Shown: positions 1-55,376, counted from the first letter of the stretch. The stretch is 55,376 nucleotides of DNA from Herpetosiphonaceae bacterium (GCA_013821605.1 JACDGP010000019.1:1-55376), one strand, 5' to 3'. Translations and numbers: made by a program. Notes: generated by a model not told the origin, from the letters alone.

Positions 1-683
1 CCGAATAAGATTACACTGCTCAGCAGTGTCCCGAGCGCGACAACATAAAAGTAACCCCGGATCGAGGCCGAATAAGCATTCTTAACATCGGTTAGGAATT
101 CATCATATTCATCACGCCAGCGCGGCGGAATGATCGGACGCAACCAGTCGCCCATCGAACCCCGCGTGAGACTCATATAAATGCTGACGGTGATCACGAG
201 CGCGAACTTGCCCAGCACCGAAAGCACACTCTGAGCGATCTCGAATGCACGACCGGCTACCGTACTGGCAAAATCACTGCCCAGCGTAATAATTTGCATC
301 GTCAACGCGTGTGGATTGACCTCGACCCCACGTGCCTGCAGCCAGTTCGCCGCCTGGTCGGCACGGAGTGCTATTTCGCGGGCCAGTTGCCGCGTGCCCT
401 GCCCTAACCCGGCCAGCTGTGGCGTCAACCAGATCACCATCACAACGAAGGCACCGATAAACAACCCATAGGCAATCAAAATGCTGAGCACGCGTGGCAC
501 ATGCCATAGGCGCAAACGCCGCATCAGCGGATCGAGCAGCAATTTCAGGAGCCAGGCCAAACCAAAGATGAGTAAAATATCCGCAATCCGGTAGACAATC
601 CGGAAGGTTTGTTCTACTAACCAGAAGCCACCGATCAGTGCGGCTAGGATCAAAATGATGCGTGGAACGGTAATGCGGGTCAC
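1..683 (-). CDS. AI-2E family transporter (permease), C-terminus cut by window edge
   Basis: Inner-membrane protein of the AI-2E/UPF0118 permease family, whose members export small solutes or exchange ions; the substrate here cannot be told. The reading frame runs from a GTG at 681-683 to the window edge, giving 227 residues. Two hydrophobic segments near the N-terminus are followed by LLIFGLAWLLKLLLDPL and a further pair of helices, then an amphipathic stretch and the helix around FALVITVSIYMSLTRG, which is the usual order of the family. About a third of the usual protein of about 350 residues is missing beyond base 1. The GTG is chosen because AGGAGG lies four bases upstream and no in-frame ATG fits better. 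It is divergent from msrA. Confidence 0.8.
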   Translation of the reverse strand, partial: MTRITVPRIILILAALIGGFWLVEQTFRIVYRIADILLIFGLAWLLKLLLDPLMRRLRLWHVPRVLSILIAYGLFIGAFVVMVIWLTPQLAGLGQGTRQLAREIALRADQAANWLQARGVEVNPHALTMQIITLGSDFASTVAGRAFEIAQSVLSVLGKFALVITVSIYMSLTRGSMGDWLRPIIPPRWRDEYDEFLTDVKNAYSASIRGYFYVVALGTLLSSVILF

Positions 684-832
684 GGCGCCTCCTTTCTGTG
701 GATACCAGCGCATGTTCCATTGTACCAGTGGATAACAGTTGCAATGGTTGCTCTTTGCACATCCGGCCGCATATGCACTGCGTATCTATATTCATCCGGC
801 ATGCAGCATACAACTAAGGAAAGACGAAACAT

Positions 833-1390
833 ATGGATCAAGCACAACATCACACCGAGCTAGCTACGCTGGCGGGTGGTTGCTTCTGGTGTTTAGAAGC
901 GGTTTATGCCGATTTGCGTGGCGTGCAGCGCGTTGAGTCGGGCTACGCGGGCGGCAAGGTAGCGTCGCCAACCTACCAGCAGGTATGCCGGGGCAATACT
1001 GGCCATGCCGAGGTGGTGCAAATCAGCTTTGACCCGACGGTGATTAGCTTCCGGGAGTTGCTGGAAGTCTTTTTCACCATCCACGACCCGACCACCCTCA
1101 ACCGCCAGGGTGCCGATCACGGGACACAATACCGCTCCGCGATCTTCTTTCATTCGCCCGAGCAAGAGCAAACGGCCAAGCAGGTGATTGCCGATCTGAC
1201 TGCCCAAAAGCTGTGGCACGCCCCGATCGTCACCGAGGTCACCAAGGCACCGGTGTTCTATAAGGCTGAGGATTATCACCAGGACTATTTCAAGAACAAC
1301 GGCGACCAGGGCTACTGTCGCGTGATCATCGCTCCCAAAGTGGCGAAGGTCCGCAAGCAATATTTCGAAAAACTCAAGCAAACGGCCTGA
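833..1390 (+). CDS. msrA: Peptide methionine-(S)-S-oxide reductase MsrA
   Basis: Cytoplasmic repair enzyme that reduces methionine-S-sulfoxide in proteins, using thioredoxin. At 185 residues it has the normal length of a single-domain MsrA. The family motif GGCFWC lies at residues 15-20, so Cys17 is the catalytic cysteine. Further typical blocks follow: VESGYAGG, HAEVVQISFDP, DPTTLNRQGADHGTQYRS and AEDYHQDY near the C-terminus. There is no fused MsrB domain. The ATG at 833 has a GGAAAG ribosome site upstream. The gene stands alone, facing the end of proS, with a hairpin between the two. Confidence 0.96.
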   Translation: MDQAQHHTELATLAGGCFWCLEAVYADLRGVQRVESGYAGGKVASPTYQQVCRGNTGHAEVVQISFDPTVISFRELLEVFFTIHDPTTLNRQGADHGTQYRSAIFFHSPEQEQTAKQVIADLTAQKLWHAPIVTEVTKAPVFYKAEDYHQDYFKNNGDQGYCRVIIAPKVAKVRKQYFEKLKQTA

Positions 1391-1404
1391 CCGGCAGTTC
1401 CGCA

Positions 1405-1431
1405 CCCCTTCTCCTCTGGTGGGAGAAGGGG
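1405..1431. repeat. Perfect 10-bp hairpin between convergent msrA and proS
   Basis: CCCCTTCTCC and GGAGAAGGGG form a perfect 10-bp stem around a 7-base loop, followed by GCAGGGGATGAGGGGG. From memory, palindromes of this kind followed by a G-rich tail are dispersed many times in Chloroflexota genomes. There is no U-run, so it is not a classical intrinsic terminator. It could still separate the two convergent transcripts or act as a REP-like element. Confidence 0.6.
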
Positions 1432-1455
1432 CAGGGGATGAGGGGGCGCAACACA

Positions 1456-2895
1456 TCAGTATGACTTGGCGAAGACCACCTGCCGCGTGGTGCTCTGGCC
1501 GGTCACAATACAGCGTCCTTCGGCCTCCGGTTGGTCGAACGGGATCACCCGCACAGTCGCTTTGGTTTCTTCCTTAATGCGTGCCTCTTCCTCGTCGCCA
1601 CCCGCGAAATAACAGCGCACAAAGCCCTGCTCGACCAGCGCCTTGAGTTCATCATAGGTTGTGGCTGTAAAGGTATGCTCGTCGCGGAAGCGCAACGCAC
1701 GGTCATACAACGCTTGTTGAATTTCAAGGAGCAGCCCCTCCAGATGGTCGTTTAGCCCCTCCTGTGGTATGAAGCGCTTGCCTTCTTTGCCCGGCTGATC
1801 GCGGCGTGCAACGGCGACCGTCCCTTTTTGCACGTCCTTTGGACCGACCTCGACCCGGATCGGCACGCCTTTGACCTCCCATTCGCTGAAGCGGAAGCCC
1901 GGCGTCAGATTCGAGCGGTCATCGACTTTGAAGCGAAAGCGGCCCTTCCAGCCCGTAGTCAGCCGCTCAACGGCGGCGAGCACATCCGCCCGTTCGCTGT
2001 CAGTTTTATAAATGGGCACCACCACAACCTGAATAGGGGCAAGTAGTGGCGGCAGCACCAAGCCATCATCGTCGGAGTGCGCCATGATCAGCGCGCCGAT
2101 CAGCCGTGTCGAAGCGCCCCACGAGGTCGTCCACCCATACACTTGCTGGTTATCCGGCGCGGTATACATAATATCGAACGAGCGCGCAAAGTTTTGGCCC
2201 AGGTTGTGCGAAGTTCCAGCCTGCAACGCTTTGCCATCCTGCATCATCGCCTCGATCGAATACGTCCGTAGCGCCCCTGGAAACTTTTCACTCTCAGTTT
2301 TGCGCCCACGTAAGACCGGCAGCGCCATCACCTTTTCCACAAAGTCGGCATACACATCCTTCAAGATCATCAGGGTTTCACGCTCGGCATCGGCCTCGTC
2401 CACATGCACGGTATGCCCTTCTTGCCATAGAAACTCGACCGACCGCAAGAAAGGACGGGGCCGCAATTCCCAGCGCACGACATTGGCCCACTGGTTGATC
2501 AGCAAGGGCAGATCGCGCCACGAATGCACCCACTTGGCAAAGGTCACGCCAATAATCGTTTCTGACGTAGGCCGCACCACCAGTGGCTCCGCCAGCAGTT
2601 CACCGCCTGCGTGCGTCACCAACGCCACCTCCGGCGCGAAGCCTTCCACATGCTCAGCCTCGCGCAGCAAGAAGCTCTGGGGAATGAACAAGGGAAAATA
2701 GGCATTCTGGTGGCCCGTATCTTTAATGCGTTGGTCCAACCCCTGCTGAATCAACTCCCAGAGCGCATAGCCATGCGGTTTGATCACCATACAGCCCCGC
2801 ACCGGCGACCATTCACTGAGCTCCGCCTTGTCCACAATGTCGAGATACCACTGCGAATAATCTTTCGCCCGCGTGGTAATACCATCTTTTGCCAT
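1456..2895 (-). CDS. proS: Prolyl-tRNA synthetase, short archaeal/eukaryote-type (ProS type 3)
   Basis: Class II aminoacyl-tRNA synthetase that charges tRNA-Pro. Its 479 residues match the short ProRS type without the editing insertion of the long bacterial form. Visible signatures are YSQWYLDIVDKAELSEWSPV at the start, the class II motif-2 region NVVRWELRPRPFLRSVEFLW, HNLGQNFARSFDI before motif 3, an anticodon-binding domain from about residue 290, and the zinc-binding-like C-terminal domain ending in KSY, all typical of type 3. The ATG is preceded by TTAGGAGG. Expression is controlled by the T-box leader immediately upstream, whose specifier codon is a proline codon. Confidence 0.97.
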   Translation of the reverse strand: MAKDGITTRAKDYSQWYLDIVDKAELSEWSPVRGCMVIKPHGYALWELIQQGLDQRIKDTGHQNAYFPLFIPQSFLLREAEHVEGFAPEVALVTHAGGELLAEPLVVRPTSETIIGVTFAKWVHSWRDLPLLINQWANVVRWELRPRPFLRSVEFLWQEGHTVHVDEADAERETLMILKDVYADFVEKVMALPVLRGRKTESEKFPGALRTYSIEAMMQDGKALQAGTSHNLGQNFARSFDIMYTAPDNQQVYGWTTSWGASTRLIGALIMAHSDDDGLVLPPLLAPIQVVVVPIYKTDSERADVLAAVERLTTGWKGRFRFKVDDRSNLTPGFRFSEWEVKGVPIRVEVGPKDVQKGTVAVARRDQPGKEGKRFIPQEGLNDHLEGLLLEIQQALYDRALRFRDEHTFTATTYDELKALVEQGFVRCYFAGGDEEEARIKEETKATVRVIPFDQPEAEGRCIVTGQSTTRQVVFAKSY

Positions 2896-2919
2896 CGTTC
2901 AGCCTCCTAACGCGCAGTT

Positions 2920-2961
2920 AAAACAAAAATCCCATCCCCAAGCAACTTGCTCAAGGACGGG
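2920..2961 (-). terminator. Intrinsic terminator of the proS T-box leader
   Basis: On the minus strand, CCCGTCCTTGAGC and GCTTGGGGATGGG pair over 13 positions, with some G-T pairs, around a 5-base loop. The run ATTTTTGTTTT follows. It lies between the T-box sequence and the proS ribosome site, where the terminator of a transcriptional T-box belongs. The antiterminator would compete with its 5-prime arm. Confidence 0.88.
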
Positions 2962-3212
2962 CCTTTTAAGGCACGCGGTACCACCTTGTTTGGAGCCTTC
3001 GACTCCCACTCTGCGCTACGGCGTTACGAACGCGATAGCGGAGTCCCGATCACGGCGGACGGGCCGGCACACCTTGGCGCTCGCGCGGTTCGGCGGCAAC
3101 TCAGGGGTGGGTTCCGCACTGCCTCGTCACCGGCTTTCACTGCTCCCGGCTCGCTGCGACCCTGGCACGGCGCGTACTGGTCCCCATCACAGTTTTTATC
3201 TATGCTTTTGTG
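2931..3212 (-). promoter_or_regulatory. T-box riboswitch leader, proline specifier, controlling proS
   Basis: The 14-base T-box core is present as GGTGGTACCGCG (2974-2985, minus strand), upstream of a terminator. The stem I apical motifs are recognisable: AGCGAGCCGGG and GTGAAAGCCGG. The specifier region reads GAACCCACCCCTGAG, which puts CCC, a proline codon, at 3109-3111. An AGTA typical of the 5-prime side of the specifier loop occurs in ACCAGTACGCG. Uncharged tRNA-Pro would pair with CCC and, through its acceptor end, with the TGG of the antiterminator bulge, allowing read-through into proS. Known from the family: class I transcriptional T-box mechanism. Confidence 0.93.
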
Positions 3213-3218
3213 GATGAA

Positions 3219-3248
3219 ACTATACCACCTGCTGGAAGCGCCTGTCAA
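3219..3248 (-). promoter_or_regulatory. Sigma-70-type promoter of the T-box/proS transcript
   Basis: On the minus strand TTGACA (3243-3248) and TATAGT (3219-3224) are separated by 18 bases. This places the transcription start near 3212, just ahead of the T-box stem I. Confidence 0.7.
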
Positions 3249-3344
3249 CGGACAGGTGAAGAACTCAGTATAACTTCAATGAACGCATCTTAGTGGCTAG
3301 CGCTTCTAAACGCGGCGCGAGATGGAGCATCTACACGGCCGTAC

Positions 3345-3746
3345 TTATTGACCTGGAGCGGCTGGCTCGATGAACTTCACACGCACAAAATCCTGCAAGC
3401 CAATCCTGCCAAGGATCTGTCGGAATGGGGTGGGAAACGCTGTCAGGGCGGTTTTGGGATTGATCGCTTCTGGTTTCCCGACAGTATAGAGCTTGCGATG
3501 CCAAAACACCGTACCACCTTCCGCCGCCAGTATGTTGCGATACCAATCCACCTGCGGCCCGTACGTCAAAGCAATCACGAAACTTGCTCCCATCGGCCAC
3601 ACCATGATCACCGTTTCATACGGCTTTCCGCTGCGACGGCCAACGTGACGAATGAGCGCAAATGGGCCGCGGGAAAGCTTCGCCAGCCCGCGCAAGAGCC
3701 GATTCGTGACATATTTATTAACGACGCGTATGCGATCAGGCAACAT
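3345..3746 (-). CDS. Nitroreductase/deazaflavin-dependent oxidoreductase family protein (F420-type)
   Basis: Small split-barrel protein of the deazaflavin (F420)-dependent nitroreductase family (Ddn-like, DUF385). The family diagnostic blocks are present: IRHVGRRSGKPYETVIMVWP near residue 37, IALTYGPQVDWYRNI near residue 60, and EGGTVFWHRKLYTVG. The length, about 133 residues, is normal. Members reduce quinones, nitro compounds or other substrates with F420H2; the substrate here is unknown. Two consecutive ATG codons occur at 3749 and 3746. The second is preferred because AAGGAGG then lies five bases upstream. It is monocistronic as far as can be seen. Confidence 0.85.
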   Translation of the reverse strand: MLPDRIRVVNKYVTNRLLRGLAKLSRGPFALIRHVGRRSGKPYETVIMVWPMGASFVIALTYGPQVDWYRNILAAEGGTVFWHRKLYTVGKPEAINPKTALTAFPTPFRQILGRIGLQDFVRVKFIEPAAPGQ

Positions 3747-3923
3747 CATGTCCTCCTTGTCAATGCGCGCATGATTACCTCGACGACCGCATCAGCGCGG
3801 CCGAGTGCCGGAGGGGGCGCTTCCTCTTGAGATAGATACAGGAAACCTAGCCGTGTCGTTCTGGTAGAACTCATATCTTTCCATTATAGTAACAACCGAG
3901 TACGTTTGAAGTATGCCTAAGGA

Positions 3924-4260
3924 GTGATAGCTGTGCAACTACCCGATTTCCCGGAGGTATCAGCGTCTACCCTCCAGATGATTGCCGAACAGCATCATTT
4001 GGGAGCGCACACGTTCTCGCGGTTCCCTTTGATGGGTATTTTCAATTTCGTGCAACGTGTTTTTTGCACGGCGATACGCAGGCGACGAATATTCTGGTCC
4101 ATCCAGGGTCGCTTGACTACCTTTCAACATGCGCAGGGGGCCACAGCCGCTCCACTCATGGGGCGAGCGGCCCCTCGGCTACATCCTTGATATCATGCGC
4201 TTTCTGCTTGAAACTCCGGGTGCGCGGTGGGCTGAGCTTCGTCCATGTGAATGTACAGCC
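3924..4260 (+). pseudogene. Remnant of an aminoglycoside/choline-phosphotransferase-like kinase
   Basis: Three pieces in different frames look like one damaged gene. The first (from 3924) contains FPEVSASTLQMIAEQHHLG, resembling the N-terminus of APH-type kinases. The second, near 4066-4120, contains LHGDTQATNILV, the catalytic HGDxxxxN loop. The third, near 4150-4250, reads GERPLGYILDIMRFLLETPG, like the C-terminal part. The region between the first and second pieces, normally well over 100 residues with the ATP-binding site, is absent. With an internal deletion and at least two frame changes, this cannot encode an active kinase. The assignment rests on short matches recalled from the family. 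Confidence 0.55.
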
Positions 4261-4286
4261 CCACGAACGAACCATCAATAGCATCG

Positions 4287-4400
4287 TTATGGTTTGCGGA
4301 TGACTTGGGCGAAGCCACCAACCGTTCGGATAATTTGCTCGTACACATTCTGTGGCACGACTTTACCAAACTGCATCTTTTCCAGGCCGAATTGTTTTGG
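4287..4400 (-). other. Possible C-terminal fragment of an unidentified protein
   Basis: An open stretch of 37 codons ends at TAA (4287-4289) and reads, in part, FGLEKMQFGKVVPQNVYEQI then IRTVGGFAQVIRKP. It looks protein-like but has no start codon or ribosome site and changes frame upstream. With the adjacent kinase remnant it suggests that 3.9-4.4 kb is decayed sequence. I see nothing else in 4401-4477. Family unknown. Confidence 0.22.
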
Positions 4401-4477
4401 TCGGCACGTCGTACTTCGAAAAATTCGTATTTCACTGATACTGGAGTGCTTGATTACACGAGCACATCGTTACCCTG

Positions 4478-6661
4478 CTAACGCGTCCATGAAAGGTAAA
4501 ACTTCTTCGCTTTATCAGCAGTCAGTTGATGGGCTTGGGTGCCATCTGCGCGAACTATCCAGACCTGGGAGGTCGTTACGGATTGTTGAACCACGAACGC
4601 AACCCATTGCGCATCTGGTGACCATGCAGCATTCGTTGCTGGGTAGCGTCCACTTGTGACTTGGTGCCGGTTACTGCCGTCAGCATCCATGATCCAGATT
4701 TGTCGATTATGTAAATCGTCTTCGTTGTTCGTAATAACCGGGTTGGATGTGAAGGCGATATGTTGACCGTCTGGTGACCAGACCGCAAACTCTTCGTTCA
4801 CATCGGGCGTATCAACGAGCTTAGCCCGCCCACTCCCATCTGCACCCATTTGCCATATATCATGCGAGTATGGTGTTACTTCCAGGCTAAAAATAATTTG
4901 ATCGTTGACCGACCATGACGCGTTGCCTCCCACTCCAAGATCGACACCCTGTTGCCCAGAAGCGTCAATCCGGTACAAAGCGTCGGCGGTATCTGATTTA
5001 TTGTAGGTAAAGATCAAGGCGTCGCCGCGTGGAGACCAGGTTGGATATTGTTGTTTAATGTGTCCCGACGTTAACCGCTCGGCGTGACTTCCGGCGGCAT
5101 CCATCAACCAAATATCGCGGTTGCCGCTGGCTTCGGCAGCGAAGGCAATGTGCTGCCCATCGGGTGACCAAACCGGATTAATATCATTACCAGTTCCAGT
5201 GCCTGGCAGCGCTTGCCGCTGACCAGTTGTAAGGTCAAGCGTTTCGATATGCCACTTGCTTGTGTCTCCGGTTGGTACACCGATGGCAAACGCAAGATGA
5301 CCGGTGGGTGGGCCATTCGGTGGGGTGGGCGAAGCGGTGCCCGTTACCAACGAGGTTGGCGAGGGAGTCGATGTAGACGTTGGCGTAGCGGTTGGAGCGG
5401 GGGTCCAGCTCGGGACCAGTGTAACAGTGGAGCGGATAGTACGGGTTGGAGGCGGTTCGCTGGTAGTGGTTGGGACAACAGTATCCGTTGGAGGTGGAGG
5501 AACCGTCGGCACAACTATGGAGGGCGGTAGAGTGCTGGCCGTTGGGAGCGTGGTCGCCACTGGAGTAGGGGTGTTTGATGGCACCATAGCCACCTGTGGT
5601 TGCGTAGGGATAGTCGTCGCCGTAGCAGGTGGGTGATTAGCTGCCCACGCATACCACCCACCCCAGCCTGCTCCACCCAACAGCAACGTGACACCTACTC
5701 CAAGCAAGGGCCAGATGAGGCGGCGTTGCACAGCAGGAGGTTGCATCGGTACGGTAAACGACTGAGATGCTGCAGTTGCTTGTAGGGCGCGTGCGAAGGA
5801 CGTGATGTGCTGGAAGCGCTGATCAGGATCATGCTGCAAGGCTTGTTGCAGTACGAGTTCTGTCCGGGCGCTAATCTGCGGATTACGTTGGCGCGCGGGT
5901 GGGAACTGAAACGGCGTTTGGCTCACATCATATGCAGTCAGCAACTCGTAGAGCACGGCGCCGAGTGCATAAACATCTGTACGCTCATCGCTTTGTCCTC
6001 CGCCGAATTGTTCAGGAGCGGCATACCCGCGTGTACCAAGTGGAACGGTATCAACAGTCTTTCCAGCTTGGTAGAGGCGGGCAATACCGAAGTCGATCAG
6101 CTTAATCGTGCCGTTGGGTTGCAGCATGATATTGTCGGGCTTAAGATCGCGATAAATGATCGGGGGTTGGCGGGTATGCAGAAATGTAAGTACTGCACAT
6201 AGTTGTACAGCCCAGTCCAGCACCCGTGCTTCGGGTAACGGACCCTGAGTAGCTTCAAGGAGTTGGCGCAGGGTTTGCCCTTCGATATACTCCATGACCA
6301 AGAAGTAGCGGTCGCCTTCCTTGAAGGAATCAATCACATGTGGCAAATTGGGATGCAGGTGCTTAGCGAGCAGATCGGCTTGGCGCTGAAAGTCAGTGAT
6401 CGCCTGCTGGATCGCAGTTGGGTCGCCCCCGTGTGGTGCAAGCATCTCTTTAACGACCACTAATGTGTGCCCAAGCCGGGTATCTTGCGCCTTATATACT
6501 GCACTCTGCATCGTTTGTGTCATGAGGTGCAAGATCAGATAGCGCCCTGTGAGCAGTTGGTTGATGGGCAACCGTCCAGTCATCGGCGTTAGTGCAGCAC
6601 TGCAAGTATTGCAAAATTTGGCGGTAGCACTATTTGAGCTAGCACAGACAGGGCATTGCAT
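4478..6661 (-). CDS. Ser/Thr protein kinase with zinc ribbon, TM helix and extracellular TolB-like propeller; degenerate glycine loop
   Basis: Membrane receptor-type protein of 727 residues. Order of parts: zinc ribbon with two CxxC pairs (residues 3-20), kinase domain (about 40-295), one transmembrane helix (about 315-340), a Thr/Pro/Ser-rich linker (345-455), and five PD40/TolB-type propeller repeats, each with WSPDG- or WSPxx-like motifs. Catalytic residues are present: Lys71, Asp172 in YRDLKPDN, DFG at 190-192. The glycine-rich loop is not: the place normally holding GxGxxG reads LMTQTMQSAVY, with no glycine. Activity may be low or absent, so it could be a pseudokinase that still binds ATP. 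The propeller probably senses something outside the membrane. It lies 3 bases downstream of the M23 gene, likely in one operon. Confidence 0.9.
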   Translation of the reverse strand: MQCPVCASSNSATAKFCNTCSAALTPMTGRLPINQLLTGRYLILHLMTQTMQSAVYKAQDTRLGHTLVVVKEMLAPHGGDPTAIQQAITDFQRQADLLAKHLHPNLPHVIDSFKEGDRYFLVMEYIEGQTLRQLLEATQGPLPEARVLDWAVQLCAVLTFLHTRQPPIIYRDLKPDNIMLQPNGTIKLIDFGIARLYQAGKTVDTVPLGTRGYAAPEQFGGGQSDERTDVYALGAVLYELLTAYDVSQTPFQFPPARQRNPQISARTELVLQQALQHDPDQRFQHITSFARALQATAASQSFTVPMQPPAVQRRLIWPLLGVGVTLLLGGAGWGGWYAWAANHPPATATTIPTQPQVAMVPSNTPTPVATTLPTASTLPPSIVVPTVPPPPTDTVVPTTTSEPPPTRTIRSTVTLVPSWTPAPTATPTSTSTPSPTSLVTGTASPTPPNGPPTGHLAFAIGVPTGDTSKWHIETLDLTTGQRQALPGTGTGNDINPVWSPDGQHIAFAAEASGNRDIWLMDAAGSHAERLTSGHIKQQYPTWSPRGDALIFTYNKSDTADALYRIDASGQQGVDLGVGGNASWSVNDQIIFSLEVTPYSHDIWQMGADGSGRAKLVDTPDVNEEFAVWSPDGQHIAFTSNPVITNNEDDLHNRQIWIMDADGSNRHQVTSGRYPATNAAWSPDAQWVAFVVQQSVTTSQVWIVRADGTQAHQLTADKAKKFYLSWTR

Positions 6662-6664
6662 ACC

Positions 6665-8446
6665 TTACTTTCCTTGCACATTAGAGCTATCAAAGCCGAA
6701 GACTTGGCCTAGGATCCGACGAGTTTCTAAGGGTGCGAGCCAACGTCCGAGATACTGCTCACCCAGCCGTATCTCAAAATGGAGATGGACGTCAGCGGTG
6801 GAGTGTTGCACGCCTGCCTCAGTACCGGAGTTCCCAGCATAGCCGATCACAGCTCCGGTCTGGACCACTGTTCCCACGGTCACGCGCGATGCAATTCCAC
6901 TCAAATGGGCATAGCGTGTTACTAAGCCATTGCCGTGATCGATCCATACCTGGCGTCCCCGCAAACGCGCTTCGGTCGCCGGTGGTGTATCACGTTTCTG
7001 TTCGGCCTCCTGCAACAAGCTGGTCAATTCGTCGGGCGTAAGTTCAACATAAGCTGTATCGGCCCGAATGACAGTGCCGGCGGCAGCAGCGTGCACCGGT
7101 GTTCCTAGCTCAATGGGTGTGCCGACTGCGATGCCATAAAAGTCGATGCCTTCATGTACTCCGTAACGATACACGCGCGGCGATCCAGGGATGAGCGCAT
7201 CCCGATCCGGCAGAAATGCATCTGGGATTGGCGATGCGAGATGAACACTGCCCCAGGTATCTGGGTCATCGGGTCGCCACGCACGATAGTCAAGATCGCC
7301 GCCATGAGCCGTGTGCACACCTTGCCAGTCGGTGGCGTAGATCGCATCCCGACTCAGGAGATAGAGTTGCGTATTCCGCATGGCGACCGCACGGATTTCG
7401 ACACCGAGGGTATAACTTCGGCTGAGTGAACCAGTGGCCTCATCGAGCACTTGGACACGCATCCCATCCTGGTCGATGACATACAACTTCGCTGCCGTCG
7501 GATCAGCGAAAAGACGGAGGGGACGTTGGAAGGTTGTGCCAGCTGTAACTTCCCAGACCAACGTTGTGCCTTGGTATTTACGAATACGGGCCGGTAGCTG
7601 TTTGCGTGGCTCGGGTTCCTCGCGTAGCAGCACATACACGGCCCCATCAATGGCAACGTCAACCGCGCGTGTCAGATCGATGCCACTCTTGATCCGTGGC
7701 CATACATCTGCGCCGCCAAAATAACCTTCGGCCAGATCGGTTGCTGGCCAGCGCCAGATTTGGCCTTGCGCCTCATCCAAAATATAGGCCCGCCCACCGA
7801 AACTGGCGAGCGCAACATACAGTTCTTCTGGATTATGGAAGCGATCTTGAATATGCCGTTCGCTCCGCCATGTGCCACCCTGAGGGTCAAATCGGGCCAG
7901 ATCGCCGAGACGATCAAGCAACCATAGGCCACCGTCCCCGGTTGGTGCGAGATCGAGCCAATCCTTCGTTGCCACACCATCGATTTGATTGTTGGTTGGC
8001 ACCAGTGTTTGCACCCTGCCATCTCCTTCAAGCGGCAGGGCACGCAATACGCCTGCGTCAATGGAATAGGCGGTAGTACCAATGATTACGAGACCATGAC
8101 CATGGACGGCACTGCCAGTGGGGTAGCGCATGACACCAAAGCCTTGAGGCAGCGGGACAGGCGCGGGCTGTGCCAGCACGGGTGTAGCAGGGACAGCAGT
8201 GGCAGTTACCAATGGCGTTTGAGATGGTATAGATGGGGAAGTCGCCTTACGTGCTTGAGCAACCGGCAGATCTGGTGGAAGAGCCGGACGCTCGTCTCGA
8301 TGTATACGGATTGTCGGTGATGGGTAGGCTGGTGTTTGTGCTTTTGTTTCGTGCCGAACAAGACTATTGATGATCACCGTGATTAAGACGACACAGCTAA
8401 CAAGCAAAAATAGGTAGGGGAAACTTTGGCGTGGTGAAGGGAGCAC
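6665..8446 (-). CDS. Membrane-anchored M23 (LytM-type) peptidase with N-terminal NHL-like propeller
   Basis: 593 residues with one N-terminal hydrophobic segment (LFLLVSCVVLITVIINSLV) serving as anchor or uncleaved signal. A Pro/Ala-rich spacer and a middle region of about 300 residues with repeated beta-propeller-like units follow (GDGGLWLLDRLGDLARFDPQ; AAKLYVIDQDGMRVQVLDEA). The C-terminus is an M23 metallopeptidase-like fold. It has the zinc-ligand pair HEGID and a later HLHFEIRLGEQY (HxH), plus the GNGLVTRYAHLSGI and GAVIGYAGNSG motifs of LytM peptidases. All expected ligands are there, so cell-wall peptide cleavage is possible. It sits between two receptor kinases in the same direction, which suggests a phospho-controlled cell-envelope function. 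The NHL label is by appearance only. Confidence 0.85.
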   Translation of the reverse strand: MLPSPRQSFPYLFLLVSCVVLITVIINSLVRHETKAQTPAYPSPTIRIHRDERPALPPDLPVAQARKATSPSIPSQTPLVTATAVPATPVLAQPAPVPLPQGFGVMRYPTGSAVHGHGLVIIGTTAYSIDAGVLRALPLEGDGRVQTLVPTNNQIDGVATKDWLDLAPTGDGGLWLLDRLGDLARFDPQGGTWRSERHIQDRFHNPEELYVALASFGGRAYILDEAQGQIWRWPATDLAEGYFGGADVWPRIKSGIDLTRAVDVAIDGAVYVLLREEPEPRKQLPARIRKYQGTTLVWEVTAGTTFQRPLRLFADPTAAKLYVIDQDGMRVQVLDEATGSLSRSYTLGVEIRAVAMRNTQLYLLSRDAIYATDWQGVHTAHGGDLDYRAWRPDDPDTWGSVHLASPIPDAFLPDRDALIPGSPRVYRYGVHEGIDFYGIAVGTPIELGTPVHAAAAGTVIRADTAYVELTPDELTSLLQEAEQKRDTPPATEARLRGRQVWIDHGNGLVTRYAHLSGIASRVTVGTVVQTGAVIGYAGNSGTEAGVQHSTADVHLHFEIRLGEQYLGRWLAPLETRRILGQVFGFDSSNVQGK

Positions 8447-8460
8447 AAACTCTCCTTAGG

Positions 8461-10107
8461 TTAAGGCACGACTTGAAATTGATCGACTTTCCACACATTA
8501 TCGAGTTTAAGCATGTGATAACGTACAGCGTAGCTTTCATTCCGCCGAGTGTTTTGCTTATTCACAGCGCGGCGACAAGGATCGCTATCATCTGGCACCG
8601 TACAACCCTGCGGAAAAAACAATCGATCCTCCGTTTTGGTGATTGTCACGTTTGCTTCATTGGGATTAGCAAAACTGATGTCTCGAATCTGCCAACTATA
8701 GATATAAATCTCGTGGTGAGCACCAGTGGCGATATCACTGTTGATGGTTTGGACTTCAAAATCACGTTGCACACCAGTGGTAATTGCGTCGAACATCGCT
8801 GTATTCGAGGTGCGCAGAGCTTCGGTACGTCGATCATTATAGGTTTGGATTGCTGCTTCGACTTCTTGCCGAAGTTCGATGGGATTTGGTGTCGCGGTTG
8901 CCGTCGGAGTTGGTGTCGCAGTGACAGTGGGCGTAGCAGTTGGGGACACGGTAGCGGTCGGTGGAATTGCCGAAGGTGTAGGTGTGGGGCTTGGCAGTAC
9001 TGCAATGGTGGGGGTGGGAGCTGTAGCCACCGCTGTGCTCGCATTCTGTGGTGTTCTGGCGAATACGCTATCAAACAGATGTGTCTGGTAGGTGATGAAT
9101 ACACCGCTTCCCAGGGCAGCAATTACGACGGTGAGGGGAATAACCGCCCAAGCATAGCGTCGGCGCTTACGCATGGGAGGCGCTGGTAACGGTGCAGGTG
9201 TTGGTGCATACCCCAGTGCTTGCTTGAATGCAGCGATCGTACTAAAGCGTTGATCACGATCTCGTTGGGTCGCTTGGCTCAGAGCGGCCTCGGTACGTGC
9301 AGAGAGCTGCGGGTTAATTTGACGGGCCGGCGGAAAAGTAAAAGGGGTCGCACCGACGTCATAGCCCGTTAACAACTCATAGAGCATCGCGCCCAGCGCA
9401 TACACATCGGTGCGTGCATCACTCTGACCATGGCCGAATTGTTCGGGTGGTGCATAACCCGGCGTACCCAAGCTGGTGGTGTCGTTGGTCTTACCGGTTT
9501 TGTAGAAGCGGGCAATGCCGAAGTCGATTAACTTAATCGTCCCATCCGGCTGTAGCATGACATTATCAGGCTTAAGGTCGCGGTAAATGATCGGCGGCTG
9601 CTGGTTATGCAGGAAGTCGAGCACATCACATAATTGGGTGGCCCAGGCCATGACTGTCAACTCGGGCAGCGATCCGCCTGTCGCTGCTTGAACCTCACGC
9701 AGGGTTTGTCCCTGCACATAATCCATAACCAGAAAATGCTTGCCATCCTCTTCAAAGCGATCGCTCACATGTGGTAGGTTGGGATGGCTAATCCGTGCTA
9801 ACAGTTCTGCTTCTTGCTGGAAATCGGTTACAGCTTGTTGGATTGCGTACGGATTCGTACCCTGTGCCCCGACCGCCATCTCCTTAACGACGACCCAACA
9901 ATTTCCTAGCCGCGTATCTTGGGCCAGATACACTGCGCTAAAGCCGCCGTCGGCAAGTTTTCGCCCGATGACATAGCGTTCTGCGAGCCGTGTCTGCGGA
10001 GCGAAGCCACCAGTAGTACCCGACACTGAACTGGTCACAAGATGACCACACAGTTGGCAATAGGTGCTTGCAACCGGATTAACGTGACCACACGCAGCAC
10101 AGTGCAT
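8461..10107 (-). CDS. Receptor-type Ser/Thr kinase with extracellular NTF2/ARC6-IMS-like domain
   Basis: 548 residues. Zinc ribbon MHCAACGHVN...CQLCGH at the very start, kinase domain about 38-285 with a good glycine loop (ADGGFSAVY), VVVKEM lysine, YRDLKPDN catalytic loop and DFG. Then come a basic patch and TM helix (RKRRRYAWAVIPLTVVIAAL), a Thr/Pro/Ala linker of about 70 residues, and a C-terminal domain of about 140 residues starting at ELRQEVEAAIQTYNDRRTEA. The last part resembles the IMS/NTF2-like folds seen at the end of other bacterial receptor proteins. The start is ATG 10107, because the paralogues begin MxCPxC; a TTG at 10125 and a GTG at 10119 are possible. Ligand and substrates unknown. 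Confidence 0.88.
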   Translation of the reverse strand: MHCAACGHVNPVASTYCQLCGHLVTSSVSGTTGGFAPQTRLAERYVIGRKLADGGFSAVYLAQDTRLGNCWVVVKEMAVGAQGTNPYAIQQAVTDFQQEAELLARISHPNLPHVSDRFEEDGKHFLVMDYVQGQTLREVQAATGGSLPELTVMAWATQLCDVLDFLHNQQPPIIYRDLKPDNVMLQPDGTIKLIDFGIARFYKTGKTNDTTSLGTPGYAPPEQFGHGQSDARTDVYALGAMLYELLTGYDVGATPFTFPPARQINPQLSARTEAALSQATQRDRDQRFSTIAAFKQALGYAPTPAPLPAPPMRKRRRYAWAVIPLTVVIAALGSGVFITYQTHLFDSVFARTPQNASTAVATAPTPTIAVLPSPTPTPSAIPPTATVSPTATPTVTATPTPTATATPNPIELRQEVEAAIQTYNDRRTEALRTSNTAMFDAITTGVQRDFEVQTINSDIATGAHHEIYIYSWQIRDISFANPNEANVTITKTEDRLFFPQGCTVPDDSDPCRRAVNKQNTRRNESYAVRYHMLKLDNVWKVDQFQVVP

Positions 10108-10127
10108 CGGGGCATCCACTCTCAAGG

Positions 10128-10146
10128 AGGCGGCAATAAGCCGCCT
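10128..10146 (-). promoter_or_regulatory. 7-bp hairpin in the 5-prime leader of the kinase gene
   Basis: AGGCGGC and GCCGCCT form a perfect stem with a 5-base loop, 20 bases before the ATG at 10107. It might affect translation or mRNA stability. There is no direct proof of function, and the divergent promoter for the FHA-ABC gene must lie in the same 155-base gap. Confidence 0.35.
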
Positions 10147-10262
10147 GCTAAAGTAGACACAATGCCATCACTTTTTTTCTGCTGCTGCAGCCTCTGGATG
10201 GAGTAAAAATAGGTCGAAAGTGTCTCTTAATCTTAAAGGCTGTCCAAATATGAATACGCGAG

Positions 10263-12806
10263 GTGTCGGCACGTATGGTCCAATGCAGTTGTGGCGCAAC
10301 CCACTATAATCCAGCATCTCACTTTTGTTCGAGTTGTGGACGACCATTAGCCCACGCTCAAAGCATGGGCAGCGGGCCGGTGGCAGTCCAGAGCTACGTT
10401 ACGTCGGCAACCACGCTGATGAGTGGAGCTTGTTTGGTGATCGAAGAAGGGGGCCAGCACCGCACTATCCCATTGCGTGGTGGTCATTTAACCTTGGGAC
10501 GAGCGGGCGATAATGATATTACGCTGCAGTCGCTGTTTGTTTCGAGCCACCATGCTCAGCTCGAAGCGACCAGTTCCGGACACAGCCTCATCGATACCAA
10601 TAGCACCAATGGCTTGCTGTGCAACGGTCGTAAAGCTCCTCGGATTCAGCTTAAAGACGGCGATGTTGTCCGTATTGGCGATCAAACGACGGGTAACTTT
10701 GTCACCTTGACCTATCAGAATCCACTATCAGGGGGAACAACAACTCCTCCACCGGCTGGACGATTACAGCTAACTGGGGCTGTTCATACGATTGGACGTA
10801 TCAATAGTGACTTGGTCTTGAATCATCCAGGTGTCTCGCATCGGCATGCCGAAGTGCGGCGTCAAGCCAATGGTCGTTATTTAATGACCGACCTCGGCAG
10901 TACCAATGGAACCTTTGTGGATGGGCAACGCATTAGTCAAACACCCTTACAAGCTGGTCAGTCGCTTCAGATTGGACCGTATCGGCTCGTGTTTGACGGA
11001 ACATCGATCGCCGCACACAACCAGCAAGGGGCGCTGCAACTCGATGCACGCGGGCTGAACCGTATTGTGCGCAAAGGATCATGGTGGCGTAAACAACGAT
11101 GTTCGATTTTGAATGAGGTATCTTTGTCAATTGCGCCACGTGAATTTGTCGCGCTCGTGGGTGGAAGCGGTGCAGGTAAATCCACCTTGATGGGCACACT
11201 CAGCGGGTATGCTCCTGCTACCGCAGGCCATGTGCTGATCAACGGGGATGATTATTACCACAACTTTGTGCAATACCAATCAATGCTTGGTTTTGTGCCC
11301 CAGGACGACATTATCCACCGCAATCTCTCGGTCGAGCATGCACTGTACTATGCTGCTAAACTCCGCCTACCTGCGGATACGACGCCGCAGGAGATCAGAG
11401 ACCGGATCAACCGCGTCCTTGACGAGGTCGGACTGACGTACCACCGCGACAAATTGGTCGACACACTAAGTGGTGGACAACGTAAGCGCGTCTCGATCGC
11501 TGCCGAGTTGTTAGCCGACCCCAGCTTGTTTTTCCTGGATGAGCCCACCTCTGGTCTCGATCCCGGCCTTGAAAAGAAAATGATGTACCTGTTGCGCAGT
11601 CTGGCCGACCAAGGGCGCACGATTACGTTGGTCACCCACGCAACGAGCAACATTGAACAGTGCGATCATGTTGCCTTCATGGCTGCCGGTCGCATGGTGT
11701 ATTTTGGCCCGCCGCGTTCCGCGTTAGCCTTTTTTGGTGTAGGTAACGATTACGCCGACATCTACACACGCCTGGATGGCGTGTATGATCCATCTGATGC
11801 CGTTCACGTACAACTTTTAAGTGTTGTCTTCAATCAGTGGCAGCAAACGAATCCGGGAGCACGCGAGCACCCGCCTTTGGCAGAATTATGGGAACGCGCC
11901 TTCCGTGCCTCTCCCGACTATCAACAATATGTCCAAAGGCGGCTTGCCCCAACCACGATCCTTACCCCTTCGACTCCACCGCCGCGACCGCCGCGGCGTA
12001 TCAGCAATTGGCAGCAGTTCATCATGCTGACAAGCCGCTTGCTCGAGTTATTCCTGAATGACCGCCGTAATCTCCTGATCTTGTTGCTGCAAGCACCCTT
12101 GATTGCCATGCTCGTCAACGTCGTCACGAGCCAGGATGCGTTGGTGCAGAATACGCAGGGCGCTCGCAAAGTGGTATTTGTGCTCGCATGCGTAGCGGTC
12201 TGGTTCGGCATCATTAACGCAGCCCGCGAGATTGCGAAAGAAGCACCAATTTATCAACGCGAGCGTTTAGGTGGTCTGCGCTTATTGCCCTATCTGCTAT
12301 CGAAAGTGGCAGTGCTCGCCATGTTGAGCGCTATGCAAAGTATTGCCTTGCTCTTCGTGGTCAGTCGCCATTTAACCTTGCCAGCGCATGGCATTGCCTT
12401 GCCCGTCAGCATCGAACTCGGCCTTTCCTTGTTCCTTACCACCATGGCTGGTGTAAGCCTTGGACTATTGGTATCAGCCGTCGCTACCACACCTGATAAA
12501 GCGATGAGCATCGTCCCGCTGACACTCATTCCACAGATTTTGTTCGCTGGCTCGATCTTTCCTTTGGAAGGTAGCACCAAAGTATGGTCATGGCTCACCA
12601 TCAGCCGCTGGTCCATGGACACCATGGGCGCAATTGTTGATGTCAATGCGTTGCCGAGTGTCTCGTCACCCCCCATTCCAGCAGCTCCCAATTATGCGCA
12701 TTCAGGGGGCCATATGATAGGACGCTGGCTTGTGCTGATCGTGTATGCGGTCATCTGTTTGCTCGTGACCACGTGGTCCTTACGCCGGCGTGACCATCGC
12801 GTGTAG
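10263..12806 (+). CDS. FHA-FHA-ABC transporter (ABCG half-size type, Rv1747-like) with zinc ribbon
   Basis: 847-residue fused transporter. N-terminal zinc ribbon (CSCG...CSSCGRP); first FHA domain around residues 65-150 (GGHLTLGRAGDNDI, SSHHAQLEA, DTNSTNGLL); second FHA around 165-250 (SHRHAEVRR, DLGSTNGTFVDG). The ATPase has Walker A GGSGAGKST near residue 300, signature LSGGQRKR near 402 and Walker B LFFLDEP. An ABC2-type membrane domain with about six helices runs from about 585 to the end. FHA domains bind phosphothreonine, so one of the neighbouring kinases very probably docks here and controls transport. Mycobacterial Rv1747 is the known precedent, controlled by PknF. The cargo is unknown. 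It is divergent from kinase 8461-10107 and convergent with kinase 12812-14599. Confidence 0.93.
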   Translation: MSARMVQCSCGATHYNPASHFCSSCGRPLAHAQSMGSGPVAVQSYVTSATTLMSGACLVIEEGGQHRTIPLRGGHLTLGRAGDNDITLQSLFVSSHHAQLEATSSGHSLIDTNSTNGLLCNGRKAPRIQLKDGDVVRIGDQTTGNFVTLTYQNPLSGGTTTPPPAGRLQLTGAVHTIGRINSDLVLNHPGVSHRHAEVRRQANGRYLMTDLGSTNGTFVDGQRISQTPLQAGQSLQIGPYRLVFDGTSIAAHNQQGALQLDARGLNRIVRKGSWWRKQRCSILNEVSLSIAPREFVALVGGSGAGKSTLMGTLSGYAPATAGHVLINGDDYYHNFVQYQSMLGFVPQDDIIHRNLSVEHALYYAAKLRLPADTTPQEIRDRINRVLDEVGLTYHRDKLVDTLSGGQRKRVSIAAELLADPSLFFLDEPTSGLDPGLEKKMMYLLRSLADQGRTITLVTHATSNIEQCDHVAFMAAGRMVYFGPPRSALAFFGVGNDYADIYTRLDGVYDPSDAVHVQLLSVVFNQWQQTNPGAREHPPLAELWERAFRASPDYQQYVQRRLAPTTILTPSTPPPRPPRRISNWQQFIMLTSRLLELFLNDRRNLLILLLQAPLIAMLVNVVTSQDALVQNTQGARKVVFVLACVAVWFGIINAAREIAKEAPIYQRERLGGLRLLPYLLSKVAVLAMLSAMQSIALLFVVSRHLTLPAHGIALPVSIELGLSLFLTTMAGVSLGLLVSAVATTPDKAMSIVPLTLIPQILFAGSIFPLEGSTKVWSWLTISRWSMDTMGAIVDVNALPSVSSPPIPAAPNYAHSGGHMIGRWLVLIVYAVICLLVTTWSLRRRDHRV

Positions 12807-12811
12807 ACGTG

Positions 12812-14599
12812 CTAAGGGCGACCCCATACCTCGATTTCTGAGATGGCGACCAGATCGCGCCCATTATTCGCTGGTGGGGGATCGCTTTGGAGGATCACCA
12901 CGTGCACATGCTGGGTTGGCACATCTGGGAGCTCAACATATTGCACCTGTCGTTGTGCGGCAAAGGCTGATGCGTAGTGCTGACCATTATCGAACTCTAG
13001 CCGTACCTGGCGCACGATGCGTCCTTGAAAGAAACGATCCGTACCATCACATGCATCGATCTTGTCGTAGCCAACAATCAAGCCAACGCGTGTAACCTTA
13101 ACACCCGTTCCTAAGTCAAGGTCGATCCACGCTCCATTGCCATCACCTTGGACACGCCAAGCAGTGTTCGGTCGCCCATCGATCACGTTCTGTGGTTCAT
13201 AACTATTGGTTTGACCGCAGGCATCGGGTGCAGCGGGGGCAAGCGAGGAGGCTTGGACACCCGAAACTTTGATCGGCAATGCTGGACCTGGCGTCGGCGG
13301 TACGGGTGTTGGTGAAGGAGGGACAACCGTTGGCACCAGCGTCGGTGAGGGCAGGAGAGTGAGTGTGCTGGACGGTGGGACCAGCGTCGGTACAGAGGTC
13401 GGTGCGGGTGAGATGGTGGGCGCGGGCTTGTCGGTTGGCACGACTGTCACGGTGGGTGTAGTGACGAGCGCGAGCAAAACAGATGCGCTTGTGCTTGGGG
13501 TCGCTTGGCTCGTAGCTACCGGCGTGGCTGGTTGAGCTGCTATAACAGTCGTACTTGACTGGTTTTGCTGTCGTCCTTGGACAACGTTCCACATCGCCCA
13601 GCCCCCACCAACCAGCAGTCCGAGTCCGGCAGCGCCTATAACTGGTCGGAGCCAGCCACGCCGCTTGGATGGTGGCCCACTACGTGGCTGGGGGTCAAGT
13701 GCACGTGCAAAGGCTGCCACCGTTTGGAAGCGGTGGGCAGGATGCGGCTGCATTGCCTGCTGCAAGGCCAATTCGGTGCGTGGACTCAGCGCGGGATTAT
13801 GCTGACGTGCCGGAGCTAGCTGAAAGGGTGAGCGACTTATGTCATATCCCGTTAGCAGTTCATAAAGTGTCGCCCCGAGAGCATAGACATCCGCACGCGC
13901 ATCACTTTGGCCACTACCATATTGCTCAGGTGCCGCATAGCCTGGCGTACCCAGTGGTACCGTATCGCTGGTACCACCGTGGCGGTATAAGCGCGCAATA
14001 CCGAAATCGATCAGCTTGAGCGTTCCATCCCCTTGCAGCATCACGTTTTCGGGCTTGAGGTCGCGATAGATAATCGGCGGCTGGCGGCTGTGCAGAAACT
14101 CTAACACCGAGCAAAGTTGTTGTGCCCACCCAAGCATCAGGGCTTCGGGGAGCGGTCCCCCAGCCGCAGCCGCAACTTGGCGCAGCGTCTGGCCTTCCAC
14201 ATAATCCATCACCAAGAAATGGCGACCCTGTTCCTCAAAGCGATCAATCACTCGTGGTAAGTTGGGGTGCGTAATATGGGCTAGCATCTCGGCCTCGCGC
14301 TGAAAATCGGTCAGGGCTTGCTGGATCGCCTGTGGATTGGTTCCACCCGTGCCGACCACCATTTCTTTGACCGCAACGATATGCTGCCCAAGCCGTGTAT
14401 CTTCGGCTAGGTAGACGGCACTAAAGCCACCATCCGCGATCTTACGGGTGATGCGATAGCGTCCGGCAAGTAGCGCATTTTGCACAAGTCGGCCTGTAGG
14501 GAGCGCAAGCGTCGGCGCAAGCACGCCGAAGGCATAACCGCATTGACTACAGTAAAGGCTCGTAGGCGCATTCGTAGCCCCACAGACCGGACAGGGCAT
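12812..14599 (-). CDS. Receptor-type Ser/Thr kinase with C-terminal discoidin-like glycan-binding domain
   Basis: 595 residues. Zinc ribbon (CPVCGATN, CSQCGYAF), kinase domain about 48-300 with ADGGFSAVY, VAVKEM, YRDLKPEN and DFGIARLY. TM helix around residues 320-340 (GAAGLGLLVGGGWAMW), a Thr/Pro/Ser linker of about 90 residues, then a C-terminal beta-rich domain from about 445. It has the marks of the F5/8C-like NADase-type glycan-binding fold: NVIDGRPNTAWRVQGDGNGA, WIDLDLGTGVKVTRVGLIVG, ISEIEVWG. This points to a sensor of sugars or cell wall outside the membrane. It is the last gene of the long leftward run, 19 bases after the small zinc-ribbon gene. The catalytic loop has YRD instead of HRD. 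Confidence 0.9.
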   Translation of the reverse strand: MPCPVCGATNAPTSLYCSQCGYAFGVLAPTLALPTGRLVQNALLAGRYRITRKIADGGFSAVYLAEDTRLGQHIVAVKEMVVGTGGTNPQAIQQALTDFQREAEMLAHITHPNLPRVIDRFEEQGRHFLVMDYVEGQTLRQVAAAAGGPLPEALMLGWAQQLCSVLEFLHSRQPPIIYRDLKPENVMLQGDGTLKLIDFGIARLYRHGGTSDTVPLGTPGYAAPEQYGSGQSDARADVYALGATLYELLTGYDISRSPFQLAPARQHNPALSPRTELALQQAMQPHPAHRFQTVAAFARALDPQPRSGPPSKRRGWLRPVIGAAGLGLLVGGGWAMWNVVQGRQQNQSSTTVIAAQPATPVATSQATPSTSASVLLALVTTPTVTVVPTDKPAPTISPAPTSVPTLVPPSSTLTLLPSPTLVPTVVPPSPTPVPPTPGPALPIKVSGVQASSLAPAAPDACGQTNSYEPQNVIDGRPNTAWRVQGDGNGAWIDLDLGTGVKVTRVGLIVGYDKIDACDGTDRFFQGRIVRQVRLEFDNGQHYASAFAAQRQVQYVELPDVPTQHVHVVILQSDPPPANNGRDLVAISEIEVWGRP

Positions 14600-14618
14600 A
14601 AGGGCGTCTCCTCTAGGC

Positions 14619-14873
14619 TCACTTGTGGGTTGTGAGGACAGGCTGGCTATAACCGGCTTGGGTCAATTGCTCAAAAGGGTCCCAATCCGTAGGCGGTGAT
14701 ATACGTTGGCTATCCCAGTGCGCCCCTGATGCAATCCACTGATTGCGCAGTTCCTCATGCGTCATCGCGAAATCTTTATATCCGAATTCCGTTCCACAGC
14801 AGGGACAAATTGTATAATCCGTAGGTGGATATTTGAGTTTGGCATACCCGCACACCGGGCATACGTACGTCAT
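14619..14873 (-). CDS. Small CPCC-type zinc-ribbon protein, candidate partner/immunity protein of the upstream nuclease
   Basis: 84 residues with two cysteine pairs, CPVCGYAKL and CPCCGTEFGY, then a soluble part with WIASGAHWDSQRISPP and WDPFEQLTQAG. It resembles the cysteine-rich CPCC family of small proteins common near polymorphic toxins. Its ATG overlaps the stop of the nuclease gene as ATGA (14870-14873), the classical arrangement for translational coupling of a toxin and its immunity gene. It has no signal peptide, so it acts in the cytoplasm. The immunity role is inferred only from position and size; it could be an unrelated DNA- or RNA-binding ribbon. Confidence 0.7.
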   Translation of the reverse strand: MTYVCPVCGYAKLKYPPTDYTICPCCGTEFGYKDFAMTHEELRNQWIASGAHWDSQRISPPTDWDPFEQLTQAGYSQPVLTTHK

Positions 14874-15248
14874 CTCTTACACTCCTTCCGAAAATAATCC
14901 GGATTCGTAGGCTGTCGATGAAAGGCAGGATCAGGCTTGAAGTAGGTTTTAATAAACCCATCGGCGCTGCACACCCCAAATTCATCAGTCATACGATTGT
15001 AGCGAATAATATCCCCATTGCTAACTCGTGTACACTCGATCGCTCCCTGCTCAAGTGGCGCTCCTAAAAATGTATCAGCAAGGAGTTCGTACTCTTCCTC
15101 AGTTGCTACACCGAACTCCATATGGAGCCCGTGCAAGACGTTGTAGGGCTGGGGAAAACGCGAGCGCACCACAGCTTAGCAGGATCGCCAGTAAGAGTGT
15201 GAGCAGGATAAGCAGACGATTAGAGATTGCGGAGTCGCGTTTCGGCAT
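14870..15248 (-). CDS. Secreted nuclease-toxin-like protein, split by a one-base frameshift
   Basis: Two reading frames make up one apparent gene. The first starts at ATG 15248 (GAGGAG seven bases upstream) and encodes a strong signal sequence (NRLLILLTLLLAILLSCGA), possibly with a lipobox cysteine. The second, from about 15158 to 14870, reads MEFGVATEEEYELLADTFLG, NGDIIRYNRMTDEFGVCSAD and YFKPDPAFHRQPTNPDYF. That is the pattern of the small BECR-type (barnase/EndoU/colicin E5-like) nuclease domains at the ends of polymorphic toxins. Removing one base in the run TTTTCCCC (minus strand, near 15151-15158) joins them into a protein of 125 residues. As written, only a GTG at 15172 could start the nuclease part. 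It overlaps the preceding gene by 29 bases and the next by 4. Confidence 0.6.
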
Positions 15249-15681
15249 CGTAGCTCTCCTCAGGCTTGGGTTTGGGCCACTCGCCTCCGAACCGACCCTC
15301 AATTGCCTCTGGTGATCCGCCGGTATAGGCCTCGCGCTCTTTCCCAATCTCTGGCCCACCCTCGGCACGTTTGCCAAAGTCACGCTCGGTATAGGCATGT
15401 GGCTCCAGCACGCTTGGTTGATCGGTCGGTGGTTGTTTACCGGTATCAGGTTGTGGTGTGAGACGCCGCAAGACCGGCGGCTGATCAGTTTGCTCCGCTG
15501 TTTGTTGCAGCTTTGCTTCCGCCTCGGCGCTCTTTTCCAGTGCTATTTGCTTCAGAGCTGCTGCCTCGGCTTCGAGTTTCCTCCGAATCCCGGCCAGCGT
15601 ATCGTCCTTGAGTTGAACGTCTGCCCGTCGAGCTAATTCTTCTATACCTTTGAGCGTTCGCTCCAGCCGTTTATGGCCCAT
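15220..15681 (-). CDS. Hydrophilic protein with N-terminal coiled coil, unknown function
   Basis: 153 residues, not recognised. The first 70 are rich in Lys, Glu and Ala and predicted helical or coiled coil (LEAEAAALKQIALEKSAEAE). The rest is Pro/Gly/Glu-rich and probably disordered (TPQPDTGKQPPTDQPSVLEP). No signal peptide and no membrane helix. ATG 15681 is preferred over the GTG one codon upstream because AGAGG lies six bases before it. The 3-prime end overlaps the signal-peptide start of the nuclease gene by 29 bases. The gene lies 12 bases after the HerA-type ATPase. It could be an adaptor or chaperone of the toxin-like product; that is a guess from position. Confidence 0.65.
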   Translation of the reverse strand: MGHKRLERTLKGIEELARRADVQLKDDTLAGIRRKLEAEAAALKQIALEKSAEAEAKLQQTAEQTDQPPVLRRLTPQPDTGKQPPTDQPSVLEPHAYTERDFGKRAEGGPEIGKEREAYTGGSPEAIEGRFGGEWPKPKPEESYDAETRLRNL

Positions 15682-15693
15682 CACAAACCTCTT

Positions 15694-18600
15694 TTATGGT
15701 TTAAGTGCATCCCGTACCTGACCGGTCATCTTCCGTTGCGTATCATCGGCAAAGCCGAGGGCTGCTGACGTTTGTGCCGCAAAACAGAGGGCAGCGGCAG
15801 CCACCGGTTGGGGTGTAGTGCCGACAAGCGCACGGTTCGCGGCATGCTGGCTGATCTCGGCAACCTTGGCCCACATTTGCTGAGCATCAGCGATGGTTTC
15901 GATGGCTTGGATGATGTCGCGTTGAAGCCGACCATTCTGAGCCAGTGGTGCTAGGTCCCAGCCATACCGACAGCGTTGGCGGCAAAAAATGCAGCTGGCA
16001 AACGGTCCGTCCCGTCGTGCGGTTGCCATGTCCAAGGCTTGCCCATATTCTTTGGCTTTGGGCGCAACATGCTGTGTGAGCTGGACTACGGCAGCTTGAT
16101 CATTGCTGAAGTTTTTGGTGACGAGGGCCAGCACGGGCAGCAGTTTGCCGGTATGCAATTCAACCAGGGTGCCGTAGGGCAGATCATAATATTCGCCCAG
16201 TCGTTCCATATCCGTAGCGCTGCGGTGCACCACTGCGCATAATGCAACCTCGCGCTCTTCTTGATCATCACCCGGCTGCACAGCTTGGCGCAGTGGTTGG
16301 AGCAGATCGCGGTAGCCCAATACCGCGCGTTCACCATCCTGGGAGAGTGAGAGCGTATAGCGGCGGAAGGCTTCGGTAAACACGGGCTGCTCCTGGACGG
16401 TCAGAGCGAGATGACGGATCGTGGCGCAGCGCACGGGATCGCGTTTCCATAAGCCACAGCGTTCACAGCCGGGCCGTGGCTTATAAATCTCGTCATCAAA
16501 GGCACCGAGATCGATCATGGCTTGGCGTACCTCGGCATCGTTCGGTTTGGTCGCAGCCCAACCGCCGCTGCCCTTCGCACGCTCGATTTGGACGAGGTAG
16601 GGTCGGTCGGCACCTTCAGCAAAAACGACTGCTTGGCCCGTAAGGAGCGTGGTAACAGCCTGTTTTTGCGCATCACTCAAATTCATCGCTCCGGCCATGA
16701 CCTCGCGTTCATCCGCTGCTACGGTGCGGTGCAGGATTTTGAGGTTGGTGTTTTTGATCGCATCGGGTGTGAGCTTGCTGGGGATTTGTTCGGCGATCAA
16801 CACCCCCTGACCATACGCGCGAATCTCGGCCAGCATATTCGCAAAGCTTTCGACCGCCTTGCCACGCGGATTAGCAGCCTCACTCTCCTGCGCAGTTGAC
16901 ACATTCTGCAACAAGCGGTGTGCTTCTTCGATCAATAACAGATGGCGCACCGCTTCGCTGGGCGCAGCTTGACGGCGACCTTCGATCACCCGGTATTCAT
17001 ACAGCCGGGTCAGCAACAGACCGATCACAAAGGCCTTTTCATCATCATCTCCGATCCGCTCAAGTTCAAGCACGGTCGGGAATTGCAGGAGCGCGCCGAA
17101 CGGCACGGAGCGACGTGTGTTCAGCATCAACCCTTTCCCGCCTAGCAGCAAACTGCCAATGCGTGCCTTGAGGCCCGCTTTAACATCCCGCTGAATCTGG
17201 GCATCATAGCCAAGCCGATCCACAACCGGATCGATTTTGTCGTACAAATCTTGGAGCGTCGGAAAGACCGGATAGCGCGCTTCCTGACCGCGCTGTGGGC
17301 GGGGCAGCCGGCGCTCGATCGCGCTCGTCGTCAGATTCCAGCCCCGATCAGCATAGACCTCATGCAGACATGTTTCGAGCACATAGGGCATCGGCGGGTA
17401 TAACACAAAGGCGGCACCGAAGACACTTTTTAGATAATCAATATGCGTTTGCACATGGATACGCTGTTCAACGTCGTGGCACTCGAACTCAAAGGGATTA
17501 AGGCGAAATGGCGCGTAGCGTTCATCGCCCAAGGTATACACACGCAGTTGGTTACGGAGTGGACGGAGGAGGCTACGATACTCGGCCTTGGCTGGCTCGA
17601 TCACCAAAAACGGCTGTCCGCGTCCACCTTCCCAGACACGTTCCAGCAAGCCAAAACACGTATTGGTTTTACCACTGCCCGTCACACCGACGACCAAGCC
17701 GTGTTTCGTTAAGTCGTCGCGCACGAGGCTATAGTGTTGTCCAGTGGCGCGCGTAACGTCCAGGACTGCACCAAGCGCTATGTTGTGGACAGCAGGATTG
17801 GTTGGTGGCAGCGCCACATCAAAACGCACATACTGATGTACGTGATAACCCGGCATTTCCTCGCTAGGTAACTGCATCAAAGTAGCGAGTTCACCGGTAT
17901 GCAACACGGTTTGCCGATCTTCGAGCGCCACTGGTGGTGCACCTGGTGTATGGATACGACTGCGGATGGGATCGGGTTGTCCTTCTGGACCAGCGAAAAT
18001 GCCCCGCAAAAAGCCCGCGACTTGGCCGAGGGTCAGGATGTCGGAGGCGAAAAAGGTGCTTTCGCTTTGCCACATGCCCTGGGCTTTGCCACGCTCGACA
18101 CGCTGAAGCAGCCGCTCCAACACCATGACACAATGTTGCGCCGTCCAATCGCCCTGAATACTGACTCCTGGCCTGATCTCGTGCACGGTGTGGGCTTGAT
18201 TGCCATAGGCCTTGATCAGCTCGATCACCTGGCTACCAAGCAGTAGCACCTCAGCGGGCGGTACCGGGATGCCGCGTACGAAATAGCCCCACTGCTCACG
18301 TCCCATGCCACGAATCAACCGCTCGATCTGTTGAAGGTGCGCTGCTTGGCCTGAAGGAGCTTGTTGTCGCTCAGCGGGCGCAGCTTTACAGGTCGGGATG
18401 CCAGTGAGTTGGCCCGTATGCGCAAATGCGCTCTGTTTACTTAAGGCTGAGCCGAGACGTTGCGGCACAGCCGCAAGGAGAATGCCCGCAAAATTGCCCT
18501 GCAGTGCCCCTTCAAGCACGGGTGCATACTCAGCCTGCACACCGACGAACACCTGTAACTCTCCACCAAAGGTATGGAGCAGGAGCATGGGCGTAGCGCC

Positions 18601-18822
18601 ACCTGCATGCAGTCCCGTCAGCAGATCTTCCATGCAGCGCACGAGCACACCCTGCTCCTGGCCTTCCCAAAAGCGTGCGATGCCCTCCACCTGCCACCAC
18701 GCTGCTGCATCGACCTGACCATAGATACCTTGCGGCGGCACAGGCTGCACATCCAGCATATGCCGCTCAAGGAGCGCGAGCAATTCATGTGGCGGAAGTT
18801 GGGTCGTAGGTAGCAGTTGCAT
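15694..18822 (-). CDS. HerA/FtsK-type ATPase (DUF87), large
   Basis: 1042 residues. The central part is a HerA-like P-loop ATPase: Walker A GVTGSGKTNTCFGLLERVW, FLVIEPAKAEYRSLLRPLRN, Walker B HLLLIEEAHRLLQ, and the late motif ADEREVMAGAMNLSDAQKQA. The N-terminal third (residues 1-350) has no recognised domain. The C-terminal part has cysteine groups (GCERCGLWKRDPVRC; CIFCRQRC) that may bind metal. Such ATPases pump DNA or proteins as ring hexamers. The neighbouring secreted nuclease suggests export, but no partner channel is seen apart from the 287-residue membrane protein upstream. ATG 18822 is chosen over the longer frame to 18915, which would overlap the upstream gene. Confidence 0.85.
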   Translation of the reverse strand: MQLLPTTQLPPHELLALLERHMLDVQPVPPQGIYGQVDAAAWWQVEGIARFWEGQEQGVLVRCMEDLLTGLHAGGATPMLLLHTFGGELQVFVGVQAEYAPVLEGALQGNFAGILLAAVPQRLGSALSKQSAFAHTGQLTGIPTCKAAPAERQQAPSGQAAHLQQIERLIRGMGREQWGYFVRGIPVPPAEVLLLGSQVIELIKAYGNQAHTVHEIRPGVSIQGDWTAQHCVMVLERLLQRVERGKAQGMWQSESTFFASDILTLGQVAGFLRGIFAGPEGQPDPIRSRIHTPGAPPVALEDRQTVLHTGELATLMQLPSEEMPGYHVHQYVRFDVALPPTNPAVHNIALGAVLDVTRATGQHYSLVRDDLTKHGLVVGVTGSGKTNTCFGLLERVWEGGRGQPFLVIEPAKAEYRSLLRPLRNQLRVYTLGDERYAPFRLNPFEFECHDVEQRIHVQTHIDYLKSVFGAAFVLYPPMPYVLETCLHEVYADRGWNLTTSAIERRLPRPQRGQEARYPVFPTLQDLYDKIDPVVDRLGYDAQIQRDVKAGLKARIGSLLLGGKGLMLNTRRSVPFGALLQFPTVLELERIGDDDEKAFVIGLLLTRLYEYRVIEGRRQAAPSEAVRHLLLIEEAHRLLQNVSTAQESEAANPRGKAVESFANMLAEIRAYGQGVLIAEQIPSKLTPDAIKNTNLKILHRTVAADEREVMAGAMNLSDAQKQAVTTLLTGQAVVFAEGADRPYLVQIERAKGSGGWAATKPNDAEVRQAMIDLGAFDDEIYKPRPGCERCGLWKRDPVRCATIRHLALTVQEQPVFTEAFRRYTLSLSQDGERAVLGYRDLLQPLRQAVQPGDDQEEREVALCAVVHRSATDMERLGEYYDLPYGTLVELHTGKLLPVLALVTKNFSNDQAAVVQLTQHVAPKAKEYGQALDMATARRDGPFASCIFCRQRCRYGWDLAPLAQNGRLQRDIIQAIETIADAQQMWAKVAEISQHAANRALVGTTPQPVAAAALCFAAQTSAALGFADDTQRKMTGQVRDALKP

Positions 18823-18832
18823 AGCAATGACC

Positions 18833-19696
18833 TCAGGGATGCTTGGGCAATAGGTGCGGGGCGAAGATGCTCGCCCAAGCGACAACCGCTCCGAGCCATA
18901 CCAGCAGCGGCACAATTGGCGGCGGGAAACTTAACTTGCTACGAATTGCAATGGTCTGGACCTGTCCACGCGCAAACTCGCGCCCGACGACCACGATCCG
19001 GCGCGCTCGAATGACGCCGCTGCGGCGACGCTTGCCATACACTGCCACAATATCGCCCTTGCGTAGCATGCCGCCGACGTGATCGCCATACAGCACGACA
19101 CGATGCAACGTTTGGTACGCATCCTCGACCCCTAAACTCACCTGAGTGAGCCGCTTTTGTTCGGGCTTCGAGCGTGGCATCAGGAACTTAACGAAGGTAC
19201 CAACGATCCGCATCACGCCGCCCAACGCACCCAGCACGACCAAGGCACCCACCGCGAGCACAATGAAAATGATCATGGCGAAGAGACTGAGCCGCATCAC
19301 ATAGGAAAGCACAAAAGGCAGCACTACTGCTCCAAGACCAATTTTCGTGAGGAGCCAGCGGATGTTCCGCAACGGGTACACATCATTCTCGTTATAGGTC
19401 TCGATCGTGCCATTCAGGAGTGCCTGTCTTTGTTTAGCTGATTGGACCACTGGTGTTTGTGGTGTGACAGCCACGGGCGACGGCATAACCGGCATGGGGT
19501 GTGGCTGCGGGATCAATGGTGTTGCAACCTGCTGAACTGGCGTCTGCCTCGGCTGGAGCACCTGCACCCTGTTCGCCGAGGAGGAGGACGAAACGGGCTG
19601 GGCCACAAGCTGTTGTAGCCCCTGCTGACCGCAGCCCGCACACCAATTAGCCGTATCGCGATTATCTCGACCACAATTTGGACAGCGAATAGGCAT
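18833..19696 (-). CDS. Zinc-ribbon membrane protein, unknown function
   Basis: 287 residues. Zinc ribbon MPIRCPNCGRDN...CAGCGQQ, Pro/Gln-rich linker (35-85), then two adjacent hydrophobic helices (IGLGAVVLPFVLSYVM; LFAMIIFIVLAVGALVVLGA). A soluble stretch contains VSLGVEDAYQTLHRVVLYGD and the short beta-like segment MLRKGDIVAVYGKRRRSGVI, and a last helix (IVPLLVWLGAVVAWASIFA) closes the protein. Not recognised as a named family. It sits 10 bases before the HerA-type ATPase, so it may be the membrane base for that motor (inference). GAGGAGG stands ahead of the ATG. Confidence 0.75.
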   Translation of the reverse strand: MPIRCPNCGRDNRDTANWCAGCGQQGLQQLVAQPVSSSSSANRVQVLQPRQTPVQQVATPLIPQPHPMPVMPSPVAVTPQTPVVQSAKQRQALLNGTIETYNENDVYPLRNIRWLLTKIGLGAVVLPFVLSYVMRLSLFAMIIFIVLAVGALVVLGALGGVMRIVGTFVKFLMPRSKPEQKRLTQVSLGVEDAYQTLHRVVLYGDHVGGMLRKGDIVAVYGKRRRSGVIRARRIVVVGREFARGQVQTIAIRSKLSFPPPIVPLLVWLGAVVAWASIFAPHLLPKHP

Positions 19697-19714
19697 AGGG
19701 CCTCCTCAATCGGC

Positions 19715-22705
19715 TTAGGGTTGGGCAGCTTTCAAGTTCGTAACCACCAGCATCCCGGTGTGCGCCCAGAAGGCACCGTTCTCGCCGTTAGCCACGTTCG
19801 TGCTCGACGGCCAGTTCGTCCAGTAGGTGTTGTTGTAGGGGATGCGATGCAACCACTGGATAACTGGGATATCGATCGTGTCGCGCCAGTAGATCTCCAA
19901 GGCCTGCGTAGCCAGGGCCTGGAACTTGGGATCATCAGCCGACAGCGGGGCCATCGCATCGATGATCTTATCATACTCAGGGTTCTTGTAACGCGACCAG
20001 CGTCCGCCACCGGCTGCCGTACCGTTAGGCGCGTTGAAGCGGCTTGCATACAGTTCGAAGGCGGCGTACGGGTCGACGGTGCTAGCACCATGACCGAACA
20101 GATAAAAGCCCGGCTTCCCGTCGGCCATGTTCTGGCTCGCATCGGTACCGAAGTTGACGCTGGCATCGAAGCCACCGGCCTTCAGCATTTCTACCAGGAA
20201 CGGAGCTATGTCGCGGTGAATGCCTTCGAAGCCGTTGATAACGGCGGAGATAGTCTTGCCATCTTTCTCCCAGAGGTCATCCGCATTCTTCGTGAAGCCC
20301 GCGGCAGTCATGAGCTTGGCGCTCAGTCCCAGGTCGAAGGCCCCGGGCTTGTACTTCGCCTCAAGTGCCTTGACCGCTGGCGAATCCGCGAACTTCTGCA
20401 GGTTCGGATACAGCGGGAAGGGGTAGATTGTGGCGATCTTCGCACCCTCGTAGAGAACCTCGTTGATTTGGTCCCGGTTAATTGACAGGCTGATCGCCTT
20501 GCGGACATTCGGGTCGCTATACGGCGCCAGTTGATCATTCATCCACAGGGAGTTCGGCCACCAGTCGAGATAGCCGTAGGGCGACGCATTGCCGGTCCAG
20601 CTGGTGATCTTCGGGTTCTGCTTTAGAATGTTCCCGATGACCGAGCTGCGCATGTCAAGCGACGAGTCCATCTCGTTGTTGATGAGGCGCTGGGCCACAG
20701 TATCCATGTTCAGGCCAACTTGGCCACCGATGTTGACCATGACGATGTGCTTGACATCGGGGAGCTTGGCCACGCCCGCCTTGATCGCCCACCAGTCGGG
20801 CCGCAAGTAGAAGATCTTCTGGTTCTTGTCCCACTGGACAAGGTTGTACGGCCCAGAGTGTGGCATGGTGAGACCACCCTGGAAGGCATTCACATCTGGC
20901 TGCTCGCTCAGCGTGTGCTCGGGAACGATCGGGATACCGGTGTCGAATTTCAATGTCAGCACTTCGAACTTGAAACGCGGCGCGGCCATATTAAAATTCA
21001 CGGTGACGTTCTGGTCGTCATCGGCCTTGACGTCCTTCACGAACTCCATGAACTTCGCGTGATAGGGCAGCTTCTCATTTTTCAACTGCCCTTCAAAGGT
21101 GTAGACGATGTCCTTCGATGTCACGGGTTGACCGTCGCTCCACATCGCTTCCTTGCGCAGCTTGATCTTCAACTGTGTGAAGTCAGCATTGTACGTCATG
21201 CTCTCCGCGAGCCAGGGAATTTCTTTGTCAGCAAAGATGCCAAAGTAGGACAATCCCTCCCACATGAAGGCATTCCCTTCTTGGTGGGTGTAGCCGGGCA
21301 CAGCCCATGGGTTGGTGACACCGATCGGTGACGTGATACTCCAACCGAGAATTAGACTATGGTTACGGGAAACATCTACTGGAGCAACGACAGCAGATGA
21401 AAGAGCAGTCGTTGGGGATGGAACGAATACAGCAGTCGCAACTGGTGCTACGACGAATGTAGTTGCGGACGGATTCATCACAGCAGGGCTCGTCACTGTG
21501 GCAGTTGGTAGTGCGACGGTCTGGGTAGGTGTGGCAGGAGTAGTAGTTGGGGATGGCACAGAGATGGCAGTCGTAGCCTGCCCAATTGCTGTTGTATTTG
21601 CACTCGCAATGGTCGTGATTCCCGAAGTGTTTGCTGCCCCGACGGTTGGGGATGATGGGCCTGATACGAGCTTGACGAGGAATAAAAGTACGAGAGTGAT
21701 ACCGGCACCAGCCGCAATAAGTGTGAGCCAGCCCAACCGTTGTTGAAGTGGTGAGGATACACGAATTGTCGGCATAGTCCGGACAGCAGGGCTTGGCGGC
21801 AGACCTGGTGTCGATGGAAGTTGTGCGACGGCTTTGGTTGGGGTAGTGACACCAGAAGCATTAAGGAGTGCAAGGGCGGCCTGGGCATCGCGCGGTCGCT
21901 GAACAGGGTCGAGTTCGAGCATGCTCATAATGGCCGCGCTTAGCGGTGGCGGCACATTCACCACCACCTGTGATGGCGGAGGCAGCACCATATTAAACGC
22001 GGCACGGTATTCACACGGAATTGGTGGTTGCCCCGTTAGCATGTGATAAGCAGTGGCTCCTAGACTATACAAGTCAGAGCGACCGTCGGTCGGATGACCA
22101 CGGATTTGCTCTGGTGGTGAGTAGTGGAGCGAGGCAGCTTTCGCGCCGGTCAGTGTCCCTCCGGTCGTATGCTTGGCAATGCCGAAGTCCAGCAGCACAT
22201 AGCGTCCATCCGGAGTTTGCTTGATGTTATCGGGTTTCAGGTCACGGTGGATGATGCCCAGCGCATGGATGCGGACCAGATCTGGGAGCACGGCTTGCAA
22301 GAACTGCTCGACGGTGCGTGCTGGCCATGGTCCTTGCTGATCAACGAGTTCTTGAAGTGTTGGTCCTTCGACATATTCCATCAGGAGGGACGTAGCAGCG
22401 CCATCGCTCCAAATATCATAGATTTCCGGCATACAATGCAGGTGGCGTGCATGCTGAGCCAAAATGTTTGCTTCGGCTTCCACTTGCTTCTGGGCCGTCC
22501 CCGAGGCATTGGTAATCAGTTTGAGGGCATAGCGACGGTTGAGGCGCAGGTCCAGCACCTCATACACGAGTGCAAACCCGCCCTGTCCCAGCAGCCGTAC
22601 CACGCGGTATTTCCCCTGAAGAATCTGTGGCTGCCCGCATGCGGGGCAGTTGTTGGCCATCGCGGCGACTGGCGAGTTACAGAAATAACATGCGTTAGCT
22701 GCCAT
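19715..22705 (-). CDS. Ser/Thr kinase fused to a family 5 solute-binding protein (oligopeptide type)
   Basis: 996 residues, a one-chain receptor. Zinc ribbon (CYFCN, CPACG), kinase domain about 33-285 with GQGGFALVY, Lys62, IIHRDLKPDN (Asp155) and DFG 173-175; TM helix 326-347 (LTLIAAGAGITLVLLFLVKL); Thr/Ala/Val-rich linker to about 440. A complete SBP_bac_5 domain follows to the end: NHSLILGWSITSPIGVTNPW, WSDGQPVTSKDIVYTFEGQL, NVRKAISLSINRDQINEVLY, AADPKF-like and final WLHRIPYNNTYW parts. In ABC import these proteins bind di- and oligopeptides, nickel or opines outside the cell. Here the domain is tied to a kinase, with no permease or ATPase gene nearby, so it probably acts as a ligand sensor. 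ATG with AGGAAG upstream. Confidence 0.93.
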   Translation of the reverse strand: MAANACYFCNSPVAAMANNCPACGQPQILQGKYRVVRLLGQGGFALVYEVLDLRLNRRYALKLITNASGTAQKQVEAEANILAQHARHLHCMPEIYDIWSDGAATSLLMEYVEGPTLQELVDQQGPWPARTVEQFLQAVLPDLVRIHALGIIHRDLKPDNIKQTPDGRYVLLDFGIAKHTTGGTLTGAKAASLHYSPPEQIRGHPTDGRSDLYSLGATAYHMLTGQPPIPCEYRAAFNMVLPPPSQVVVNVPPPLSAAIMSMLELDPVQRPRDAQAALALLNASGVTTPTKAVAQLPSTPGLPPSPAVRTMPTIRVSSPLQQRLGWLTLIAAGAGITLVLLFLVKLVSGPSSPTVGAANTSGITTIASANTTAIGQATTAISVPSPTTTPATPTQTVALPTATVTSPAVMNPSATTFVVAPVATAVFVPSPTTALSSAVVAPVDVSRNHSLILGWSITSPIGVTNPWAVPGYTHQEGNAFMWEGLSYFGIFADKEIPWLAESMTYNADFTQLKIKLRKEAMWSDGQPVTSKDIVYTFEGQLKNEKLPYHAKFMEFVKDVKADDDQNVTVNFNMAAPRFKFEVLTLKFDTGIPIVPEHTLSEQPDVNAFQGGLTMPHSGPYNLVQWDKNQKIFYLRPDWWAIKAGVAKLPDVKHIVMVNIGGQVGLNMDTVAQRLINNEMDSSLDMRSSVIGNILKQNPKITSWTGNASPYGYLDWWPNSLWMNDQLAPYSDPNVRKAISLSINRDQINEVLYEGAKIATIYPFPLYPNLQKFADSPAVKALEAKYKPGAFDLGLSAKLMTAAGFTKNADDLWEKDGKTISAVINGFEGIHRDIAPFLVEMLKAGGFDASVNFGTDASQNMADGKPGFYLFGHGASTVDPYAAFELYASRFNAPNGTAAGGGRWSRYKNPEYDKIIDAMAPLSADDPKFQALATQALEIYWRDTIDIPVIQWLHRIPYNNTYWTNWPSSTNVANGENGAFWAHTGMLVVTNLKAAQP

Positions 22706-23005
22706 GAGATCTTCCTATTACCCGATCAAAGTGCGAGCACTATAGGCTGTTACAACCCCCGGTGACTCTAGCCAATACACTACGTAGCTTTATCACAGCT
22801 TATCTCGTCCACAAGTTGTACAACGAATAGCCAAACTGCCTGCTCAATTTCAAGCATCGTACTTTGACTTGTCCTGGTTCAAAAGCTACTCACGTTTGGT
22901 TGATAAGGTGCCCAGCACCTTCCAAGCATCTGATCTCTTTCCGACATCACGACGACACCATCGTGCCAACTTCACGAAAGGACGAGCCAATAGTCGGATG
23001 TCAAC
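22706..23005 (-). other. 300-base intergenic gap with a vestigial zinc-ribbon 5-prime end
   Basis: This is the only long break in the leftward run. At 22800-22832 the minus strand reads GGCTATTCGTTGTACAACTT then GTGGACGAGATAA. It closely matches the beginning of the zinc-ribbon gene that starts at 19696 (codons for IRCxxCGRD) but is stopped at once. This looks like the leftover of a lost paralogue. A promoter for the gene at 22705 probably lies here, but I could not pick a convincing -35/-10 pair. The rest shows no gene. Confidence 0.5.
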
Positions 23006-25597
23006 CTACTTTTTGACGTTGTCCCAGCCCGCTTGGATCTCCGCCAAAGCTTTATTGAGGCCGACTGTTCCACCAGCATAGTCGGTCATACCCTTCCAGA
23101 AGCTCCCGGACCCTACCTCAGCCGGCATCAGGTCCGAGCCATCAAAACGAACGATCGAGGCCGTGAGAATGATCTGGGCCGCTTTGCGGTCCAGGTCATT
23201 GGTGTAGTCCGCCAAAACGGCGTTCTTGTGCGGCGAGAGCGCCCCACCACCCAGTTTAACCCGGGGCTGGATCGCCTCATAGGTGGTGAAATACTCCATC
23301 ACGGCCCGGACTTCGGGTCGGTCGTTAAATGCGCTAAACAGATCGCCGGCGTACAACACCGGTTTGCTGTACTGCGGGTCAATCGGCGGCAAATAGTAGA
23401 AGTCGTAGTCCACGCCCGCCTTCACCCCTGGTTTGTTATGTTCAAAGAAGGTAGTGATGAAGGTGCCCTGTTTGAGCAGCCAGCACTTTGGCGGGTCCTG
23501 GAGCATGGGGGTTCCAGCATCGCCGAAGTTGGTGGTGGCGATGGCCTTGCGACCGCCATAGACATACTTGTCGTCGAACCAGATGTTCGTCAAGATCTGG
23601 AAGGCGGTTTTGACCTCGGGCGAGGTGAACGGTAGGGTGCCATTCACCCACTTATCGTAGTTGTCGAGGGAGGTCGTGCGGAGCATGAGATCCTCGATCC
23701 AGTCGGTGGCGGGCCAGCCGGTGGCACCGCCGCTTTCAATACCCATGCACCAGGGAGTATCACCGTCCTTGACGATTTGGTCCATCAGGGTCTGCTGCTC
23801 AGCCCAGGTGGTAGGAACCTTGTAGCCAGCGGCATCAAAGGCCTTCTTGGGATACCAGACGGCGCTCTTGAAGTTGATGCGCTCGAAGACGCCGCCCAGG
23901 ATTTTGCCGCTGGGGCTATCGACGGTGTTAGTATCAATAAACCCCTGGTTGTAGTTCTGTTTGAGCCAGGCCGGATTGATGAACTTATTGAGGTCGATGA
24001 CCTTGCCGCTCTTGGCATAGCTGGCCATAGTGCCCGGCTGGGGGAAGTTGACGATATCTTCCACCGTGCCGCTGGTCACCTTGACGTTAATGGCTTCTGT
24101 GTTACCTCCCGGGACGAGGTTGATGGTAATGCCGGTTTTGTCCTGGAAATCCTTAAAGGTGGCTGCGAACTTGTTGACTTCATTGCCAGAAAAGCCGTGT
24201 AAAACGCTGACCGTCTTGCCCTTGTACTTCCCGGCAAACGCGTCGGCCAGTTCTGTGCCAATCTTGTTATAACCAGTAGCGACGACGTCCTCCCCAGAGG
24301 TCACGATGCCCGCACCTGAGGTCGCACCGATACCAATGCTAGCAGCATTCATAACTGGCGCTGTGTTGGCTGTAGCCTTTACTACAGCTGGCTGCGTCAC
24401 TGCAGCAGTCGATGCTGCCGCGGTCTGTACAGCTGTATTGGGCACAGTAGTTGGGGATGGCACAGATACCGTAGTTGCAACCGGTGCAACGCCTACTGTA
24501 GCACCAGCCGTACTTGCCATAGCAATGGTAGTCACTACCGAAGTAGCCGCTGTCGCGGTAGTCGGGGATGATGAGCCCGACACGAGCTTGACAAGGAAGA
24601 AAAGCACTACAGCAATACCAGCCCCTGCTCCAAGCAGGACTAACCACTTCAAGCGTTGCGAAGGCGGTGGTGATACGCGAACTGTAGGCGGTATTGGCAT
24701 TGCGACACGTTGCGGAGGTGGAATAGCGGGTGCAACGGGAGCTGTCAGTGCGGTTTTGAGCTTCTCCGCCGAAATTGGTCGTTGCGATGGATTAAGTGCT
24801 AGCGTGGCAGTGACGAGTTGCGTAATACTCGGAGGCAGCGAGCCCGGCAGGATCAACGACGCGCCGTGCACCATGCGATCAATAGCATCGGGCGGTACCT
24901 GGGCGGTCAGCAAAAAGAACATGGTCGCACCGACGCTATACAGATCCGAGCGGGCATCGGCTGATTGCGTGCCGTATTGTTCGGGCGGTGAGAAGCCAGG
25001 GGTATAGGCTCGTGCGCCAATGGTCGTCTTGGTACCACTTTCCTTAGCGATGCCGAAATCGACCAGAACCAACCGTCCGTCGGCTTGTAGGATCAGGTTA
25101 CTCGGCTTGATATCACGGTGCACGATAGCCGGTATGCGTGTGTGGAGATAGTGCAGCGCATCTAGTGTTTGTTCCATCCAGGTGATTACGCGCGACACAG
25201 TCTGCAGCCCCGTGCGCGTCACCAGTTCGTCAAGATTCTCGCCCTCCACATATTCCATGACGAGATAGGGCGTGCCATTGGCTTCGATGAATAAATCGGT
25301 GACCCGCGCGAGATTGGGATGCTGCAAGGTCACGAGGAACTTGGCTTCACGCTCGAATTGGCGCACGGCCCCCGTGGTCGTATCGAACGAGGTTTTGAGG
25401 GCAAAGAGATGGCCCAGCGCAAGATGCCGCACCAAATACACTGCTCCAAAGCCACCCGTACCCAGGACCCGCTCGATCTGATAACGTCCTTGCAGGATCG
25501 TGCCAGCCCCAAGCAGGTCCTGGAGGCCATGACCGCATTGTGCACAGTGATGGGCGGTATCGCGGTTATTGGTGTTGCACTGCGGGCAAAGCTGCAT
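23006..25597 (-). CDS. Ser/Thr kinase fused to a family 1 solute-binding protein (sugar type)
   Basis: 863 residues from ATG 25597. Zinc ribbon MQLCPQCNTNNRD, CAQCGHG; kinase domain about 35-290 with GTGGFGAVY, FALKTS lysine, IVHRDIKPSN and DFGIAKES. TM helix (KWLVLLGAGAGIAVVLFFLV) and a Thr/Ala/Val linker nearly the same in style as the neighbouring kinase. Then an extracellular SBP_bac_1 domain: GKTVSVLHGFSGNEVNKFAA, DKTGITINLVPGGNTEAINV, AVWYPKKAFDAAGYKVPTTW, FSAFNDRPEVRAVMEYFTTY, SGSFWKGMTDYAGG. Family 1 proteins bind mono- and oligosaccharides for ABC import; no importer partner is present, so sensing is likely. The frame runs on to 25639, but the zinc ribbon begins at MQLCPQC as in the paralogues. 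Confidence 0.93.
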   Translation of the reverse strand: MQLCPQCNTNNRDTAHHCAQCGHGLQDLLGAGTILQGRYQIERVLGTGGFGAVYLVRHLALGHLFALKTSFDTTTGAVRQFEREAKFLVTLQHPNLARVTDLFIEANGTPYLVMEYVEGENLDELVTRTGLQTVSRVITWMEQTLDALHYLHTRIPAIVHRDIKPSNLILQADGRLVLVDFGIAKESGTKTTIGARAYTPGFSPPEQYGTQSADARSDLYSVGATMFFLLTAQVPPDAIDRMVHGASLILPGSLPPSITQLVTATLALNPSQRPISAEKLKTALTAPVAPAIPPPQRVAMPIPPTVRVSPPPSQRLKWLVLLGAGAGIAVVLFFLVKLVSGSSSPTTATAATSVVTTIAMASTAGATVGVAPVATTVSVPSPTTVPNTAVQTAAASTAAVTQPAVVKATANTAPVMNAASIGIGATSGAGIVTSGEDVVATGYNKIGTELADAFAGKYKGKTVSVLHGFSGNEVNKFAATFKDFQDKTGITINLVPGGNTEAINVKVTSGTVEDIVNFPQPGTMASYAKSGKVIDLNKFINPAWLKQNYNQGFIDTNTVDSPSGKILGGVFERINFKSAVWYPKKAFDAAGYKVPTTWAEQQTLMDQIVKDGDTPWCMGIESGGATGWPATDWIEDLMLRTTSLDNYDKWVNGTLPFTSPEVKTAFQILTNIWFDDKYVYGGRKAIATTNFGDAGTPMLQDPPKCWLLKQGTFITTFFEHNKPGVKAGVDYDFYYLPPIDPQYSKPVLYAGDLFSAFNDRPEVRAVMEYFTTYEAIQPRVKLGGGALSPHKNAVLADYTNDLDRKAAQIILTASIVRFDGSDLMPAEVGSGSFWKGMTDYAGGTVGLNKALAEIQAGWDNVKK

Positions 25598-25672
25598 GGC
25601 GAACGATCCTCTGGCAGGTCTTACCAGATACAGACACAATTCGCGCAGCTTTTTTACGCTGGAAGGTTTCCC

Positions 25673-27469
25673 CTATTCCACGACCCGTAGCAGCAGATTG
25701 CCTAGACGTAGGAGCGAGCCACGTTTCAGGGCACTTTTAGCCATTGGTCGTAGCTGACTGGGATCGCCCCCAAAACTCACAGTGGTGCCACCACCACTCA
25801 GGTCTTCTACAAACCAACGTCCACCTTCATAGCCAAAGTGCGCCTGTTGCGGGCGCAGTGTTGTGGTGGGCAAGGGAAGCGCACCATTGCCGGTACTGCC
25901 TACGGTGGTCGGCTGTTGCAGGGCAGCCTGGAAGGTGAGGCCCGGCTGATCACCCATCTCGAAGACCGCAACATACTGTCCAAGGCGTACGGTCGAGCCC
26001 TGCTTGAGTGCATTGGCACTGGTAATGGGCCGTTCGGCGGCGGGATTGCCATTGAAGCTGACCAACGTCACGCCCGCGACCGGTGCGATCACCCATTGCC
26101 CGCCTTGGCGTTGAATCACCGCCTGCTGAGGTGCAAGGCCTGGTAACGCAATGCTGTTCGTCGGTGCGCTGCCAATGGTGGTGCGTTCGCCCTGCAAGGG
26201 TAGGGTATAGGCCAGCATCAACGGTGCTGGCGGCGAGGCGGGAGCCGGTGCCATTGGCATCACTGGACGTGATGCGGCCATGGGTTCACCGATGCGTTCA
26301 GCAACGCGCGCCGGTCGCGCCATTGCTAGGGGCTCCTGAGAGACCGGAAACGCCGCAGGGAAGCGTGGCTCGACAATGGATGGCTCAGGTAGTGTACTGT
26401 TGCCTTCATTACCGGGCGAACGACGGACACGATTCACCACTGATGGCGCGGCGACCAACCCCAGCAGAACTCCGGTGAGCAACAAGAGCAGCAGCGGGTT
26501 ACGATTCAAGACCAGCACACCGCCTACTGCATAGTCGCTGCTGGTCAGGAGGTCGCCGTTGGAACGTTTGGCCGTAATGTCGAGGACGCGGCGTGTGCCA
26601 TCAAGCTGCGCGGTGGGCGACGTATACACGAACCGATACTCGTTCTGGAGGGCTTGGGCCAAACGCGAGTATAAGGTTTGGAGAGCGTTTGCATCTGGGG
26701 CAAAGGCATATTCGCCGCCGGTATCCTTGGCGAGCTGCTCCAAATCACGTCCACGCACATCCCGCCCCAAGCCGATCGTATACATTGGAATATTTTCTTT
26801 GGTCGCCAGCGAGGTGATGGAGCGTTGCGAATAGCGCCTGTTATCACTGATCCCATCGGTCAGAGCAATAATCACACGTCGCCCGCTCGTGCCTTGCATT
26901 TGCTGAATCGCGTCGCCCAGTGCATCATACAGCAAGGTCCCATTGGCGGGAGAGGTTTGATTGACAGCTGCCTCGGCAGTATGCTTCGCTGTATCGTCAG
27001 CCAGTGGTGCAAGTGGAACGAGTGTGGTTGCACGATCATTGAAGACTATCACACCCAAGCTATCGCGGCCAGGCCGCATCGACTCAATGAAGGTATCTGC
27101 GGCTTGTTGCGCACCCTGCATTTTGTCGAATTCACTCATGCTGCCGCTATGGTCGATCACGAGGATGATCGTGAGCGCTTGCTGACCAGCACTGGTGAAA
27201 TCGACCTTGACCGGGATACCGTCTTCGGTCACGCTGAAATTATTGGCCTGCAGGCCCTGAATCGGTTGCCCCGCGGCATCCTTCAGCAATAGATAACTGC
27301 TTACTTTGGGAAAGGCAGATTTGTCGATCAAGGTCACACGTCCGGTCGCACCATCACTCGCTTTGCTCCTTGTGGAGCCACCGAACGATAAGCTCAAGAG
27401 CGTCACCCACAGCAGGGCACCAACGATCAACAATGTGAGTGTGACCCAACGACGGGCGAGTCGTTTCAT
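25673..27469 (-). CDS. VWA-domain membrane protein with two C-terminal FHA-like domains
   Basis: 598 residues. N-terminal TM/signal (WVTLTLLIVGALLWVTLLSL), a beta-rich region (LLKDAAGQPIQGLQANNFSV), and a von Willebrand A domain about 95-270 with an intact MIDAS: DHSGSMS, a Thr in NGTLLYDAL, and LTDGISDN. A second TM helix (PLLLLLLTGVLLGLVAAP) near residue 340 is followed by a Pro-rich linker and two FHA-like folds (LPLQGERTTIGSAPTNSIAL; THFGYEGG-like region). VWA lies outside and FHA inside, so the protein could link extracellular adhesion to intracellular phosphothreonine signalling. Its start overlaps the stop of the upstream FHA gene as ATGA. Confidence 0.85.
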   Translation of the reverse strand: MKRLARRWVTLTLLIVGALLWVTLLSLSFGGSTRSKASDGATGRVTLIDKSAFPKVSSYLLLKDAAGQPIQGLQANNFSVTEDGIPVKVDFTSAGQQALTIILVIDHSGSMSEFDKMQGAQQAADTFIESMRPGRDSLGVIVFNDRATTLVPLAPLADDTAKHTAEAAVNQTSPANGTLLYDALGDAIQQMQGTSGRRVIIALTDGISDNRRYSQRSITSLATKENIPMYTIGLGRDVRGRDLEQLAKDTGGEYAFAPDANALQTLYSRLAQALQNEYRFVYTSPTAQLDGTRRVLDITAKRSNGDLLTSSDYAVGGVLVLNRNPLLLLLLTGVLLGLVAAPSVVNRVRRSPGNEGNSTLPEPSIVEPRFPAAFPVSQEPLAMARPARVAERIGEPMAASRPVMPMAPAPASPPAPLMLAYTLPLQGERTTIGSAPTNSIALPGLAPQQAVIQRQGGQWVIAPVAGVTLVSFNGNPAAERPITSANALKQGSTVRLGQYVAVFEMGDQPGLTFQAALQQPTTVGSTGNGALPLPTTTLRPQQAHFGYEGGRWFVEDLSGGGTTVSFGGDPSQLRPMAKSALKRGSLLRLGNLLLRVVE

Positions 27470-28374
27470 GATTCCACCTCCGCAACGCCATCCAAGCGAA
27501 AGACGAGCGGTGTTGTACCAATCCGGATACGCTCCCCACCACGTAAGCCCACGGTTGTGCCGGGTGTGATCGTTTGTTGGTTAACCGTGATGGGTGTGGC
27601 CTGCTGTGCAACGGTTAACGCATAGCCATTGTTGTGGCGAGTGAGTACCGCATGTTGGCTTGCAATCGCTTGATCGCCGGGCAAATACACATCACAGCCA
27701 TCGCTTGCGCCAAGCGTGGTTTGCGGCTTGCCGATCAAGACCTCGCGGCCTTCGAGTCGTCCACCGAGGATGTGGAGCCAAGCATCGCGCCCGACGATCA
27801 CGGTGAGCGCAATTAATGAGCCTAAGCAGGCACCCAACATGACGAGGCCAATCGCTCCGCCCAACGTTAGTGACAGATCACGGTTGTGCGTCAGGAGGCG
27901 TAAGAGGTCGCTGATCCGTTCATAGGTGCTGCCGCCTACTAAGCCGCCTAGGATCCCGCCGATGATGCCATAATTACGCTTTTGCGGGGCATGGGTAGCG
28001 ATCCCTTCGCTCGCACCAACCACAGCGCCGAGCAATGCCCAGCCCAACGCACGTGGCCAGACGCCTCCGCCGGCTACTGAAAAGACGATCTCGCCAGCCA
28101 GTAGGCCCACCAGTCCGCCGATTAAGCCGAGTTGACCGCCATAGCGAATACCGCGTATGGCCTGCGGCCAGTTACGGGCTTGGAGTCCATCGACGGCTCC
28201 GAGTGTCCCGCCAATGCTGAGGCCAACCACAGCTCCTAGCAAGGCATCCCGTAGCAACAACGCCTCGAAGGAAACCGTGCTGAAGTGGATCAGGAGGCTA
28301 CTCACTGCCCATGCCAGCAGCCCACCCAACGCACCACACACCGCATTGTAATAAACGCGCATCGCTAGGGACAT
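27466..28374 (-). CDS. Polytopic glycine-rich membrane protein with C-terminal FHA domain
   Basis: 302 residues. Residues 1-210 form six or more hydrophobic segments rich in glycine (LRDALLGAVVGLSIGGTLGA; GLIGGLVGLLAGEIVFSVAG; GIIGGILGGLVGGSTYERIS), a glycine-zipper style membrane domain. The last 85 residues look like an FHA domain: REVLIGKPQTTLGASDGCDV, LPGDQAIASQHAVLTRHNNG, and a final GGERIRIGTTPLVFRLDG. The FHA part would recruit phosphorylated partners to the membrane. It overlaps the VWA-FHA gene downstream by four bases, so the two are translationally coupled. The membrane domain was not assigned to a family. Confidence 0.78.
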   Translation of the reverse strand: MSLAMRVYYNAVCGALGGLLAWAVSSLLIHFSTVSFEALLLRDALLGAVVGLSIGGTLGAVDGLQARNWPQAIRGIRYGGQLGLIGGLVGLLAGEIVFSVAGGGVWPRALGWALLGAVVGASEGIATHAPQKRNYGIIGGILGGLVGGSTYERISDLLRLLTHNRDLSLTLGGAIGLVMLGACLGSLIALTVIVGRDAWLHILGGRLEGREVLIGKPQTTLGASDGCDVYLPGDQAIASQHAVLTRHNNGYALTVAQQATPITVNQQTITPGTTVGLRGGERIRIGTTPLVFRLDGVAEVES

Positions 28375-28399
28375 GGTTTATGCCTTTCGAGAAGTTGTT

Positions 28400-29674
28400 T
28401 TATTTGATCGCCGCCGTTTGCCCGTCGCTCATCGTCAGCTTGCCCCACTGCAGGGGAACATTATAGAGCACGGCATTACCAATGCGTAATGCATATTGAC
28501 CTTGTGTAAGGGGAAACGAAGCGATACCGCCATTATCAGTCCGACCATCGGCAACACGGTTATCCAGCGTCGGTTTGCCGTTAACATCCTGCTTCTGGGT
28601 AAATACCTGGCAATACGCATCCTTAGCAGGATCGCCATTGGCATCCTTTAAGCCAATCGTCAGCTGAGCCATTTTAACAAACACGCGGGTCGTCGTCCCA
28701 GGCCGCACAACCTCGTTTACCTCCCCTTTGGCCGACCCGAGATGTCCCCAATTATACCCCGGCAGGTCCATCGTTACCGCATACAGCCCTGACGTGAGCC
28801 AATAGCTGACCAAGCCAGTATTATCAGTCCGTCCCTCGGATGCCCGGTCACCGGTGATTGGATTACCGCTGACATCTGGCTTTTGTTTATAGATCGCTGA
28901 GTATACGTTCTGTCCCGGTTGACCGTCAGCCCCCGCGAGTGCAACCTGGATCTGACCTGCTTGCAGCTTGACCACCGTTTGCTTGTTCGCTTCGATCTGT
29001 ACGTTATAAATACAGCCTTGTGCCGTCCAGTCATAGCCTTCGATACCTCTGGGACAGACGCCATAGGTGCCGTTTTTGAGATCGAATGCGGCTTGGCCTT
29101 GCTGATCAATATCGCGGCCATCAACGCGGTCGCCATAGGTCGGATTGCCACTCACATCGGTGCGTTGCTCATACACATCAATGCGATGTCCTTGCCATGG
29201 TTGACCATTCGGCCCAAGCAACAGCACGCGCAAGCCGGATGCGCCCGCGACCTGGTTGACATGCACGCCCGAACCGATCAATTGTTCATTCGTCGGAATA
29301 TTGGCGGTCGCCGTTGGCGTTGCGGTTGGTGTATTTTCTGGAGTTGGCGACAAGGTCGCGGTGGCAGATGCAGTCGGAGTTATGGTAGGTTGGTCGGTCG
29401 GAATTGTTGACAGGGTTGGTGTTGGGGTTACGAGGGGCGTAGCCGTTATGGATGCTTGCGGTGTGGACGTGATTGTCCTGCTCGACGGTGCGGAGGGAGT
29501 GGTCGAGGTGGTCGAGGTGGACGCTGTCGATGGGGCTGCGCTGGTAGCGGCTGTTGCCGTCGCACCACTGGCGACGGTGACATTATGTACTAATGCTTGG
29601 TAGCCGAAGAAATATGCTGCATAAACCCCACCAAGTAGGCAGACACCGAGCAGTACGTTGCGAACCCGACGCAT
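28400..29674 (-). CDS. Surface protein with TM anchor, Thr/Pro stalk and three tandem beta-sandwich repeats
   Basis: 424 residues. N-terminal TM (VLLGVCLLGGVYAAYFFGYQ), a Ser/Thr/Pro/Ala stalk (35-130), then three repeats of about 85 residues. Each has an opening such as LLLGPNGQPW, VALAGADGQPG or IGLKDANGDPA, a middle QRTDVSGNP / QKPDVSGNP / QKQDVNGKP, an R-x-D-G-R-x-D block, and a closing QYALRI-like strand. They resemble carboxypeptidase-regulatory/transthyretin-like extracellular sandwiches. It probably projects from the cell surface and may be a ligand, substrate or structural partner of the receptor kinase encoded just upstream (29694-30857). Function unknown. GGAATGCT precedes the ATG. 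Confidence 0.78.
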   Translation of the reverse strand: MRRVRNVLLGVCLLGGVYAAYFFGYQALVHNVTVASGATATAATSAAPSTASTSTTSTTPSAPSSRTITSTPQASITATPLVTPTPTLSTIPTDQPTITPTASATATLSPTPENTPTATPTATANIPTNEQLIGSGVHVNQVAGASGLRVLLLGPNGQPWQGHRIDVYEQRTDVSGNPTYGDRVDGRDIDQQGQAAFDLKNGTYGVCPRGIEGYDWTAQGCIYNVQIEANKQTVVKLQAGQIQVALAGADGQPGQNVYSAIYKQKPDVSGNPITGDRASEGRTDNTGLVSYWLTSGLYAVTMDLPGYNWGHLGSAKGEVNEVVRPGTTTRVFVKMAQLTIGLKDANGDPAKDAYCQVFTQKQDVNGKPTLDNRVADGRTDNGGIASFPLTQGQYALRIGNAVLYNVPLQWGKLTMSDGQTAAIK

Positions 29675-29693
29675 AGCATTCCTTTCAGCGCAT

Positions 29694-30857
29694 TTATCTT
29701 CGCCAGCCGACGCGCATACCTAAGCCAGCACCGACCACTCCAAAGAATGCCATACCTGCTAGCGTTGTCTTCTGGAGTATGTCCGGCAGGGCCAGCACAC
29801 TAACGCCGGGAGTGACAAGCGCTGGGAGCGCCCCCAATATCATCCCGAGACATGCGCCGACAACAACCCACGTGGTGAAGCGTTTCAGCCATTGGCTGCG
29901 CGATAGCGGCTGGGGCAACCGCGTTGTTTCTGTAGGAACGGGCGTGGTGGATCCGGTCACGACCAGCCGACCTCCGCAGCCCATACAAAAGTTGCTGGTC
30001 CCGCGATTAGGGATACCGCAATGCGGGCAAAAGCGTAGTTGTCCGGTACCCAGCAGCGCACGCCGAAAATCGGCAACGCTCGCAAAGCGGGCATCGGCGT
30101 TTTGTTCGACAGCCTGAGCTAACACACTGCTCACTGCCGGACTCACCTGTGGATTAAGCGTGTTGGCAAGCGGGAAGATAAATGGCTGGATCGATGGATC
30201 GCGGTCGGTCAACAAGGCATGCAACGTTGCCCCGAGCGCATAGATATCCGAACGGGGCGTTGTTTGTCCTCGTCCACCGTATTGCTCAGGTGGAGCATAC
30301 CCAATTTTGCCCATCTTGAGCGTATCAGTTCGCTTGCTTGGATCGAAGTGGCGTGCGATCCCAAAGTCAATTAGCTTAATCGTCCCGTCTTGCTGCAGGA
30401 TGATGTTATCCGGCGAAAGATCACGAAAGATGATCGGCGGTTGGTGGGTATGCAAATATTCGAGCACATCGCAGAGTTGCGCAGCCCAAGCCAGCACTTG
30501 CGGCTCAGGCAACGGGCCACCATTCGCTTTCAGCACCGCTTCCAATGTTTGCCCTGGCACATATTCCATCACCAGATATTCTCGTCCGTTGTCGGAGAAG
30601 TAGCGCACGACATCCGGCAAGTTGCGATGCTTAAGGCTCGCGAGCAAGGAGGCCTCGGCTTGAAAGCGCTTCACCGCTTCTGCCCGTTCGGCGGGCGGCA
30701 AATTACTTTCACGCATTTCCTTGATCGCCCAGCGTTTGGCCATCACGCCAGTATCTTCAGCGAGATAGACCATTGCTTCACCACCACCACCCAACTCTTG
30801 GAGGATGCGATAACGACCGCCATCAAGCTCGTCCCCCTTCACCAATGCTTGCGACAT
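29694..30857 (-). CDS. Ser/Thr kinase with internal zinc ribbon and two C-terminal TM helices; RDLS catalytic loop
   Basis: 387 residues, the only kinase here with the zinc ribbon after the kinase domain (CPHCGIPNRG...CMGCGGR, residues 285-305). Kinase: LGGGGEAMVYLAED glycine loop, Lys46, IIFRDLSPDN with Asp146, and DFG 164-166. The lysine normally following RDL is serine (Ser148), and HRD is FRD; the lysine helps transfer phosphate, so the rate may be low, although a few active kinases tolerate this change. Two glycine-rich TM helices follow (VVVGACLGMILGALPALV; GMAFFGVVGAGLGMRVGW), with no extracellular domain. It is encoded between the surface-repeat protein and a zinc ribbon-FHA protein, which would be a natural substrate or partner. 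Confidence 0.88.
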   Translation of the reverse strand: MSQALVKGDELDGGRYRILQELGGGGEAMVYLAEDTGVMAKRWAIKEMRESNLPPAERAEAVKRFQAEASLLASLKHRNLPDVVRYFSDNGREYLVMEYVPGQTLEAVLKANGGPLPEPQVLAWAAQLCDVLEYLHTHQPPIIFRDLSPDNIILQQDGTIKLIDFGIARHFDPSKRTDTLKMGKIGYAPPEQYGGRGQTTPRSDIYALGATLHALLTDRDPSIQPFIFPLANTLNPQVSPAVSSVLAQAVEQNADARFASVADFRRALLGTGQLRFCPHCGIPNRGTSNFCMGCGGRLVVTGSTTPVPTETTRLPQPLSRSQWLKRFTTWVVVGACLGMILGALPALVTPGVSVLALPDILQKTTLAGMAFFGVVGAGLGMRVGWRR

Positions 30858-30879
30858 GGCTGTTCCCTTCTGCTAGGAC

Positions 30880-31494
30880 TTAGGAGGCGCGAAAGGTGGT
30901 TACAACGCTCCCAAAGCGGACTTCATCACCATCACGTAGTGGCTGTGGTTGCTTAGGGCGAGCTTGCTGTTGGTTAATACGGGTCAGATTCGTACTATCA
31001 AGATCTTCGAGCATGATTTGGCCTTGTTGAACGCTGATGCGCGCATGGCGTCGACTCACACCACCCGCCTCACCATTATGCGGGGTCATGTCAATGTCCG
31101 GAAAGTGGTTGCTAGGGGCATCGTTGCGACCAACGATCACCTCGGCTTTGTCGGGGAATGCAATCTGCATCCCGCTGCCGTGTATCAGCAGCATGCTGTT
31201 GCGGAGGGTCGCTCGGTTTGGCGACGAGGCTACCACTGGCGCTGATGTGGGCGCTCCTCCCTGTGCTGTTGGGCTATATGTCTGCAAGGGTGCACCGCAA
31301 TCGTCACAAAATGCTTCGCCAACCATGCCGGCTTTGCCACATTGACTACAGATCGGTGTGCCCGAGTTCGTCAGCGGGAGAGCAGGCGACGGCAGCGCGG
31401 CGGGCGCTGTGCCCCTGGCAGCAGGGCTGCCACAATTTTCACAAAAGGCTGCGTCGTCGAGAAGCTGGTTGTTACACGTTCCACAGGTGCTCAC
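30880..31494 (-). CDS. Double zinc ribbon plus FHA domain protein
   Basis: 204 residues, soluble. Two zinc ribbons: CGTCNNQL...CENCGSP at the start and CSQCGKAG...CDDCGAP about 50 residues on. The C-terminal FHA domain has VIVGRNDAPSN, GVSRRHARISVQQGQIMLED and LDSTNLTRIN, so the phosphothreonine-binding Arg, Ser, Arg-His and Asn positions are conserved. It resembles the soluble FHA adaptor proteins that are phosphorylated or bound by a cognate kinase. Start is GTG 31494, with GGAGTATGGAACA before it; an upstream ATG is out of frame and stopped at once. It lies 22 bases before the kinase 29694-30857. Confidence 0.86.
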   Translation of the reverse strand: MSTCGTCNNQLLDDAAFCENCGSPAARGTAPAALPSPALPLTNSGTPICSQCGKAGMVGEAFCDDCGAPLQTYSPTAQGGAPTSAPVVASSPNRATLRNSMLLIHGSGMQIAFPDKAEVIVGRNDAPSNHFPDIDMTPHNGEAGGVSRRHARISVQQGQIMLEDLDSTNLTRINQQQARPKQPQPLRDGDEVRFGSVVTTFRAS

Positions 31495-31538
31495 TGTTCC
31501 ATACTCCTTCTACGTCATCGACAGATATGGGACCGAAA

Positions 31539-32810
31539 CTAGGGCTTGAGCTTGCTGGGGTCAAGATCACTCAAGCGTACCGTTTTGCGACTACTGAACT
31601 TGATTGTTTTCTGGCCGGCAGCCGTCATCTGCCCTTGCTGTTGGAGGTGATCGACTTCTTGCTGCAATGATTGCGCCAGATCAGCTTCACCTTGATTCAG
31701 CAAGCGCGTCACAGCACTTTGTAGCTTCTGGGTAGCGCCCGCGATGTTGCCGGCTTCGATGTCTTGCAGCGCACGGGTTTGGAGTTTATGGGCGCTCACT
31801 TTTTCAGCGATATTCATGACCCGCGGATCAACCGCTTGCAACGCCGCAGCTTGATCGGTGAAGGTGAGGAGCACATCCGCACGTACGTGTTCGGCCTGAA
31901 GATGAGCAGCGGGAATATCATATTGCAGATCGAGTTGCCCGATGCGGAAGGTTCCGACTGGCTTGGCGGCTACCGTAAGCTCCACCAACAGCGTCTGCCC
32001 CTGACCCTTTTCTAGCTCGCCCAATGAGATTGTCAGGCTACGATCATCAAGAGGTCGCGAGGGCAGGTTGGCAATCAAAGGAATGACTTGCCAGGCGGCA
32101 CGCAGTGCGATGCCCGGCGTCATACGCATCGTCAGCATCGCGTTTTGCACCACGGCGGCCTGCGCACTTTGAATGCTTGTCTTAAAGTATTCCAACAGTT
32201 TCGCGGGCTCGTTGATATAATCAGCCTTCCCATTCGCTGAGCGGTTACCGATCTCATGGAGCAGAGTCGCATTCCAATCGTCGCCCACGCCTAAAGCCAT
32301 GATCGAGATGTCACTCTGTCCAGCTTTATCAGCTTGGCGCAGACACTCGTCTTCGTCGTCGGCGGTTTCGCCGTCAGTTAACAGAATAACGCGCCGTAGC
32401 ATTCCAGCGCGCGCCTGCCCAATTTCTTTCAAAGCAGCAGCTAAGGCCGTCCCGATATGTGTGCCCCCATCTGCCTTTAATTGGCTAATTTTGGCCTTGA
32501 TCTGCTGCACATTCTTGACGGGTTGATGCGGGACCAGCACGCTATGCTGGTGATTGAAGGCGATCACGCCGATGCTATCCTCTGGCTGCAAAACATCAAG
32601 CGCTATGCTCGTTGCATCACGCACCGCCTTGATCTTTGCACCATCCATCGAGCCACTATGGTCCAGCACAAACATCACCGCCACCGGCATTTGGACCTGT
32701 GCCACGACCGCTGTCGGCATTAATTCAATGAGCAGGTAGACGACCTGTTGGGTGTTCGCTACCAATTGTGGTCGCCCCAACGAACTACGGAGTGCGACTT
32801 CGCCACCCAT
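31539..32810 (-). CDS. Soluble VWA-domain protein
   Basis: 423 residues without signal peptide or membrane helix. VWA domain from about residue 40 with a full MIDAS: LDHSGSMDGAKI, GGTHIGTALAAAL (the Thr) and LLTDGETADD. Behind it lie a beta-sandwich region (SFRIGQLDLQYDI-like) and a helical tail with LQDIEAGNIAGATQKLQSAV. The fold is of the YfbK/CoxE type of cytoplasmic VWA proteins that bind partners via a metal. ATG 32810 is preferred over 32837 because AAGGAG lies six bases upstream. It is the first gene of the leftward run, divergent from the DUF3352 gene with about 147 bases between, where promoters for both directions must lie. Confidence 0.88.
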   Translation of the reverse strand: MGGEVALRSSLGRPQLVANTQQVVYLLIELMPTAVVAQVQMPVAVMFVLDHSGSMDGAKIKAVRDATSIALDVLQPEDSIGVIAFNHQHSVLVPHQPVKNVQQIKAKISQLKADGGTHIGTALAAALKEIGQARAGMLRRVILLTDGETADDEDECLRQADKAGQSDISIMALGVGDDWNATLLHEIGNRSANGKADYINEPAKLLEYFKTSIQSAQAAVVQNAMLTMRMTPGIALRAAWQVIPLIANLPSRPLDDRSLTISLGELEKGQGQTLLVELTVAAKPVGTFRIGQLDLQYDIPAAHLQAEHVRADVLLTFTDQAAALQAVDPRVMNIAEKVSAHKLQTRALQDIEAGNIAGATQKLQSAVTRLLNQGEADLAQSLQQEVDHLQQQGQMTAAGQKTIKFSSRKTVRLSDLDPSKLKP

Positions 32811-32957
32811 CAGCTGCTCCTTTCCAGCTAGCCTCACCAGCCTTATCTAAAGAGATACAAGTGAGCCCCTTTTTTTGCATCTTCAATGAACCGCAAAAAA
32901 TAAAGATGATTTGTTTCTAGTTAAGTAACAACACGGGCGATGCCATAGGAGATGCCG

Positions 32958-34805
32958 ATGGTGATCTGTACGCACTGTAATGCTCCCAACAGCCCAAGCT
33001 CCAATTTCTGTCGTGAATGTGGAACACCTTTGACTCCCGCCGTGACAGCACCCACCCCTCGACGCCGCAAATGGGGGTGGAAACGGATCGTTGGGCTGAT
33101 CAGCTTAATCGTGGTGCTCGCTCTGGGCGGCGCAGCCGCCTATTTCGGACCAACACTGCTACGTGGTCAGCGTACAGCCCATACGCTCATGCCCAACGAC
33201 ACACAACTCTTCGTATCATTCAATCCCAACGTGTCGGCCCTGACAGGTGCGCAACGGCTCCAAAAAATCTATGGCGATATTGCGAATAAGTCCGGCACGG
33301 TCTATGATGCCAACCAACAAAGCCAAGACCTGCTCGGCTTCGACTTCCAGCGTGACGTCCAACCGTGGATCGGGATCGAAGCAGCCATCGGCGTCTCCGG
33401 CATCCGGAATGTTACGCGCTCAAATGTAAATCTCGCTACCCTTACCAATGAAGCGAATGTTTTGGTTGTGCTAGCCTCACGCAATGCGACCAAGGCAGCA
33501 GCCTTTCTCAAGCAGGTTCGTAATCGCCAGGAAGAACAAGGCGAGCTCTACGACGACGATACCTATCAAGGCATCAAGACGAATTCCCGCCAGGGCACCG
33601 TGCGCGCTAATCCCTTCAATGCCTTTGCTGTCGTTGGTGATTATGTTATCTTTGCATCGAATAAAGAGCTGTTGGACGAAACGATTGATCGCTCCAAGCG
33701 CCACACGAACACGCTCGGGGATAACCTGCATTTTCAGCATGTCGTTGCCGCTTTGCCTGCTAATCGGATCGGCTATGCCTATATTGGCGGCGACCTCATC
33801 AACACGAGCTGGAATGACGTGCTCCGAACGGTGTCAAATGGGAATACCTTCGAGCGTAGCATGCGCCGTCAGCTCGAAAACCAAATGAAAAATATCACGG
33901 CACTCGACGGTTTAGGGCTGAGTGTAGCTTTAGATGATACTGGTCTCCAACTCGACGGTATTTCCCAATACGACCTTGCTAACGTTGATCCTGCGGCCCG
34001 GAGTGAGCTTACACGCAGTACTCCACTTAAAGGGGTGCAGCAAACGAGTGTCCGCAATGATGCCTACGGGGTTTTATCAGTTGCATTTCCCCCTTCGCTT
34101 AAGGAAGACGTCGCACAATGGCTGGACAGTTCATCCGATCTGCGTCAATCCCGCCGTGACTTCGAGCGCCAACTCGGTCTGGACGTGCAACATGACATCT
34201 TAGATTGGATGGAAGGCGAACTGTCGGCGGTGTATGCGGGTCCAGATCTCTCGCTGCGTAATAGTTATGTGGCGTTGCGACCTACCGATAAAGCCAAGGC
34301 GCAACAAGGCGCAACCACCGTTTTCAATGCGCTTGATCGGTGGTCAACCCGCAACACCAATGCCGCAGGAGCTACTGAACAGATCGATGGGCAGACGTGG
34401 CACGTTGTATCGCGTAATTACCAGAACAAACCGGATATAGCCAGCGGTTGGGTAGGAGATGATCTTGTCCTCGGCATGGACGAGGAAGCACTGCATGCTG
34501 CTGGTACAGGCAGCCAAGCTGCCATCGCTGCTGACACAACCTACAAATCAGTACGCAGCAAGCTCCCGGATACCATCAACGCTCTGCTTTATGTGAATCT
34601 GCCTCGCATTTTAGACACACTCAAGTCATTGCGTGGGGTAGCTCCTGTTGCCACGAACGGTGGTACAACGACGACCGCATCAAGAGAAGACGATGTCCTA
34701 GCGTGGCTGCGCCCGATCAAAGGCATCGGTCTCAGTATGGCGACGGCTGTTGATAAACACGGCACCAGTCGCGCACGACTCTTTGCAGCAATCAGCCAAC
34801 CATGA
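32958..34805 (+). CDS. Zinc-ribbon, single-TM protein of the DUF3352 family
   Basis: 615 residues. Zinc ribbon CTHCNAPN...CRECGTP, basic patch RRRKWGWK, one TM helix (IVGLISLIVVLALGGAAAYF), and a large extracellular part starting HTLMPNDTQLFVSFNPNVSA. The rest shows the DUF3352 pattern: VLVVLASRNATKAAAFLKQV, GIKTNSRQ, FAVVGDYVIFASNKELLDET, and near the end LLYVNLPRILDTL. The family is found in Cyanobacteria, Chloroflexota and Planctomycetes with unknown function. Two in-frame ATGs occur (32952, 32958); the second is chosen because AGGAG is then six bases away rather than adjacent. The PP2C gene follows after 8 bases. Confidence 0.85.
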   Translation: MVICTHCNAPNSPSSNFCRECGTPLTPAVTAPTPRRRKWGWKRIVGLISLIVVLALGGAAAYFGPTLLRGQRTAHTLMPNDTQLFVSFNPNVSALTGAQRLQKIYGDIANKSGTVYDANQQSQDLLGFDFQRDVQPWIGIEAAIGVSGIRNVTRSNVNLATLTNEANVLVVLASRNATKAAAFLKQVRNRQEEQGELYDDDTYQGIKTNSRQGTVRANPFNAFAVVGDYVIFASNKELLDETIDRSKRHTNTLGDNLHFQHVVAALPANRIGYAYIGGDLINTSWNDVLRTVSNGNTFERSMRRQLENQMKNITALDGLGLSVALDDTGLQLDGISQYDLANVDPAARSELTRSTPLKGVQQTSVRNDAYGVLSVAFPPSLKEDVAQWLDSSSDLRQSRRDFERQLGLDVQHDILDWMEGELSAVYAGPDLSLRNSYVALRPTDKAKAQQGATTVFNALDRWSTRNTNAAGATEQIDGQTWHVVSRNYQNKPDIASGWVGDDLVLGMDEEALHAAGTGSQAAIAADTTYKSVRSKLPDTINALLYVNLPRILDTLKSLRGVAPVATNGGTTTTASREDDVLAWLRPIKGIGLSMATAVDKHGTSRARLFAAISQP

Positions 34806-34813
34806 GGTAGTCC

Positions 34814-36079
34814 ATGCAATGGTCTTCTTATCTCCCGGTGGCGTTAGCAATTACTGCGGTCGTCGTCCTGGCAATCGCACTCCTACGCCTTGGGTTACGC
34901 GGGCGGCAGCTACGGAAGCTGTCGCCAACGAACAGTGTTATCCACGTGCCGCGCTCGGAGAGACCCTTATCGAATTTAGCCAACTTTCTACCGGCAGCAT
35001 CTAGCCCGGCTGGGCCAGTGGAATTGCCAGCGGCGAACGAACAGCACATCTGCCCTCGTTGCGGTAGCCCAAATCGTGGCGCGGCGAACCATTGCAGTCA
35101 TTGTGGTGTGATGTTCACCATGGACACACCCGAGGAGCAAACCACGCGCTGTACCAAATGTGGCTCACCCATACCTACAGACCATGGCTTTTGTGGCGTC
35201 TGTGGTATGGCTGTAGGCACAGCTCCAAGCGCGGACGCGCTAGGCGGACGTCCCACCGTCCTCCTTGATCCACAGCTGGAGCCTCCCACTCCAATAATTA
35301 TTCAAAGCGCAGCCCTGTGTGATTGCGGTCGCGTGCGTAGCAACAATGAGGATAGCCTCGGTCTAATCGAAGGTCTGCAACACCACGAGGCTGACCGGAT
35401 GCAGTGGGGCATCTATGTTGTGTCGGATGGCATGGGTGGTCACGAAGGCGGCGAGGTAGCTAGTGCGCTGGGTGTGAAAACCTTCCTCAACTACCTCCTT
35501 ACCAACGCGATCTTACCACGACTAACGACCGATGCCACCGTCGATTGGTCTGCCCATACCGGCGCTGCTGCCCAAGCCGCGAATCAAGCAGTCTTTGATG
35601 CCTGTGCAAAAAGCAAAAACAATATGGGCGCGACGCTCGTCGCTGCGACGCTCTATGGCAATCGTTTAACCGTTGTGCATATCGGTGATTCGCGGGCCTA
35701 CTGCTGGGATGGCACACAGCTACAGCAATTGACCGAGGATCATTCGTTAATTGCACAGTTGGTTGCCGTTGGGGAGGTCCGGCCTGAAGAGGCACGCTCT
35801 CATCCACAACGCAGTGTGCTACTCCAATCACTGGGTCAAAAACAGAGCGTCCAGCCCACGATCAGCGAACATACGCTGCGGCCCAACCAGCGCGTGCTTC
35901 TCTGCTCCGATGGCTTGCATGGCATGCTTGATGACCACGCTATCAGCACGGTCCTGGCACAAAACCTCGATCCACAAGCCACCTGCCAAGCCTTGATCGA
36001 TGCCGCCAACGCTGCCGGTGGTGATGATAATGTCTCTGCCCTCATCATCGCTTGCAGAACACTGAGCGCCATCTCCTGA
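34814..36079 (+). CDS. PP2C-type Ser/Thr protein phosphatase, membrane anchored, with zinc ribbons
   Basis: 421 residues. N-terminal TM helix (YLPVALAITAVVVLAIALLR), two zinc ribbons (CPRCGSPN...CSHCGVM; CTKCGSPI...CGVCGMA), then a full PP2C domain from about residue 170. The metal and catalytic motifs are present: RSNNEDSLG, VSDGMGGHEGGEVAS, NNMGATLVAATLYG, HIGDSRAYCW, EDHSLIAQLV, LCSDGLHGML and GDDNVSALII. It is the only phosphatase seen in the window and the obvious antagonist of the six kinases, dephosphorylating the kinases or their FHA partners at the membrane. It shares an operon with the DUF3352 gene. TGAGGTAGTCC before the ATG. Confidence 0.94.
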   Translation: MQWSSYLPVALAITAVVVLAIALLRLGLRGRQLRKLSPTNSVIHVPRSERPLSNLANFLPAASSPAGPVELPAANEQHICPRCGSPNRGAANHCSHCGVMFTMDTPEEQTTRCTKCGSPIPTDHGFCGVCGMAVGTAPSADALGGRPTVLLDPQLEPPTPIIIQSAALCDCGRVRSNNEDSLGLIEGLQHHEADRMQWGIYVVSDGMGGHEGGEVASALGVKTFLNYLLTNAILPRLTTDATVDWSAHTGAAAQAANQAVFDACAKSKNNMGATLVAATLYGNRLTVVHIGDSRAYCWDGTQLQQLTEDHSLIAQLVAVGEVRPEEARSHPQRSVLLQSLGQKQSVQPTISEHTLRPNQRVLLCSDGLHGMLDDHAISTVLAQNLDPQATCQALIDAANAAGGDDNVSALIIACRTLSAIS

Positions 36080-36093
36080 CGCTCAGCTAGCCC

Positions 36094-37857
36094 CTACCAT
36101 CCAATACCCACTACCCTGGCTGCGTCCATCAATTGATCGCGCTTTTTGGTAGCAAGGTCGAGCTTATACACCGTCGTTGTTGCTGACTTCGTCCCATAGA
36201 CGGCCGTGTAGACAACCGAGCGACCATCTGGGGTGAACGTAACGGTAGCGTATCCATCGGCATCGTCATTTAAGGTTTGCAGTTTTTTGCCATCCCACAA
36301 CTGCAACGACGCCTGACCATTGTGCGACCCATTAAAGACGACTTGACCATGTGAGGCCTCAACTTCAGTAACGTCTTGCAGTCCCGTTGCAAGCTCTTGC
36401 TGATCTTCACCGCGTTGCGTCATACGTGTAAGGGTGGTACGCCCATTCCGTTTGCTCAGCACGATGATGTGGTTGCCGTCTTCGAGCCATTGTGTCTCAT
36501 CGCCGCGCCCAAGCTCAACCGCATCGCCTCCCGTAATTGGCACAGCCCGCAGAGTTGAGCGGCTATTGTGAGTATCCGAAAAAATGATCGTACGGCGATC
36601 AGCGGTCAGCCGCCAGTTAACAGCATCACTACGGTGCACTAAATCACGCTTCTCACTGCCATCTAACCTCGCAACGTACAAACTCTGCTGGTTATTGTCT
36701 TCACGCAGCGAATAGATCATCCAGCCTTGTGCCACATCACCCTGCATCACCGCGCCTTGCGCTGCTAACTCGTGCTTATTTTGGCCATCAGGGTCCATCA
36801 CAAACGCACGATAGGCTACCGCTTGCGCTCCCGACGCATTGGCGGTTGCACCATCTTCTATGCTCAGAAAAAGCTTACTGCTATCCTGCGACCAATGTGC
36901 CTCCATTGATCGCACATCCGTGGCCAGCGTGTGCTGATTTGTTTTCTTGCTATCGGTCACCTTTATGCTGGTGCTGCCATTATCCTGTTGCGCATAAACA
37001 ATATGCGTTCCATCAGGAGCCAATACACCAAACAGGTTGCCCTTACCCTCAGCTAAAACGGTTTTATTTGCACCTGTGAGATCGACTACAAACAACGAAG
37101 AAGATTGCTGATCATCTAACTCGCTGATCAGCAGCGTACCGCCACTTTGAGAGAGTTGGGCATATTCCCAAGACGACCCGTTTGATACTGTTACAGCGTT
37201 CTGGCCAACGACGTTGGAACTCCGTATTTCAGATGAAAGCCCATCCGCCTGAGCAAGGTAGGCAACACGTTGTTGTACCGGCGCAAATACGCCTTTTCCA
37301 TCGTTCCCTGCATGGGGAAAATGCTGCGGATAGCTATAGCGATCATCTGCTCGGGCAATAAAGCCAGCGTATTGGTGAGGTACATCCGTTTCATCCGCCA
37401 GCCGCACCTTGTCGTTGGCTGAAAGCCCCATCAAATACAAGGTATGCTGGGTGTTGCCCTCATCGGTGCGCACAAGCAGCTTTGGGACAACGGTGATAGG
37501 CCGGTGGGTATAATAATTCCAGCCCCAATAGCCACCACCCGTCAGCAGCAGTAGTGCAAGGATACCGCCTGTCAGTAACAGTATCTGCCGACCTCTTCGG
37601 CGTGGTCGGTAGATACGGGCATGTGGAGGATTGCCAGATACTGGGGGCGTGGGGAATGGACTGGCTCCTGGTTGAGGGATGCTCGGGGTAGGGATCGACG
37701 GAAACTCAGTCTCGGCTAAACGAACTGCGTCGGGTCTATGGGGCGGTGAGGATGCTTCGGCTACAGTGACCGGTTCGATCAGCGCACCACAGTGCGGGCA
37801 AAACGGCTGGTTGCTGGTGAGGGGTTTGCCGCAGTTCGCGCAGAATGGGGTACTCAT
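36094..37857 (-). CDS. Zinc-ribbon, single-TM protein with extracellular TolB/PD40-type propeller
   Basis: 587 residues. Zinc ribbon CANCGKPL...CPHCGAL, Pro-rich segment, basic RRRGRQ, TM helix (ILLLTGGILALLLLTGGGYW), then a repetitive beta-propeller with LAPDGTHIVYAQQ, HWSQDSSKLFLSIED, TADRRTIIFSDTH and FTPDGRSVVYTAV units. It has the same outer domain type as kinase 4478-6661 but no kinase, so it may be a ligand-binding co-receptor, or a receptor that lost its kinase. The gene is convergent with the PP2C gene. AGGAGG lies ten bases before ATG 37857, inside an inverted repeat (37863-37914). Confidence 0.82.
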   Translation of the reverse strand: MSTPFCANCGKPLTSNQPFCPHCGALIEPVTVAEASSPPHRPDAVRLAETEFPSIPTPSIPQPGASPFPTPPVSGNPPHARIYRPRRRGRQILLLTGGILALLLLTGGGYWGWNYYTHRPITVVPKLLVRTDEGNTQHTLYLMGLSANDKVRLADETDVPHQYAGFIARADDRYSYPQHFPHAGNDGKGVFAPVQQRVAYLAQADGLSSEIRSSNVVGQNAVTVSNGSSWEYAQLSQSGGTLLISELDDQQSSSLFVVDLTGANKTVLAEGKGNLFGVLAPDGTHIVYAQQDNGSTSIKVTDSKKTNQHTLATDVRSMEAHWSQDSSKLFLSIEDGATANASGAQAVAYRAFVMDPDGQNKHELAAQGAVMQGDVAQGWMIYSLREDNNQQSLYVARLDGSEKRDLVHRSDAVNWRLTADRRTIIFSDTHNSRSTLRAVPITGGDAVELGRGDETQWLEDGNHIIVLSKRNGRTTLTRMTQRGEDQQELATGLQDVTEVEASHGQVVFNGSHNGQASLQLWDGKKLQTLNDDADGYATVTFTPDGRSVVYTAVYGTKSATTTVYKLDLATKKRDQLMDAARVVGIGW

Positions 37858-37862
37858 GGCGA

Positions 37863-37914
37863 TGGTGCCTCCTGTGAAATGTATCCATTAACGTCATGAG
37901 ATACAATGGCACCA
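37863..37914 (-). promoter_or_regulatory. Nested inverted repeat overlapping the ribosome site of gene 36094-37857
   Basis: TGGTGCC (37863-37869) pairs with GGCACCA (37908-37914), and inside it GTATC (37881-37885) with GATAC (37900-37904). In the mRNA the lower stem takes in part of the AGGAGG ribosome site, so folding would limit translation of the propeller protein. Thermosensor, protein-bound or chance are all possible. The remainder of 37915-38098 is A+T-rich and holds no gene that I can see; promoters for this gene are likely there. Confidence 0.4.
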
Positions 37915-38098
37915 CCTTCTTTTTGGTTTTCCTACATAATCATTAAAACGACCAGTCGGCGGGGAGCCAAGCTGGCTTGCAGGAGATAGGATAATGCTTT
38001 AGAGACTATCTTCTAATCAATGATATATCTTGGTTGGTTTGCACTACTAGTCCTATCCACTTTATACTATGGGCAGTTCTTACATAGATGTACATAAA

Positions 38099-38141
38099 GA
38101 TAAAACAGGAGGTGGCGGGTTGATCAGTCCCGTTTTCCTCC
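38099..38141 (-). terminator. Putative intrinsic terminator after the 54-residue peptide gene
   Basis: On the minus strand GGAGG...CCTCC (outer) and CGGG...CCCG (inner) form an interrupted stem followed by TGTTTTATC. It lies 11 bases past the stop of the small gene, and its U-run is short. Confidence 0.5.
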
Positions 38142-38151
38142 GCCGATGTCG

Positions 38152-38316
38152 TTAGCCGCCGCCACCACCGGGGTTAATAGGATCGCTTAATGGCAATACG
38201 TGTCCTGGCCCAGATGCTGCATGCATAGAGATGTTTACATGAGGAGCCTGAAGCCCAAGCAACAGCGTTAAGGCACATACCCCAATACAAAGTCGTCGGA
38301 GCACTGTTCGATACAT
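38152..38316 (-). CDS. Short secreted peptide (54 aa) ending in Gly5
   Basis: A 54-codon frame with a strong start (AAAGGAGGTGACAAGCCAT then ATG). The first 25 residues, MYRTVLRRLCIGVCALTLLL and on, form a clear signal sequence with arginines then a hydrophobic core. A cut is plausible at about MHA/ASGPG, leaving a mature tail of about 20 residues that ends in DPINPGGGGG. It is divergent from the TPR-CHAT gene, with an 87-base gap shared as control region, and has its own apparent terminator. No family recognised. It could be a signal peptide-like messenger, bacteriocin-like precursor or substrate for the neighbouring protease-like CHAT protein; none is shown by the sequence. Confidence 0.7.
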   Translation of the reverse strand: MYRTVLRRLCIGVCALTLLLGLQAPHVNISMHAASGPGHVLPLSDPINPGGGGG

Positions 38317-38403
38317 ATGGCTTGTCACCTCCTTTCGGTTGAAATCAACAGCTGTTAGATGAAAGGAGTGTGGTGGGCCTATTTCATATCAACGAGGTAC
38401 TGA

Positions 38404-41400
38404 ATGACTGAGATGGAGCGTTCGGAGGTTACGTCAAGCACTGCCGAGCTTGTTACCTTAGTAGATATGGCGGCACATTTGGTAGAGCGAGCGCCGCAGC
38501 AGGCGTGGCAATGTGTCGAACGCGCCCGCTACTTAGTCAATGTGTTGAATGCGTCGGATGCGCAAGCGCAAGTTGCGCGTGTTGCTGGTGTGTGTTTGAC
38601 GACGTTGGGCCGATTCGAAGACGCTAAGCAGTCGCTGATTGCTGCAGCCACCACCTTTACCATATATCATCAACCACTTCAGGTTGCTTGTTGCACGCGG
38701 GATATAGCAGTTGCCGACTACTTTTTAGGGAACTACCCAGCAGCTAAAGCAGGCATGTGGGCGGCACTTACCACTATTCCATGTGAACAACCACTCGAGC
38801 GAGGACGTTGTTTACGCTGGATGGCAGTGATGGCTAACTTCCTTCAAAAGCCTCAAGAAGCAGAGACGTATATATCTGAAGCGGAAGCATTACTAGAACC
38901 GCTTGATTTAGCGAACGAATCAGCAGCCTGTATCTTTGTGCGTGGCTTACTCGCCTTTCAATATTCAGCCTATGCTCTAGCCTTCCAGTTATTTACGGAT
39001 GCAGCAACACGATTCGAAACTCTGGGGGAAGAGATATCATTGGGACGAGTATGGTGCGAAATGGGTTATACCCTCCGTAATCAGGAAAAAATCGACAAAG
39101 CCGTAGTTGTGGCTAAGCAGGCCCTTAGGCTGTTTCAACGACATGGACTCACTCATAGAATCGGTATGGCCAACGAATTGTTGGGAACAATCGCGTTACT
39201 GCAGAATCGTTTCAAGGAGGCGTACACCTATATCGAAGTAGCTTACCGTGCATATCAGGCGACGAGAATGCAGGCATGGGCAGTGGAGACTATTATCGTG
39301 CGTGCTAACCTCGACTATTATCTGGGGACGTGGAGTGTATCTGAGGCTGGTTACCAACAGGCGCTCTACGATGCACGTACATTGGGGCTATCTTATTTGG
39401 TGTTTCTTACTGAAGCTAACATGGGCATGCTAGCATGTAACCAAGGCCGCTTCGATGAGGCTCTGGTCCGCTTACAAAACGCCCTAGAAAAAGCACAGGC
39501 GCTTGGACGAGTGGGTGATATGGGGCATTGCCACCGTCAACTCGCCCGCTGCTATATGGGATTGCACCAAAGTAGACAAGTACATCAGCATTATATGGCG
39601 ATGGTGGAACTGCTGCAACGCATGGATATGAAGCTCACCTTAGCCCGGGCCCAAGCCGAGTATGCACAGTGGTGTTTGGAAACGGGGGAGTATCGCCAAG
39701 CCGGTGAGTTGCTCGATGCGGCGCGCGCTGTGCTGGTCGCTTATAACGCACCGGTCTTTATAGTGGATTGTGATCGTCAGCGTGCTGAGGTGGCGCTTAA
39801 GCAAGGGGATTGGGAACAAGCACAGGAGCTGATTGAGCCTTGCCGGAAGGTGTATGTCGAGGAGGGGTTGCCGCTCGCCTTGGCACGGTTGCAACGGATC
39901 GAGGGTGCGGTGTTACAGCAGCGCGGCCAGAGGGCGGCTGCCGAGGTGTATCAGCGGGCTTACGCGGTGCTGGCGGGGCCATTGCCCCTTGAGGCTGCCT
40001 TGATTGCGGTGGAGTTAGCGACGCTCACGCGAGCCGAGCATGATGCGCTAGGCGCGTTGGGTTGGCTACGGCGGGCGGTGCAGTTAATGCAGCAGGCGCG
40101 CAATCGTGTGCCGACCGAGCAGCTAGCCGGTCAGCTTGCGCAGCAGTTTGCGCCCACCTTGCTCACTGCGCTTCACTTGGCGTATGAGTTGCAGACGCCG
40201 GCGGAGGCGCTGGCAATGGCTGAAGATGCGCGGGCTCAGGTCACGCGTGCATGGTTGGATGGTCAGCGTCGTGCTCAGCCCTCCGACCCCCAGACGCAAC
40301 AGTTGGCCGGTCGTTGCTACACGCTCCGCAAAGCGATCGAGCAGGCCCAACAGGCCGCGCTTGCGACGATTCCAGAACAGCCCGTGACACCCACAATCTC
40401 CCATCCACCATTGGTGCAATTATACGAGGAGTATGATCAGGCGCTGGCGCTATGGCGACGGTTTGGGAGTGGCGTCGTGCCGGGCGGTGTCACGCCCTTC
40501 GATTGGGAGGCCTGCCGTATGGAGCTTGCGCAGCTCCCGGTTGGCTGGCAGGCGCTTGTGTATTGGCTGCAGGATGATTGGTTGATCGGTTGGCATTGCA
40601 CACCAAGCGGTATTGAAAGCTGGCGACATCATCTCCAACCCGCCGACCAGTTCGCGCTCGAACTTTGCTGTGATCCCGCGCCGTATCCACGTCAGCGGGT
40701 GTATGATCACGATCCGCAAACGTGGTATACAAGCGGTCCTGCTCAACATCTGGCGCGCGTGGCGGCGTTGGTGTTACCACCCCGTTTCCGCCCCACCCAT
40801 CCGGTTGATCTGCTGATTATTGTGCCAGCCGGCCAACTACATACCCTGCCGTTTGCTGCGCTGCCTTGGCAGGGCCGGCCACTAATGATGGCAGCAACCC
40901 TGCTCACCGTGCCCTCGTTGCATCTGTTGGCGCAATTGCTCCAGCGGTCACCATCGCAGGCTGAACAGGTGTTGGCGGTCGGCATCAGTCAGCATCGTAA
41001 CCGCCCGCAGCTGTCCGAGGCCGGTAAAGAAGCACGTATGGTTGCTGCCGCTCACGACCAAGCCGAAGTCTGGTGTGATGATGACGCAACACCAGATCGA
41101 CTGCGGCAAGCGAGTGCAGCGGGGGACTTGCTCCGGTTCCGGCTGCTGCACTTCGCCACACATGCTTGGAGCGATGCGCGCTATGGAACCCAAGCGGGGA
41201 TTGCGCTGGCGGATGGCGATGTGTTGCTGGTTGATATCGCACAATTACACCTTGATGCTGACGTGCTGGTGTTAGCGGCGTGCGAAAGCGGCGTTGCAAC
41301 GCGCTATGAAGGCGAGGAACAAGTGGGACTGGCGCTCGGTGCTTTGCAAGCCGGTGCACGTGCGCTGGTGGTGAGTTTGTGGGTCGTTGGGGATGAGCGG

Positions 41401-41553
41401 TCGCTGCAGTTGATGGAATGGTTCTATGCGCTCCGTCAAGAAGGTCGTGAGGGGCCATGGAGTTTAGTGACTATGCAGCGCGCGGCGTGGGAACGTGGTA
41501 TCTCCGCTTTTGGCTGGGCCGCGTATACGTGGCTCGGCACGCCAAGGGGCTAG
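38404..41553 (+). CDS. TPR-repeat protein with C-terminal CHAT protease domain
   Basis: 1049 residues. Residues about 15-620 are helical tetratricopeptide-like repeats (ARVAGVCLTTLGRFEDAKQS; LLGTIALLQNRFKEAYTYIE; CYMGLHQSRQVHQHYMAMVE). The C-terminal 350 residues form a CHAT domain (caspase-like cysteine peptidase) with the histidine motif HFATHA (His916/His920) and the cysteine motif LAACESG (Cys960), followed by GEEQVGLALGALQAGARALV and SLWVVGD. Both catalytic residues are present. TPR-CHAT proteins act in protease-based signalling and defence, for example bacterial gasdermin activators and the type III-E CRISPR peptidase. No signal peptide. GAGG lies six bases before the ATG. Its stop overlaps the convergent anti-sigma-like gene by four bases. 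Confidence 0.93.
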   Translation: MTEMERSEVTSSTAELVTLVDMAAHLVERAPQQAWQCVERARYLVNVLNASDAQAQVARVAGVCLTTLGRFEDAKQSLIAAATTFTIYHQPLQVACCTRDIAVADYFLGNYPAAKAGMWAALTTIPCEQPLERGRCLRWMAVMANFLQKPQEAETYISEAEALLEPLDLANESAACIFVRGLLAFQYSAYALAFQLFTDAATRFETLGEEISLGRVWCEMGYTLRNQEKIDKAVVVAKQALRLFQRHGLTHRIGMANELLGTIALLQNRFKEAYTYIEVAYRAYQATRMQAWAVETIIVRANLDYYLGTWSVSEAGYQQALYDARTLGLSYLVFLTEANMGMLACNQGRFDEALVRLQNALEKAQALGRVGDMGHCHRQLARCYMGLHQSRQVHQHYMAMVELLQRMDMKLTLARAQAEYAQWCLETGEYRQAGELLDAARAVLVAYNAPVFIVDCDRQRAEVALKQGDWEQAQELIEPCRKVYVEEGLPLALARLQRIEGAVLQQRGQRAAAEVYQRAYAVLAGPLPLEAALIAVELATLTRAEHDALGALGWLRRAVQLMQQARNRVPTEQLAGQLAQQFAPTLLTALHLAYELQTPAEALAMAEDARAQVTRAWLDGQRRAQPSDPQTQQLAGRCYTLRKAIEQAQQAALATIPEQPVTPTISHPPLVQLYEEYDQALALWRRFGSGVVPGGVTPFDWEACRMELAQLPVGWQALVYWLQDDWLIGWHCTPSGIESWRHHLQPADQFALELCCDPAPYPRQRVYDHDPQTWYTSGPAQHLARVAALVLPPRFRPTHPVDLLIIVPAGQLHTLPFAALPWQGRPLMMAATLLTVPSLHLLAQLLQRSPSQAEQVLAVGISQHRNRPQLSEAGKEARMVAAAHDQAEVWCDDDATPDRLRQASAAGDLLRFRLLHFATHAWSDARYGTQAGIALADGDVLLVDIAQLHLDADVLVLAACESGVATRYEGEEQVGLALGALQAGARALVVSLWVVGDERSLQLMEWFYALRQEGREGPWSLVTMQRAAWERGISAFGWAAYTWLGTPRG

Positions 41554-42527
41554 GGCATGCCAACGCTGAGCGAGAGGGGAGGCTCGGCCGTGATCCACGC
41601 ATCAGGAATGCCACTGAAACGAGCGATGCCAGAGCTATCTGCATCGGTTTCCACCGTCGCTGTTCCGTGCTGGAGACGCAACCGGTAGCTCGTTTGCGGC
41701 GGCGGCATGATCTCGACTTCAAGTTCCCAGCTATCGGGCGTCGCAGCCGCGAGCTGCGTCAGCGTCGCGCGCAGGAGCAACTCAGAACCAGGAACGGCAT
41801 CGGCATACACAATCTGCCCGGCCACATGCTCACCACGCCAGGCCCGCGAGACCTGTGATGTGGGTACCTTCAGTGGCATATTGGGAACGACCAAGTCCAA
41901 CGGTGGCAGCCAACGGACTGACGGAGGCGTCGATGCACCTGGTGGAGCTGGGCGTGGCCAAGGCGGGAGGATGCCAGCATCCTGAGCTGCCTCAATGTCA
42001 CGTGCCAGCCCATACTCCTCCGCACAGAAAGGACACAGTTGGAGATGGAGGATGAAGTGCTCGGTGGACAGAACTGAACTCGTAGCAGCTGCCGCAGGCG
42101 GAAATGCAAGCGCGAGTTGATCGCCAACCTCCTCACAATCAAGACCACTGATCCGCCGCGCTTCCTCCATCAAGGCGATAGCGAAGGCAGGATGGGCTAG
42201 CACCTCGCGTCGCCCAATCGGATCGGTGACGACACGTGCTACCTGCTCTGGCGGGGGCAGTTGACCCTCGGCAAAGCCGGTGATCATTGTCTTACAAAGA
42301 TCAAGAATGTACATAGCATGATTGTGAGCCAGCGGGAACGGTCGTCGTCCCCAACCAGAACGGATGATACAGGCGTGTCGCTCTACACACGGCGGGTCAA
42401 TATGCTGAAAAGCGTATCCATCTGGTTGAACGCCGCGCCCAGCGACGTGCTGTGTAAAGCGTCTCTTGGCACGAACATGTGGGCAGCGATCCTGCTGAGA
42501 ACATGATGGACAGTACCCGTTGCGCAT
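41550..42527 (-). CDS. Zinc-finger anti-sigma-like protein
   Basis: 325 residues, soluble. The N-terminus has cysteines (CPSCSQQDRCPH) and a segment CVERHACII. The middle holds HLQLCPFC (His161, Cys165, Cys168), the HxxxCxxC signature of ZAS anti-sigma factors. The C-terminal 90 residues are beta-rich (WRGEHVAGQIVYADAVPGSE; YRLRLQHGTATVETDADSSG). A second gene of the same plan lies at 46978-47655. It sits downstream of, and in the same direction as, the sigma-like gene 42656-43528, the usual order of such pairs. The ATG has AGGGG five bases upstream, so the Cys-rich N-terminus is kept. It has no membrane helix, unlike many anti-sigma factors. Confidence 0.65.
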   Translation of the reverse strand: MRNGYCPSCSQQDRCPHVRAKRRFTQHVAGRGVQPDGYAFQHIDPPCVERHACIIRSGWGRRPFPLAHNHAMYILDLCKTMITGFAEGQLPPPEQVARVVTDPIGRREVLAHPAFAIALMEEARRISGLDCEEVGDQLALAFPPAAAATSSVLSTEHFILHLQLCPFCAEEYGLARDIEAAQDAGILPPWPRPAPPGASTPPSVRWLPPLDLVVPNMPLKVPTSQVSRAWRGEHVAGQIVYADAVPGSELLLRATLTQLAAATPDSWELEVEIMPPPQTSYRLRLQHGTATVETDADSSGIARFSGIPDAWITAEPPLSLSVGMP

Positions 42528-42655
42528 ATCAACCCCTAATGGTATACCAAGCGACTTCCGCTGCTCAATAACTCCTTGCTAGATACGATACAATCAAGGC
42601 ATGTTTTTAAAACAAGCACGCCAATCTCAGTGTACCAGACTTCGACCAGCGCAGG

Positions 42656-43528
42656 TTAGACGTCGGGTCGATCAAACCAATCGCGCAGGTTGGGACTTTG
42701 ACGTAGATGGTTGCGGACGAGCGTAATCCGGCGATGGACTTGGCCAACTTTGAGATCGTAGGCTACGCCTAATTCCCACAGCTTGAGGCCCCGCTCAACA
42801 AAGCCACACCAGAGGACAAATAACGAGTAATCCTGTCTAATAGCAGCAAAGGCTTGCACTTCTTGGCGTACCGCTGTCCAGAGCACCACGTCTTCGACCA
42901 GTGCGGCAATCGTTGGCTGCTCGGCTTCCAGTGTCTCGATAATCGGCAAGCCTTGATCATTTTGGGCATCTAAAGAAGAATGCTGTACACGCTGTGATGA
43001 GCGAGGAGGGTCATCTGCCACCTGCTCACCTACCTCGTCAGCCAGCTTCGCAGATAGTCGAAAGCCGGCGCCGCCTGCTTGAAGCGCCTGTTTGTCGCGC
43101 CAATACCGCCCGATCCGCCGCTTCACCGTGACCACAACCCAGTGGCTAAAGACGCCCTCGAAGTTATAGCTCCAGAGTTTTTCACGAATATCTTCGTAGG
43201 CATCTAGATCGGGCCAGCTGGTGGCTTCGGTATCACGTGGAAAGTTATGATGTTTGCTTGCGAACTCCAGCACGTGGGCGAGCACTGTTTGCCATGCCGC
43301 TCCATTCAAGTCATCACGGAGTTCTTGGACTTGCGCACCATCTGCTTCGTAGTGGCGAGCGATCAGGGAAACCGCTTCGTTGAGCGGACGTTTGGTACGA
43401 CGAAGATATGGCTCAATCGCTACGGCGAGGGCCTCAAAGGCAACCTCATCAAGGTGAGCATGTGAGACACACAACAATTGACGTACAACATAGGGATCCA
43501 CTGGGGGGCGGTCAGCCGGTGCCGTCAT
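42656..43528 (-). CDS. Divergent sigma-70/ECF-like factor
   Basis: 290 residues from ATG 43528 (GGAGGAATGCT upstream; a longer frame begins at 43558). Weak but consistent features: a region-2-like helix block around YEDIREKLWSYNFEGVFSHW then VVVTVKRRIGRYWRDKQA, and a C-terminal helix-turn-helix-like part, WELGVAYDLKVGQVHRRITL. The linker between them (SSQRVQHSSLDAQNDQG) is polar and unusually long. An N-terminal extension of about 80 residues precedes region 2. It probably directs RNA polymerase to a small regulon, held by the zinc-finger protein encoded after it. Alternatively it is a repurposed sigma-like DNA-binding protein. Confidence 0.6.
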   Translation of the reverse strand: MTAPADRPPVDPYVVRQLLCVSHAHLDEVAFEALAVAIEPYLRRTKRPLNEAVSLIARHYEADGAQVQELRDDLNGAAWQTVLAHVLEFASKHHNFPRDTEATSWPDLDAYEDIREKLWSYNFEGVFSHWVVVTVKRRIGRYWRDKQALQAGGAGFRLSAKLADEVGEQVADDPPRSSQRVQHSSLDAQNDQGLPIIETLEAEQPTIAALVEDVVLWTAVRQEVQAFAAIRQDYSLFVLWCGFVERGLKLWELGVAYDLKVGQVHRRITLVRNHLRQSPNLRDWFDRPDV

Positions 43529-43711
43529 AGCATTCCTCCGGAAGTGACTCAGGATCAAACCAACACACTAGGCAGGTGTGCGAATAGTCAGAATGTATTA
43601 ATGGACAAGAGCGATTGTACCATACTCTATCAAGAGCGATGCACGGAGGAATCATCTCATCAGCGAGGAGCGATATGATCGGGGTTTAATTGTTTCATAA
43701 TCTTTACGAAG

Positions 43712-45130
43712 ATGCCAATGACCATACCGCTTGCCGATCCATTCACACTTGCGCGTGATCTGCTCCTGCGTCCAGCGCATGCCGGCCAACGATTAGAACA
43801 TGGTGACAGCTGGTCGGCTGTGGCAATGACCAGCTTATGGGTTACGGTCATGCTCGCCTTCATGATCCTGGTCTTGCCACAGCTTTTTCCGGTGGGTACG
43901 CAAGGCGTGGGCCTCGGGCTCGGTTTAAGTTTCGGGTTTGTGTTGCTTGTCATAGGTGTGGGTGTGGCAAGTGCCAATCCACGTCGCTCCGGCAAAAGCA
44001 ACATGATCGTGGTCCTCCGGCCCCTGCTTGCAACATGGCCACCACTCGCTCTGGTTGGTACTGCGCTATTCAGTGCTCATCCATTGAGCACCGCTCCTTT
44101 TGCACAAATGGGGCTCTTGCTGCTTTTTCTGCTCCTGGTTGGGGGTGCGATTGGTTCTTTGCTGTGTTTGCGACTTGTGCTCGACCCACGGGCAACAGAG
44201 GCGGCGGCGGCACGGGCCGTGTTGGGGAGCGCCGCGTTAGGACTGGGGACAGCAAGTTTTTGGTTAGCGTGGTCGCCTCCGCCGTGGCCTGGCCTGGTGG
44301 GGGTAGTCATCATTGGCATCGCCTTCGGCCTGCTCCGTCCCCTAAGTTGGCTGTGGGAAATGCTACTGAGCCTCGCATTAGCCGCGCTTGCGCGGGCCGG
44401 TGTCTCGCCGTGGGTATTGCTCACGTGGCATCCCGTCAACTATGATGAACAATGTTTGCTGCCACTGCCTGGGTTGACCAGCTTACTATACCGTGCGTGT
44501 AACGTGGATATCGAGCGGGGCGGGGCGTGGCTTGTGGCTGTTGCCGAGCATCCGAGCCAAGCGCGCGCAGCATACATGTTGCTCCGGCGCGTGGCACATG
44601 CTGGGCAGTTGGCACATCCACTGCTGTTTTGGTTAAGTACTGCGGAGCGGGGCGTGGCTGTGCTCGAACGAGCCTGTGATCTCCCTCGTGCTACGGTCCC
44701 GTTGCTCCACGTATACGCTGACTTTGCCCAAACCACGCAGCCTGAAGCCTGGGCATCTGTCCTTGTGCGTCATCGATCCCTCCTTGTGGAGCATCAAGGT
44801 GAGGTTGGTGGTGCGTCACTCCGTTCACTCTTGGAGACAGCCAGCGGTATTCTGAGGGCGGAGCGGTGGCCAGTTGCGGTGGCAGCAGTGCAGTCGCTCC
44901 CACGAGGGCCACTCGGGGATGACGATCTCTGGGTGATGTTACGGGTCGTCCAGCTGTGGGTCGGAGCAGTCGAGCCAGAAGAAACGAGCGAACGCGTGTC
45001 ATTGCTCCAGGCGCTCACGCAGGAGGTCGGCGAGTTGACGGGCTGGCCCGGTGCTTTGCTGGCAACAGTGAGCGAACATTTGTTATTCTTACTGCATATT
45101 GAGCAGCAGAAGGGAGCATGGCTGAGCTAA
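43712..45130 (+). CDS. Multispanning membrane protein, unknown
   Basis: 472 residues. Residues about 40-235 hold five or six TM helices (VAMTSLWVTVMLAFMILVLP; MGLLLLFLLLVGGAIGSLLC; LVGVVIIGIAFGLLRPLSWL). The remaining half is soluble and helical (HPVNYDEQCLLPLPGLTSLL, then HEAT/TPR-like stretches such as AYMLLRRVAHAGQLAHPLLF). Not recognised. Its last codons overlap the start of the CHAT-membrane gene (TAATG at 45128-45132), so both are probably made together and may form a membrane complex. Divergent from the sigma-like gene, sharing a 183-base control region. Confidence 0.75.
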   Translation: MPMTIPLADPFTLARDLLLRPAHAGQRLEHGDSWSAVAMTSLWVTVMLAFMILVLPQLFPVGTQGVGLGLGLSFGFVLLVIGVGVASANPRRSGKSNMIVVLRPLLATWPPLALVGTALFSAHPLSTAPFAQMGLLLLFLLLVGGAIGSLLCLRLVLDPRATEAAAARAVLGSAALGLGTASFWLAWSPPPWPGLVGVVIIGIAFGLLRPLSWLWEMLLSLALAALARAGVSPWVLLTWHPVNYDEQCLLPLPGLTSLLYRACNVDIERGGAWLVAVAEHPSQARAAYMLLRRVAHAGQLAHPLLFWLSTAERGVAVLERACDLPRATVPLLHVYADFAQTTQPEAWASVLVRHRSLLVEHQGEVGGASLRSLLETASGILRAERWPVAVAAVQSLPRGPLGDDDLWVMLRVVQLWVGAVEPEETSERVSLLQALTQEVGELTGWPGALLATVSEHLLFLLHIEQQKGAWLS

Positions 45131-46974
45131 TGGAGTATGACGAACTCATTCTGCACTTCAAGCACAGTGGCACTCCCGGTGAAGAACGGTATCAAGTTGC
45201 CTTGCTGGGGCGCGGCTTGATCCTGGAAGGCGGCTTATTCCGGCAGCAAGAAACATTTTCGGCGACCGAACTGCAGGCAGTGCGGGCCGATTTCACCAAG
45301 TTCGTTGAGGAATGGCATACGCTCGAGCGCCTCGGCTTTCCGGGCCGCGCTGCCAACGAACGCCCATTAATCGATCTGGGGGCCCGCGTTGCGTGCGTGT
45401 TACCTCCCCAAACGCGACGCAGCCTGCGTCAGGCGATTCAACACACCCATCAACGTCAGCACGGCTTACGGGTGGTGATCCGCGTGGAGCCGGATGCGCT
45501 CGTCTTGATGGATGTACCCTGGGAATTGATGGTGTTGCCGACGTTGCCTGATGGTGGGCTGTCAGAAGCTGCCACAACCTTTATTTTTTTGGACGCCAAG
45601 GTGGTCGTGGTCCGTCAAGTAGCAGCCATCGGGCAACAACAGCCGCTTTGCCTGAACGCTGACCTACGCCCCCAGATTATCGTCGCCCAACCGCTGGAGG
45701 CATCTGAGATCAAGATCGATCTGATCCGCACGGCGCTGACAGATGTCGTGCCGGTGGATGCAACGACATGGTATGAAGGCGTGGGGACAGTAGCAGCATT
45801 GCAAACACGCCTGCGGGAGCATGTGCCGCGTGTGTTGCATGTCATTTGTCATGGTGGTCCAGCTGATACGGGGCGTGGGCTACGCTATGATCTGCTCTTC
45901 ACCCACCACGATGGCTATACCCAGCGGGTGAATGTTTTTGATTTGGCTCCTACCCTATCGTTGGATGCGAATCTCCAATTGGTGCTGTTAGATGCTTGTC
46001 ATAGCGGTGCATCCCAAGCCGATGATGCACGACGCGCCAGCGAGAGTATTGCGCTGGGGTTGGTACGCTATGGTATTCCCGTGGTCGTGGCCCTACAGGG
46101 CGAGATAGGACAGGAGGCAGCAGCGGCCTTCGTGGCCACGTTCTATGGTGCCCTGCACGACCAACTCCCGCTCGCGGAGGCGGTCGCGCAAGGACGGCTG
46201 GCGATTCAGGCGTTGGGCAGTGCCGATTGGAGCTTGCCAGTTATTTATGAAGGCTGTCAACCGCAGGCCCCCGCAGTCTTCTATACGCGCTGGGCGGACC
46301 GGATCGAGCAACTCTTCCATGATCGGGCCAGTCGGCGCGTGCTTCGAGGCATGCTGGTTGTGCTGGGAATACTCTTGATAACTGGGGCCATTCTTTATGC
46401 GGTGGTGTTGCCGCCGCCTGCAGCGCCAAGCGTAGGCGATCAGCTATTCATGGCAGCACAAGGCTGGGGCTTGGTTGGGATCGTCGCTCCCAGCGTGATC
46501 GCTGCTGCCCATCGTGGAACAGCGTACCAACGGGGCAAGTCAGGGCGGGTGCAACGGATGCTGCGGACCGAGCAATGGCTAGGAGCCTATCTTGGATATA
46601 TCTTAGGTGGACTGATGGGCTGGACGTTGCTCGTCGCTGGCTATTTTTTGGGGCTGCTCACGCGCGGCAGTGTCGCCAGCCAACGTTCCATCGTTGATCT
46701 CTTTATCATCGCGGTTGTTGCTTGGTCGCTGCTGCTCAGTTATGCCCAAGCACGTAGCCTCGGACGCTTGGCTGCGCAACTGGTTGATGAAGAGCCGGCC
46801 TTATTCACTTGGCGCTATCAGTGGGCGGCCTTGGTTGCTTTTCCCGTTCTGTTGAGTATCCCACTCGATGTACGGTGGATGATCCACTCACCCTTAGCCC
46901 TGCTAACGCAGCCGGTACCCGGAGGACTTGCTCTGGGTCTGCTGCTGCTTACACCAGCGTTGCTTGACGAGTAG
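45118..46974 (+). CDS. CHAT-domain protein with C-terminal transmembrane helices
   Basis: 618 residues. N-terminal domain of about 190 residues (YDELILHFKHSGTPGEERYQ; LVLMDVPWELMVLPT). The CHAT peptidase domain has HVICHGG (His245) and VLLDACHSGA (Cys294), then SIALGLVRYGIPVVVALQG. Behind residue 400 are five hydrophobic helices (GMLVVLGILLITGAILYAVV; YLGYILGGLMGWTLLVAGYF). The catalytic pair is intact, and the peptidase faces the cytoplasm if the N-terminus is inside. Two starts are possible: ATG 45118, and ATG 45130 as TAATG with the upstream stop. It has no TPR part, unlike the first CHAT gene, and is convergent (3-base gap) with the second anti-sigma-like gene. Confidence 0.88.
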   Translation: MAELMEYDELILHFKHSGTPGEERYQVALLGRGLILEGGLFRQQETFSATELQAVRADFTKFVEEWHTLERLGFPGRAANERPLIDLGARVACVLPPQTRRSLRQAIQHTHQRQHGLRVVIRVEPDALVLMDVPWELMVLPTLPDGGLSEAATTFIFLDAKVVVVRQVAAIGQQQPLCLNADLRPQIIVAQPLEASEIKIDLIRTALTDVVPVDATTWYEGVGTVAALQTRLREHVPRVLHVICHGGPADTGRGLRYDLLFTHHDGYTQRVNVFDLAPTLSLDANLQLVLLDACHSGASQADDARRASESIALGLVRYGIPVVVALQGEIGQEAAAAFVATFYGALHDQLPLAEAVAQGRLAIQALGSADWSLPVIYEGCQPQAPAVFYTRWADRIEQLFHDRASRRVLRGMLVVLGILLITGAILYAVVLPPPAAPSVGDQLFMAAQGWGLVGIVAPSVIAAAHRGTAYQRGKSGRVQRMLRTEQWLGAYLGYILGGLMGWTLLVAGYFLGLLTRGSVASQRSIVDLFIIAVVAWSLLLSYAQARSLGRLAAQLVDEEPALFTWRYQWAALVAFPVLLSIPLDVRWMIHSPLALLTQPVPGGLALGLLLLTPALLDE

Positions 46975-46977
46975 GAT

Positions 46978-47655
46978 TCAAGCCGTTTCTGTACAGCTGA
47001 GACGCAATTCAGCAAGTGGGCTGGGTGGCAGCACAAAATCTGTCACGCCCTGCTCATCGGTGATTGCTTCGGCATGATGCTCGCCCATGGTTAATATAAT
47101 GCGCCAATGTGTCCCGGGTGTAGCATCCCGTACGGCGACCCGCAAGCGTGGTTGTTCGCCGGTCCCCGTGAGCGTGACGGCAACGAGCGGGGTTCCGGGT
47201 AGTTCATCCAAACGTTCGGCGACGAGTGCTTCTCCGCTGCCAAGGACGGCCATTTTTGGCGCAAGTTGTGGCGGCGTGATCAACAGTTCAAAGCTCCGCT
47301 TCACCTCCTGCCAGACGCGCAAGCTCCAACGCTGACCCTGGCGGGTTGCAGCTGCTGGAAAGAAGACGGGTGGTTTGAGCATCGCCGGAACTGGAACCAC
47401 CGGTCCGCTCGTCACCATTGCAATATCCTCCGACATCTCGGCGTAAAGCTCCGTACACTGCTCGCACTGATTGAGATGTTGAAGGACCGGCTTGAAGCGT
47501 GGATCACGCTCCACGTCAACGTCTTGCGCCTCGGCTTGAATCAATTCGTCAAGCAGTGGCGCAACCTCCGCGCAGGCAAGGGAGCTTGTTTCGTTCAGTG
47601 CTTGCCACAGCCGTGCTGCTTGTTGCGCACCCCGGTGTTGGTTATTGCTGTTCAT
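46978..47655 (-). CDS. Zinc-finger anti-sigma-like protein (second copy)
   Basis: 225 residues, soluble. HLNQCEQC at residues 60-67 gives His60, Cys64 and Cys67, the ZAS pattern also seen in 41550-42527. The C-terminal half is beta-rich and similar in plan (VAVTLTGTGEQPRLRVAVRD; EAITDEQGVTDFVLPPSPLA). It shares the architecture, and perhaps ancestry, of the first copy but is shorter at the N-terminus. It follows the sigma-like gene 47710-48477 with a 54-base gap, so both come from the same transcript. GTGGAAAGCGT before the ATG. Confidence 0.65.
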   Translation of the reverse strand: MNSNNQHRGAQQAARLWQALNETSSLACAEVAPLLDELIQAEAQDVDVERDPRFKPVLQHLNQCEQCTELYAEMSEDIAMVTSGPVVPVPAMLKPPVFFPAAATRQGQRWSLRVWQEVKRSFELLITPPQLAPKMAVLGSGEALVAERLDELPGTPLVAVTLTGTGEQPRLRVAVRDATPGTHWRIILTMGEHHAEAITDEQGVTDFVLPPSPLAELRLSCTETA

Positions 47656-47709
47656 ACGCTTTCCACTTCACTGTACCATATTTCATGAATGCTACTACGA
47701 TAACACTGC

Positions 47710-48477
47710 TCACGCCGCCGATGGAGGCTTATCTGGGGGACGTAATGACTGGCAGAATTGCATAAACTCTGCATCACCCCGTAAGAGTTGAAGGGCATGA
47801 TACTTCGCCACATTGGCTCGATACAACGGCAATTTGAAGGAGCGTGCGACATCACGCGGTTTATCATCCAATAAGAGCACGCGGATCAGCACAATACGCT
47901 CGAACTCATTGGGCAGCTTGCGCCGCAACAACTCCAGCAACTGCTGATTCAGTACCTGCCGCTCGACCTCTGCTGCAACTGTGGTAGCATCAGTCGGTTC
48001 GGGTAGCGCACGTGCTTCGACCAGGGCGTCAAGTGAGGATGGTGCATCATCCTCGCGTTGCTCGCGTAGCACGGTACGAAGCACACGGAATGTATAAAAG
48101 ATGAGTGCACCGGGGTCGTGCATCTTCGGGAGCGAGGCTACGATACGCGTCACCGTTTCTTGGGCGATATCAGAAGCCTGATTGCTATCAAGGCCGCTCC
48201 GGAATGCCCCGCGCACACCCATGAGCCAAAGCTCTTCCGCCGCACGCTCTTCCCGCGCGACAAGTTGGCGATACAGGAGTTGACCATATAGCCGTAGGAT
48301 TGCCTGACTGATCGCCTTATCGCCAGTCGTAGCGCTCGCAGTCAAGGCCGCGATGACCTGTTGCACAAACGCTGCTTCATCATCGATCAGTTGCCAACTA
48401 TTACGCTGAATCATTGCCCGTAAGAGCGCCGTGATCTGGTTGCTCAACTCATCAGTCATAACCGGTTCATGCCTCAT
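47710..48477 (-). CDS. Sigma-70 family-like factor (second copy)
   Basis: 255 residues. Region 2 is clearer than in the first copy: LDSNQASDIAQETVTRIVAS then LPKMHDPGALIFYTFRVLRT, as in ECF factors (D-x-x-Q-E-T). The C-terminal helix-turn-helix-like segment includes LPNEFERIVLIRVLLLDDKP and RDVARSFKLPLYRANVAKYH. Preceded by an N-terminal helical region of about 70 residues. It is divergent from the CRISPR adaptation operon with about 265 bases between, and could recognise a promoter there. Either ATG 48477 or ATG 48459 may be used; neither has a perfect ribosome site. Confidence 0.7.
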   Translation of the reverse strand: MRHEPVMTDELSNQITALLRAMIQRNSWQLIDDEAAFVQQVIAALTASATTGDKAISQAILRLYGQLLYRQLVAREERAAEELWLMGVRGAFRSGLDSNQASDIAQETVTRIVASLPKMHDPGALIFYTFRVLRTVLREQREDDAPSSLDALVEARALPEPTDATTVAAEVERQVLNQQLLELLRRKLPNEFERIVLIRVLLLDDKPRDVARSFKLPLYRANVAKYHALQLLRGDAEFMQFCQSLRPPDKPPSAA

Positions 48478-48742
48478 CTCAAACTAACGCTACTATACTG
48501 CGCGGCGCCGCATACCGTCAATGCAGAAATTTTAGTTGACGGTTGTACCTACTGACATAAGTACACACTGTTGCGATAAGCAGACATGCTTTAGCCGTGG
48601 AGGAGCTATGTTAGCGCTAGGAGATATCCTCCAGAATCGATGCTGCATTTTTCTCCGCATGTGAGGTCTGCGATAGGATCTACTCCCTCGCCACTCTCCT
48701 GAATCATGCAGGATGAACAACATCCTGATCAAGGAGGGACGA

Positions 48743-48928
48743 ATGGTATGGTGTTTCGCAGGTTTGGGATTCTCGGTCGCGCTTTTGGGCTTTGGCATGC
48801 TGCTAATGCATCCCTTCCGGTGGTTACGGCATCTGCAGCCCGCCCTGCTGTTGCGCGGGTGCCTGGCGAGTCTGTGCCTCTTCGTAGCACTGGGCCTGAT
48901 CGGTCTGGCAATGGCAATCGCACGCTAG
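48743..48928 (+). CDS. Small membrane protein (61 aa), first gene of the CRISPR adaptation operon
   Basis: 61 residues from ATG 48743 with AAGGAGGGACGA directly upstream. Two hydrophobic helices (CFAGLGFSVALLGFGMLLM; LCLFVALGLIGLAMAIA) flank the basic loop HPFRWLRHLQP, a hairpin topology. The family is unknown. The reading frame of the RNase H gene extends through it in another frame, but the ribosome site and hydrophobicity fit this frame. The stop (48928) is 14 bases before the RNase H start. In the 265-base gap to the sigma-like gene I found no clear promoter; TTGACG at 48536 is a candidate -35. Confidence 0.65.
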   Translation: MVWCFAGLGFSVALLGFGMLLMHPFRWLRHLQPALLLRGCLASLCLFVALGLIGLAMAIAR

Positions 48929-48942
48929 GGCCGGAGAATACA

Positions 48943-49389
48943 GTGGTGATCTTGCAGGTCGATGGGACGCCGGGAGCAGAGCAGCGCGGGGTTGCAGGGG
49001 TGGGCGTGGTCGTGCGGGCAATGAATGGTCGTGTGCTTACATGGCATTGCCGCCAAGTCCCTGCTCAGACCTGTAATGAGGCGGAGTATCAAGCCTTGAT
49101 CGTCGGGTTGGAAGTGATCGCACGGCAGCAACCGACCACAGTATGGTGTGTCAGTGATAGCCGAGTAGTGATGGACCAAATGACCGGGCGCTGCAATGTC
49201 CACGCCGGACCACTGCAACCACTTCACGCACAGGCTATGGCATTAGCGCGTCAGCTTCCGCGTATTCGGTACATCGCTATCCCGCGCGCTTGGAATCGCT
49301 TAGCCGATGCGCTGGCGTGGGAAGCGTTGGGTGGACGACAGCAGTTAATGCAGGGCGTGATCCGACAAGAACAGCCGGTTCGTGAGTAG
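48943..49389 (+). CDS. Ribonuclease HI-family protein, stand-alone
   Basis: 148 residues from GTG 48943, with CCGGAG six bases upstream. The DEDD active site of RNase HI is complete: VDGTP (Asp7), CNEAEYQAL (Glu48), VSDSR (Asp72) and RLADALAW (Asp122). RNase HI cuts the RNA strand of RNA-DNA hybrids. The usual basic protrusion of E. coli RNase HI is not evident, as in the shorter reverse-transcriptase-like RNase H group. It is in one operon with a reverse transcriptase and cas1-cas2, so a role in clearing RNA from a cDNA hybrid made from a captured RNA protospacer is plausible. The upstream frame to 48706 is open but not used. Confidence 0.85.
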   Translation: MVILQVDGTPGAEQRGVAGVGVVVRAMNGRVLTWHCRQVPAQTCNEAEYQALIVGLEVIARQQPTTVWCVSDSRVVMDQMTGRCNVHAGPLQPLHAQAMALARQLPRIRYIAIPRAWNRLADALAWEALGGRQQLMQGVIRQEQPVRE

Positions 49390-49407
49390 GAATGTGGAGG
49401 AACGGTT

Positions 49408-50685
49408 ATGGCACTGCGAGCAATGGTACAAGCGACAGCGGTCGGTGCGATGCAGGATGGGTTGGCGGTGTTGCAGGGGTCGGTGATTCCGACCGCGGAA
49501 GGATTACCGCTGAGCACTGAATTTCAGATGGGGTTGGCAAGTGCCCCAATTGCGCTACCTCGTCAGATGCTGGGCTTGGCGACGCATTTGGTGGTACAGC
49601 CGGGAACGTGGGCAGTGGTGTACCTACCAGGTGGTGAACGGCGTGTGTATGAGCCGGGCAGTTATTGGCTGTGGGGTGTCGGCCCGGGCGTGATTTTGGT
49701 GCAATGGGTGGACGCGCGCTGCCAGCCCGTGGCAGTCGGCCCAATCGAAGGATGGAGTGCCGATAAGTGGCGGGTACGTCTTTGGGTGATCGTTGATGTC
49801 GAGGTGGCGGACCCAGTCCGCATGGCGGTGCACCGTGATCCTTTGAATGTTCTGAGCATGGCGGTGCGAAGTGCTGCTCTGCAGCATATGGAACAGCATG
49901 CCCATGCCGAGTTGACGGGTGGTGCGGGGCATGGCGGCGGCATTGATGGGCCAGCCCGAGCGATTACCGAGCGGCTCGCTGCCGATGGAGCACTGGAGGG
50001 CTTGCGCATCGTTGCGGTGCGGATCGTTGAGCGACAGGGTGACGAGCGACAAATCGAGGCGGCGACGACGGCAACGGTGACGGCGGCACAGATTACCGAA
50101 GAGGTGCGGGTGGCCGAGGCACGTCATCAGGCACAACTCCATGCCCTCCAAAGCCAATCGGTGGTGGCTGAGCGTGAGCATACGCTCCGGATGGCAGCGA
50201 CTGCTGCCCGTGCACGTGAGCAATTGCTGCAACAGCAAGCTGAGGTGCAACAAGCCACCCTCGGCGCGCGGCTCCAGATCGTCCTGGCTCAAATCAAGGC
50301 AGAAACGGCAGTGATCGAGCACGACGAGCAGCAGTGGCAACACGAGCACGCACGTTTACAAGGCGAGTGGGAGCGGGTGCAACAGCAGCAACTTGAGGCA
50401 CATCGGGCCGATCAACAGGTGCGACTGTTGGGAGCACAACAGGGACTGGTGCGTCACGGAACTGAGGTACTGGTCCAAGCCGAAGAGCGGAGGAATGCGC
50501 ATGAACTGGCGCTTGCCGATGTGCAACGCCAGTTGGCGGAGCAGTTGGCACTCCGCGCGCAAGCCATGACGGAGCGCCGCGCCCAGCACGAGCATGCATT
50601 GCTCGAACTTCATCTGCAACATGAGCATGTGGTTGCCGAGCAGATGCAGCGGCTCGAACAATGGCACGCTGAACCAACCACTTAA
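49408..50685 (+). CDS. SPFH/band-7-like protein with long C-terminal coiled coil
   Basis: 425 residues. The N-terminal 210 residues look like an SPFH/prohibitin (band 7) fold: GTWAVVYLPGGERRVYEPGS, WRVRLWVIVDVEVADPVRMA, NVLSMAVRSAALQHMEQHAH, and GLRIVAVRIVERQGDERQIE. From about 225 on it is a continuous coiled coil rich in Gln, Glu, Ala and His (QQQLEAHRADQQVRLLGAQQ). There is no obvious TM helix at the N-terminus; such proteins bind membranes by hairpins or partners and assemble as rings or cages. GGAGG before the ATG; 18 bases after RNase H and 40 bases before the RT. The link to CRISPR acquisition is by operon only. Confidence 0.75.
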   Translation: MALRAMVQATAVGAMQDGLAVLQGSVIPTAEGLPLSTEFQMGLASAPIALPRQMLGLATHLVVQPGTWAVVYLPGGERRVYEPGSYWLWGVGPGVILVQWVDARCQPVAVGPIEGWSADKWRVRLWVIVDVEVADPVRMAVHRDPLNVLSMAVRSAALQHMEQHAHAELTGGAGHGGGIDGPARAITERLAADGALEGLRIVAVRIVERQGDERQIEAATTATVTAAQITEEVRVAEARHQAQLHALQSQSVVAEREHTLRMAATAARAREQLLQQQAEVQQATLGARLQIVLAQIKAETAVIEHDEQQWQHEHARLQGEWERVQQQQLEAHRADQQVRLLGAQQGLVRHGTEVLVQAEERRNAHELALADVQRQLAEQLALRAQAMTERRAQHEHALLELHLQHEHVVAEQMQRLEQWHAEPTT

Positions 50686-50725
50686 GGATGTGCAAACGCT
50701 GAAACGATTGAAGGAGGCAACTTAA

Positions 50726-52051
50726 ATGGCGCTGTTTCCACGGTATGAGGGCCCAGCCCTGATTGACCAAGTGTGTAGCATCGATAATTTGACGTTGGCT
50801 TGGCGCCGGGTGCGGAGCAATATCCAGGTAGCGCGCCGGCAGCGGAGCGCCGGAACGGATGCCGTAACGTTGCGAGATTTCGAGGCAGATTGGCCACGGC
50901 AAATGGCGCAATTAGCTGAAGAGGTACACAGCGGCAGCTATCGGCCCTGTCCTGTCCGCCATATCTCTATTCCGAAGTCGAGCGGTGGTCAACGGGCAAT
51001 TGCGATTCTGGCGGTGCGCGACCGGATCGCACAACGGGCCGTGCAGCAAGTGTTGGACCCATTGTTCGAGCCGCTCTTCCTCGATTGTTCGTATGGCTGT
51101 CGTCCGCAGGTGGGCGTGCCTGAGGCGGTAGCACGCGTAGAGCGGTACGCACAGCAGGGCTTGAACTGGGTGGTTGATGCCGATATTGCCACATATTTCG
51201 ACAGCTTAGACCAACGCATTCTGCTGGGGCTGCTCCGCCAGCGGGTGGCCGAAGTGCCCATTTTGCAGCTGATCGCACAATGGCTCACGGCCGGCACCCT
51301 AGCCACCGATCCGCAGGCTCCCCTGCTTGACGCGCATGGCAGTGCTGCGCTCGCACGCGGTGGCGACATGGCGCGCCGTGTCTTGGATTGGGGAATGCAG
51401 CATGCTCCATTGAACTCACCACGCCAGTCTTATGATCCCTACGCCGTTGCTCGCTGGGAGCAAGCCGACGATGATGACAGTCTGCTCCCGTTGCAGCGGG
51501 TGGTCCCGCCTGAGCAACGGCTGTGGACGGCCTTGATGCTGGCACGACCAGTCATGGCTGGTGCCCGGCGCGCGCTGCCGTATGTACAACGGCTCGGCGG
51601 CAAAAAGGTCATGGCAGCCGGTGCCGTGGCCGCGACGGTGCTGGCCGCCGGCGAGTTTGTGGCGCATCGGCAGAGTCCCGTCGGACGGGGAACACCCCAG
51701 GGCGGTGCCCTTTCGCCGTTGCTGGCCAATCTGTACTTGCATCCCTTCGATCTCGCGCTTACCAGCCAGGGCTTGCGCATGGTGCGCTTTATGGATGATT
51801 TCGTGATCATGTGCGCCAATGAAGCGGACGCCCAGCGGGCGCTTACGCTGGCTGAGCGTCAGCTCTCGACGCTTCGACTCATGCTCAATACTGACAAGAC
51901 GCGTTTGTTGCAATATGGCGACGGTCTCGAATTCCTGGGTCGTGCCCTCGCACCTCGCGGCCGGGGCTCGTTCCTCTCCAGTGGCGTAACCACTTTTGAG
52001 GAAGCCGAACATGCCTTGCGCCGTGCAGCCGGCAAGCTCCGCCATAAATAA
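50726..52051 (+). CDS. CRISPR-associated reverse transcriptase with a large RT3-RT4 insertion and FMDD active site
   Basis: 441 residues, related to group II intron RTs. RT1-2: SAGTDAVTLRDFE (41-53) and YRPCPVRHISIPKSSGGQR (72-90), AILAVRDRIAQRAVQQVLDP (93-112), CSYGCRPQVG (121-130). RT3: VVDADIATYFDSLDQ (149-163). RT4: GRGTPQGGALSPLLANLYL (320-338). RT5: RFMDDFVIM (354-362), with FMDD in place of YADD. RT6/7: MLNTDKTRLLQYGD and EFLGRAL. RT3 to RT4 normally spans about 60-70 residues; here it is about 165, with an inserted domain of about 110 residues (about 200-315) that includes the hydrophobic MAAGAVAATVLAAGEFVA. No maturase or endonuclease domain, and no fused Cas1. GGAGG start; cas1 follows after 21 bases. 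Confidence 0.9.
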   Translation: MALFPRYEGPALIDQVCSIDNLTLAWRRVRSNIQVARRQRSAGTDAVTLRDFEADWPRQMAQLAEEVHSGSYRPCPVRHISIPKSSGGQRAIAILAVRDRIAQRAVQQVLDPLFEPLFLDCSYGCRPQVGVPEAVARVERYAQQGLNWVVDADIATYFDSLDQRILLGLLRQRVAEVPILQLIAQWLTAGTLATDPQAPLLDAHGSAALARGGDMARRVLDWGMQHAPLNSPRQSYDPYAVARWEQADDDDSLLPLQRVVPPEQRLWTALMLARPVMAGARRALPYVQRLGGKKVMAAGAVAATVLAAGEFVAHRQSPVGRGTPQGGALSPLLANLYLHPFDLALTSQGLRMVRFMDDFVIMCANEADAQRALTLAERQLSTLRLMLNTDKTRLLQYGDGLEFLGRALAPRGRGSFLSSGVTTFEEAEHALRRAAGKLRHK

Positions 52052-52072
52052 ATCAATTGCAGGAGGTCTTTC

Positions 52073-53062
52073 ATGGCAACACTATATGTGGAAGAACAAG
52101 GCGCACACGTGCGCAAAAAGGATAACCAGATCCTGGTGACCAAGGAAGGGCAAACCCTGCGCGAGGTCCCGTTGGCCAAGCTCGATCAGGTCGTGCTCAT
52201 GGGTCGCGGCGTCCAAATCTCCACGGCCCTACTGGTCGATCTCATCGAACGCGGCGTACCCGTCACCTTAACCAACCAGCATGGCAGCAAATATTATGGC
52301 AGTTGGAACCAGCAGTCGCGCTTCGGTGAACTGCGCAGCCAACAAACCTTCCTGGTCCATACCAGCGAGCAAGCCTTGGCCCTGGCCCGTACCATGATCC
52401 AAGCCAAGCTTCACAATCAGCGTGCGCTGCTCCAATCAACCGGCTGGAGCAGCGCTGGCCCCGCCGTGGGCCAGATCACCAATGCCCTGCGCGACTTGGC
52501 CCAGGCCCAAACCTTGGACCAAGTGCGTGGCTACGAGGGTGCCGCCGCGAACGCCTACTTCAGTGCCTGGCGCGCCGCCTTGCCGCCGCGGTGGAGCTTT
52601 GGCGGTCGCGCCTTTTACCCGCCGCCGGATCCGGTCAACGCCCTGCTGTCGTTCGGCTATACCCTGGCGCTACATGACGTGCTGGCGGCAATCCAAATCG
52701 TCGGCCTGGACCCCTACCTGGGCACCTTCCATGTCATCGAAGCCGGTCGTCCCTCGCTCGCGCTCGACCTGCTGGAAGAGTTTCGCCCGCTCGTGGTAGA
52801 CCGCCTGGTGCTCGAACTTGTGCGGACCGAGGCGCTGCCGATCACTGGCTTCGAACGACCGCCACAACGCCCCGATGCGGTGTATCTGGGCAAAGACGGG
52901 CGGGCCTTGTTCATCGACCGCTATGAAGCCTTGCTCCAAACGCGCGTCCCCGTCGCACCCAACGAGCACACTGCGCTCCGCAGGGTGCTGCAGTTGCAAG
53001 CCCAAGCCATCGCCCGCGTGGTGCGCGGCGAGCAAGCCCAGTATGTTGGCTACACGGTCTAG
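52073..53062 (+). CDS. cas1: CRISPR-associated endonuclease Cas1
   Basis: 329 residues, the integrase of spacer acquisition. The N-terminal beta domain (MATLYVEEQGAHVRKKDNQ) and alpha-helical C-terminal domain are complete. The three metal ligands are visible: Glu155 in RGYEGAAANAYFSAW, His220 in GTFHVIEAGRPSLALD and Glu235 in LDLLEEFRPLVVDRLV. The FYPPPDPVNALLSFGYTLAL block is as in type I/III Cas1. CAGGAGG precedes the ATG. It is not fused to the RT, unlike many RT-Cas1 proteins, but is directly downstream of it. Cas2 starts 11 bases after the stop. Confidence 0.98.
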   Translation: MATLYVEEQGAHVRKKDNQILVTKEGQTLREVPLAKLDQVVLMGRGVQISTALLVDLIERGVPVTLTNQHGSKYYGSWNQQSRFGELRSQQTFLVHTSEQALALARTMIQAKLHNQRALLQSTGWSSAGPAVGQITNALRDLAQAQTLDQVRGYEGAAANAYFSAWRAALPPRWSFGGRAFYPPPDPVNALLSFGYTLALHDVLAAIQIVGLDPYLGTFHVIEAGRPSLALDLLEEFRPLVVDRLVLELVRTEALPITGFERPPQRPDAVYLGKDGRALFIDRYEALLQTRVPVAPNEHTALRRVLQLQAQAIARVVRGEQAQYVGYTV

Positions 53063-53072
53063 CGAGGGCCGC

Positions 53073-53348
53073 ATGTTCACGATCATTAGCTACGACATCG
53101 TCCAAACCAAACGCCGGACCAGAGTGTTCAAGCTCCTCAAAGGCTATGGCACCCATGTTCAGTACAGCGTCTTCGAATGCTACCTGAACCCCAAACAACT
53201 GGCGGCGGTCGAAGAAGGGCTTCGCAAGCTGATCGACCTCCAGACCGATAGCATCCGCCTGTACCTGCTCGACATCACGGCCGTGCAGCGCATCCAAGTG
53301 CTCGGCATCGGTCAGGTGAGCGACGATCCCGTCTATTTCCACACCTGA
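53073..53348 (+). CDS. cas2: CRISPR-associated protein Cas2
   Basis: 91 residues, the usual size. The ferredoxin-fold start MFTIISYDIVQTKRRTRVFK with Asp8, then GYGTHVQYSVFECYLNP and IRLYLLDITAVQRIQVLGIG, are typical. Cas2 holds two Cas1 dimers together in the integration complex. ATG 53073 has GAGGGCCGC upstream and lies 11 bases after cas1. The 3-prime end overlaps by 16 bases with the end of a convergent WYL-like gene. Confidence 0.97.
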   Translation: MFTIISYDIVQTKRRTRVFKLLKGYGTHVQYSVFECYLNPKQLAAVEEGLRKLIDLQTDSIRLYLLDITAVQRIQVLGIGQVSDDPVYFHT

Positions 53349-54208
53349 TTCCCAAACGCCGTCGCGCGGGCCGTCTTCCTGGCCCGTCGCGCCGGCTTCC
53401 CCACCAGTGCCACCTGCTGTATCCGGTCCACCCGAAAGGTGCGCTCGGCCTGCCGTAACGCCAACCACCATCATCCGGTGCCGTCTGTCCCTGCGCGCTA
53501 CACTCAGGGTCCTGTTGGACACGTACACAACACGCACCGCTCGTTCCCGGCTCCCGCTGCCAAACGATCAGGCCCAGCCATGTAAGGGGACCTGCCAGCG
53601 CCGCTTGCCAGATCGCTGCAGCTCGCCGTGGCTGCCAGGGCAGGCGTTGTACCTGCCTGAAGCCATGCGTATGGGCATCGGCCAGCGGTCCCAAGCTCGC
53701 CGCGAGCTGCTGATAGAGGGTGGTTGGCTTGAGCCACGCACCGGTCGGCACGGTCGCCACCCACTGGCAGAGCCGCCGCCGTAAGAGCGGCCAGTCAATG
53801 CCGCGCCAGTCGGGCAGCAACGGCATCAGCGGTCCGCCATTCGCGCGCAATGGCAAGGGCTGCTCAGCGCACGCCAGCAACATCGTCGTCGCCAGCCGTA
53901 GCACCGGCACCGGCGCAGCTCCCTGTCGCTGATCACTATGGGGCAAGCACCGCGGCTGAGGCAACCAACGCCGTACCTCCGGGGCTAGCAGATAATGCGC
54001 CGGGTGGCGCGGCGTCGCCGGACGCGGCAAGAGCCAGCCCAAGAGCACCAATCGCTCACTCACTGACTGCGGACGGGGTGCCCGCTCCATCTGGCGCCAG
54101 GAGCGCACCGCGCCATAGCCTGCCTGCAGGGCCGCTGGGTGATGCCACCATGCTGCGTTCGGAGCGTGTGCAATGCAGCCTGGCACGCATAGCTGCCCAT
54201 CGATTCAT
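53333..54208 (-). pseudogene. WYL-like protein, interrupted by a one-base frameshift, convergent with cas2
   Basis: Most of the frame reads VSERLVLLGWLLPRPATPRH, EVRRWLPQPRC and RGIDWPLLRRRLCQWVATVP, resembling helicase-associated/WYL regulator proteins. Near 53472 the frame must change by one base. The last part then reads WWLALRQAERTFRVDRIQQV and ALVGKPARRARKTARAT, ending at TAG 53333-53335; this LRQAERTFRVDRI block is typical of WYL domains. Adding one T after GATGAT restores a continuous gene. The 5-prime end may also be shifted: ATG 54208 has a fine AGGAG site but is one base out of frame with the main part, which as written starts at GTG 54186. WYL proteins often control CRISPR-Cas genes. 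It is either a decayed gene or carries sequence errors. Confidence 0.55.
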
Positions 54209-54367
54209 GATTGACTCCTGACCATTGACCTGCTAAAGTAGATCTATGTGGAGAAGCACAGGCACTTTCGGTCACATACGCAAGGTCTGGCACACTAAAG
54301 TAGTAAATGGTATAACGGGTTTAGAGCATGGGCATCACTAATTTCTGCTATGGTGTCATGCGACAGA
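54209..54367 (+). promoter_or_regulatory. CRISPR leader with probable promoter and direct repeat
   Basis: A+T-richer segment upstream of the first repeat. It has an extended -10 motif TGGTATAAC (TATAAC at 54311-54316); the region about 17-18 bases upstream, CTGGCAC, is a weak -35. The start of transcription would be near 54323, about 45 bases before the first repeat. The 9-base CTAAAGTAG occurs twice, at 54233-54241 and 54295-54303, 62 bases apart, and might be a binding site for a regulator or for the integration complex. Orientation agrees with repeats that end in GAAAC. Confidence 0.55.
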
Positions 54368-55376
54368 GTTAGGATCGGTGCCCCGTGGGGAAGGGGTTTG
54401 AAACTTCCCATCAAGCGTTACTGCAATGGGATTCGGGTTGTTAGGATCGGTGCCCCGTGGGGAAGGGGTTTGAAACCGCACGCTGTATCGCTCTTAGTAG
54501 CCAACCCGGTCAAGTGTTAGGATCGGTGCCCCGTGGGGAAGGGGTTTGAAACTTGCTCACCGAAGTGAGCCTCTGGTACCTTGTGGGCGGTTAGGATCGG
54601 TGCCCCGTGGGGAAGGGGTTTGAAACTCAGTTCAGCAGTAAACTGCTGTTCTGATGAGAAATCAAGTTAGGATCGGTGCCCCGTGGGGAAGGGGTTTGAA
54701 ACGATTGCAGTACAGGGTGTAAACCCGCATGCATTCCTGTTAGGATCGGTGCCCCGTGGGGAAGGGGTTTGAAACTCATACTGTCCTTTCGACAGTAGAT
54801 TAAGCTTCCAAGTGTTAGGATCGGTGCCCCGTGGGGAAGGGGTTTGAAACTCCGGGCTAACACCCAGGACGCTTGCTGCCTTGCAAGTTAGGATCGGTGC
54901 CCCGTGGGGAAGGGGTTTGAAACACCGCCCGGCCGTTGGGTAGGATACTGTTCCTGGAGTGTTAGGATCGGTGCCCCGTGGGGAAGGGGTTTGAAACCTG
55001 CCTTCGATGGGTTTGAGATCTCCGCCCCGAAGAGGTTAGGATCGGTGCCCCGTGGGGAAGGGGTTTGAAACATAAACTCGATAACCTACCGCCGATGAAG
55101 CGCCACAGGTTAGGATCGGTGCCCCGTGGGGAAGGGGTTTGAAACCTGAACATCCATATTCTTCTTGCACTTATAGCAAACCGGTTAGGATCGGTGCCCC
55201 GTGGGGAAGGGGTTTGAAACATCGTCCGATGCGCCTGCGGGTACCCCAGCTACTCCCGTTAGGATCGGTGCCCCGTGGGGAAGGGGTTTGAAACGAACTA
55301 TTTGCTGCCCATAAGAACAGCTACAAACAGGGTTAGGATCGGTGCCCCGTGGGGAAGGGGTTTGAAACTTGGACTG
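54368..55376 (+). CRISPR. CRISPR array: 14 identical 37-base repeats, 13 full spacers, continues past the window
   Basis: Repeats begin GTTAGGATCGGTGCCC and end GGGGTTTGAAAC, with an internal CCCCGTGGGG palindrome. Starts: 54368, 54440, 54516, 54590, 54666, 54739, 54814, 54887, 54961, 55035, 55109, 55184, 55258, 55332. All repeats look identical, so this is the young, leader-proximal side. Spacers are 35-39 bases (35, 39, 37, 39, 36, 38, 36, 37, 37, 37, 38, 37, 37), all different; the 14th is cut at 8 bases. The GAAAC end and length fit type III (or I) repeats. With transcription rightward the newest spacers are at the left. Frames read on the minus strand through the array are artefacts of the repeat. 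Confidence 0.99.

What the first reader, a model, noticed from the sequence alone, without database searches (positions are those of the whole stretch)
48743..53348. RT-Cas1-Cas2 adaptation operon that also encodes RNase HI, an SPFH coiled-coil protein and a small membrane protein
Seen: six co-directional genes with good ribosome sites and small gaps, small TM protein, RNase HI (DEDD complete), SPFH/coiled coil, RT, cas1, cas2, next to a 14-repeat array. Known: RT-Cas1 systems can acquire spacers from RNA. Inference: RNase HI would remove the RNA from a spacer-length RNA-cDNA hybrid, and the SPFH and TM proteins would place the complex at the membrane, where phage RNA or DNA enters. I know of no described system with this gene set.
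Basis: partly seen in the sequence, partly recalled or inferred. Interest (0 to 1): 0.92.

Follow-up and report, generated by a model that had tools for sequence, protein, structure and literature searches.

The report
CRISPR reverse-transcriptase operon with RNase HI
This is a real, conserved bacterial gene set in which a CRISPR memory-making machine (reverse transcriptase, Cas1, Cas2) travels with its own RNA-removing enzyme, a small membrane protein and often a ring-forming scaffold protein, which gives a direct way to test how RNA could be turned into CRISPR memory.

Summary
In detail: TM (61 aa), RNase HI, SPFH/coiled coil, unfused RT, cas1 and cas2 are co-directional, 10-40 bp apart, and lie before a 14-repeat array. 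It is more than chance. In all 82 genomes of the order, the RNase HI subfamily directly precedes the RT at 28 of 32 RT loci; the exceptions have broken RTs or cut contigs. All 19 SPFH hits lie at these loci. RNase HI-RT-cas1-cas2 also occurs in another Chloroflexota family. RT-linked RNase HIs separate from other phylum RNase HIs (support 100/97); catalytic D-E-D-D is conserved. The RT carries a ~115-aa insert with a hydrophobic helix, absent from other CRISPR RTs. SPFH is accessory: ten loci lack it. A type III-D-like effector sits elsewhere in the genome. Best reading: an RNA-capable adaptation module with its own RNase HI, possibly membrane-tethered; function untested. Novelty is limited: the RT clade is known (Toro 2017, clade 9), and Altae-Tran 2023 catalogued RNaseH-linked adaptation modules (UAS-3/45) and names RVT, WYL and HflK (an SPFH protein) in the same figure panel, uncharacterised.

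The parts
48743..48928 (+). 61-aa two-helix membrane protein
   Evidence: Hydrophobic stretches at residues 4-22 and 41-59; homologue at the same place, touching or overlapping the RNase HI start, in nearly all loci of three families.
48946..49389 (+). RNase HI (RVT_3/PF13456), 147 aa, catalytic D-E-D-D present
   Evidence: Pfam 3.8e-22; solved relatives 3hst, 3u3g; catalytic residues conserved.
49408..50685 (+). SPFH domain plus about 210-residue coiled coil, 425 aa, no N-terminal TM segment
   Evidence: Band_7 7.8e-8; model pLDDT 73 with SPFH fold and long helix; matches stomatin, HflK/C, prohibitin, flotillin, erlin, vault; family found only at these loci.
50726..52051 (+). group II-intron-like reverse transcriptase, not fused to Cas1, catalytic Asp residues intact (DADI, FMDD)
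   Evidence: Pfam and NCBIfam; nearest solved GsI-IIC RT; invariant catalytic columns.
51302..51685 (+). insert inside the RT between the motif A and motif B regions, holding a hydrophobic helix at about 51608-51664
   Evidence: Insert of 107-122 residues in all clade members and in f13/G233, absent from other RTs.
52073..53062 (+). cas1
   Evidence: Pfam 2.2e-84; solved homologues.
53073..53348 (+). cas2
   Evidence: Pfam 1.1e-22.
53458..54117 (-). remnant of the WYL-protein gene that stands convergent to cas2 in most relatives; WYL end lost here
   Evidence: tblastn pieces at 40-41% identity; intact relative has PF13280 WYL.
54368..55376 (+). CRISPR array, 14 repeats of 37 nt (GTTAGGATCGGTGCCCCGTGGGGAAGGGGTTTGAAAC), runs off the contig

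Best explanation
A CRISPR adaptation module that can write RNA into memory and carries its own RNase HI. The stand-alone RT copies captured RNA into cDNA; RNase HI removes the RNA strand (and may leave a short RNA primer), so that the second DNA strand can be made; Cas1-Cas2 insert the double-stranded spacer into the neighbouring array, which serves a type III effector encoded elsewhere in the genome. The small membrane protein, the hydrophobic helix in the RT insert and, in most lineages, the SPFH coiled-coil ring hold the complex together, probably at the membrane. Shown: the genes, their intact active sites, their conserved and exclusive linkage. Inferred: the order of steps, RNA as substrate, the membrane location.
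For: RNase HI adjacent to RT in 28 of 32 loci across the order, at roughly 45-60% protein identity; order RNase HI-RT-cas1-cas2 also in family f13 outside the order; RT-linked RNase HIs form one side of a 100/97 branch against 26 other RNase HIs; catalytic residues conserved in RNase HI, RT and Cas1. SPFH only at these loci, 19 of 19, and still linked when moved to the other strand (L095, L096). TM protein near-universal. Type III RAMP genes on the same contig in several loci and a Cas10/Csx10/Csx7/Cas6 locus in the own genome. One spacer of the linked array in G007 equals 31 nt of that genome's own 16S rRNA, the only self match found among 72 spacers in three rRNA operons plus 800 kb of that genome. 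RNase H digestion followed by second-strand synthesis is a route discussed for RT-Cas1 by PMC11014452.
Against: No biochemistry exists. G030 keeps TM, RNase HI, cas1 and cas2 without an RT. The rRNA spacer is one case, matches only 31 of 38 nt, was noticed by chance and could come from DNA. M. mediterranea RT-Cas1 integrates RNA directly and is not reported to need an RNase H of its own (PMC11014452). The hydrophobicity of the RT insert (1.83) is not far above that of soluble Cas1 (1.63). SPFH is absent from ten loci.
Confidence: 0.55

Rival explanations
1. RNase HI works after integration: RNA or RNA-cDNA is inserted directly, as in M. mediterranea, and RNase HI then clears ribonucleotides from the array so that the gap can be filled with DNA.
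For: Direct integration of dN-tailed RNA and RNA-cDNA duplexes is shown for another RT-Cas1 (PMC11014452); RNase HI persists with cas1-cas2 in G030 where the RT is gone.
Against: RNase HI is absent beside the insert-less RT-Cas1 loci examined, which should need the same clean-up.
Confidence: 0.2
2. RNase HI is a filter that destroys RNA-cDNA hybrids, so that spacers from host RNA are not stored and the RT serves DNA repair synthesis at prespacers.
For: Only one rRNA-matching spacer among about 470 screened against the rRNA operons at hand.
Against: That one rRNA spacer exists; rRNA operons of only six genomes could be tested; the RT is almost strictly co-inherited with RNase HI and keeps all catalytic residues.
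Confidence: 0.12
3. The TM, SPFH and WYL genes are regulatory or scaffold passengers unrelated to RNA capture; only RNase HI-RT-Cas1-Cas2 is one machine.
For: SPFH missing from ten loci and reduced to a coiled-coil fragment in G027b; WYL domains are described as ligand-binding regulators of prokaryotic defence systems (title of PMC4012209, seen).
Against: TM near-universal; SPFH exclusive to these loci and retained after an inversion.
Confidence: 0.35
4. Chance neighbours or a housekeeping RNase HI.
For: RNase HI genes are common in bacteria.
Against: Only PF13456 match in the own genome; in the order, found at these loci and a few remnants; separate branch in the tree.
Confidence: 0.01

Closest known systems
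RT-CRISPR clade 9 (Chloroflexi), Toro et al. 2017, PMC5541045
   Same: Chloroflexota hosts; RT encoded separately from Cas1; no effector operon attached.
   Different: Toro had 3 records and states that no complete operon was available for clade 9; the main text mentions no RNase HI, SPFH, TM or WYL neighbours. Clade identity itself could not be tested here.
UAS-3/UAS-45 adaptation modules linked with RNaseH, Altae-Tran et al. 2023, PMC10910872
   Same: Cas adaptation module linked to RNaseH; the text mentions TM proteins; the legend of the same panel names RVT, WYL, Tfb2 and HflK (an SPFH protein).
   Different: Only catalogued; gene order, RT insert, catalytic conservation, distribution and mechanism are not in the main text; figure and Data S2 could not be read, so identity is probable, not shown.
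M. mediterranea RT-Cas1/Cas2 (clade 8), PMC11014452
   Same: Group II-like RT working with Cas1-Cas2; type III effectors.
   Different: RT fused to Cas1; no RNase H gene reported; RNA is integrated directly with dN tails.
Hot-spring 'no reference' Cas1 clades, PMC9755687
   Same: RNase H-like and DUF370 genes are listed as frequent neighbours; many members are Chloroflexota.
   Different: No link to an RT is drawn in the passages read. A RemA-like (DUF370, PF04025) gene does lie between RNase HI and RT in L141 and L142 here.
HflK/C, flotillin and vault proteins (SPFH rings)
   Same: SPFH domain followed by a long coiled coil.
   Different: No N-terminal membrane segment; tied to a CRISPR adaptation operon.

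Membership tests
RT-CRISPR clade 9 (Toro 2017) | RT unfused, adjacent to cas1 | tested here: met
   Window and all intact relatives.
RT-CRISPR clade 9 (Toro 2017) | Chloroflexota host | tested here: met
   Named relatives are Chloroflexus, Oscillochloris and other Chloroflexales.
RT-CRISPR clade 9 (Toro 2017) | falls in the clade in the RT tree | not testable with these tools
RNase HI | RNase H fold/profile and D-E-D-D active site | tested here: met
RNase HI | cleaves RNA in RNA-DNA hybrids | not testable with these tools
   needs an enzyme assay
SPFH/Band 7 | SPFH domain followed by coiled coil | tested here: met
SPFH/Band 7 | N-terminal membrane segment as in HflK, stomatin or prohibitin (a feature of many, not all, members) | tested here: not met
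   Best 19-residue window anywhere is 1.21 and the best near the N-terminus is 1.08.
Type III CRISPR-Cas | Cas10 and RAMP genes with the adaptation module | tested here: inconclusive
   Not on the window contig near the operon; Cas10, Csx10, Csx7 and Cas6 on contig C69 of the same genome; RAMPs close to the operon in G060, G015, G016, G003, G033, G012.
UAS-3/UAS-45 (Altae-Tran 2023) | RNaseH linked to an adaptation module, same protein clusters | not testable with these tools
   Main text and legend read; Data S2 not available.
RNA-acquiring adaptation module | spacers derived from RNA | tested here: inconclusive
   One 16S-matching spacer (31 of 38 nt) in the linked array of G007; strand bias not measurable.

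The most novel reading that the evidence does not exclude
A membrane-tethered retro-adaptation machine: an SPFH ring and a two-helix membrane protein hold an RT (itself bearing a membrane helix in an insert before motif B), RNase HI and Cas1-Cas2, so that RNA entering or transcribed at the membrane is copied, freed of RNA and stored as double-stranded spacers, a CRISPR counterpart of the RT-RNase H pair of retroviruses.
Probability: 0.25. Interest if true: 0.85.

Novelty: new variant of a known kind. Interest (0 to 1): 0.62.

Why it matters
How RNA-derived spacers become double-stranded DNA is open: for the studied RT-Cas1, an RNase H plus second-strand route was considered and could not be excluded. 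Here evolution has tied an RNase HI to the RT for a long time, which makes that step testable in one operon with clear point mutants. It would also bring membrane and scaffold proteins into CRISPR adaptation.

Tried and rejected
AlphaFold model of the RT: pLDDT 43, not used. SPFH in viral contigs: none confirmed. Upstream CHAT protein, sigma factor and anti-sigma as part of the system: no homologue at any other locus, so rejected. Phage targets of the array of G007: no convincing phage hit, only the 16S match. rRNA test for other genomes: only six of twenty had a readable 16S. Whole-genome self-target search was limited to 800 kb of G007. PADLOC gave no family for TM, RNase HI or SPFH. Chance co-location: rejected.

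Full report
Observation. The window holds six co-directional genes at 48743-53348: a 61-aa two-helix membrane protein, RNase HI, an SPFH/coiled-coil protein, a group II-like RT, cas1 and cas2, followed by a 14-repeat array that runs off the contig. Gaps are 10-40 bp, most with good ribosome sites. RT, RNase HI and Cas1 keep their catalytic residues.

Conservation. An RT search of bacterial genomes gave 11 Chloroflexales loci; seven of them, among them Chloroflexus islandicus, carry all six genes in the same order. I then searched all 82 genomes of the order with profiles for SPFH, RT, RNase HI and Cas1, fetched 40 loci and mapped them. RNase HI lies directly beside the RT, on the same strand (with or without SPFH between), in 28 of 32 RT loci; in one further genome (G066) the two are split between contig ends. 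The loci without it are two broken RTs (G040, G041) and two RTs cut by contig ends (G020, G057). SPFH has 19 hits, all at these loci: 16 beside the RT on the same strand, two on the opposite strand just upstream (G015, G016), and one coiled-coil fragment (G027b). Ten loci with RNase HI-RT lack it. The TM protein is found almost wherever the upstream DNA is present in families f1, f2 and f4, and not in the two Herpetosiphon-like loci. Several genomes hold decaying copies (G013, G024, G026, G040, G041, G069). G030 keeps TM, RNase HI, cas1 and cas2 but has no RT.

Beyond the order. In a draw of 400 Chloroflexota genomes, RNase HI-RT-cas1-cas2 recurs in three genomes of family f13, without SPFH and, in two of them, with a RemA-like gene between RNase HI and RT. 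SPFH was found nowhere else. Cas1-linked RTs without the insert (G196, L017, L019, L024) have no RNase HI beside them; some of these contigs are short. One insert-bearing RT (G233) has no RNase HI on its short contig.

Trees. RT-linked RNase HIs (Chloroflexales, Herpetosiphon-like, f13) are separated from 26 other Chloroflexota RNase HIs by a branch with 100/97 support. All insert-bearing RTs carry 107-122 residues between the motif A and motif B regions, where other CRISPR and intron RTs have about ten. The insert always holds an Ala-rich hydrophobic stretch; at about 1.6-2.0 on the Kyte-Doolittle scale in most it is borderline for a membrane helix, and soluble Cas1 reaches 1.63. The deep branching of the insert-bearing RTs is not well resolved.

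SPFH. The model (pLDDT 73) shows an SPFH domain and a 210-residue helix and matches stomatin, HflK/C, prohibitin, erlin, flotillin and vault. It lacks an N-terminal membrane segment, so its place at the membrane, if any, would come from partners such as the TM protein. A ring- or cage-forming role is inferred from the family.

WYL. A gene for a WYL-domain protein (776 aa in L016) stands convergent between cas2 and the array in most relatives; the window keeps only its first part.

Effector. The own genome has a type III-D-like locus (Cas10, Csx10, Csx7, Cas6, a CARF protein) on contig C69, and type III RAMP genes lie on the operon's contig in several relatives. In G060 a Cas10 operon lies upstream of the module on the same contig.

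RNA origin of spacers. The linked array of G007 (72 distinct spacers; the genome length of 5,258,541 bp matches C. aurantiacus J-10-fl from memory) has a spacer with 31 of 38 nt identical to its own 16S rRNA, antisense to it. No other self match appeared in 800 kb of that genome or in the three rRNA operons. This fits capture of abundant RNA, but it is a single case found by chance, and the remaining 7 nt are unexplained.

Literature. Toro 2017 defines the Chloroflexi clade 9 with RT separate from Cas1 and states that no complete operons were available. [quoted passage not shown] A hot-spring Cas1 survey lists RNase H-like and DUF370 neighbours of unclassified Cas1. I found no functional study in the held library. 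For M. mediterranea RT-Cas1, RNase H plus second-strand synthesis is discussed as a route not excluded.

Judgement. The linkage is real, old and nearly exclusive. The RNase HI step is the most likely mechanism (0.55), with post-integration clean-up as the main rival. The membrane part is weaker. Novelty is reduced because the association was catalogued in 2023; mechanism and anatomy remain open.

Noticed in passing
L091:17894-17931 (G007 array): A spacer matches 31 of 38 nt of the host's own 16S rRNA, antisense; the other 7 nt match neither the 16S context nor the sampled genome.
   Followed up: partly
L141:8281-8604 and L142:10774-11052: RemA-like (PF04025/DUF370) gene between RNase HI and RT in family f13, at the place that SPFH takes in Chloroflexales.
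   Followed up: partly
window 53458-54117, and L091, L094-L106 and others: Large WYL protein convergent to cas2 in most loci, truncated in the window.
   Followed up: partly
L006:12707-15037: A 776-aa VWA-domain protein gene inserted between cas1 and cas2.
   Followed up: no
L092:8914-9891: In the Herpetosiphon-like loci an unknown 326-aa ORF lies between SPFH and RT; no Pfam match.
   Followed up: no
window 45118-46974: CHAT-domain protein with hydrophobic helices beside a sigma/anti-sigma pair; not conserved with the operon.
   Followed up: yes
G013, G024, G026, G040, G041, G069 (L121, L120, L122, L126, L125, L128): Repeated decay of the operon, with the TM gene often the best-kept part; G030 (L101) keeps intact RNase HI and cas1-cas2 without an RT.
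   Followed up: partly
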